From an uncultured Candidatus Saccharibacteria bacterium (GTDB lineage Bacteria > Patescibacteria > Saccharimonadia > Saccharimonadales > UBA4665), in the NCBI GenBank assembly GCA_903925195.1, contig CAIYEO010000035.1, forward strand, positions 1 through 34,345: 34,345 bases of DNA, given 5' to 3'. Shown here piece after piece: positions 1 to 34,345 of the stretch. Within the stretch, counting starts at the first letter, position 1, and the number at the start of each line of letters is the position of its first letter. The translations under genes were made by a program, and so were the position numbers. The notes under the pieces are model-generated. The model ran no database searches. It was not told the origin of the DNA and saw nothing but the letters and a program-made list of their open reading frames with translations.

Positions 1-379
1 AAAAAATAATTGATAAATTAATATAATTAATTGTTCGTTGTAAATACTAATTGAGAATTTTGGCCTACGTATAATAAAAATTTATTATACTCAAATAATC
101 ATTAATATAATTTGAATCGTCTACATTATTATTATTAGTGAATTAAATCGATTATAAAAAATAATTGAAATATATAAATTTATTAAAATATGACAATTCA
201 ATTAGCAAAACATAGAAACACATATATATCCCTACTTTCCATAATTTTTATATGTTTATATAAACAAATATAGTAAAAAATATTTGCAATGGCATTCATT
301 AACGAAAACCAATTGCAGATATTTCACTCAGCTAGGTTAAAGTTATGCACAGCTTTATTTAATTTATGCTTAAATAGTG
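1..379. other. AT-rich intergenic stretch
   Basis: No convincing coding frame was found. The first 290 bases are extremely AT-rich with many short A/T runs. A perfect match to the DnaA box consensus TTATNCACA (TTATGCACA) lies at 343-351, but I see no cluster of such boxes, so an origin is not supported. The upstream neighbour lies outside the window. Confidence 0.5.
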
Positions 380-407
380 TTGACAGGTCAATACCCTATT
401 TTATAAG
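380..407 (+). promoter_or_regulatory. Promoter of a short leader or sRNA transcript
   Basis: A consensus -35 TTGACA (380-385) is followed after 16 bp by TATAAG (402-407). Transcription would start near 414 and run into the hairpin at 459-485 and the terminator at 535-566. Confidence 0.5.
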
Positions 408-413
408 ATAGTG

Positions 414-566
414 ATGGTGCTTGAATAAATAAAGTACTCAAAACAAAAAAGACATCGCAACAACGGCTTCTCGCAAGCCGTTGTTCCATAAAATAAACAC
501 ATCAAAATCCTAAAAGTTAAAACCAACACTAGGCAAACGACTCAAATTAATTTGGGTCGTTTTGTT
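414..566 (+). ncRNA. Candidate small RNA or infC-operon leader
   Basis: This span is bounded by a TTGACA/TATAAG promoter upstream and an intrinsic terminator downstream. It contains a perfect 11-bp hairpin (459-469 with 475-485, loop CTCGC) and no substantial ORF. It lies directly upstream of infC-rpmI-rplT, where Firmicutes carry an L20-binding attenuator leader, so an autoregulatory leader is one possibility and an independent sRNA is another. infC has its own promoter downstream of the terminator, which favours the independent RNA. No family match was recognised. Confidence 0.4.
535..566 (+). terminator. Intrinsic terminator upstream of infC
   Basis: A 12-bp stem (AAACGACTCAAA with TTTGGGTCGTTT, one T-G pair) closes a TTAA loop and is followed by TTGTTTATAT. 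It ends the short upstream transcript before the infC promoter. Confidence 0.65.
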
Positions 567-584
567 TATATATGATAATTTGTA

Positions 585-613
585 TTGCCCTACTAGTCCC
601 TATCTGTTATAAT
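585..613 (+). promoter_or_regulatory. infC-rpmI-rplT promoter
   Basis: TTGCCC (585-590) is followed by a 17-bp spacer and a perfect TATAAT (608-613) preceded by TG (extended -10, TGTTATAAT). The start site would be near 620, about 35 nt before infC. Confidence 0.7.
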
Positions 614-652
614 CTGAATCAATAATTATTAAGTTAATTCATTAAAGGAGTC

Positions 653-1189
653 TTGTATATCAGCAAACACACTCGTCTGAATCAATCGATCCGGGCATCA
701 CAATTAAGAGTTATTGATCAAGATGGTAATCAGCTAGGTATTTTTTCGAGACAGGAAGCATTAGATCTTGCAGAAGAAAAAGAACTTGATCTAGTTGAAA
801 TATCTCCAGAAGCGAATCCACCTGTTGCAAAGATTATCGATTGGGGCAAGTTTAACTATCAAAAGACTAAACAGAACCAAAAGACTAAGCGCAATACTAA
901 GGTAGTCGAGATGAAAGAAATGAGATTTGGTCTCAAAATCAGCGATCACGACATGGAAGTTAAGCTCAATAAGGTGAGAAAATTTCTAGAAGCTGGACAC
1001 AAAGCCAAACTAACTATAGTTTATAGAGGCCGAGAACTAGCTCACAAGGACATAGGATTCACCCTAGCGAGTAAAATGATAGCAATACTAGGAGATACCA
1101 TTATTATTGATCAACAGCCTCAATTCGCTGGTAAACAACTCAATTTCGTAATAAGGAGCAACAACAATGCCAAAGTTAAAAACCCATAG
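653..1189 (+). CDS. infC: Translation initiation factor IF-3
   Basis: IF-3 binds the 30S subunit, prevents premature 50S joining and proofreads initiator tRNA and start codon. The N-domain (QLGIFSRQEALDLAEEKELDLVEISP, split here as QLGIFSRQEALDLA and DLVEISP) and the C-domain (KEMRFGLKISDHDMEVKL, then YRGRELAHKDIG) match the family over about 178 residues. The start is unusual. No ATG is available: a TTG at 653 sits only 2 nt after the Shine-Dalgarno AAAGGAG (644-650), while an in-frame ATC at 659 sits 8 nt after it, the ideal distance. A rare AUN start is the hallmark of IF-3 autoregulation in other bacteria. The stop lies 23 nt inside rpmI. Confidence 0.95.
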   Translation: MYISKHTRLNQSIRASQLRVIDQDGNQLGIFSRQEALDLAEEKELDLVEISPEANPPVAKIIDWGKFNYQKTKQNQKTKRNTKVVEMKEMRFGLKISDHDMEVKLNKVRKFLEAGHKAKLTIVYRGRELAHKDIGFTLASKMIAILGDTIIIDQQPQFAGKQLNFVIRSNNNAKVKNP

Positions 1190-1361
1190 TGGAACTAAAG
1201 ATAGAGTAAAGATTTCCAAAAATGGAAAAGTACGTACTCGAAGAATTAACAGCAACCACTTCATGCAAAAGAAATCAGGCGCTGCTAAGAGAAAGATCTC
1301 TAGCCTACAGACAGCAAATGATACTAATAGTAAAATGATTAAGACCAAATTAGGAGTATAA
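1167..1361 (+). CDS. rpmI: 50S ribosomal protein L35 (bL35)
   Basis: This small basic 64-residue protein of the large subunit begins MPKLKTHSGTKDRVKIS and contains NSNHFMQKKSGAAKRK, as expected for bL35. The ATG follows a good Shine-Dalgarno (AAGGAG, 1153-1158, spacing 8) that lies inside infC. The coding region overlaps the infC 3' end by 23 nt, so translational coupling is likely. infC-rpmI-rplT is the classical conserved operon order. Confidence 0.95.
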   Translation: MPKLKTHSGTKDRVKISKNGKVRTRRINSNHFMQKKSGAAKRKISSLQTANDTNSKMIKTKLGV

Positions 1362-1365
1362 GAAG

Positions 1366-1716
1366 ATGAGAGTAAAACGAGGAGTCACAACTCACCACAG
1401 ACATCAGAAGATTAGAAAAGCTACTAAAGGAATGACACATTCCAATAGAGCGAGTATTAGACGTGGGAAACAAGCAATAACTAAATCCCTACAAAATGCT
1501 ACTAGAGATAGAAAAAACCGCAAAAGAAGCTTTAGGCAACTATGGAACACTAGAATTAATGCTGCTGCCAGACTAAATGGTACAACTTATAGTAAATTCA
1601 TTAATGCCCTAAAAAAGGCACACATAGAAATTGATCGCAAAATATTAAGCGAACTAGCGGTTAACGAACCTTTAGTAATAAAAAATATTATAGAAACAGC
1701 AAATAAAGCTAAATAA
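1366..1716 (+). CDS. rplT: 50S ribosomal protein L20 (bL20)
   Basis: This early-assembly 23S rRNA-binding protein has 116 residues, the usual length. It starts MRVKRGVTTHHRHQKI and carries the conserved RDRKNRKRSFRQLW and INAAARLNGTTYSKFI blocks. It is strongly basic at the N-terminus, which is the extended RNA-binding tail of the family. The start is 4 nt after the rpmI stop, so it is the last gene of the operon. In Firmicutes, L20 represses this operon. Whether it does so here depends on the upstream leader. Confidence 0.96.
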   Translation: MRVKRGVTTHHRHQKIRKATKGMTHSNRASIRRGKQAITKSLQNATRDRKNRKRSFRQLWNTRINAAARLNGTTYSKFINALKKAHIEIDRKILSELAVNEPLVIKNIIETANKAK

Positions 1717-1748
1717 AAAAAGCTCTAGCTATAGAGCTCATTTTATTT
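1713..1748. terminator. Bidirectional terminator between rplT and rnpB
   Basis: The stem AGCTCTA (1721-1727) pairs with TAGAGCT (1732-1738). Reading + it is followed by CATTTTATTT. Reading - it is followed by an uninterrupted run of seven T. It therefore can end rplT and, more strongly, rnpB. Confidence 0.75.
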
Positions 1749-2098
1749 AACCAGATTATCCATAAGCCGGGTTCTGTTTTATCTAGTCATCTATCTAGTT
1801 TGAATGTTGCCATCCAAATCGAGCGGATAATGATGAATAATGGCGGGTACCAGCCAAAATGGCAGAATTCATCTCCTTGCAGCAGGCAGGGTTTACCATC
1901 TCTATCTGTCACCAGACAGAGAAACGGTTTTTTACTTCCGCACTTTTCACCCTTACCTAATTGCTTAGGCGGTATTGTCTCTGTGGCACTTTCCCTAAGG
2001 TTACCCTCGGTTGCCGTTAACAACTGCCTTTCCCTATGCTGCCCGGACTTTCCTCTTATATAGTAATATACAAGCGACTAGTCAATAATCTGGTTAAA
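1746..2098 (-). ncRNA. rnpB: RNase P RNA
   Basis: This is the catalytic RNA that removes 5' leaders from pre-tRNAs. On the - strand the 5' part contains GAGGAAAGTCCGGGCA (near 2040-2056) and the 3' part contains ACAGAACCCGGCTTA (near 1764-1780), both universal rnpB signatures. The ends pair perfectly over 14 bp as helix P1 (1746-1759 with 2085-2098), which fixes a length of about 353 nt. Long open frames on both strands here are by-products of the structured RNA and not genes. Confidence 0.93.
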
Positions 2099-2101
2099 TA
2101 A

Positions 2102-2110
2102 ATTATAGCA
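2102..2110 (-). promoter_or_regulatory. rnpB extended -10 promoter
   Basis: TGCTATAAT on the - strand (TATAAT at 2102-2107) places the transcription start near 2095, exactly at the 5' end of the rnpB P1 helix. No good -35 is visible, which fits an extended -10 promoter. Confidence 0.6.
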
Positions 2111-2121
2111 TAATTATATTA

Positions 2122-2799
2122 TTATGCTAGTGCCTTATCTAGAGCTATGTTCACTTCTGTATCTGCTAACTTGTTTAATTCTCTAGGAATATGCGTAAAA
2201 GTTTTTTCATCAACTTTCTCTAAAAGATCCTTAATATCATTATAAATTTTTAATAAATCCTGGTTTTTTATTTTAAAAGTACCCTTCATCTGATTAATAA
2301 TGAGAAGACTATCCATAAAAATAACTAACTTTTTTGGTTTATAGGTTAGGGCTTTTTCAATAGCAAATTTTAATGCTAGGTATTCAGCCTGATTATTGGT
2401 TGCAATGCCCAAATATACACCTTTATTAAAAATAACTTTCTCGTTCGAATTTTTGATGACAAATCCACTAGCAGAAGGACCTGGATTACCCCTAGAGCCA
2501 CCATCAGTATAAATCCTTAGCTCATCTTCGCTAGTACTGCTAGTAGTTACATCCTTGTTAATATAATTCTGATAGATAGCTTCAATATCATCAGCCAGTT
2601 CCCTGTCCTTTGGAGTAATTGAATTATCTTGATCGTGGGTTGATAGCCAAAATTCAACAATATTCCATTCATTAGTCCATTTTGGATGGTGATTCAGTTT
2701 TTTTGCTACCTTTGAGACTTCTCCCATGAATTCAAATGCTTCATCAAAGTCTTTGAATGTAAATTTTGCATGAAGTGAGTTATTGATTTGATTCCACAT
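2122..2799 (-). CDS. Pterin-4a-carbinolamine dehydratase-like / RNase HI fusion
   Basis: Two domains lie in one 225-residue frame. Residues 1-80 match the pterin-4a-carbinolamine dehydratase (DCoH/PhhB) family, with FKDFDEAFEFM, the active-site HHP at 37-39, W41 and LSTHD at 53-57; about 20 N-terminal residues usual for the family are absent. After a Ser/Thr-rich linker, residues 93-225 form an RNase HI with YTDGGSRGNPGP, NNQAEYLAL, the FMDS aspartate and a terminal NKLAD, so the D-E-D-D metal site appears intact. RNase HI removes RNA from RNA:DNA hybrids. The role of a pterin dehydratase domain here is unclear, since such reduced genomes are not expected to hydroxylate phenylalanine. The gene lies downstream of tRNA-Pro. 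Confidence 0.85.
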   Translation of the reverse strand: MWNQINNSLHAKFTFKDFDEAFEFMGEVSKVAKKLNHHPKWTNEWNIVEFWLSTHDQDNSITPKDRELADDIEAIYQNYINKDVTTSSTSEDELRIYTDGGSRGNPGPSASGFVIKNSNEKVIFNKGVYLGIATNNQAEYLALKFAIEKALTYKPKKLVIFMDSLLIINQMKGTFKIKNQDLLKIYNDIKDLLEKVDEKTFTHIPRELNKLADTEVNIALDKALA

Positions 2800-2825
2800 G
2801 TTTTTTCTTTCTATTATTAGTTAAC

Positions 2826-2902
2826 TGGTCGGGATGGCCGGACTTGAACCGGCGACCTCACGGCCCCCAGCCGTGCGCGCTAGCCAACTGCGCCACACCC
2901 CG
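2826..2902 (-). tRNA. tRNA-Pro(GGG)
   Basis: A full cloverleaf is visible on the - strand: acceptor CGGGGTG with CATCCCG, anticodon arm CACGG-CTGGGGG-CCGTG giving anticodon GGG, and T-arm GTTCAAGTC. The 3' CCA is encoded (2826-2828). It begins about 11 nt after the 6S-like RNA and probably shares its transcript. Confidence 0.95.
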
Positions 2903-2913
2903 GTATACATAAC

Positions 2914-3046
2914 GGCTGAGAAGCCCGAAATGATTAACCTGTAAGAAAACAGGTGGGTGTCCTCAACAGTTAACCACGGCTAACTGCAATATTAGACTCC
3001 CTTACATATGTTATTCAGATAATCATATGCTCGGTACTTCTCTGCC
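2914..3046 (-). ncRNA. Structured RNA resembling 6S RNA
   Basis: On the - strand, a closing stem (GGCAGAGAAG..CCGA with TCGG..CTTCTCAGCC) encloses three hairpins. These are CATATG...CATATG; an arm GGGAGTC/GACACCC topped by CAGTTA...TAACTG; and ACCTG...CAGGT. The order of closing stem, 5' bubble hairpin, terminal arm, GACACCCACCT and a small 3' hairpin matches my recollection of bacterial 6S RNA, which binds RNA polymerase in the central bubble. At about 133 nt it is shorter than the usual 160-200. The upstream promoter would start transcription at the stem. The identification is tentative. Confidence 0.5.
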
Positions 3047-3053
3047 TTTATTT

Positions 3054-3082
3054 ATTATAAAGATAAGAGTCCTATCAACCAA
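3054..3082 (-). promoter_or_regulatory. Promoter of the 6S-like RNA and tRNA-Pro
   Basis: On the - strand, TTGGTT (3077-3082) is followed after 17 bp by a perfect TATAAT (3054-3059). It overlaps the stop region of the M50 gene and would start transcription at about 3047, at the first base pair of the RNA closing stem. Confidence 0.6.
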
Positions 3083-3701
3083 GCAATAATTTAGATAAAG
3101 AATTATTTATCAGCGTGATTACTGGATATAAGAATTGCATAAATAACAAAAATATAACCAATATAGATATAAATCCAAATGATTCAATTTGTCTCATGAT
3201 TTTCTGTAATGGCTCAGGCGCAAATGCATATAAAACTCTTGAACCATCTAGTGGAGGTATTGGAATTAAATTAAAGATAAAGAAAAGAATATTAATATCT
3301 ACGAATAATAGTAATGAATCGCTCATAAAAATAGATCCAGATCCAAATATACGAAAAAGTATTGAACCAATTATTGCTAATAATAAGTTAGTTAATGGTC
3401 CAGAAAGCCCTACCAACGCTACACCAAACTCACCAAAACGAACTCTATCTGGATTGAAAGGTACAGGTCGAGCGATAAAAATTGGAGGCACATGAATTAA
3501 TATCAAAACTAGTGGTAGCAATATAGTTGTATATAAGTCTACATGTTTTAAAGGGTTAAGTGTTAGTCTTCCCTCCTCTTTTGCTGTGGAGTCACCAAGC
3601 CAGTGTGATGTAAATGCGTGCATAGCCTCATGAAAACCCATAGATATTAGTATAGATACTATTACTGCAACAATCTGCAAGGCAGTTAAATTATTAAACA
3701 T
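3075..3701 (-). CDS. M50 family (site-2 protease-like) membrane metalloprotease
   Basis: This intramembrane zinc protease belongs to the M50B group, whose members cleave membrane-anchored substrates. The zinc motif HEAMH is at residues 24-28 inside the first hydrophobic segment, and the third ligand motif NLIPIPPLDG lies near residue 145-154. Several hydrophobic segments cover the rest of the 208 residues, the usual length for the short, PDZ-less subfamily. The substrate is unknown. An extended -10 TGGTATAAT lies 6 nt before the ATG and no Shine-Dalgarno is seen, so the mRNA is probably leaderless. Confidence 0.88.
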   Translation of the reverse strand: MFNNLTALQIVAVIVSILISMGFHEAMHAFTSHWLGDSTAKEEGRLTLNPLKHVDLYTTILLPLVLILIHVPPIFIARPVPFNPDRVRFGEFGVALVGLSGPLTNLLLAIIGSILFRIFGSGSIFMSDSLLLFVDINILFFIFNLIPIPPLDGSRVLYAFAPEPLQKIMRQIESFGFISILVIFLLFMQFLYPVITLINNSLSKLLLG

Positions 3702-3707
3702 TCTTAC

Positions 3708-3716
3708 ATTATACCA
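3708..3716 (-). promoter_or_regulatory. Extended -10 promoter at the M50 gene
   Basis: TGGTATAAT ends 6 nt before the ATG at 3701. Transcription should start at or within a base or two of the start codon. Confidence 0.6.
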
Positions 3717-3750
3717 ATTATTCTTAAGTTTTATTAGAAACTGATTAATA

Positions 3751-3779
3751 TTGACGAAACAGGTAAAACAAGATAAAAT
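3751..3779 (+). promoter_or_regulatory. rpmB promoter
   Basis: TTGACG (3751-3756), a 17-bp spacer and TAAAAT (3774-3779). The start site near 3786 leaves a leader of about 24 nt containing AAGGA before the ATG. Confidence 0.7.
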
Positions 3780-3809
3780 AATATCTTAATTGTCTATTAA
3801 GGAAATTTT

Positions 3810-3998
3810 ATGAACATATGCGATATTACTGGTAAAGGAAAACAATTTGGCAACAACGTCAGTTTTTCTATGCGCCACACAAAAAAGACTTGGAAGCCTA
3901 ACCTACAGACAAAAACAGTAGTGATAGACGGCAAGAAGATGAAACTAAAGATTTCAACTCAAGCTATAAGAACTCTTAAGAAAAAGAATCTAATCTAA
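3810..3998 (+). CDS. rpmB: 50S ribosomal protein L28 (bL28)
   Basis: A 62-residue large-subunit protein beginning MNICDITGKGKQFGNNVSFS, with RHTKKTWKPNLQ and a C-terminal ISTQAIRTLKKKNL, all typical of bL28. Only one cysteine (C4) remains of the CxxC pairs found in zinc-binding versions, so this is a zinc-independent (C-minus) form. It has its own promoter and an AAGGA Shine-Dalgarno. The stop codon lies inside the downstream terminator hairpin. Confidence 0.94.
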   Translation: MNICDITGKGKQFGNNVSFSMRHTKKTWKPNLQTKTVVIDGKKMKLKISTQAIRTLKKKNLI

Positions 3999-4018
3999 TA
4001 GATTAGTTAGTTTTTTCT
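3990..4018 (+). terminator. rpmB terminator
   Basis: CTAATCT (3990-3996) pairs with AGATTAG (4000-4006) across a 3-nt loop and is followed by TTAGTTTTTTCT. It overlaps the rpmB stop and the 3' end of the convergent metallo-beta-lactamase-fold gene. Confidence 0.65.
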
Positions 4019-4641
4019 AAAACTATTAGTTTCCTACCTTCAGTGAGATCTGCAGATTTAAGCTTCAGCTTAGAAATAGTCTCGCTTGGCTCCATCGAAA
4101 TATTTTTTAGTACATCTTCAAGACTATCCTGAGGGACTGGGTATTGAATAGTACTATCTGCATAATGAGTAGGTATAACAATCTTAGGTTCTATCAGCTT
4201 TATTAATTTTAAAGCACCTATTGAATCAACAGTGTAACCGTGCCCACCAACAGGTATAATAAGTACGTCTACCATACCAATTGCCTCTAATTGATTATCG
4301 GTAAGTTCAGGATATATGTGCCCTGTTACGATGATATTTAGATCACCCACTATCATCTTATAAATACTTGCCGTATGCTGCTTAGGCTCATCCATATGTG
4401 CTTGTGCCTCGATACCGTAAACGGAGACTCTCCCCACTTCATATTCGCCAGGGCTATCTATAACAATTCTAGCTGTTGAATTAGACTTATCTTCAGCAAG
4501 ATCGCTTGAAGTATAAAGACAGATATCAGTTGGTTTAGTTATAGACTTAAGGCCTAATGACTTTAAGTTATCATCGATTACGATCCTAACCTGCTTATAA
4601 GTAAGTGCTAGGCAGTTTGCTCCGTAGTATTGTAGTTCCAT
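4003..4641 (-). CDS. Metallo-beta-lactamase-fold protein with degenerate metal site
   Basis: The 212-residue protein has the layout of the UlaG-like/YycJ-like hydrolase group: an opening MELQYYGANC strand, the IDSPGEYEV segment, the IIVTGHIYPELTD and VDVLIIPVGGHGYTVD strands, and a late PTHYAD. The canonical HxHxDH metal motif is missing: the expected position reads CLYTSSDLAEDK. It may be catalytically dead or use a different site, and no substrate can be assigned. It starts 22 nt after the winged-helix gene, with AAGGA before its ATG, so the two form a small operon. Confidence 0.75.
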   Translation of the reverse strand: MELQYYGANCLALTYKQVRIVIDDNLKSLGLKSITKPTDICLYTSSDLAEDKSNSTARIVIDSPGEYEVGRVSVYGIEAQAHMDEPKQHTASIYKMIVGDLNIIVTGHIYPELTDNQLEAIGMVDVLIIPVGGHGYTVDSIGALKLIKLIEPKIVIPTHYADSTIQYPVPQDSLEDVLKNISMEPSETISKLKLKSADLTEGRKLIVLEKTN

Positions 4642-4663
4642 ATTTATATTCCTTATCTGTTAT

Positions 4664-5266
4664 TTAATTATCATTTAATAATAGCGCGCCATTTTTGTCT
4701 ATTAAGACTTGCTTCTTGGATTTTAGGATATTAGAAATAAATCTATCCTTCACCTGTTGTCTGTAATTATACTCATCTAAATCCATAACCACATACCTAA
4801 TGCCTTTGTTTTCCTTAGTCTCAAGCTCTATTATAAATTTTTCTAATTTATTTCTATTAACATCGCCTACAATCAATAAATCAATACCGCTAATCTCATC
4901 ATGAGTGAATTGTCCGGTATATATAGCTATCTCTACATTACCAAGTGACTTGAAATGACTAGACTCTTCTGTTTGACCCTCTCTAGATGCGATCTGGTCA
5001 GTTGCCAAAGTTTTGTTCGCAAAGATATTAGAAAGTGAATCATTATACTCAAATTTTTGATTTACTTCATAGAACAGTTTATTATTCTCATTTTTTGAAA
5101 TAATAATCCCTATACTTAGAAGATTAGCTAGCTCTCTTCTGACAGAATTAATCTGCTCATCTATTTTTCGAGTTATCTCTCTGACGTAAAAAGATCTATT
5201 AGGATTAGAGTAAAATAACTGAAGTAATTTTACTCGAGTCTTCGAACCAAACAATTGATCAATCAT
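4664..5266 (-). CDS. Winged-helix transcriptional regulator with a nucleotidyltransferase-like C-domain
   Basis: Residues 1-75 form a winged helix: an opening MIDQLFGSKTRVKLLQLF, then SFYVREITRKI, then SVRRELANLLSIGII and a wing region before YEVN. The C-terminal half contains IDLLIVGDVNRNKLEKFI and a YVVMDLDEYNYR segment, similar to the nucleotidyltransferase-like domains seen attached to such regulators, but I see no intact GS-DxD catalytic motif. It likely binds DNA and regulates nearby genes. An extended -10 (TGATACAAT) lies 6 nt before the ATG, implying a leaderless mRNA. Confidence 0.7.
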   Translation of the reverse strand: MIDQLFGSKTRVKLLQLFYSNPNRSFYVREITRKIDEQINSVRRELANLLSIGIIISKNENNKLFYEVNQKFEYNDSLSNIFANKTLATDQIASREGQTEESSHFKSLGNVEIAIYTGQFTHDEISGIDLLIVGDVNRNKLEKFIIELETKENKGIRYVVMDLDEYNYRQQVKDRFISNILKSKKQVLIDKNGALLLNDN

Positions 5267-5272
5267 ATTATT

Positions 5273-5281
5273 ATTGTATCA
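5273..5281 (-). promoter_or_regulatory. Extended -10 promoter of the winged-helix gene
   Basis: TGATACAAT (TACAAT at 5273-5278) ends 6 nt before the ATG. No Shine-Dalgarno is present. Confidence 0.55.
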
Positions 5282-5303
5282 GAGTGAGTGATATCTAAAT
5301 ACA

Positions 5304-6161
5304 CTATTTGTTCAAAAATGTTGTTATTAATTCAACTGCTTTGCTCTGTTCATCTATCCAGTGAATATTTTTATTCCTTTTGAACCATGTTCTTTGTCTC
5401 TTTGAATAACTTAATGTGTTGTATATTATTACTTTCATCAATTCTTCTCTAGTTATTTCCTCATCAAAATATGCTTTAAATTCTCTATATCCAATTGATT
5501 TCATTGGCTCAATGTCCCAACCATATTTTTTTGATAAAGCAGCAACTTCACCTTCCAAGCCCTCTTCCATCATCATATTTACTCTATTTATAATCCTAGA
5601 AGTTAGCTCTTCTTTGGGTATTTTTATACCAATAACCAAACAATTATCGATAAGTTTTCGTTCTTGCTGTTCTCCATTATTCCTAATAACACTCATAAGA
5701 TGTCTTTTATTAGTCTTATTGATTGGTAGATTAAGTCCTCTCTTCGATATAATATCCGTCAACTCTTCAACAGACAGATTCTTGAGATAATCATTTTCAG
5801 TTTCATTAATATTATTACTAAATTGATAGTCATAAATAACAGAATCGATATATAGCCCACTACCTCCTACTAAAAAAGGTATATTATCGTTGCTGATGAT
5901 ATGGTCAATCTCATTTTTGCACATTTTCTGAAAACTAGAAGCCGAAATCGGGTCATCTGGATCAGACACATTAACCAAATGATGCTTAATGCCATCCATC
6001 TCTTCTTTTTTTAACTTTGCGGTACCAATATCCATACCTTTATATAAAGTTCTTGAATCGCAACATATAATTTCACCAGAAAATTGCTTAGCTAATGATA
6101 TAGCTAGCTTGGATTTTCCGCTTGCGGTCTCACCCACAATCACTATTAGAGGTGGATTCAT
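5304..6161 (-). CDS. miaA: tRNA dimethylallyltransferase MiaA
   Basis: MiaA transfers a dimethylallyl group to N6 of A37 in tRNAs reading UNN codons. The P-loop GETASGKS lies at residues 10-17, and CCDSRTLYKGMDIGTAK and HHLVNVSDPDDPISASSF match the substrate region, followed by FLVGGSGLYIDSVIY. The C-terminal IGYREFKAYF and TLSYSKRQRTWFKRN segments are also typical. At 285 residues it is slightly short of the usual 300. Its ATG begins 2 nt after the thrS stop, so the two are translationally coupled. Confidence 0.93.
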   Translation of the reverse strand: MNPPLIVIVGETASGKSKLAISLAKQFSGEIICCDSRTLYKGMDIGTAKLKKEEMDGIKHHLVNVSDPDDPISASSFQKMCKNEIDHIISNDNIPFLVGGSGLYIDSVIYDYQFSNNINETENDYLKNLSVEELTDIISKRGLNLPINKTNKRHLMSVIRNNGEQQERKLIDNCLVIGIKIPKEELTSRIINRVNMMMEEGLEGEVAALSKKYGWDIEPMKSIGYREFKAYFDEEITREELMKVIIYNTLSYSKRQRTWFKRNKNIHWIDEQSKAVELITTFLNK

Positions 6162-6163
6162 TT

Positions 6164-8005
6164 TTATAGTGAGGTGGACTGTTTAGATCTTTTCTTATTC
6201 TCAGTAGATACCTGGCCAAAAAAATCATCAATAGATAATGTCACATCATTTTCGTTAGATTTCAAATCATTACGGATTCTAGGTGTGACCTGCTGAGATT
6301 CTATTTCTTTAGCCCCGATTACAATCGTATATGGTATTTTCATCATTTCAGAAGATCTGATTTTCTTACCAACAGATTCATTGGAATTATCTATCTCACA
6401 CCTTAAGCCGAGAGCATTAGCCTTGCCTAAGACTGATTCAACAAAATCAGTAGTTGATTGCTCTTGATTGACGCTAATGATCCTAATCTGCTCAGGTGCT
6501 AACCAAACAGGAAAACGTCCTTTAGATGTTTCTATATAGGCAGCTAAAAATCTTTCAATCGAGCCCATTAATGCAAAATGAATCATTACAGGAGTCTTTT
6601 CTTGCCCATCCTCATCTGTATATTTTAGTCCGAATCTTTCTGGCTGAACAAAATCAAGTTGTGGGGTCGCTAGCTGTAATTCCCTACCTTGAGCATCGGA
6701 TCCCATGAAATCTATCTTAGGGCCATAAAAAGCAGCTTCCCCTACTCCGACATAGTATTCAATACCTGACTTATCCAATATATTCTTTAGTATAGCTTGG
6801 GCATTAGTCCAAAGATCCATATCGCCTAGATACTTATCAGAATCATCCCTAAAAGATAGTCGAGCTTTGAGTTCTATATTGAGAGTTGAATAGAACTCTT
6901 TAACATTATCGACAAGCATGTTGATACAGCCTTCGATTTGTTCTGGAGTACAGAAAGTGTGACTATCATCCTGAGTAATAGCTCTTACTCTAGATAAACC
7001 AAGAAGCTCTCCGGCTTTCTCGTCCCGATAAACAGTAGTAGTTTCCATATATTTAATTGGAAGTTCCTTGTAACTTCTGGGTCTTGATGCATATATTTGC
7101 TGGTGATGAGGGCAATTCATTGGTTTGAGTACGAGCTTATCCTTAGTTTCTTTGCTATCAACAGTAAGCCATTCGTCACCAAATTTAGCCCAATGTCCAG
7201 ATGTTTCATAAAGTTCTTGTTTTGCTATATGGGGAGTCCAGACGTTCCGGTAACCTATTCTCTGTCTTATTTCCTGAGAATAGGTATTGAGCTGATCTCT
7301 TAAAACTGTACCTCTAGGGGTAAATAAAGGAAGACCAGATCCTACTAATGGAGAAATAATAAAAAGATCTAATTCTTGCCCAAGTTTTCTATGATCATTT
7401 TTTTTAGCATCTTCCATTAAGGTAATGTACTGATCGAGCTCCTTCTTATTGTCAAATCCTGCTCCATAGATTCTTTGCATTTGCGGGTTTGAATCTAATC
7501 CTCTCCAGTAAGCACCAGATAATCTGATTAATTTAAAGACGCCAACATTTCCGGTCCTATCTACATGAGGCCCCTTACAAAGATCAACAAAATTACCGTT
7601 CTTATAGAAAGATACCTCTGAGACTTTACTTTGCTCGTTACTTTGAACGCCAATTTCATTAATATCTAGATCCTTTACTGCAGTTGTTCCAGATCTTTTT
7701 AAATCATTAAGTAGCTCTTCCTTATAAGGCTGGTTATTATCTCTAGCCCATGAAATTGCAGCATCAATATCTAAAGTATAGTGCTCGAACTCTTGATCCG
7801 ACTCAATGATTGCCATCATTTCATTCTCTATAGATTCAAAATCATCTGTAGATAACTTCTTATCTCCTAAATCGATATCGTAATAAAAGCCATTTTCAAT
7901 AACTGGCCCTACTCCGAATTTTGCATCTGGCCATAATTTTTGCACCGCACTAGCTAGGATATGGGCTAACGAGTGGCGTGATGCATATAATTTTTCATCT
8001 GTCAT
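6164..8005 (-). CDS. thrS: Threonyl-tRNA synthetase
   Basis: A class II synthetase charging tRNA-Thr. The 613-residue protein starts directly at the editing domain (HSLAH at 11-15, CKGPH further on) and so lacks the N-terminal TGS domain of about 60 residues found in most bacterial enzymes. The catalytic core shows zinc ligands in LKPMNCPHHQQIY, motif 2 ETTTVYRDEKAGE and the later MIHFALMGSIERF. The C-terminal anticodon-binding domain begins at WLAPEQIRI. An extended -10 (TGGTATGAT) ends 8 nt before the ATG, so the mRNA is probably leaderless. miaA follows immediately. Confidence 0.95.
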   Translation of the reverse strand: MTDEKLYASRHSLAHILASAVQKLWPDAKFGVGPVIENGFYYDIDLGDKKLSTDDFESIENEMMAIIESDQEFEHYTLDIDAAISWARDNNQPYKEELLNDLKRSGTTAVKDLDINEIGVQSNEQSKVSEVSFYKNGNFVDLCKGPHVDRTGNVGVFKLIRLSGAYWRGLDSNPQMQRIYGAGFDNKKELDQYITLMEDAKKNDHRKLGQELDLFIISPLVGSGLPLFTPRGTVLRDQLNTYSQEIRQRIGYRNVWTPHIAKQELYETSGHWAKFGDEWLTVDSKETKDKLVLKPMNCPHHQQIYASRPRSYKELPIKYMETTTVYRDEKAGELLGLSRVRAITQDDSHTFCTPEQIEGCINMLVDNVKEFYSTLNIELKARLSFRDDSDKYLGDMDLWTNAQAILKNILDKSGIEYYVGVGEAAFYGPKIDFMGSDAQGRELQLATPQLDFVQPERFGLKYTDEDGQEKTPVMIHFALMGSIERFLAAYIETSKGRFPVWLAPEQIRIISVNQEQSTTDFVESVLGKANALGLRCEIDNSNESVGKKIRSSEMMKIPYTIVIGAKEIESQQVTPRIRNDLKSNENDVTLSIDDFFGQVSTENKKRSKQSTSL

Positions 8006-8013
8006 ATAGAGAT

Positions 8014-8022
8014 ATCATACCA
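8014..8022 (-). promoter_or_regulatory. thrS extended -10 promoter
   Basis: TGGTATGAT (TATGAT at 8014-8019) ends 8 nt before the thrS ATG. It lies downstream of the terminator at 8034-8081, so thrS does not depend on read-through. Confidence 0.5.
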
Positions 8023-8033
8023 TTTTTCGGAGT

Positions 8034-8081
8034 TAAATAAAAAATCGGCTTAAATGTCATCGCAAGTACATTCAAACCGAT
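8034..8081 (-). terminator. Intrinsic terminator upstream of thrS
   Basis: On the - strand, a 14-bp stem (8068-8081 with 8044-8057, including G-T pairs) closes a 10-nt loop and is followed by TTTTTTATTT. The transcript it ends would come from 8082-8220, where I see no gene. No T-box signature is present. Confidence 0.65.
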
Positions 8082-8220
8082 CCTTATGTGTTAAAAACAC
8101 TACCTAAAACTTCACTACTACTAATATAGCAAGGATAGTAATATATGGCTAGTATAATACTATTGTATTTTATACATACCTTCTGGGGATAAGTAGCGCA
8201 GATAATATCCCTTTTATGGT
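8082..8220 (-). other. Intergenic stretch before the thrS-side terminator
   Basis: There is no coding frame of note. A -10-like TAAAAT/TATAAA cluster occurs near 8165-8175 on the - strand, and ATCCTT and AAGGAT sequences within the stretch could pair with each other. A short untranslated RNA ending at the 8034-8081 terminator is possible but not demonstrated. Confidence 0.3.
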
Positions 8221-8247
8221 ATAAAAAAATCCCATAATATATGGGAT
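8221..8247 (-). terminator. tRNA-Val terminator
   Basis: ATCCCATA pairs with TATGGGAT around a short loop, followed on the - strand by seven T. It lies just downstream of tRNA-Val. Confidence 0.8.
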
Positions 8248-8252
8248 GAATT

Positions 8253-8329
8253 TGGTGGACCCTAGAGGACTTGAACCTCTGACCTCTTCCACGTCAAGGA
8301 AGCGCTCTAGCCAACTGAGCTAAGAGTCC
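8253..8329 (-). tRNA. tRNA-Val(GAC)
   Basis: Cloverleaf on the - strand: acceptor GGACTCT with AGGGTCC, D-arm GCTCAGTTGGCTAGAGC, anticodon arm CTTCC-TTGACGT-GGAAG with anticodon GAC, T-arm GTTCAAGTC, encoded CCA at 8253-8255. It has its own promoter and terminator. Confidence 0.96.
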
Positions 8330-8341
8330 ACTGAATATGAA

Positions 8342-8370
8342 AATATACTCCATTATTAGTAAATATTCAA
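8342..8370 (-). promoter_or_regulatory. tRNA-Val promoter
   Basis: On the - strand, TTGAAT (8365-8370), a 17-bp spacer and TATATT (8342-8347). The start would be near 8335, a few bases before the tRNA 5' end. Confidence 0.65.
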
Positions 8371-8401
8371 GAAATATACTGCATTAGCATTAAGCTCATT
8401 A

Positions 8402-8430
8402 TTGACTTTTGGTCGAGAATATGTTACCAT
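8402..8430 (+). promoter_or_regulatory. Promoter of the orphan short transcript
   Basis: TTGACT (8402-8407), a 17-bp spacer and TACCAT (8425-8430) with an upstream TG (TGTTACCAT). The start is predicted near 8437. Confidence 0.55.
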
Positions 8431-8454
8431 TAGCACGTTAAACAGGGATAAGGT

Positions 8455-8562
8455 GTGAGTACCAAAACCATTCTACTGGACAGTTACGAACTGTTCTATG
8501 AAGAGTTATTTACTTCAAAATCTCTAGATCGAATCAGAAGATCTAGAAATAAAAGTAAATAA
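8455..8562 (+). CDS. Candidate 35-residue small protein
   Basis: A GTG-started frame (MSTKTILLDSYELFYEEL..., ending RNKSK) lies in a stand-alone transcript with its own promoter (8402-8430) and terminator (8588-8615). AGGG lies 7 nt before the GTG. The peptide has an acidic/hydrophobic N-half and a strongly basic C-terminus. An 8-bp inverted repeat (TCTAGATC 8523-8530 with GATCTAGA 8540-8547) lies inside the frame, so the transcript could instead be a regulatory RNA. I recognise no family. The small length makes coding uncertain. Confidence 0.4.
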   Translation: MSTKTILLDSYELFYEELFTSKSLDRIRRSRNKSK

Positions 8563-8587
8563 TTATAGTCAAATTACCTAGTTACCT

Positions 8588-8615
8588 GCTTTAGATATAC
8601 TAAGGCTTCTTTTTT
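8588..8615 (+). terminator. Terminator of the orphan short transcript
   Basis: GCTTTAG (8588-8594) pairs with CTAAGGC (8600-8606, one T-G pair) over a 5-nt loop and is followed by TTCTTTTTT. It isolates the 8437-8606 transcript from nrdR. Confidence 0.65.
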
Positions 8616-8658
8616 ACACATAAAAAATTATTTTTCCACTAGCATTATCCTTTGCGTT

Positions 8659-8676
8659 ATGACAATATGTTGTCAT
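8659..8676 (+). promoter_or_regulatory. NrdR-box-like operator overlapping the nrdR start
   Basis: A perfect 7-bp inverted repeat ATGACAA-TATG-TTGTCAT has its last two bases in the ATG codon. Its core ACAATATGTTGT matches the published NrdR-box core ACWATATATWGT at 11 of 12 positions. An extended -10-like TGACAATAT lies within it, so a bound repressor would block initiation. This suggests autoregulation. Confidence 0.55.
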
Positions 8677-9082
8677 GGTATGTATATATTGTAGTAGCCT
8701 GACTAAGGTTATTAACTCCCGTAAATCTAAGAAATCTATCTCTACATGGAGAAGAAGGACCTGTCTACAGTGTGCTGCCACCTACACTACTACCGAAAAG
8801 CCAGATCTAAATAACAGTCTATTAGTCAAAAAGAGCCAAGGAGACTTAAGTCCCTTTTTAGAGGAAAAATTGTTTCAGAGCATATATGAGTCATGTAAAC
8901 ATAGAAAAAGTGCTCTTACCGACTCTGTGTCGCTCAAGGACACCATATTAAGATTTATATTACTCGATAATAATTCTGCAATTATTGAAAAACAGTATCT
9001 CTTCAATAAGACTCATGAAGTACTCAGCAAGTTTGACGACGTATCAGCAACTTATTACAAAGCTTACTATTCCCCACTATAA
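8675..9082 (+). CDS. nrdR: Transcriptional repressor NrdR
   Basis: NrdR is a nucleotide-sensing repressor of ribonucleotide reductase genes. The N-terminal zinc ribbon reads MVCIYC (C3, C6), then RRRTCLQC (C31 and C34 by position), followed by AATYTTTEKP, where the family has RFTTyE. The ATP-cone-like domain follows (LLVKKSQGDLSPFLEEKLFQSI, split LLVKKSQGD / FLEEKLFQSI). At 135 residues it is a little shorter than the usual 150. There is no Shine-Dalgarno, and a palindromic operator covers the start codon. No reductase gene lies in the window. Confidence 0.85.
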   Translation: MVCIYCSSLTKVINSRKSKKSISTWRRRTCLQCAATYTTTEKPDLNNSLLVKKSQGDLSPFLEEKLFQSIYESCKHRKSALTDSVSLKDTILRFILLDNNSAIIEKQYLFNKTHEVLSKFDDVSATYYKAYYSPL

Positions 9083-9096
9083 CGAACAAAAAATAA

Positions 9097-10713
9097 TCAG
9101 CTAGTTCTTGTTGTTGAATCTTTATTCTTAACAACTACTGCTTTATCTGTAACATCAAACTTATCGTAATATAAGCCAAAAATTAGCCTTGTCTGAGAAT
9201 AAAAGGCTGAGAATGAGCTATAGACTATTGTTGTCACTGGTAGGTATACCCACTGTAGAACCATGAATATATTCTTATGAGACTTATAATGTGCAGGCTT
9301 AGGTGGCAAGGTTTTAATACTAATGAATAGTGTAGCTATAATCCCAGCTAGAGCAACGGTTTGTATTCTACTAACTACGATTGGAAGTTCATTGGCTGCA
9401 TAGTTTTGTGGATTCAATAACGCTGGTATGAAGGCTGAAAATGCCAATAAAACCGGAGCCACTGCCCAAGTAACATGCCCCTCTAGTAGTCTAAGAAATT
9501 TAAATATCATGTCTAATTTTGGAACATTATTTTTTGTCAGGAAACCTTTTTGAGCAACGTATGCTACATCTGAAGCTCCGTACGTCCATCTTCTTAGTTG
9601 AATAAATTGAGCTTTAAGAGTTTTAGCGTATGTACTGGAAAAAACTGCATCCTGATAGATTGGTGTATAAATTGGATAAACCTGATGCTTGCCATCGAAT
9701 CTGAAGTACGTTCTCCAGTATTGATGCCCATCTTCGACAATAGTCCTTGTACTCCAATAATCTGTATCTATTAAGCTTTGCATACTCTGAGCATGTGAGG
9801 AAAAATTTCTGAGCATGTGAGGCCTAAGAGATAAGACGACATTCCAAAATGAGTTTCCTGTAGCTATAACTCTCATAGGAGCAGGCACATCCCAAATGTT
9901 ATTTGTATACATAGGAATAGGCTGGAAAGAAATATGTAATGGATCTATACATGCGCTAAAGGTGTAGGATAAGGCTGAGAAATAATTCTTATCTGGTCTA
10001 TTGTCTGAATCAAGAGTAGTTACAATAACCTTAATTGGATCGATTTTCTTTAATTCTAAAAACTTTTTCAGTTCTTTTGCGGCATAAGTAATGTTGCCGC
10101 CCTTGCCTATAATTTCATTTGGAATATCCTTTGGATGTTTTATTGCCACAGCGTAGAAAAACTTATCCTTGTAAGTTTCTATAATCTCCTTCGTAATTTT
10201 TTCAGTTCTTGGGCCGCCTCGTTCTTCATAGGCAATAACTAAAATAATTTTTTTTGTATCATACGTAGAATTTACTATTGTCTGAATAGTTGGCTCAATA
10301 ACATCCTTACTCTCATTATATATAGCAACCATTGCGACATTATATAAATCATCTGGCCTATTAGCTTCCGGGTGTAGTTTTAATCTGTCAATATTGGCAA
10401 AATGCCAATCTGGTCTAATAGCGCCCGTTGCAACCTTGCCCGTTTGGAGCTCACTAAGTAAAGAAGTCCAATCCAAACCCTGATGGAGTTTCATGATTTT
10501 ATAGCCTTGAAATGCCCTAATATCAATACCTAACGAACGGATAAACCACAGTAGCAAATAAGCCAATATAAAAATAACTGCAGCAGTAACATTTATGAGG
10601 CTTAGTATGAATGGCATAAAAAGAAAAAGCCAACTAAGTAGGCCTGGAAGCATCTCAAAAAAACGATAGCTTTTTGTTTTATCTTTTTGTAATGGTATTT
10701 CTATATCTGTCAT
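9097..10713 (-). CDS. Membrane glycosyltransferase family 2
   Basis: A 538-residue processive-type GT2 enzyme. Two N-terminal membrane helices (residues about 20-65) precede a cytoplasmic catalytic domain with VAMVAIYNES, the TLDSDNRPD metal-binding DxD, the VEDGHQYW acidic motif and QLRRWTYG (the Q/RxxRW motif of cellulose-synthase-like enzymes). About four helices follow. It probably builds or exports a cell-surface polysaccharide. Product and acceptor cannot be read from sequence. It starts 3 nt after the stop of a small membrane protein gene, so the pair form an operon. Confidence 0.85.
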   Translation of the reverse strand: MTDIEIPLQKDKTKSYRFFEMLPGLLSWLFLFMPFILSLINVTAAVIFILAYLLLWFIRSLGIDIRAFQGYKIMKLHQGLDWTSLLSELQTGKVATGAIRPDWHFANIDRLKLHPEANRPDDLYNVAMVAIYNESKDVIEPTIQTIVNSTYDTKKIILVIAYEERGGPRTEKITKEIIETYKDKFFYAVAIKHPKDIPNEIIGKGGNITYAAKELKKFLELKKIDPIKVIVTTLDSDNRPDKNYFSALSYTFSACIDPLHISFQPIPMYTNNIWDVPAPMRVIATGNSFWNVVLSLRPHMLRNFSSHAQSMQSLIDTDYWSTRTIVEDGHQYWRTYFRFDGKHQVYPIYTPIYQDAVFSSTYAKTLKAQFIQLRRWTYGASDVAYVAQKGFLTKNNVPKLDMIFKFLRLLEGHVTWAVAPVLLAFSAFIPALLNPQNYAANELPIVVSRIQTVALAGIIATLFISIKTLPPKPAHYKSHKNIFMVLQWVYLPVTTIVYSSFSAFYSQTRLIFGLYYDKFDVTDKAVVVKNKDSTTRTS

Positions 10714-10716
10714 TGA

Positions 10717-11073
10717 TTAATGCTTAGCTAGTAACGAACTACTGACAATAAAGTTACAAATTAGTAATAATGTTGCAAGACTAAGAATAACGAAAGTAAG
10801 GTATTTTTTTGTTTCATAAGATTTAATACTTAGAAAAGTTGATGAAACAAGTATTAACAGAGAGAATACTATGAAACCTATAATCGTAGAAACACCTCCC
10901 TGAGTGTATTGATCAATTCCTAAATTAGCTCTCCTCTGTACGATATAAATACCTGTTCTTGAACTAGTCATTCGAATGAGTATCATTGCAATAGAAAAAA
11001 AGACTAGTATTGCATTAGTTGTAAGGAGTAATAAAACTGATTTATCGTGAAAGAATTTTTTTTCGATTGCCAT
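10717..11073 (-). CDS. Small membrane protein paired with GT2
   Basis: About 118 residues from the ATG at 11073 (MAIEKKFFHDKS...). A longer frame could start at a TTG at 11106, but that overlaps a likely promoter. Three hydrophobic segments are visible: LLLLTTNAILVFFSIAMIL, then IIGFIVFSLLILVSS, then LTFVILSLATLLLICNFIV. A TACAAT box lies 9 nt before the ATG and no Shine-Dalgarno is seen. I do not recognise the family. Its close coupling to the GT2 gene suggests a role as an accessory subunit. Confidence 0.65.
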   Translation of the reverse strand: MAIEKKFFHDKSVLLLLTTNAILVFFSIAMILIRMTSSRTGIYIVQRRANLGIDQYTQGGVSTIIGFIVFSLLILVSSTFLSIKSYETKKYLTFVILSLATLLLICNFIVSSSLLAKH

Positions 11074-11123
11074 TACATCTATATTGTAGCTGTTATCTAA
11101 AATCAAGTCGAGTCTATTATTTC

Positions 11124-11151
11124 TTGATTTATTAACGAATAGGAATATAGT
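11124..11151 (+). promoter_or_regulatory. Promoter of the hydrolase gene
   Basis: TTGATT (11124-11129), a 16-bp spacer and TATAGT (11146-11151), giving a leader of about 22 nt. A second -10-like TACAAT (11173-11178) sits only 1 nt before the ATG and cannot serve this start codon. Confidence 0.4.
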
Positions 11152-11179
11152 TATGTTTAATTAGTTGTGAGATACAATT

Positions 11180-12214
11180 ATGAAAAACTATTGCAGAGAT
11201 AATTCCCTAGGAAATATTACACCTATAGATAGAAACAGTGACCTACCATGGCACTATGACTCAAAAATTGAAAAAATAGAATTCAAACATAGCGAACAAG
11301 ATGCTAATAGTACGATCAACAAATTTAGAGTCACCTTTGATGACGAAATCAAGATTGGACTTAATTACTGTCAGCCGGATTTACCAGTTACTGACATCCC
11401 AATAGTTATGACTCCTGCCCTTGGAACAGGACTGCACGGTAGAAATTTAAATATACAGAAAAAACTGTCTGAAATTGGTCTACCAAGTTTATTAATAGGA
11501 ATGCCAGGCAGCGAAAGAGATTCTGCATGCAAAGAAATTCTAAGTTTCATAGAAAAACCTAAGAAAATAATAAATGAGATTTCCTCAATTAGTCTTGCCA
11601 GAAATGCTCATTACGTAAATGAGATATTCAAACAAGGCTACTTGCTCGACCTAGATGACCACAATATGATTGGATACGGTGAGTCCAGAGGGGCGATGAT
11701 ATTACTAGGCAATATAGCATGTCAACAAACCGAAGACATCAATGTCCCCTACTCTGTAGCTGTGTCGCCTTGCTATATAGAACCATTCAAAGTTGATATG
11801 GCTAAAGAATTTGCCGGACAAATTATTAATGAAATAACGACTATTTCAAAACTACTCGGACATTTTAGTATTAATAGTTTGAATACATTGAATTTATCAC
11901 CGAAATCTATTGCTTATGAAATATCTCATATTCCCACTCTTTTCAGGGGTGATACAGGATCATTTATTTCCAAGATTCCAAAAGATCAGAACTTATCTAT
12001 TATTGCATTTGATCAGGATTTTTCCGGACAACCTAAGGTTTGGCTTGAATCTTTTCCAAAGGATGAATATCCAAATATAGACATTGAAATATTCGAAGGC
12101 AATCATTTATCGTTGGCTGGTAAGGCAACCTTCGAGAAAATAATGTATAAATTTTCATTCCTAGCAGAGCAATTAAGAGATCGAACAATAATCAACGATG
12201 TTGTTAATCTATAA
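11180..12214 (+). CDS. Alpha/beta hydrolase-fold protein
   Basis: The 344-residue protein shows the fold layout. A strand (DIPIVMTPALGTGLHGRN) carries the oxyanion region, the nucleophile elbow GYGESRG lies at 165-171 with candidate catalytic S169, and a late FEGNHLSLAG provides the likely histidine. An IIAFDQDFSG strand may carry the acid. No signal peptide is seen, so it is probably cytoplasmic. Substrate is unknown: esterase, thioesterase or a non-catalytic role are all open. It is convergent with the kinase gene and overlaps it by 6 nt. Confidence 0.65.
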   Translation: MKNYCRDNSLGNITPIDRNSDLPWHYDSKIEKIEFKHSEQDANSTINKFRVTFDDEIKIGLNYCQPDLPVTDIPIVMTPALGTGLHGRNLNIQKKLSEIGLPSLLIGMPGSERDSACKEILSFIEKPKKIINEISSISLARNAHYVNEIFKQGYLLDLDDHNMIGYGESRGAMILLGNIACQQTEDINVPYSVAVSPCYIEPFKVDMAKEFAGQIINEITTISKLLGHFSINSLNTLNLSPKSIAYEISHIPTLFRGDTGSFISKIPKDQNLSIIAFDQDFSGQPKVWLESFPKDEYPNIDIEIFEGNHLSLAGKATFEKIMYKFSFLAEQLRDRTIINDVVNL

Positions 12215-12730
12215 ATCTATATAACTAATTATTGTATCTAGGCTCATATTTTTATTAATATTTATAATTTTTGTTTGCTTACTAATTTTAGTGAGCAATT
12301 TAGGATAGTTAGTTTTTGTAGATGAGTAGATTGCCGGAATAGATCTAAATAAATCTATTTCTGATTTATAGCTAACATGTAGTTTAGTATCTTTATTTCC
12401 ATGCAATAACCTACCGATTGAACGCTTCGCAATCCTAAGCCTGAGTAGCCAAAGTGGTAAATCTAGCCAAATAATAAGATCTGCTTTGTTCCAAAGTATC
12501 TCATCAATACCATAGTTATAATAGACACCTTCAACTATCCACTTATCAGCCTGTACTATTTTTTTTACATCCAATATGAATTCATCAGCAGACTTTTTTT
12601 TGGTTAATTCACCCTCAATAAATCTTAAATTATCTAAATCAGTTGAACCTATTGATAATATCTGGCTTATACGATTAGCTAGAGTAGTTTTTCCACTTCC
12701 GCTACACCCAATAATGACTATTCTTTTCAT
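12209..12730 (-). CDS. P-loop nucleotide kinase-like protein
   Basis: A 173-residue protein with Walker A GCSGSGKTT at 8-16, a STDLDNLRF segment, WIVEGVYYN and DLIIWLDLPLWLLRLRIAKR. This arrangement resembles the adenylate kinase-related 'topology modulation' (FlaR-type) group, whose substrates are not well established. A promoter TTGATA-17-TACTAT (12737-12765, - strand) ends 6 nt before the ATG, implying a leaderless mRNA. The SDR gene upstream is 57 nt away. Confidence 0.7.
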   Translation of the reverse strand: MKRIVIIGCSGSGKTTLANRISQILSIGSTDLDNLRFIEGELTKKKSADEFILDVKKIVQADKWIVEGVYYNYGIDEILWNKADLIIWLDLPLWLLRLRIAKRSIGRLLHGNKDTKLHVSYKSEIDLFRSIPAIYSSTKTNYPKLLTKISKQTKIININKNMSLDTIISYIDL

Positions 12731-12736
12731 CTTAAT

Positions 12737-12765
12737 ATAGTATATGTCCTATTCATGTATATCAA
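12737..12765 (-). promoter_or_regulatory. Promoter of the P-loop kinase gene
   Basis: TTGATA (12760-12765), a 17-bp spacer and TACTAT (12737-12742) on the - strand, 6 nt before the ATG. Confidence 0.45.
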
Positions 12766-12787
12766 TTCATATAGCCTATAATGAAGA

Positions 12788-13594
12788 CTAAGAAGACAAG
12801 AATCCACCATCTACCGGCAAGACAGCTCCTTGAACATAGCTAGCCAGGTCACTAGAAAGGAACAGTACCACTTTTGCAACTTCATCAGGCTCACCCCACC
12901 TACCATTGGCCAGACGTTGCTGAAAATCATACCCAGTTTTCATAAGATTTACTTTTACGTTTAGAATTGCGTCATTTCTTAGTGCTTTAGTACCGGGTGT
13001 TTTGATAGCACCAGGCATGACAACGTTCACTCGAAAACCAGATTTACCATAATCTCTTGCTAGCGAGCGAGAAAGTGCTATTACACCTGCTTTACTCATT
13101 GCGTAGTGAACTAGATCTTTCATAAACGGAAGAACTGCCTCGATAGAAGAAATGTTTACTATCACTCCACCATTTTTGCCTCGACACCGTACATAATTCT
13201 GACACATCCAAAAAGCAGAATTCATATTTACATTTAGTGTCTTCATTAAATACTCTTCATTAACTTTTAAATAATCCATAATAGGATATATACCAGCGTT
13301 ATTGACTACTACATCAGGTAATTCATCAGGATGTAAATTTTTCCAAAATGAATCAATCTCTTCTTTGCTGGATACATCTACTTGAAATAGTTTATGATCA
13401 TACTTCTTAGAAATGCAGTTATGGATGGTTACTTGCAAGCCCTCCATATTAATATCGAGAAGAAGTAGTTTGGCGCCTGCCTCAGAAAATCTATGTGCTA
13501 TTGCCCTTCCTATACCTGAAGCAGCACCTGTTATTAGAACTATTTTACCGTCTAGAGAAACAGAATCAATTATTGAGTTTTGTATATTTTTCAT
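12788..13594 (-). CDS. Short-chain dehydrogenase/reductase
   Basis: A classical SDR oxidoreductase of 268 residues. The cofactor motif TGAASGIG lies at 22-29 and NNAG at 98-101. The catalytic S150, Y164 and K168 (YxxxK in HYAMSKAG) are all present, as is the late PGAIKTPG. An acidic residue at the end of strand 2 (LLLLDIN) points to NAD(H) preference. The substrate is unknown. A Shine-Dalgarno AAAGGA precedes the ATG by 5 nt. Confidence 0.88.
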   Translation of the reverse strand: MKNIQNSIIDSVSLDGKIVLITGAASGIGRAIAHRFSEAGAKLLLLDINMEGLQVTIHNCISKKYDHKLFQVDVSSKEEIDSFWKNLHPDELPDVVVNNAGIYPIMDYLKVNEEYLMKTLNVNMNSAFWMCQNYVRCRGKNGGVIVNISSIEAVLPFMKDLVHYAMSKAGVIALSRSLARDYGKSGFRVNVVMPGAIKTPGTKALRNDAILNVKVNLMKTGYDFQQRLANGRWGEPDEVAKVVLFLSSDLASYVQGAVLPVDGGFLSS

Positions 13595-13686
13595 ATTTAT
13601 CCTTTAAATATATCTTAGCACAAAGGTTTTAATACTTTTAATGGTTAGAATATTATTTGAATAAGGATTTAGGATCGTCATAAAGC

Positions 13687-13761
13687 TGGTGCGGGTAGAG
13701 AGAATCGAACTCTCGTCTCAGCCTTGGGAAGGCTACATAATAACCATTATAAGATACCCGC
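13687..13761 (-). tRNA. tRNA-Gly(CCC)
   Basis: Acceptor GCGGGTA with TACCCGC, anticodon arm TAGCC-TTCCCAA-GGCTG giving CCC, T-arm GAGAG-TTCGATT-CTCTC, encoded CCA. It follows tRNA-Thr by 12 nt on the same strand. Confidence 0.94.
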
Positions 13762-13773
13762 AAAGGAGACTAT

Positions 13774-13849
13774 TGGAGCCGCCTGCCAGGATCGAACTGG
13801 CGACCTACGCTTTACGAAAGCGCCGCTCTACCAACTGAGCTAAGGTGGC
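13774..13849 (-). tRNA. tRNA-Thr(CGT)
   Basis: D-arm GCTCAGTTGGTAGAGC, anticodon arm GCGCT-TTCGTAA-AGCGT giving CGT, T-arm GTTCGATCC, encoded CCA. The acceptor GCCACCT with AGGCGGC has one A-C mismatch at pair 4-69. It is the first of a two-tRNA unit with tRNA-Gly. Confidence 0.94.
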
Positions 13850-13861
13850 GTACGAGTATGG

Positions 13862-13870
13862 ATTATAGCA
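13862..13870 (-). promoter_or_regulatory. tRNA-Thr/tRNA-Gly promoter
   Basis: An extended -10 TGCTATAAT on the - strand (TATAAT at 13862-13867), about 12 nt before the tRNA-Thr 5' end. Confidence 0.55.
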
Positions 13871-13881
13871 AGAAAAATTTA

Positions 13882-14376
13882 TTAATCTTCAATAGGTCTG
13901 TGCTTAGCTTTTTTCTTTTTATATTCAATAACAGTTAAATAAACTATGACTATATCGAATACAGTTAGAAGAATCATGCTGATTGAACTTTTTGTCACTA
14001 TTTCATAAGTTTGATAAAAAATAAAACCAGTAGTTAGAACTATTAGCCCTACATATGCCCAAAGATGATTTCTAAGTATTTCGATTACTAAAATTAATTT
14101 AGCTAAGCCATGAGACAAAAGATATAGTCCTAAAAAGATCAGAGTTCCCTTTGTGAGGTCATTACTCCACTTAACTAAATGGTTGGCTATAAAATCCTGA
14201 TGATCGTTAGTAAGTTCTGTTCTAGTTAAAAAATTGATTAGTCGAGAAACATGTTCAGGTTTAATAAAGAGAAGAATCAAGCCGCCAATAGTTTCTAAGA
14301 ATCCATCAAAACCTTTTATTAATATACCTATTTCGAATATCTTATCGAACGTAGTTTGTGGCTTAAATGTAGACAT
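13882..14376 (-). CDS. DUF2127-like membrane protein
   Basis: A 164-residue integral membrane protein with four hydrophobic segments: the DGFLETIGGLILLFI region near residue 25, GTLIFLGLYLLSHGLAKLI near 97, WAYVGLIVLTTGFIFYQ near 122 and ISMILLTVFDIVIVYLTV near 140. The GFDGFLE, HGLAKL and F-DI patterns match my memory of the DUF2127 family. Function is unknown. A TATAAT lies 8 nt before the ATG with no Shine-Dalgarno. Confidence 0.7.
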   Translation of the reverse strand: MSTFKPQTTFDKIFEIGILIKGFDGFLETIGGLILLFIKPEHVSRLINFLTRTELTNDHQDFIANHLVKWSNDLTKGTLIFLGLYLLSHGLAKLILVIEILRNHLWAYVGLIVLTTGFIFYQTYEIVTKSSISMILLTVFDIVIVYLTVIEYKKKKAKHRPIED

Positions 14377-14384
14377 TAATAATA

Positions 14385-14390
14385 ATTATA
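14385..14390 (-). promoter_or_regulatory. -10 box of the DUF2127-like gene
   Basis: A perfect TATAAT ends 8 nt before the ATG at 14376, consistent with a leaderless mRNA. Confidence 0.45.
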
Positions 14391-14525
14391 CAGGTATTTA
14401 AAAATTAACAAACTTGCATAGAACTTATCATAAATAGATGGTATTGAACAATAAATGTATTCGCTTATATCTAGAACTGTTCTAAATTTTAACAGATTGA
14501 AATATCATTCTATGGAAGAATTTAC

Positions 14526-14933
14526 TCACTTTGAGCGATCTGTATCTTTTTTAATAATACTTAAGATATCACTCTGGTTTTTAAGTTCAATCATTTGTTC
14601 GTCCTGAAGATTAGCTAGATAAGTTAGCGTTTCATGATCAGAGAGCGATTTAGCATCAGTTGCCTTCTGCGCGACATTCTGTGCAACCATAATTGCAGGT
14701 AATAATATTAGCTGAATCCAGTTTGATGAAATCCAGTTAACAATAGGAACAAGATCATGTGTCATAAAAGCTGACTTTGCCGAAAGTAATGCAATTACGT
14801 TAAATAAGTAAAAACAGTACATACTGCCAACATGTGTAGCAATCCATACTGCAAACTTATCATTAAAATTGTTCTCTCTCTGAATTAGACTTTTTGGATT
14901 GATAACATGTGGATGTGGTTTTAAATTACTCAT
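14526..14933 (-). CDS. DUF1003-like membrane protein
   Basis: A 135-residue protein with a polar N-terminus, a first hydrophobic segment (FAVWIATHVGSMYCFYLF) and a second (WIQLILLPAIMVAQN), then a charged tail (QDEQMIELKNQSDIL). This layout, including the FND and MVAQN positions, resembles DUF1003. Function is unknown. It lies 14 nt downstream of a short frame at 14948-15163 and a CATAAT box sits 6 nt before its ATG. Confidence 0.6.
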   Translation of the reverse strand: MSNLKPHPHVINPKSLIQRENNFNDKFAVWIATHVGSMYCFYLFNVIALLSAKSAFMTHDLVPIVNWISSNWIQLILLPAIMVAQNVAQKATDAKSLSDHETLTYLANLQDEQMIELKNQSDILSIIKKDTDRSK

Positions 14934-14947
14934 ATAATTATTATGCC

Positions 14948-15163
14948 CTACAAGCTGATCTGTTTAGCCAGTATCCACTTTGTTACTCTAGATAAAGAAA
15001 CCTTATCAATATCTTCTTTTGAAGATATACTTATTTCACCTTGCCTAATTAATCTATTGGTTTCTAAATTATTATCTGAAATTATTTCAGAATTTTCGCT
15101 AGTTATTCTTAAAAGATGTGTCTCGCTATTATCATCGTTTCGACTGGTATCATAATTCGTCAT
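14948..15163 (-). CDS. Hypothetical 71-residue protein
   Basis: A polar, Asp/Asn/Ser-rich frame (MTNYDTSRNDDNSETH...) of unknown family. Support comes from position: it fills the gap between two - strand genes, ends 14 nt before the DUF1003-like ATG, and has TATAAG 8 nt before its own ATG, like other genes in this window. A competing + strand frame covers the same bases but has no start signals in its favour. Confidence 0.4.
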   Translation of the reverse strand: MTNYDTSRNDDNSETHLLRITSENSEIISDNNLETNRLIRQGEISISSKEDIDKVSLSRVTKWILAKQISL

Positions 15164-15204
15164 ATAAATATCTTATACCCAAATCTTCAACTTGAAAAGT
15201 TGTT

Positions 15205-15486
15205 TTATTTTTCTGTTGTCTCTTCGTTGTCTTGTGTAGCAATATGTCCCATTGCTTTATCGAATTCGTTTTTTTTGTCTAAATAATTTTTAGCTTCATC
15301 AGAAACATTCATGGTATCAGGAAGGCTTTCTGGTCTTAATGGATCAGTTGGTAATTCGCCATTAGGTGGTGCTAATCTTTGACCAGTAAATTCTTCCCAC
15401 TTTTTATCTTCAGTTGGACCCTGAACTATAGTATTAAACTCTAAATCAGCTGGTGTTGGTTTTATATTTTTTTGTTGTTCATCCAT
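15205..15486 (-). CDS. Hypothetical acidic 93-residue protein
   Basis: A hydrophilic, acidic protein with a proline-rich middle (RLAPPNGELPTDPLRPESLP) and a charged end (DNEETTEK). No membrane segment or known domain is seen. It is probably partly disordered and cytoplasmic. An extended -10-like TGCTAAAAT (15496-15504) lies 9 nt before the ATG. It precedes the 71-residue frame on the same strand. Confidence 0.55.
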   Translation of the reverse strand: MDEQQKNIKPTPADLEFNTIVQGPTEDKKWEEFTGQRLAPPNGELPTDPLRPESLPDTMNVSDEAKNYLDKKNEFDKAMGHIATQDNEETTEK

Positions 15487-15820
15487 TACAAATATATTTT
15501 AGCATATACATTTTAAATGTCTATAACTTTTTATAATAAAAGAAACTTCATAAATAAGCAGTACCATATTATTCTATGGAACAATATTTCAATATGAACC
15601 ACTACTAACAATACAGCCGACTATGCGTACCAATTTGTGCAAAAAGAGCCGTGTATTATCTAATAATTCGTATATTGTCCTATTATCACCAATGATGTCG
15701 ATACATTAGCTGTCTTTATAGGGTGTGTTGAGGGCATAATTTCTAATCTGGCGGTTCAGTGGATTGTTGGTAAACAATAATATACGTTCAATCATTTTCT
15801 TTTTGATATTAGAATGACTA
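15487..15820. other. Intergenic stretch without a recognised gene
   Basis: There is no coding frame of note on either strand. Only short inverted repeats are seen (for example ATTGTT-GGTA-AACAAT near 15760-15780). The AT content is high at both ends and more balanced near 15600-15760. I see no RNA family signature. Confidence 0.4.
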
Positions 15821-15821
15821 T

Positions 15822-15853
15822 TATAGAAAAAGTCTCTCAAAAATAGAGAGACT
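15822..15853 (-). terminator. tRNA-Asp terminator
   Basis: AGTCTCTC (15831-15838) pairs with GAGAGACT (15846-15853) over a 7-nt loop. On the - strand it is followed by TTTTTCTATAA. Confidence 0.75.
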
Positions 15854-15868
15854 TAAACATAATCTTAC

Positions 15869-15945
15869 TGGCGGGCCCGACCGGATTTGAACCGGCGATC
15901 TCCTCCGTGACAGGGAGGCATGTTAGGCCACTACACCACGAGCCC
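15869..15945 (-). tRNA. tRNA-Asp(GTC)
   Basis: Acceptor GGGCTCG with CGGGCCC, anticodon arm CCTCC-CTGTCAC-GGAGG giving GTC, T-arm GCCGG-TTCAAAT-CCGGT, encoded CCA. An extended -10 TGATACTAT lies about 22 nt upstream (15967-15975) and a terminator follows. Confidence 0.96.
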
Positions 15946-16002
15946 TTAACCTAAACAACAGAGGTCATAGTATCATTTTTAAAAAGAAAAAGCAATTTTT
16001 TA

Positions 16003-17088
16003 TTAATTAAGCTTTATGTAATATGCTGGCTTACTCGAGACCTCTAAAGGAGTTAAGTAGCTGTTAATGTTCTTATAGTTAAACAATATATGAGATGCTT
16101 GCACTTGCCCGCCCTGATTAGAGATAACTTTCACGATTTCTAGACCGGTTCCAATGTTTATAATGCCGGAAGTCTGTCCTGGTTGTAAAAGGAATATCTG
16201 ATTAATCGTTTGTGGAGCTAATGATTTATTGTCTGATGTAATAGTAAATGGGAATTGGCCACCATTATCTTTGGTAGTTTTATCATCAGAGTATTGTTTT
16301 GCTACTGAAGCAAAATCACCATTATTCTTGATTAAGTTACTGACTAATTCTGATTTAGAGTTAGTTTCAGTATCTAATTTAGCAACTACCTTTTGTGCTA
16401 ACAGCTGATTACTTAATTCTCTTTTAAAATCACCTATAGTCCAGCCCCAATATTGAGCTAATACATTATTTAGCACCTGATTGTTATCACCTAGTAGATT
16501 TTGATTTTTTAACAAGGTAATTTCAGTATTTACATCTTTATCTGATACTTTTACCTTATTTTTATCTGCCAACTGTTTGATGTAGGCATTATTAACTACA
16601 TTTTTTAGAGCTTGTTTTTTAAAGTTATCCAACTGCTGCTGGCCTTCTACTGATTTGAAATCAATTTTTTGCTGTGTCTGATAATAGTGGATGTAATGCT
16701 TTAGCTCAAACAGATAACTTTCATAAGAAACATAGCTTGAACCAGCCTTAGCTACCGGAAAAGGAAGAACCTGAGTAACTCCGTATATAAATGAAGAATA
16801 GTTCTGATATTTATACAAAGAAAGCCCGCTATAAACAAAAAAAGCAATAAGTGCTGTTATAGGGAGACCTAAAGATATTATGACTACCCTATGCTTGGAA
16901 TGCTGTAAAGGATATATATATTTACGAGCAGTAGAAAGAATTTCTTCTCTGTGGTCATTAACGGTTTCGTTGGTAATTTTTGGCAATGATTCAAGAGCCT
17001 CTTTGTATTGATTTGCAACAAATTTATCCTTATTGCGAGTAAGGTGCTTCTTGGCGAATTTAATTGGCTTAGGCTTCTTCAGTTTCAT
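16003..17088 (-). CDS. SurA/parvulin-like membrane-anchored protein
   Basis: The 361-residue protein has a basic cytoplasmic N-terminus, one membrane helix near residues 68-90 (VVIISLGLPITALIAFFVYS), then an extracellular SurA-N-like helical region (residues about 115-245) and parvulin-like elements. FASVAKQYSDD, GGQFPF and LLQPGQTSGIINIGTGLEIVKV match the second half of a parvulin PPIase, but the ASHILF strand that normally opens the domain comes after it, at the C-terminus. It is likely an extracytoplasmic folding factor. The start overlaps the upstream PH-domain gene by 20 nt. Confidence 0.7.
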   Translation of the reverse strand: MKLKKPKPIKFAKKHLTRNKDKFVANQYKEALESLPKITNETVNDHREEILSTARKYIYPLQHSKHRVVIISLGLPITALIAFFVYSGLSLYKYQNYSSFIYGVTQVLPFPVAKAGSSYVSYESYLFELKHYIHYYQTQQKIDFKSVEGQQQLDNFKKQALKNVVNNAYIKQLADKNKVKVSDKDVNTEITLLKNQNLLGDNNQVLNNVLAQYWGWTIGDFKRELSNQLLAQKVVAKLDTETNSKSELVSNLIKNNGDFASVAKQYSDDKTTKDNGGQFPFTITSDNKSLAPQTINQIFLLQPGQTSGIINIGTGLEIVKVISNQGGQVQASHILFNYKNINSYLTPLEVSSKPAYYIKLN

Positions 17089-17632
17089 CTATAACTCCCT
17101 CATTAATAACTAATTCCGAACCGCCGTTCGGACTATAGTTGTTGGCAACAATGCCTACTTCTCTTAATATTTCTAGAATATGCTTTTGAACTTTTGCTGG
17201 ATGATGAATATCATGAATTATCAAATCTCCGACAAAAGTCTGCATCATTATTGTACCAGAACCAAGTAAGGTTTCTTGAATGCCAGAGACCTGATAATTA
17301 ACCATTTGAATTTGATTTAACCCCATATCCACTACGCTACGATGAAATAAACCTTTCTGAGTAATTTGGATTAACCGTTGGTTAGTGAATATAAAAATAC
17401 TAAAATGCCAAGTAATCCAAAATGGAGAAAATAATATAATTCCAACTATCATGCCTATGCCGAGACCTCCGAAAAAAAATATATATTCCGGATTTAACAA
17501 TGATGGAAGAGTTCCCGCAAGTAGTGAGAGCATAAATAGAATTAAGCCCTTACGCATAACGATTGGGTGTTTATGAAATACGTATAGTACTTCCTCTCCA
17601 TCTAGTTGATCATCAAAATATTTATGTGCCAT
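17069..17632 (-). CDS. PH-domain (YdbS/DUF304-like) membrane protein
   Basis: A 187-residue protein with two adjacent membrane helices (residues about 30-48 and 53-78) followed by a bacterial PH (bPH2) domain: FIFTNQRLIQITQKGLFHRSVVDM, LNQIQMVNYQVSG, GSGTIMMQT and a C-terminal helix. This helix pair plus bPH2 layout is typical of the YdbS/YdbT family, of unknown membrane function. A TACAAT lies 11 nt before the ATG. The 3' end overlaps the parvulin-like gene by 20 nt, so they are co-expressed. Confidence 0.75.
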   Translation of the reverse strand: MAHKYFDDQLDGEEVLYVFHKHPIVMRKGLILFMLSLLAGTLPSLLNPEYIFFFGGLGIGMIVGIILFSPFWITWHFSIFIFTNQRLIQITQKGLFHRSVVDMGLNQIQMVNYQVSGIQETLLGSGTIMMQTFVGDLIIHDIHHPAKVQKHILEILREVGIVANNYSPNGGSELVINEGVIDETEEA

Positions 17633-17696
17633 GATATTTATCTATTGTATGTTATTAGCCATGATATTATTTTTTCTGTATACTAATCTATTATCT

Positions 17697-17771
17697 GCCC
17701 CCATAGTTTAATGGATAAAATAATTCCGTCCTAAGGAAATGCTCCACGTTCGAATCGTGGTGGGGGCACCA
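17697..17771 (+). tRNA. tRNA-Arg(CCT)
   Basis: Acceptor GCCCCCA with TGGGGGC, anticodon arm ATTCC-GTCCTAA-GGAAA with anticodon CCT (outer pair mismatched), T-arm CCACG-TTCGAAT-CGTGG, encoded CCA. It reads AGG. It is the only tRNA here on the + strand. TGTATACT at 17677-17684 may be its -10. Confidence 0.93.
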
Positions 17772-17807
17772 ATTTTTATTAGCACACCCTTCCCTGACCT
17801 ATTGAAA

Positions 17808-18308
17808 TTATTTCGGCTGAGTATATTTCTCATGTAATGCTTGATACGAAAATAGTTCATCCCCTTTAAACCAGTGTTTAATTTCTTTTTTAGCCTCTTC
17901 CAGATCTCCTGAAGCATGCACAATGTTGGCTACACCTATACTTACATTATCAGCATGCATAAAGCTCATATGTGAGTAGTCTCCTCTTATGGTTCCAGGG
18001 ACTGCAGATTTTGGTTCAGTTGTTCCAGCCATTTTTCTAACTTGCTCAACTGCTTCAACACCCTCAAGCACTAATGCTATAACTGGGCCTGTTGTCATAA
18101 GATCCAAGGTGACATCTAGAGCTTTTTGGCCTCTTCTACTGGCAAGCTTACTTATATCTTCATAATGGTGATAGTAATGATCTCTATCAGGATTTACCAT
18201 TTTAATGCCAACTATCTTTAATCCAACTTTTTCAAATCTACTAAGGATTTCACCGATAATACCTCTCTGTACTGCATCTGGTTTAAATATTACTAGTGTT
18301 TGTTCCAT
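17808..18308 (-). CDS. ndk: Nucleoside diphosphate kinase
   Basis: NDK equilibrates nucleoside di- and triphosphates through a phosphohistidine. The N-terminus (EQTLVIFKPDAVQRG), GPVIALVLEG, PGTIRGDYS and the active-site histidine H131 in NIVHASGD all match. At 166 residues it is longer than the common 140, with extra residues near 55-70 and 110-125. A leader of about 32 nt carries AAAGGA 5 nt before the ATG. Confidence 0.95.
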   Translation of the reverse strand: MEQTLVIFKPDAVQRGIIGEILSRFEKVGLKIVGIKMVNPDRDHYYHHYEDISKLASRRGQKALDVTLDLMTTGPVIALVLEGVEAVEQVRKMAGTTEPKSAVPGTIRGDYSHMSFMHADNVSIGVANIVHASGDLEEAKKEIKHWFKGDELFSYQALHEKYTQPK

Positions 18309-18346
18309 TATTATCCTTTTTTTAAATTAACTACTTTATACCTTAT

Positions 18347-18355
18347 ATTATATCA
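18347..18355 (-). promoter_or_regulatory. ndk extended -10 promoter
   Basis: TGATATAAT on the - strand (TATAAT at 18347-18352), start near 18340. No clear -35 is seen. Confidence 0.5.
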
Positions 18356-18464
18356 GTTAAAAAGAGTTTAGCGATATATTGTCTTAAGTAATTATAATAA
18401 ATAATAATGACCATCATTTATACATAAATATTCATTTATCCTGATAGATAAAGGATTAAGTATT

Positions 18465-18488
18465 TATAGTTAATTGGCGTAAACTATA
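18465..18488 (+). repeat. Inverted repeat upstream of the recombinase gene
   Basis: TATAGTT (18465-18471) and AACTATA (18482-18488) are perfect 7-bp arms separated by 10 bp, ending 3 bp before the ATG. They overlap the putative -10 TAAACT (18480-18485), so the repeat may be an operator. The geometry does not match a dif site (11-6-11). Confidence 0.4.
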
Positions 18489-18491
18489 GGT

Positions 18492-19406
18492 ATGGATTTA
18501 GAAAGCCTTAAGACAGATTTTTTAGAATATTTAGAAATCGAACAAAACCGTTCGCAAAAAACCATTTCAAATTATGACCATTACTTAAATCGCTTAGTAG
18601 ATTTCTCAGGCAATATAAATGTAGCAGATATAAATTCTGACCTTATTAGAAAATGGAGACTTTGGCTAAACAGGCTGGGTACCAATACTAGTGATGAATT
18701 ACAAAAGACAACTCAGAACTATCATCTAATAGCTCTTCGAAGTTTTTTAAAATATTGCTCGAAAAGAGATATAACCACCCTACCACCTGAAAAAATTGAA
18801 CTTGCAAAAACAACCAGAAAACAAGTTACTTTTTTAGATCATGACGAAATTAAAAGGCTACTAAATCAACCTGATACTACCACCTTAATCGGACTAAGAG
18901 ATAAATCTATTATAGAACTTCTATTCTGTAGTGGGCTTAGAGTAAGTGAACTCGTAAATTTAAATATAGATAATATTAATCTAAAAAGAAGAGAGTTCAT
19001 GGTAAGAGGTAAAGGACAAAAAGACAGACCTATCTTCATTAGCCAAGAAGCAACAAGTAGCATAGCTGAATATTTAGAATCAAGAAAAGATAATCTTCAA
19101 CCCCTCTTCCTAAGATATAGTGGTCAACAAGAAATCAAACAGGACGGTGAGCATCAAAGACTTAGCGTACGTAGTGTTCAGAGATTAATAGCTAGATATG
19201 CGAGACTAGCAGGTATCACTAAGCACGTGAGCCCTCATACTCTTAGGCACTCCTTTGCAACAGACCTACTGATGAACGGAGCAGATCTTAGAAGTGTTCA
19301 AGCAATGCTGGGACACAGCAACATCTCAACAACTCAAATATACACACACGTAACTGATCCACACTTAAAATCAGTACACGAAAAGTTTCACAATAAAAAT
19401 ATCTAA
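18492..19406 (+). CDS. XerC/XerD-type tyrosine recombinase
   Basis: This 304-residue site-specific recombinase probably resolves chromosome dimers at dif. The N-terminal SAM-like core-binding domain (residues 1-95) precedes a catalytic domain with all expected residues: R150 (SGLRVSEL), K174 (GKGQKDR), H249 and R252 (HTLRH), H275 (LGHS) and nucleophile Y284 (TQIYTHV). XerC and XerD cannot be told apart here, and some reduced genomes have only one. TAAACT lies 6 nt before the ATG and no Shine-Dalgarno is seen. The gene abuts the convergent pilus operon end with no gap. Confidence 0.9.
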   Translation: MDLESLKTDFLEYLEIEQNRSQKTISNYDHYLNRLVDFSGNINVADINSDLIRKWRLWLNRLGTNTSDELQKTTQNYHLIALRSFLKYCSKRDITTLPPEKIELAKTTRKQVTFLDHDEIKRLLNQPDTTTLIGLRDKSIIELLFCSGLRVSELVNLNIDNINLKRREFMVRGKGQKDRPIFISQEATSSIAEYLESRKDNLQPLFLRYSGQQEIKQDGEHQRLSVRSVQRLIARYARLAGITKHVSPHTLRHSFATDLLMNGADLRSVQAMLGHSNISTTQIYTHVTDPHLKSVHEKFHNKNI

Positions 19407-20543
19407 TTACGGCGAACCTTCAAAGCTACAAGAGTTAGAATTTAATGTACCTTTGGAGCTATCAAAGTCCGTTGAGTCTATAATAGTAGCGTATTTATCA
19501 TTAACTGTAATCAATTTACATATACTGCTTGTGCTCTGCAGTGCATAGCCACTAACACTGTTAGGATTAACTATTTTCATGTTGACATTAGCCCTAACCC
19601 TCTTGACGACTCCAGCCGTAACTGCAGTTGCATCTATTTGTAATTGGCTATTCTTAAATTGCAAAGCTGCTCCAGCTGCACTAGTGGCGGTAACGACTAC
19701 ATGTTGATTCGCGTAAATAGAGCGCATATTAATCCAACTACAAGGTAAGGCTACTGCACTAGTTGTATCGCATGTTATATTTGCAATAACACTTTTGGTT
19801 CCTGTATTACTGCTAGTAATTATCTGGGCTGGCTTGAAGGATCCTGCTGGAGGCGTGGAAAAAGTACCACTGCCAAGAGTTGTGCTATTATTTGGAATCA
19901 AAAACATAGTTTCAGCATCCTTATTTAATGTCGCTCTATCAGAAGTAGGACTTGGATCAATAGAAAAATCGAGTCTCAGAACACCAGCTGGACAGCTAGA
20001 GTTGTAACCTGATAGCGTTGTGTTTTTATAAGTTCCTATTGCTGAGCAACTCGAAACAGTGCCTGATGGATTAATATTGCTCCATTCAATTTTTAGATTG
20101 TAAGCTCCTGAATAAGGCGAACCATTGCTAGCTAGGAGTAGTTCATTTCCATATATTATACTTGGATTATCCATCTCGGTGTTAGCTACTATAGTATCAG
20201 CAGTATTTGTCCAAGATAAGCATGTGATTTTGGAATTATTACTACTATTAAAAAGAAAGTTGCCGACTGTGGTAATATAAGGTGAGTTACAACCCGAAGA
20301 AATTGGAGGGGATGCACCTAGTAGCTTTGGAATCATCTCATTAATAGCGCTTTGTGCAGCATCGTAAGAAGCAGTATTTAACTGACTATCCTTAGTCTGA
20401 TTATTCTGACTTTTAGATATAAGACTAAATCCCATTATTATAAGTCCTACAACAATAATAAAAATTAGCGTTACGATTATAGACATAACACCACTCTCAT
20501 TATTTTTCAAAAACTTCTTATTCATTCTTATTATGTTTATCAT
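19407..20543 (-). CDS. PilX-like minor pilin
   Basis: A 378-residue secreted pilus protein. After a short basic leader comes ESG followed by a long hydrophobic helix (VMSIIVTLIFIIVVGLIIMG) that lacks the glutamate at mature position 5, as in PilX-type proteins. The extracellular part is Ser/Thr/Asn-rich, with several cysteines that could form disulfides. It probably sits in the pilus tip complex. It is last in the minor pilin operon, 2 nt after the preceding gene, and no terminator is visible at its end. Confidence 0.7.
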   Translation of the reverse strand: MINIIRMNKKFLKNNESGVMSIIVTLIFIIVVGLIIMGFSLISKSQNNQTKDSQLNTASYDAAQSAINEMIPKLLGASPPISSGCNSPYITTVGNFLFNSSNNSKITCLSWTNTADTIVANTEMDNPSIIYGNELLLASNGSPYSGAYNLKIEWSNINPSGTVSSCSAIGTYKNTTLSGYNSSCPAGVLRLDFSIDPSPTSDRATLNKDAETMFLIPNNSTTLGSGTFSTPPAGSFKPAQIITSSNTGTKSVIANITCDTTSAVALPCSWINMRSIYANQHVVVTATSAAGAALQFKNSQLQIDATAVTAGVVKRVRANVNMKIVNPNSVSGYALQSTSSICKLITVNDKYATIIDSTDFDSSKGTLNSNSCSFEGSP

Positions 20544-20545
20544 AT

Positions 20546-21253
20546 TTAATTCAATTTTTCAACATAATTTACTAATTCGATAACCGCACAATAGTAGGCT
20601 TTCGGGTAACATTTCTGATAATTTGCATCTATTGGATCATTGTCATAGTTACCATCGTTACCATAAGCCATCTTAACGTCTACCTTGTATAGACGAGTAG
20701 TATTTGGAACTCTTACGATATCAAATTTTAATAAACGCATATTATTAGGTACAAGATTGAAGACATTACCGCTACCTAAGCCTGGAGTTGTACTCGACAA
20801 ATCATTATTGTTTTGAGATATGCTAGGTCCAGGATTTTTACATTGAGCATCGTTCTTAAGAATTAAACCATAATATGCTTCATCATAATTACCAGGAGTA
20901 GCTACGACTAATCCACCTATCTGATAAATATATTCATTATCTCCAATGCAATAATAAGCTTCATATAGCTTGGGATTAACAGAGGCTGCAGTAAAGCTCC
21001 AAGTAAGTGAACCACCATTGTAAACAAAATCACTACTACTAGTTTGTATCTGTTGAGTTACAGTACTAACAATATTCTTAGTTGCATTTAGGGTTTGAGA
21101 CCGGATTATTGCCTGATAATAAGTTCCATTTAATCTAATAATTGTAGTGGTTAGTACTAACAATATAGTAGAGAAAACAGTGGTTGCTAACAATAGTTCA
21201 AGTATTGTGAAACCTTTTCTATTATTTTTCATATTAACGTGTATATTTTTCAT
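20546..21253 (-). CDS. Minor pilin (PilW/PulJ-like)
   Basis: A 235-residue prepilin with the class III signal RKGFTILELLLATTVFS, including F+1 and E+5, for cleavage by prepilin peptidase. A C-terminal globular domain of about 190 residues has cysteines near the end (KCYPKAYYC). An internal ATG (MKNNRKG) seven codons in could be the true start, which would give a shorter leader. It lies 2 nt from both neighbours in the minor pilin operon. The exact subfamily is not certain. Confidence 0.75.
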   Translation of the reverse strand: MKNIHVNMKNNRKGFTILELLLATTVFSTILLVLTTTIIRLNGTYYQAIIRSQTLNATKNIVSTVTQQIQTSSSDFVYNGGSLTWSFTAASVNPKLYEAYYCIGDNEYIYQIGGLVVATPGNYDEAYYGLILKNDAQCKNPGPSISQNNNDLSSTTPGLGSGNVFNLVPNNMRLLKFDIVRVPNTTRLYKVDVKMAYGNDGNYDNDPIDANYQKCYPKAYYCAVIELVNYVEKLN

Positions 21254-21255
21254 AT

Positions 21256-23040
21256 TTATTTACTAACTATTGTTTGCTGTAATGTTACTTTACTATTTTG
21301 ACCTTGACTTCCAATACCATTCCAATTAACCATACCTGTAAGTTTATACAAGCTAAGATTAGTAGTATCCTGAGTAATCGTTATATCTACTGAATAAAAA
21401 GGTGAGTTAGGACTATTAGGCAAGTTTGGATTATTAGTACTCTTGGTTGGAATATAGTTTAATCCAGTTATATCAAAATTACAGGTTGTTGCTTCCTGAG
21501 GAGAAGCGTTATTAAGATCCTTATAGCCAAGATCAACATAACTCATATAATTCAGTGGCAGAAAAGATGGTAAGGGCTGTCCTTTTTGAGGAACAGGATT
21601 GATATATATAAAATTTAGTGCACCTAAGGGTGTTCCTGTTGGTCTTGCTTTCTGACCCATAGCATAATATAACGTAGGATCGTAAGGTTGAGCGTCTTGT
21701 AACCACTGCCAATAGGTATCAGTTGCACCAGTGGGAGTATGACCAGACAATGCAATTGGATTGATATATATATAATTTTTAGACGAAACTCTTGCTAAGT
21801 CGCCTTTTTTATATGTAGTAGCAGGTGAATAGGTTGAGGGATTAAGCATACCAGATTTTACCCAATAAGTTGTGTTAGATTGAGACTGACCCACACTTGG
21901 AGAATTAGCAACATAGACATAGCCATTTACAATATCACCATAACTATAGGATTGTGTAGAAGAATAAGTACCGCCAAGAGAATCCTCAAAAGGTACCCAA
22001 TACCCATATCCATTTATAGGCTTATCTCCAGTCGTCGTTGCTGCTAGGTTTTGATTAACGGTATACAAATCACCATTATATGAAACAACATCACCAGAGT
22101 AGTAGACACCACTCTTACCAACAATTCCAGCTGGATCATAATAATAAGGATTATTGTATGAATCAGTAGTATTTTTCATAGGTAACCAATAAGCTGTATC
22201 ATTAAGCTTATGGCCTTGATTGGATGAAACAATACTGATATAACGATTATTATGATCGATTACAATATCTCCCATAATATAGCTACTATTACCACTATAT
22301 GAAGATTTTATATTACCAAGAATAAAATTTTGCCAATAAGTTGTATCTGTAAGAGGATGACCAGAAGTTGAAATTGGATTGATATATGCAAAGAATCCAT
22401 TTACGCCTAACGCAGTATCATCAGCATAATTGCCTAACGAATATTTAGTAGTACTGCTATAGGTAGAATTTGCCCAAAGACCAATAACATTATTTGAAGA
22501 ATCAAACATTTGAGAAAATGAAAATAGATATGGATTGATTTTAACGCTCTTTTGACCTTGAGTTCCACTATTATTAGTCGTATAAAGATTGCTAGAATAC
22601 GGTATAGTAAAAGAGGCATCTAAATCCCCACTCACCCCACTATGACTACCAACCCCATAAGAATAAAACCATGTAGATTCATTATTACTAGAATCCACTT
22701 GAGTAACAATATCATTAGAGCGATAATACCTATTTGTGTTAAGATACCCTGCCCCCTGATAGGCACATAAATGCTTAAATGTAGTCGCAGGATCAGGGTT
22801 AAGCGAAGCATATAAATTATTTAATGTTTGACCACCGTTATGACTCTCATTATTACCTGCATTTATAAGCTCTAGCTGACTTTGAAGAAGTTGAGTTGCT
22901 TGTTGTCTATATACTGAATTTTGTATGGTAGCTGAACTATTATTAACAGATAATGTAGCGCCAATAATAACGGCTCCAATAATAGCTACAGCAATCATAA
23001 CTTCAACTATAGTATCTCCTGAATTATTGATTTTTAACAT
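21256..23040 (-). CDS. Large minor pilin with six CBM5/12-like repeats
   Basis: A 594-residue PilV-like pilin. The signal segment NSGDTIVEVMIAVAIIG keeps E+5 but has Asp instead of Phe at +1. After the N-terminal helix (to about 60) and a 130-residue domain, residues about 193-502 contain six tandem repeats, each roughly Y-S-x-x-x-x-Y-x-x-G-D-x-V, Y-x-Y-x-N, then G-x-x-P and YW. Repeat starts fall near 193, 248, 310, 358, 403 and 452. The aromatic pattern resembles chitin-binding modules (CBM5/12, ChiC_BD). A tip adhesin that binds host surface glycans is the likely role. The start overlaps the upstream pilin by 7 nt. Confidence 0.75.
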   Translation of the reverse strand: MLKINNSGDTIVEVMIAVAIIGAVIIGATLSVNNSSATIQNSVYRQQATQLLQSQLELINAGNNESHNGGQTLNNLYASLNPDPATTFKHLCAYQGAGYLNTNRYYRSNDIVTQVDSSNNESTWFYSYGVGSHSGVSGDLDASFTIPYSSNLYTTNNSGTQGQKSVKINPYLFSFSQMFDSSNNVIGLWANSTYSSTTKYSLGNYADDTALGVNGFFAYINPISTSGHPLTDTTYWQNFILGNIKSSYSGNSSYIMGDIVIDHNNRYISIVSSNQGHKLNDTAYWLPMKNTTDSYNNPYYYDPAGIVGKSGVYYSGDVVSYNGDLYTVNQNLAATTTGDKPINGYGYWVPFEDSLGGTYSSTQSYSYGDIVNGYVYVANSPSVGQSQSNTTYWVKSGMLNPSTYSPATTYKKGDLARVSSKNYIYINPIALSGHTPTGATDTYWQWLQDAQPYDPTLYYAMGQKARPTGTPLGALNFIYINPVPQKGQPLPSFLPLNYMSYVDLGYKDLNNASPQEATTCNFDITGLNYIPTKSTNNPNLPNSPNSPFYSVDITITQDTTNLSLYKLTGMVNWNGIGSQGQNSKVTLQQTIVSK

Positions 23041-23870
23041 GCTGCTCCTAATTTAGCAGTTAGACTCTGCCCTTGAAGATTATTATTTGAAGAGCTAATA
23101 CTATTACTTGAAGAAATTTCTAATTGCACCCCTTTAGTGCCCGAATAAAGACATACATTTATTTTAGAAACAATCCTAGTGTCATCAATACCAATTACAC
23201 TAGAGCTGTATAGAGCACCAGTTGGTGTTGCGCAGGTAGTTGGATTACTACCATTTAATTTATCGCCAATTCCATAAAGTCCGAACTGCGAACCGCCAGA
23301 AGAATTACTTGAAGTAGCAATAAAGCCTACTCCACAGTAAAAATTGGCTGGAGAATTTGTGTCACTAATACTTTTTATAGTCACAGGTTTAGCAAGCTGA
23401 TTGGTTGCCACATCGCTTGTTTTGGTAATCAAAACAGGATTTGATGTTGCTAAACTTTCAGTAGGTACGCACACAACCGTTGCACTTAAGCACTGATTAC
23501 CAACAATATTATAGACAGAGTATGAAGTTGCATTTTTAGAGGAAATATCTGACGTTATATAGATAGCTTTCCCTAAAAAAATACATCCATTATTACCACC
23601 TTGAACACCAGTACCTGCAACAGTAGAAATCTTGGGGGGATTGCCTGTGCAGTTTATATCCTTAGAAAAAACATAAGAACCAGTAGTAACCTGATTCATA
23701 ATATCCTGGAAACCTATAAGAGTACTTCTTCTGCTCTGATTTAGATTTGTTTTACTGATTTGACCGCCAATCATAGTTAAAGCGATAGTTAATAGAGCAC
23801 CAGTAGATGCCAACACTATCATAACCTCTAAGATTGTGAACCCTAAGGACTGCTTACCCACATGAATCAT
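23034..23870 (-). CDS. Minor pilin (type II pseudopilin-like)
   Basis: A 278-residue prepilin. The signal SLGFTILEVMIVLASTGALL has F+1 and E+5, followed by an extracellular domain rich in Ser/Asn and containing several cysteines (SKDINCTG, NGCIF, GNQCLS). It opens the four-gene minor pilin operon that runs to 19407. TGCTATAAT lies 6 nt before the ATG without a Shine-Dalgarno, so this operon seems to have its own leaderless promoter. Confidence 0.78.
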   Translation of the reverse strand: MIHVGKQSLGFTILEVMIVLASTGALLTIALTMIGGQISKTNLNQSRRSTLIGFQDIMNQVTTGSYVFSKDINCTGNPPKISTVAGTGVQGGNNGCIFLGKAIYITSDISSKNATSYSVYNIVGNQCLSATVVCVPTESLATSNPVLITKTSDVATNQLAKPVTIKSISDTNSPANFYCGVGFIATSSNSSGGSQFGLYGIGDKLNGSNPTTCATPTGALYSSSVIGIDDTRIVSKINVCLYSGTKGVQLEISSSNSISSSNNNLQGQSLTAKLGAAC

Positions 23871-23876
23871 AGCTAA

Positions 23877-23885
23877 ATTATAGCA
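23877..23885 (-). promoter_or_regulatory. Extended -10 promoter of the minor pilin operon
   Basis: TGCTATAAT (TATAAT 23877-23882) ends 6 nt before the ATG at 23870. Confidence 0.6.
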
Positions 23886-23906
23886 TAACCAATACTGAGG
23901 AATATA

Positions 23907-24719
23907 CTAAAAAACCAAAGAACCATACCAATGTATAATTCTGTTTCCAAACAAGAAAACAATGAATGTAGCCAGTATCAAAAAAGGGCCGAAAGGAATA
24001 TGTGAATTAATCTTTCTTTTTTTCATAACCAGAGACGGAGCAAACAATAACGTACCCATTAATGAAGCAAGGAAGATAATTAAAAAGCTCTTAAATGGAG
24101 TACCAGCTAGGAGTCCTAGTAAAAATCCAATCTTAACATCACCTCCACCAATCCATTCGCCGCTAGATATTATAAATAAACACCAGAAAAATCCGAATAT
24201 AATTATTCCAGACAGAACCGCTAACATTGCATCCCTATAATGATGACTGGACAGCACTGTTATTATTAAAATATCTGAAACAGCTAATAGTGTAAGAATA
24301 AGAACAGCTCTATTAGGCAATATAAGCCACTTTAAGTCGTATATAGACAATGAGATGAATCCTACAACCATTACTAGCCATACAACTAACTGAGTCGATC
24401 CTAATAGGTCAAAACCATAAGGCCAGAAGATATAAGAAATACCAAATAGTACTGCACTTAATAATTCAACTACAGGATATTGAATAGAGATACTAGTTTT
24501 ACAGTATCGGCACTTCCCTTTTAACATCAACCAACTGATTACCGGAACTAAATCTGTAGCAGATAATATATGTTTACAGTTCGGACATATAGACCGACCA
24601 GTAAAGATCGATAGATTATTCTTCTTATACTTCTTATTAGACTTTTCATGCATTCGAAAAACTAATGCATTTATAAAACTGCCCAGCATGAGACCGATAA
24701 ATAAAACTATAAAAAACAT
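23907..24719 (-). CDS. pilD: Prepilin peptidase PilD
   Basis: This A24 aspartic membrane protease cleaves prepilin leaders and N-methylates the new N-terminus. The N-terminal domain has GSFINALVFR and two CxxC pairs (CPNC, CRYC) in a cytoplasmic zinc loop. The protease aspartates lie in the D-LKWLILPN region and in GGGDVKIG. Multiple membrane helices follow. A first ATG at 24725 lies 1 nt from a -10 box (TGATACAAT), whereas the ATG at 24719 lies 7 nt from it. I therefore prefer 24719 (about 270 residues) and a leaderless mRNA. Confidence 0.92.
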   Translation of the reverse strand: MFFIVLFIGLMLGSFINALVFRMHEKSNKKYKKNNLSIFTGRSICPNCKHILSATDLVPVISWLMLKGKCRYCKTSISIQYPVVELLSAVLFGISYIFWPYGFDLLGSTQLVVWLVMVVGFISLSIYDLKWLILPNRAVLILTLLAVSDILIITVLSSHHYRDAMLAVLSGIIIFGFFWCLFIISSGEWIGGGDVKIGFLLGLLAGTPFKSFLIIFLASLMGTLLFAPSLVMKKRKINSHIPFGPFLILATFIVFLFGNRIIHWYGSLVF

Positions 24720-24726
24720 TATCATA

Positions 24727-24735
24727 ATTGTATCA
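24727..24735 (-). promoter_or_regulatory. pilD extended -10 promoter
   Basis: TGATACAAT (TACAAT 24727-24732) ends 7 nt before the preferred pilD ATG. Confidence 0.5.
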
Positions 24736-24777
24736 GTTATAGACTGTAATTATTTACTTTAAAATATATATAATATT

Positions 24778-25410
24778 TTACCTAGAATTAATACAATTCC
24801 AAATATAGCTGTTTGCACCGTTCTCAGAAGCGTAAACTATTGATACTGTAGTAGGGGTAGTTATTGTCTGATCTACTATAGGATTTGATGATGAAGTATA
24901 GACTCCTTGAGTAGTACAACGATAGCTAGGGAAGATAATTACAATATTGCCTGAATATGGAACTAAGGAGACCGGAATTACTGATTTAGCAGGGTTACTT
25001 GAGTCAGGAATATAGATATTAAGTTTTGATACAGCACTTGTGCTTACAATAGAAGTTGCATCAGCGAATGGACTTAAAGCAGCACCAGCACCAGTTATAG
25101 CGGTACATGCAGTCCAACCCTTGAATTGCGTTAGGCCATTTGAATCATTGTAAATTGTCATACAATCATTGGAAGCTGTAGCTGGTATTGAGATATTAGG
25201 TATATTTCCATTAGTATTAGCAACAAAATTATTAACCGATACTATTAGTTTTCCAATATCAGACTTACGACCTGAGTTTCTTTGGCTTCTTTGTAGTTCA
25301 GGAACGGCTAGGAATACTACTAGGAGTATTAATGCTGCGATAGCTAAAACTATAAGGACTTCAATTATTGTGAAACCTTTTTGATCTTTATTGTTGATTG
25401 TTTTTGACAT
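24778..25410 (-). CDS. Type IV major pilin (second copy)
   Basis: About 210 residues from the ATG at 25410. The leader MSKTINNKDQKG precedes FTIIEVLIVLAIAALILLVV (F+1, E+5), a standard class III pilin signal. The first 50 residues are almost identical to the neighbouring pilin, while the C-terminal head is different, with cysteines in DCMT, WTACT, YRCT and WNC. AAGGGG lies about 9 nt before the ATG. It is separated from the first pilin gene by a terminator, so it depends on read-through or on its own promoter. Confidence 0.85.
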   Translation of the reverse strand: MSKTINNKDQKGFTIIEVLIVLAIAALILLVVFLAVPELQRSQRNSGRKSDIGKLIVSVNNFVANTNGNIPNISIPATASNDCMTIYNDSNGLTQFKGWTACTAITGAGAALSPFADATSIVSTSAVSKLNIYIPDSSNPAKSVIPVSLVPYSGNIVIIFPSYRCTTQGVYTSSSNPIVDQTITTPTTVSIVYASENGANSYIWNCINSR

Positions 25411-25432
25411 TTGCAAGTGCCCCTTTGCTATA
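25253..25432 (-). repeat. Duplicated pilin 5' segment, copy B
   Basis: About 180 bp covering the leader, Shine-Dalgarno and first 50 codons is nearly identical to 25988-26164, with only a handful of substitutions. The sequences diverge abruptly on both sides. Confidence 0.85.
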
Positions 25433-25474
25433 TATATATATATTTAGTTAATAAAAGTATAGCATAAGAATAAT

Positions 25475-25504
25475 AAAAAACACCCCAATTAAGGAGTGTT
25501 TTTT
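25475..25504 (-). terminator. Terminator between the two major pilin genes
   Basis: A 12-bp stem of AAAAAACAC plus TCC paired with GGGGTGTTTTTT closes a 6-nt loop and is followed by T-rich sequence. It lies just downstream of the first pilin stop and would let the abundant pilin be expressed separately. Confidence 0.75.
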
Positions 25505-25522
25505 ATTATTTTATTTTTGTTA

Positions 25523-26146
25523 TTAACCGGCGTTTACGCAGTTATAAGCCCAGTTAGCAGTACCAGTTTCAGTTGTATATACTATAGCAAGTGATGTAAC
25601 AGTTACATTAGAGGTAGTTACTATTTCAGTAGTAGCATCAGTGTAGACACCACCATTTGGTGCTTTACATAAGAATCCCGGAAATAATATTACTTGATTC
25701 TTGGCACTTGGTGTAGCAGTTTTAGGAAATACTTTAGTTATAGCAGGACTAGGCATAGCGTAATAATATAATCCCTCACCAAGTGAGCTATTAATCGTGG
25801 CGGTAGCTGCGGCGGCTCCGGCGTCAGCTGCAAGTCCAGTTATAGCAGTACAAGACCAAGCTGTTGTTGCATTTTTAAATTGACTTAGCGTTGTAGCGTC
25901 GTTGTACGCCGTATTACAATCAGTAGCAGTGGCAACTGTAACTCCAGCATTATTAGATACAAAATTGTTAACACCAGTTATTATTCTACCGATATCAGAC
26001 TTACGGCCAGAGTTTCTTTGGCTTCTTTGTAGTCCAGGAACGGCTAGGAATACTACTAGGAGTATTAATGCTGCGATAGCTAGAACTATAAGGACTTCAA
26101 TTATTGTGAAACCTTTTTGATCTTTATTGTTGATTGTTTTTGACAT
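25523..26146 (-). CDS. Type IV major pilin (first copy)
   Basis: About 207 residues from the ATG at 26146 (a TTG six bases earlier would add two residues). The signal QKGFTIIEVLIVLAIAALIL is followed by a globular head unlike that of the neighbouring copy after residue 55, with cysteines DCNT, WSCT, FLCK and YNCV. It lies downstream of pilC with its own likely promoter and a strong AAGGGG Shine-Dalgarno, and is followed by a terminator. These features fit the most highly expressed pilin. Confidence 0.88.
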   Translation of the reverse strand: MSKTINNKDQKGFTIIEVLIVLAIAALILLVVFLAVPGLQRSQRNSGRKSDIGRIITGVNNFVSNNAGVTVATATDCNTAYNDATTLSQFKNATTAWSCTAITGLAADAGAAAATATINSSLGEGLYYYAMPSPAITKVFPKTATPSAKNQVILFPGFLCKAPNGGVYTDATTEIVTTSNVTVTSLAIVYTTETGTANWAYNCVNAG

Positions 26147-26164
26147 TTGCAAGTGCCCCTTTGC
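25988..26164 (-). repeat. Duplicated pilin 5' segment, copy A
   Basis: The partner of 25253-25432. The duplication spans the leader, the ribosome binding site and the coding sequence of the conserved pilin helix. Confidence 0.85.
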
Positions 26165-26188
26165 TTATTAATTATTCTTATGCTTACA

Positions 26189-26217
26189 ATACTATATAAA
26201 ATTACTGTTCAATGCAA
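26189..26217 (-). promoter_or_regulatory. Putative promoter of the first major pilin
   Basis: TTGCAT (26212-26217), a 17-bp spacer and TAGTAT (26189-26194) on the - strand, giving a leader of about 35 nt with AAGGGG. Confidence 0.45.
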
Positions 26218-26226
26218 GCTTTTTTT

Positions 26227-27453
26227 TTAATTTCCAGAAAAGTTACTGTTCCCTGCTAAACCATAGATTGGAAGCAAGATTGCAGCAACAATAGTTAGCG
26301 CAACAACTCCCAGTACAATCATCATCAATGGCTCAATAATTGATGACACATTCTTAATCTCAGAATCGACTTCCTTCTCATAATAAACTGCTGTTCTTTC
26401 CATCATTTGATCTAATGATCCAGATTCCTCACCGATACTAAGCATGTTTGGGACTAAAACTAAGAAATTAGGATCCCCCTTTAATGCAAGCCCTAGTGAC
26501 TTACCGCCTTTAACTTTGGTGATAGCTTTATTAATTGATCCTTCGATGATTACGTTATTGACAGATTTTGAAGTAATCTCGAGTACCTGTATTAATGGAA
26601 CTCCACTGGCAATTAAAGTAGATGCCATTCTAGTGAATCTAGCCATATATAGTTTCATCATTAAATCTTTTATAGGCCAGGCATGTATCTTGAGACCATC
26701 GACTAATCTTCTTCCACCAATGCTTCTACTGACTTTACTAAACAAGAAGATCAGTATGATTATTATGACAATAACTAGCCACCAATATTTTATCGTTAAT
26801 GCCGATACTGCAAGTAGGATTCTCGTGACAAGCGGTAAACTCGCACCAGGTAAGCTTTTGTATAGAACTTCAACTTGTGGTAGCACCTCAACTAACATAA
26901 AGATTACGACTGCGACCATTACTACCATAACGAGTGCTGGATAGATTAGAGCCCCTCTAACCTTAGATATAATTTCTGCGTCTTTCTCTTGTTGATCAGC
27001 TAATCTTTCGAGGGCTTTATCAATAGTACCCGATGTTTCTCCGGCGGCAACTAGGTTCAAGTATATTGGAGAAAATACTTTTGGGTAGTTAGATAAGGCT
27101 CCAGAGAATGATGAACCACCCTCAACATCAGTAATAACCTGTCCAATAATTATTTTTAGGTTCTTATTCTTGGTCTGACTAGAAACACTACTCAGACTTT
27201 GAATAATTGGCAAGCCGGCGTTAATAAGTGTCGACAGTTGACGTGAGAATAATACTTTATCTTTAGTTGAAATTCTTTTTGTAAGATTATCGATAAAGCC
27301 AAAAGGGCCAGAACCTATAGGTTTTATCTCAATAGGTACAAGACCCTGGTTCTTAATCGACTTATAGGCATCGTGCTGATTTTCAGCTAGCACCTTAGAC
27401 TTTATATTTTTTCCAGTTTTTGGATTCTTGGCAGTATAGTTAAATTCAATCAT
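26227..27453 (-). CDS. pilC: Type IV pilus platform protein PilC
   Basis: This inner-membrane platform couples the PilB and PilT motors to the growing pilus. The 408-residue protein has two T2SF domains. The first has VLFSRQLSTLINAGLPIIQSL (split VLFSRQLSTL / INAGLPIIQSL) and a hydrophobic IYPALVMVVMVAVVIFML. The second has FTRMASTLIASGVPLIQVLE and NMLSIGEESGSLDQMM, with a terminal helix IEPLMMIVLGVVALTIVAAI. It follows pilT by 2 nt in the pil operon and precedes the pilins. Confidence 0.95.
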   Translation of the reverse strand: MIEFNYTAKNPKTGKNIKSKVLAENQHDAYKSIKNQGLVPIEIKPIGSGPFGFIDNLTKRISTKDKVLFSRQLSTLINAGLPIIQSLSSVSSQTKNKNLKIIIGQVITDVEGGSSFSGALSNYPKVFSPIYLNLVAAGETSGTIDKALERLADQQEKDAEIISKVRGALIYPALVMVVMVAVVIFMLVEVLPQVEVLYKSLPGASLPLVTRILLAVSALTIKYWWLVIVIIIILIFLFSKVSRSIGGRRLVDGLKIHAWPIKDLMMKLYMARFTRMASTLIASGVPLIQVLEITSKSVNNVIIEGSINKAITKVKGGKSLGLALKGDPNFLVLVPNMLSIGEESGSLDQMMERTAVYYEKEVDSEIKNVSSIIEPLMMIVLGVVALTIVAAILLPIYGLAGNSNFSGN

Positions 27454-27455
27454 AC

Positions 27456-28520
27456 TTATTCCCTCATCAGTCTATCTAGTTCCTTGACATCTACAGCATA
27501 ATTTCTTGCTTCATCAAAACTAATATCTCCACTATGTACTAGACCAACAAGAGTTTTATCCATTGACTGCATACCGAATTCAGAGCCAGTCTGGATAATA
27601 GCTTCGATTTGTTGGGTCTTCCCTTCTCTAATAAGATTCCTAACAGCTGCATTAGCTACAAGAATTTCAGCCGCAGGAATCCTACCACCCCCGATTGATG
27701 GGATAAGTCGTTGGGATACAATCGCCATCAATATTGAAGACAGTTGAGATCTAACTTGAGACTGCTGATGGGGAGGAAAGACATCAATTATTCTATCTAT
27801 ACTTTGGGCGGCTCCATTGGTATGAAGAGTCGCAAGAACTAAATGACCCGTTTCTGCGATAGTAATGGCATTAGAAATAGTTTCAAGGTCTCTCATCTCA
27901 CCTAGTAAAACTACGTCTGGGTCTTCTCTTAGTACAGAACGTAAAGCCATGCTAAATGAATAGGTATCGTAATGCACTTCCCTTTGTACAATAATAGACT
28001 TCTTAGATATATGTGTATATTCTATTGGGTCTTCAACGGTAATGATGTGCATAGCCTTTTCTTGATTGATCTTATTAATCATGGCAGCCAATGTCGTAGA
28101 TTTACCAGAGCCTGTTGGTCCTGTTACTAGAACTAAACCTCTGGGATAATCTGAAAATTTATTAAGTATTGGTGGCAATCTTAATTGTTCTATAGTAGGA
28201 ATATCATTGTTGAGTAATCTGAAAGCCCCGGCAAGATTACCTCTTTCGTGGAAAAGATTAACTCTGAATCTTCCCATTTCCCCAAATGCAAAACTAAAAT
28301 CTAATTCTTTATCCTTAATTAGGATTTGTTTTTGGTCTTGATCAAGTAAGGAGTAGATGAGTTCTTCGATAGTTGCTCCATCAAGCTCACCCATTGCAGC
28401 TACTGGTATCAATGATCCATCAACCCTAAGAATTGGTGGCACGCCGACTTGCATGTGCAAGTCTGATGCTTTTCTTCTAACTACTTCTTCTAATATCGTC
28501 TCAATTTTTGGTTTTTCCAT
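27456..28520 (-). CDS. pilT: Pilus retraction ATPase PilT
   Basis: A hexameric secretion-type ATPase that depolymerises the pilus and powers twitching. Its 354 residues contain the N-terminal ASDLHMQVGVPPILRVDG, Walker A GPTGSGKST at 134-142, the Asp box VEDPIEY, Walker B DVVLLGEMRD and the His box HLVLATLHTN. The retraction-specific AIRNLIRE motif appears as AVRNLIREGK, which separates it from PilB. It follows pilB by 1 nt. Confidence 0.95.
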   Translation of the reverse strand: MEKPKIETILEEVVRRKASDLHMQVGVPPILRVDGSLIPVAAMGELDGATIEELIYSLLDQDQKQILIKDKELDFSFAFGEMGRFRVNLFHERGNLAGAFRLLNNDIPTIEQLRLPPILNKFSDYPRGLVLVTGPTGSGKSTTLAAMINKINQEKAMHIITVEDPIEYTHISKKSIIVQREVHYDTYSFSMALRSVLREDPDVVLLGEMRDLETISNAITIAETGHLVLATLHTNGAAQSIDRIIDVFPPHQQSQVRSQLSSILMAIVSQRLIPSIGGGRIPAAEILVANAAVRNLIREGKTQQIEAIIQTGSEFGMQSMDKTLVGLVHSGDISFDEARNYAVDVKELDRLMRE

Positions 28521-28521
28521 G

Positions 28522-30315
28522 TTAATCCTTGCTCAAAGAGGCTACTCGATTCACCTCACTTATTGTTGTTATACCGCTAAGTGCTTTCAAATATCCATCT
28601 TCCCTCATACTAATCATCCCCTCAGCCTTGGCCATTTTTTCAATTTCCAGACTGGTTGATCTCTTTAATATTAGGTCTTGGATTTTTTCAGTAACACTAA
28701 ATACTTCGTAAATACCCATTCTTCCTTTATATCCACCTTTATTCTCGGCAGAGTTTACTCCCCGAGTTAAAGTATAAGCTTTACTACCACGAAGTGGCAA
28801 GCCTCTAAAGCCTAAATCATTGCCTACCTCTTCGACGTCAGCCTGACTTTCTGGCAACAATGAATTTAAGGTTTCGTTAATAAGACCGGTTTCAATTTTA
28901 TCTGCTTGGTACTTTTCTTGTTCCTTACTTATCCTACGCACAAGTCGCTGTCCAATTACAGTTCTTACGGTACTAGCTATTAAGAACGGTTCGATACCCA
29001 TGTCTAGCAATCTAGGCAGGATACCAGCAGCAGAATTTGTATGTAGAGTACTAAACACTAAATGCCCAGTAAGAGCCGCCTGAATAGCTAATTCGGCTGT
29101 TTCCTTATCTCTAATTTCTCCAACCATCACAACATTTGGATCCTGTCTAAGAATTGATCTTAGTCCGCTAGCAAATGTTAATCCAACAGCCGGATTAACC
29201 TGTATTTGGTTTACTCCATCCATTTTATATTCAACTGGATCCTCGAGAGTAACAATATTTATTGAGTCGTCTTTGATTTCATTTATTAATGCGTAAAGAG
29301 AGGTAGACTTACCTGAACCGGTTGGTCCGGAGGTTAGAACCATGCCACTAGTTTGCTTAAGACCATCTTGAATAAATCTCAAACTTCTTCCAACGTAACC
29401 CATATCCTCAAGATTAAGCGATGTTCCGGATTTATCTAATAGTCGAATTACTATTTGTTCACCCCATATGACTGGAGATATAGCAATTCTAAGATCAATA
29501 TCGCTCTTTCCAGATGTTATAGAAAATTGACCATCTTGAGGAATTCGATGTTCATCAATTTTTAAATTAGCTAAAATCTTTATTCTTGAGACGATAGGCG
29601 GTTCAGCAATCTTCGGTAATCTTGTGACTTCTCTTAAAATGCCATCGACTCGGCAACGAACTCTAATATAGGTTTTTGTTGGCTCAATGTGAACATCGGA
29701 AGCTTTATTTCTAACAGCAAACATTAAGATTGAGGTAATAATTTTACTTATTGGGGAGTCTTGAGATATATTCTGAACATCTTTACTATCTAGATTAAAA
29801 CTAGAGCTATTAGTTAGATCATCCTCTTCTTTGGTTGACGAACCGATATCCCCAATTAACGATTCGTTAATTTGTGACTCATACTGCTTTAACACATGTC
29901 TAATGCCAGACTCGCTAGCCATGAAGACTTTTATTGGTCGACCTATCCTACTTGAGAGGAAATCTACTGCCTGTATATTATCTGCATCCAACATAGCTAC
30001 AGCTAGTCTATTGCCTACCTCACCCAAAGGTACTGCCATATAGCGTTCAACCAATTCCTTATTTAGTAGATCTAAGGTTCTAGGACTTATTGAAGCTGAA
30101 CTCAGGTTTACATAAGGTATGTTATTTACTTTTGCAGTTAGCTCTGTTAGAATTTCTTCACTAATAATTTTATGGCTAACTAGGTAGCTAAAAATAGGTT
30201 CATTTTCCGAATTGGCCTTAGTCTTAAAGTCTTTTAATTGATCGGCCGTTAACTTACCATTTTTAATTAATAAGTCCTCTACAGACTGTTCGTTAGCTAC
30301 GGAAAGAATACTCAT
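28522..30315 (-). CDS. pilB: Pilus assembly ATPase PilB
   Basis: The extension motor of the type IV pilus. The 597-residue protein has an N-terminal GspE/MshEN-like domain (about 1-150), then ASDVHIEPTKTYIRVRCRVDG, here cited as ASDVHIEP and RCRVDG, and Walker A GPTGSGKST at 330-338. The Asp box LEDPVEY, Walker B NVVMVGEIRD near 394-403 and FSTLHTN are intact. The four-cysteine zinc motif of many PilB proteins is not seen between the motor core and the C-terminus. It heads the pilB-pilT-pilC set. Confidence 0.95.
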   Translation of the reverse strand: MSILSVANEQSVEDLLIKNGKLTADQLKDFKTKANSENEPIFSYLVSHKIISEEILTELTAKVNNIPYVNLSSASISPRTLDLLNKELVERYMAVPLGEVGNRLAVAMLDADNIQAVDFLSSRIGRPIKVFMASESGIRHVLKQYESQINESLIGDIGSSTKEEDDLTNSSSFNLDSKDVQNISQDSPISKIITSILMFAVRNKASDVHIEPTKTYIRVRCRVDGILREVTRLPKIAEPPIVSRIKILANLKIDEHRIPQDGQFSITSGKSDIDLRIAISPVIWGEQIVIRLLDKSGTSLNLEDMGYVGRSLRFIQDGLKQTSGMVLTSGPTGSGKSTSLYALINEIKDDSINIVTLEDPVEYKMDGVNQIQVNPAVGLTFASGLRSILRQDPNVVMVGEIRDKETAELAIQAALTGHLVFSTLHTNSAAGILPRLLDMGIEPFLIASTVRTVIGQRLVRRISKEQEKYQADKIETGLINETLNSLLPESQADVEEVGNDLGFRGLPLRGSKAYTLTRGVNSAENKGGYKGRMGIYEVFSVTEKIQDLILKRSTSLEIEKMAKAEGMISMREDGYLKALSGITTISEVNRVASLSKD

Positions 30316-30340
30316 CTATATATACCCTTTGTGAGCAGAA

Positions 30341-30586
30341 TCAATATAAATTGTTACTACCACCTGGTGTAGTTCCAATCTCAATTTTTACGGTTGGATC
30401 AATATATTTATTATTCAGATATTTCTGGACATCAGTTTGATTAAAATTTGATGAAATAGTAGGTACTATTTCAACAGTTTGATGTCTTGATTCTGGGGTT
30501 ACGAAAAGCTTTGACGATAGTACTACTGAAAAAACTGCACTTACAATACCGATAATAATAATTGTGATTAAATCTTTTGATTTCAT
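30341..30586 (-). CDS. Small membrane-anchored pilus-operon protein
   Basis: An 81-residue protein with one N-terminal membrane helix (LITIIIIGIVSAVFSVVLSS) and a short extracytoplasmic tail ending GTTPGGSNNLY. I recognise no family. Its position between the pilO-like gene (4-nt overlap) and pilB (25 nt) suggests a role in the alignment subcomplex, in the place where PilP is encoded in diderms, but it has no lipobox or PilP signature. Confidence 0.6.
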   Translation of the reverse strand: MKSKDLITIIIIGIVSAVFSVVLSSKLFVTPESRHQTVEIVPTISSNFNQTDVQKYLNNKYIDPTVKIEIGTTPGGSNNLY

Positions 30587-31296
30587 TTTATATCCTCCGA
30601 TCCAATATTAAATTGATATGGTGGCTGATAAAAAGTCGATGCAGCATAAGTTACATCTGCAGGCGCACCATCTGCACCGGCAGTAAAGTTCATACTTAAC
30701 ACTTGGATAGGTAATATTGATCTATTTAAATTCGCAAAAGTACTCGCAATGCTACCGAATGGCACTTTGAAACTACCAGTAATCGGCACAACTACGTTAG
30801 TAGGCTTTAGGGATGCACCAGACATGCTAGATGAACTACTACTGACACTTGTTGATGTAGCTGCTGGAGTTGAAGCCGCCCCCCCGAGGTCAATAAAAGT
30901 ATTTGGTTGGCCTAATAATTTATTGAGATTAATAAAGTTTAGTATCCAACTGTTAGTATCGTAGCTAGTAGGTAGTGCATCTAAAACGATTTTTGAATTA
31001 TTGCCATCATTACCGCTAGTACCAGTAGGATTTCCACCGATTAAATTTTGTGGTTGATTAATAAAAGACTTATATGAGGTTTCAAGCTTAGAAATAGCGT
31101 CAAGGTCTCCGGTCAATATATTAAGTGCATCAGATTTCTTTGATATAACTCTTTGTTGGTATGCACTTTGACTTATTAAGTTTTTTATAGCAAATATACT
31201 AAAAATTACTATAAAAACTGATACTGCAATTGATGCGAATATGAGCTGGTTGGCTTTAGCTAGTTGTATTCTTTTACTTGTATAGTTTTTATCCAT
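30583..31296 (-). CDS. PilO-like pilus assembly protein
   Basis: A 237-residue bitopic protein: a short cytoplasmic N-terminus, a helix at about 18-42 (LIFASIAVSVFIVIFSIFAI), a coiled-coil-like stretch (SKKSDALNILTGDLDAISKL) and a periplasm-facing domain with a low-complexity Ser/Thr/Ala segment and VVPITGSFKVPFGSIASTFA (cited in part), as in the PilO ferredoxin-like fold. Gene order after pilM and pilN supports the call. The 3' end overlaps the next gene by 4 nt. Confidence 0.7.
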   Translation of the reverse strand: MDKNYTSKRIQLAKANQLIFASIAVSVFIVIFSIFAIKNLISQSAYQQRVISKKSDALNILTGDLDAISKLETSYKSFINQPQNLIGGNPTGTSGNDGNNSKIVLDALPTSYDTNSWILNFINLNKLLGQPNTFIDLGGAASTPAATSTSVSSSSSSMSGASLKPTNVVVPITGSFKVPFGSIASTFANLNRSILPIQVLSMNFTAGADGAPADVTYAASTFYQPPYQFNIGSEDIK

Positions 31297-31308
31297 AATA
31301 ATCCTAAT

Positions 31309-32007
31309 TTACTTCTTAAATATATCGGTTGGTTGGTCTAAAGTTGATCTTGTAACATCTTTTTGAGGAACGCTAATTGTCGATGGATCTACATTATTAA
31401 TAAACAGATTAGTTGGTATTCTAGTTGTCACGCTATATGATATTTTATCCTGAGTTTTAGCATTACCAGTATCTGCTGGTGCAGCATTTAATCCTGTCAT
31501 TTGAGTGCCTTGAAACAAAAGAGTTGGCTGACTAGCGGCAGTTGGACTATATTTCGCATATAGCAAAGTATTGTAGAAGACATTACCTTCTAGTAAGCTA
31601 TTTGCCTTGCCAGAAAAACCAAGAACGCCTGTTTTGTAATCTATAGTGATTGTAGAGATTGTAATTCCAGGAGTAACTACCTTCTTAAGATAATCAAAAA
31701 TTAAAGTTGGGCTGATTCTATCTTTGTAAAGACTAGGTAGTGCTGTATTTGAATCAAGCCTATTTTGAATTGTAATCATCTTATTCACATCAGCATTGGA
31801 GGTTATTTTAGCACTGTCTGTCTTGATTTGATCACTAATATTAGCTAGGTGATTCTTTTGGTAGACATCAACGGCTAAGTAGGTGACAATGAGAATAGTT
31901 AGTGCAATTAGACTGGTAGTTATAGTGACGAAAAGTATAGCTCGCTCGCTGCGTTTCGTTTTTATGTATTTTGTCTTAAGTTCTGGTAGGAGATTTAGTT
32001 GTATCAT
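31309..32007 (-). CDS. pilN: Pilus assembly protein PilN
   Basis: PilN links cytoplasmic PilM to PilO. The 232-residue protein has the N-terminal motif IQLNLLPE that binds PilM, a basic stretch, one membrane helix (AILFVTITTSLIALTILIVT), then a coiled coil and a fold containing PGITISTITIDYKTGVLGFS (cited in part). The gene overlaps pilM by 4 nt, typical of a coupled pair, and precedes the pilO-like gene by 12 nt. Confidence 0.88.
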   Translation of the reverse strand: MIQLNLLPELKTKYIKTKRSERAILFVTITTSLIALTILIVTYLAVDVYQKNHLANISDQIKTDSAKITSNADVNKMITIQNRLDSNTALPSLYKDRISPTLIFDYLKKVVTPGITISTITIDYKTGVLGFSGKANSLLEGNVFYNTLLYAKYSPTAASQPTLLFQGTQMTGLNAAPADTGNAKTQDKISYSVTTRIPTNLFINNVDPSTISVPQKDVTRSTLDQPTDIFKK

Positions 32008-33041
32008 TCGTCTCTCCCTGCAAGTCCAACCGCTACACTAAATTGACTAGCAACAGTAAGTAGTTCATTTTGTCTAGCTTCAGGGAATGTAACGTTGTGC
32101 CAAGCATTACCTATTTCAACATTAACCACTAACCTGCTAGCTATAGTTGTAGCAAAATTAGGAATCAATGATGCAGGCCCAGTAATAATTATCTTCTCTA
32201 TTTTTTTGTTTGGGTATCGACTTTCATAAAATTTAATAGATTTATCAATTTCAAGATTGAGAGTTTCGATTGTATTTTGGATAGCCTTACTTAACTGGCC
32301 ATCAAGTTTTGTGGCATCAAGTCCAAACTTAAATACAAATTGTTGCGCCTGATTATCGTCAATGTTTAAGTTTTGAGCGGCTGACTTAATAATTGCTTGT
32401 GTTCCTACGGCTATTGATCTAGATAACCTCGGAGCATCGTCGCTAGTTATAACTATGTCAGTACCAGTACTTCCTACGTCTAAGACCATAATTGTGGTTG
32501 TTGTGCCTGGTTTAATTAAAGCTCTTACTGCTGCTAAATTTTCTGGTTCAAAGCCTATAATATTAAGGCCTACTGATTCAAGACTATCTAGTCTAGTCTC
32601 AATATACTTATTACTCACACTACTAAGTAAGATTTCCATTTTACCTGAATCTTTTGGTGAGTCTCCTAAAATTGCCCAGTCTATCTTTGACTCATTGATA
32701 GGTGTTGGTATTAAAGAGTCTGCTTGGAACATGATCGTTTTCTGTAGCTCTTTAGGTGTCATTTTATCTACATCAACAATAGTTGTGAAAAGGCGCTGAG
32801 ATGGTATCCCAACAACTACATTTCGTGTTGTCATCTTTGCCTGACTACATAGATCCAATACCAAGTTAGCGACTTTTTGTTGATCTGCAGCGGCATCACT
32901 TAATGATAACTTTGGATCAATTGGTGTGTATGCATATTTTACTAGCGTCTTAGGATAGCGACCGCTAAGTTGAACTAGCCTTATAGCTGTTGTTCCAATG
33001 TCTAGTCCGAAGAAGTCTGATATCCCACTCAATAAACTCAT
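32004..33041 (-). CDS. pilM: Pilus assembly protein PilM
   Basis: A cytoplasmic actin-like ATPase of the pilus alignment complex, related to FtsA and PilM/ComA. The 345-residue protein has FFGLDIGTTAIRLVQLSG (phosphate 1), PKELQKTIMFQADSLIP, MVLDVGSTGTDIVI (phosphate 2), a SRSIAVG segment, and IEKIIITGPASLIPN (adenosine motif). TGCTATAAT lies 7 nt before the ATG, so the pilM-N-O-B-T-C operon appears to have its own promoter and a leaderless first gene. Confidence 0.92.
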   Translation of the reverse strand: MSLLSGISDFFGLDIGTTAIRLVQLSGRYPKTLVKYAYTPIDPKLSLSDAAADQQKVANLVLDLCSQAKMTTRNVVVGIPSQRLFTTIVDVDKMTPKELQKTIMFQADSLIPTPINESKIDWAILGDSPKDSGKMEILLSSVSNKYIETRLDSLESVGLNIIGFEPENLAAVRALIKPGTTTTIMVLDVGSTGTDIVITSDDAPRLSRSIAVGTQAIIKSAAQNLNIDDNQAQQFVFKFGLDATKLDGQLSKAIQNTIETLNLEIDKSIKFYESRYPNKKIEKIIITGPASLIPNFATTIASRLVVNVEIGNAWHNVTFPEARQNELLTVASQFSVAVGLAGRDE

Positions 33042-33048
33042 AGTAAAA

Positions 33049-33057
33049 ATTATAGCA
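33049..33057 (-). promoter_or_regulatory. pilM operon extended -10 promoter
   Basis: TGCTATAAT (TATAAT 33049-33054) ends 7 nt before the pilM ATG. A weak TTGCAT lies 19 bp upstream. Confidence 0.6.
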
Positions 33058-33087
33058 TAATAGTTATCACTATATGCAAATAATTTT

Positions 33088-34345
33088 CTATAATACTGGA
33101 GGTAATTCCTGGTAAGAGTCTACTGTGCCTGTATTGGTAGTGACTGTAGCTAGCCAATCTTCAGGTCCATAGTTAATTGTTTCAGCTGCAGTAGGAGTAG
33201 CAGCTCCAACGTTACCATATGTTCTTTGTAGATAGATAGATTTAGCTATTAGTGAACCGTTAACTAATAGGTTGCTTAGGCATGGAGATGGGGTGCCATT
33301 GACATATTTTTTAACGTTAGCCAGATTAGCATAGTTGCCTGCAGTATAGTCTTGTTCAGTATAGCTACAGGTATAGATGCTACCTGTAGCGATGTAGGTG
33401 CCATCAAGTTGTGTTACTTTTGGACTTATGTAGATGTCACCTGAAGCTATTATCTTTAAGTTAGGAATTGCAGAGACAGTATTCCAACCGCTAGTAGTGT
33501 ATGTCTGATTGTCATTAATAGACACATTTCCGTCTACGTAGATGACGATGTCTTTAGATAGGCTTAATGTGTTAGCTCCTAGAGAAAAGTAGTCTGAGGC
33601 ATTAGATGTGGCACTATAAGTACCATTGAATGTATTTAGGTTAATTATATCTAAACCAGCTGGTTGACCTATAGTTCCTAAGTTGCTGGATGGCAGGCTT
33701 GTTGGTATAGATATACATGGGGCATAACCAAAGCCTCCATAGTTACCACTACCATCATCGGCAAAATCTAGGTTGTTTTTTGTAGCCGCCAGTAAGTTAG
33801 TTGGAAAGCCAGTGATAGCTCCTAGAGCTTGAGCGGCTAGTGAGGTTCCAGATCCTAAGTAGCTACCAGTAGCTCCAAGGTTGTAGGTAAAGATTCCATC
33901 CCCATTAGTGTCAGAGTAAGGGTCAGTGCAGTTTGTGACGTTTGAATCTATGATGCTACCTGCTACTACATCTCCGCCATTGACGGAGATAGTGGGCTCG
34001 GTGGTTGCATTTATAGTTATGGTACAAGGAGAAATTGATAGTGGTTGAGATACTACTTGATCATTTCCCGTCAATGCATTAGTTGTATTTATCCAATAGG
34101 TTAGAGTTGCGGAGCCTAATGATTGATTAATATTCAAGGCTAGAATCTTTTGATCGATAATCCCGGTTTTGCTTCCGAAGTTAGATAGGGTTACAATAGC
34201 ACCTCCATTATATTGATAGGAGATTGTGCCACCAGGAATATTGTATGTTGATGGATCAATAGTTATAGACAATGGTATGTCCATATTTTGATCGCGAATG
34301 GCTGTGATGGATGAAATTGAGCTAGTGCAAGTTAGGGCTACGCAA
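33088..34345 (-). CDS. Partial exported surface protein upstream of pilM
   Basis: The frame stays open to the window edge (34345), so the N-terminus is missing and at least 419 residues are present. It is Ser/Thr/Asn/Gly-rich with extracellular character. It includes a region like an Ig or bacterial adhesin fold (PGGTISYQYNGGAIVTL), an acidic SDTNGDGIF calcium-loop-like segment, and a beta-rich IVIYVDGNVSINDNQTYT (cited in part) followed by IIASGDIYISP. Similar frames are known to me beside Patescibacteria pil loci but without function. It ends 46 nt before pilM and may be a pilus-associated adhesin. Confidence 0.6.
   Translation of the reverse strand, partial: CVALTCTSSISSITAIRDQNMDIPLSITIDPSTYNIPGGTISYQYNGGAIVTLSNFGSKTGIIDQKILALNINQSLGSATLTYWINTTNALTGNDQVVSQPLSISPCTITINATTEPTISVNGGDVVAGSIIDSNVTNCTDPYSDTNGDGIFTYNLGATGSYLGSGTSLAAQALGAITGFPTNLLAATKNNLDFADDGSGNYGGFGYAPCISIPTSLPSSNLGTIGQPAGLDIINLNTFNGTYSATSNASDYFSLGANTLSLSKDIVIYVDGNVSINDNQTYTTSGWNTVSAIPNLKIIASGDIYISPKVTQLDGTYIATGSIYTCSYTEQDYTAGNYANLANVKKYVNGTPSPCLSNLLVNGSLIAKSIYLQRTYGNVGAATPTAAETINYGPEDWLATVTTNTGTVDSYQELPPVL

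Follow-up and report, generated by a model that had tools for sequence, protein, structure and literature searches.

The locus described here raises the question of what a minor pilin of a Saccharibacteria bacterium does with six tandem copies of a small module, and of where within the pilin these copies are placed. The window (the whole 34,345-nucleotide stretch of DNA analysed here) contains a type IV pilus cluster that extends from pilM to a set of four genes in minor-pilin positions and includes the ORF of the module-bearing pilin. The cluster comprises the following genes:

32004..33041, minus strand: PilM (profile match)
28522..30315, minus strand: PilB (Pfam match)
27456..28520, minus strand: PilT-like ATPase (Pfam match)
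26227..27453, minus strand: PilC (Pfam match)
24778..25416 and 25523..26152, minus strand: two prepilins, candidate major pilins
23907..24725, minus strand: prepilin peptidase PilD (Pfam match)
23034..23870, minus strand: GspH-like minor pilin (weak match), overlapping the start of the module-bearing pilin gene
21256..23040, minus strand: GspI/PilV-type prepilin of 594 aa that bears the module array
20546..21253, minus strand: minor pilin in the GspJ/PilW position (role assigned by position)
19407..20543, minus strand: protein in the PilX/GspK position with an N-terminal hydrophobic helix (role assigned by position)

The pilin that carries the array

The 594-aa protein looks like a minor pilin of the GspI/PilV class. 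Its N-terminus presents a class III signal (SG^DTIVEV, with Glu5) followed by a hydrophobic helix (residues 10–64), and its modelled pilin fold resembles that of GspI; these features, together with a gene slot among minor pilins, bear out the initial annotation of this ORF as a PilV-like prepilin. Matches to Pfam N_methyl and NCBIfam PilV were both under cut-off, and the lowest NCBIfam E-value belonged to a chance-like match to another family. In the model, the pilin fold is split: the N-terminal region supplies the helix, and the last 75 residues supply the bulk of the sheet. The position of the gene between the GspH-like and GspJ-position genes, and the class of the protein, suggest a putative location at the pilus tip, where the GspI-type pilin of an H-I-J-K set is expected from the general behaviour of this class (PMC8179133 and PMC9934059). 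The features within the pilin gene are as follows:

22849..23040, minus strand: leader peptide (to Gly8) and N-terminal pilin helix (residues 10–64 in the model)
22765..22767, minus strand: Cys92, first of the only two cysteines, which bracket the array
22636..22758, minus strand: probable decayed seventh module (residues about 95–135), followed by a linker to residue 192
22327..22464, minus strand: module 1 (residues 193–238; 25 of 43 aligned residues identical in P0001)
22177..22302, minus strand: module 2 (residues 247–288; 33 of 49 identical in P0001 over 239–290)
21991..22125, minus strand: module 3, conserved (residues 306–350; 44 of 47 identical in P0001 over 306–352)
21856..21969, minus strand: module 4 (residues 358–395; 35 of 43 identical in P0001 over 353–396)
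21703..21834, minus strand: module 5 (residues 403–446; 21 of 49 identical in P0001 over 397–446, with 14 gap columns)
21535..21687, minus strand: module 6, with a degenerate end and no Trp (residues 452–502; 29 of 55 identical in P0001 over 447–502)
21481..21483, minus strand: Cys520, the second cysteine, which begins the conserved C-terminal part
21259..21483, minus strand: C-terminal half of the pilin fold (residues 520–594; three long strands in the model)

The six tandem modules occupy residues 193–502, corresponding exactly to 21535–22464 on the minus strand, where six repeats had been proposed. The repeats themselves span residues 193–236, 247–285, 306–348, 358–393, 403–444, and 452–501. 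With a strict profile built from the modules of P0002–P0008 only, i.e., excluding the window and its closest relative, modules 5, 2, and 4 scored 19.8, 16.3, and 13.4 bits, respectively, as compared to a top score of 9.7 bits among 1000 shuffles of the insert, which confirms the repeats; modules 3 (6.7 bits) and 1 (2.2 bits) did not rise above the shuffles, and module 6 was missed by this profile. A profile that includes the window's own modules, and is therefore partly circular, gave 25.5 to 49.2 bits for all six. At the DNA level the copies have diverged; the longest repeat among those listed (modules 1 and 5) spans 52 nt at 79%. The stretch ahead of the linker aligns to a weak partial module in P0002 and is probably a decayed seventh copy.

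The pilin of Nanosynbacter lyticus TM7x named PilV1, encoded in T4P locus one, corresponds to the window pilin by locus type and name alone. In PMC12206443, PilV1 is portrayed as a pilin lengthened by variable loops, attempts to delete the targeted locus-one pilins (pilA1, pilV1, and pilW1) did not succeed, and locus one is given as the only one kept by Saccharibacteria outside clade G1; neither "carbohydrate" nor "lectin" appears in its main text. Most T4P genes of S. epibionticum are essential according to a portion of PMC10633639. The protein encoded at 19407–20543 presents no clear prepilin motif, as is likewise reported for TM7x PilX1 and PilX2 in part of PMC12206443. An XerC-like recombinase is encoded at 18492–19406 of the window, convergent to the pilin operon; it is found in the same place in two related loci (L001 and L002, below) and has matches in many other loci. 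We rejected this recombinase as a driver of module variation, as it is a conserved neighbour of the locus and probably a housekeeping enzyme.

Insertion site and variation among relatives

Because a scan of genome contigs with the pilin itself found no relative, PilB was used as the locus query instead, and the best 80 of 574 loci were taken. PilB of the window is 79, 78, and 75% identical (best segment) to PilB of the Saccharibacteria MAGs L001, L002, and L003, respectively, which places the source of the window within or near the Saccharibacteria. Contigs L004 (labelled Chlamydiae) and L062 (labelled Parcubacteria) encode PilB proteins 67 and 62% identical to that of the window and are possibly mis-binned Saccharibacteria contigs. 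At the protein level, a search with the orthologue alignment scored 7988 candidates and found at least 68 proteins, eight of these 68 bearing modules; a third search, seeded solely with module-bearing members, yielded no new protein. The window pilin and P0001–P0008 (P0008 is the L002 protein) together provide a set of 35 modules from nine proteins. P0021 is a broken fragment of 95 aa.

In all nine module-bearing proteins, the array is bracketed by the protein's only two cysteines; the module-free close relatives P0009–P0020 (n = 12) have exactly two cysteines in ten cases and four in two (P0019 and P0020, for which the last two were used). Among the window pilin and P0001–P0020, the members of the 68 in which cysteines were examined, the spacing of the bracketing pair is 16–31 residues without modules, 62 with one module, 115 with two, 218–240 with four (a count that includes one partial copy in P0002–P0005), and 428 (window) and 442 with six. 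Across the wider locus set, 53 pilins of this signal motif, defined by motif and not by synteny and including second copies in L042, L052, and L060, were found in 50 of 81 sources; the other 31 sources include contigs too short to reach the gene (e.g., L003 and L005). Behind the helix, each of the 53 contains two or more cysteines (exactly two in 38), and the first two are 10–79 residues apart in 52 of them, with a spacing of 40 or less in 46, as compared to 428 in the window. Since the cysteine pair is short in most motif pilins, and the window array lies between the only two cysteines, the array is a loop insertion and not a C-terminal graft; Cys92 and Cys520 may form a disulfide.

In twelve large motif pilins (361–581 aa), of which those of L058 and L059 resemble each other, the cysteine pair stays short (20–38) and the extension lies behind it; an extension behind the pilin domain is the usual way of modular pilins, as described in part of PMC8179133. 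Large motif pilins with C-terminal extensions occur in L026, L042, L043, L044, L050, L058, L059, L060, L065, and L068. Pfam searches with 11 large pilins gave a nameable extension only in L042 (3891–5540; ALK_LTK glycine-rich, above cut-off) and L068 (weak Lcl_C), and a very weak match in the extension of the L060 protein; P0058, a 465-aa pilin of this type, has a precomputed PF18885 domain.

The window pilin bears an extra folded module of a kind that is not specific to pilins, and in this respect it is a modular pilin; such pilins are already known and diverse, and some have lectin modules. PilB and PilC of Streptococcus sanguinis, for example, are likewise minor pilins with extra outward-facing folded modules, lectins among them; in the portions of PMC8179133 and PMC9934059 consulted here, their modules are grafted behind the pilin domain, whereas the window array interrupts the pilin fold in its cysteine loop and, unlike the S. 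sanguinis modules, varies in number among relatives. CBM5/12 does not appear among the modular-pilin architectures named in those same portions. Insertions inside the pilin fold are found in GspK (an extra alpha domain) and in ComZ of Thermus (6qvi; a beta-solenoid), whereas the window pilin has a tandem array of small modules. The feature that we regard as new is therefore an array of CBM5/12-fold modules, variable in number, within the cysteine loop of a GspI-type pilin; among the titles and abstract openings listed on pilins and carbohydrate or chitin binding, and on lectins and host specificity of Patescibacteria minor pilins, no such array was found. It provides a clean case of an array that interrupts the pilin fold and is not a terminal appendage.

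The number of modules (0, 1, 2, 4, or 6 among 20 relatives and the window) changes in an otherwise stable operon. The protein in the syntenic slot has 160 aa and no module in L001, 226 aa and one module in L002, and 594 aa and six modules in the window, i.e., it varies more than threefold in whole-module steps, whereas the flanking minor pilins do not vary in this way (290/296/278, 234/248/235, and 347/376/378 aa in L001/L002/window). P0006 and P0008 match at each of the 226 positions that they share, and P0006 has one extra module of 53 aa; a collapsed repeat in an assembly may account for this difference.

Divergence is also uneven along the window protein. Compared to P0001, its closest relative among the matches scored, the two pilin ends are identical in 154 of 165 positions (85/90 and 69/75), the linker (residues 93–192) in 81 of 100, modules 3 and 4 together in 79 of 90, and modules 1, 2, 5, and 6 together in 108 of 196 (43–67% singly), so that the pilin ends and module 3 share a level of 92–94% identity. 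The contrast between module and end identity has a Fisher p of 2e-17, a descriptive value only, as residues were treated as independent. In the four-module group (P0002–P0005), modules are 72–96% and ends 83–97% identical, with no contrast between them; uneven divergence is therefore hardly a general rule. A scaffold tree of P0001–P0020, the window pilin, and the L003 orthologue, which has several long branches and a midpoint root only, groups the window with P0001–P0005 and P0007 (95/93) and places the pair with one and two modules outside this group on a long branch, with module-free proteins on two other branches. A single origin of the arrays is unsupported by this tree, given the midpoint root and the unsettled placement of the one- and two-module pair.

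Module fold, binding face, and possible roles

The repeats had been proposed to resemble chitin-binding CBM5/12 modules, a resemblance that holds for the fold and does not extend to the binding face. A model of module 5 alone (pLDDT 91.8) resembles CBM5/12 modules from chitin-acting enzymes as well as phage tail-fibre modules that share this fold, as had been suggested for the repeats; one module was modelled. Pfam CBM_5_12 recognises only module 3 of the window pilin (E = 0.0017), at 18.7 bits and thus below the cut-off of 26.2; among the nine module-bearing pilins, seven have matches under the cut-off (16.5–22.5 bits) and two have none. The modules share with CBM5 and CBM12 domains (chitinase C 1wvv, ChiA1 1ed7, and CjCBM5) a length of about 40–50 residues, the fold, and the core Tyr and Trp, which, according to part of PMC8449059, hold the CBM5 fold together; all 35 pilin modules have the core Tyr, and 27 of the 32 with a residue at the Trp position have the core Trp. 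The exposed aromatic pair described in the same source as almost fully conserved in CBM5 is missing: W, Y, or F stands at the two platform positions in 0/35 modules, as compared to 6/6 CBM5/12 modules from three chitinase-like proteins (by eye) of the L001 family, all of which carry WW. Platform positions were counted from the conserved Tyr by our own offset rule because a MAFFT alignment shifted this anchor by four residues. By eye, module 3 is the only one of the window's modules with a Tyr three residues ahead of the core Trp (position −3), a feature that it shares with CjCBM5. As the platform aromatics are absent throughout, the pilin modules are a CBM5/12 frame without its chitin grip, and, unlike CBM5 and CBM12 domains, they have no enzyme attached.

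Among phage tail-fibre modules of this fold (8kec, 8fqc, and 7eea), 8kec is the best structural match, and the stretch of this one fibre that was seen lacks the aromatic pair, as the pilin modules do. These phage modules belong to attachment devices, whereas those of the window form a tandem array of variable number carried by a pilus subunit. For phage A-1(L), a portion of PMC10966104 places the matching residues in the joint domain, through which the short fibre is anchored to the baseplate, and reports host binding by the stem-CBD part; the CBM5/12 fold by itself is thus no predictor of sugar binding.

With moderate confidence, we read the array as a variable, tip-displayed structure for putative surface contact in an episymbiont. 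The loop between the cysteines of a GspI/PilV-type pilin would act as a plug-in site for tandem CBM5/12-fold modules, whose number may shift by duplication or loss; single modules may change rapidly against a constant pilin and module 3. As the protein belongs to the H-I-J-K minor-pilin set, which starts the filament, the array would be displayed at the pilus tip and would meet the outside first, most likely the surface of a bacterial host; contact would probably be made by other faces of the modules, because the CBM5 chitin-binding pair is absent. Ligand contact and host specificity of the array are suggested by this arrangement, and a minor pilin of such variable size is a concrete candidate for host recognition by Saccharibacteria. 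The main rival, which we consider unlikely though it deserves weight, is a structural spacer, in which inert modules would make the tip longer or stiffer, or provide docking sites for other pilus proteins, and their number would matter for length alone; a pure spacer leaves unexplained why module 3 is 94% conserved when modules 1, 2, 5, and 6 are at 43–67%.

A canonical lectin array, with an aromatic platform for chitin-like or GlcNAc polymers, as the initial annotation implied, would agree with the fold and the weak Pfam match, and glycan binding by the lectin module of a minor pilin is known from PilC of S. sanguinis (in part of PMC9934059); however, the empty platform positions and the Pfam scores make this improbable. 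Also improbable is a masking role, in which the modules would cover the tip and vary in response to phages, so that the epibiont avoids pilus-using phages or predators; variable module number, module-wise divergence, and the occurrence of this module type in phage tail proteins would suit such masking, but the present data fit adhesion equally well. Within the surface-contact reading, a rather doubtful extension is that an obligate epibiont took a module of the phage-tail-fibre type into the cysteine loop of its GspI tip pilin and tunes its host grip by adding, losing, and diversifying modules singly, as phages retune tail fibres.

Occurrence of the module outside the pilin

The full module profile, searched against 4114 ORFs of the window and the best 80 of 574 loci, matched only the window and L002 proteins (E ≤ 1); a PHROGs search gave no match. 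In 379 genomes of the phylum, the profile found one match, a phage-like protein by eye and not a pilin; this protein (L125, 1111–2136) has collagen-type GX repeats around one such module. Four of 93 genomes of the L001 family presented a match (E 0.01): the L002 pilin, a positive control whose module is in the profile, two frames of 138 aa, and one frame at a contig edge. This last frame (L129; 1291 aa open), from the genome of L003, combines "YVIGGC" repeats of kelch-like appearance with a partial, weak match to the module. PF02839 matches were found in 12 of the 93 genomes, ten of them over cut-off, and nine of the 12 lie in frames of 496–565 aa. Chitinase-like proteins (by eye) are encoded in L117–L124 of the same family; in the five of these eight loci that were read, they carry two CBM5/12 modules of the AKWW kind.
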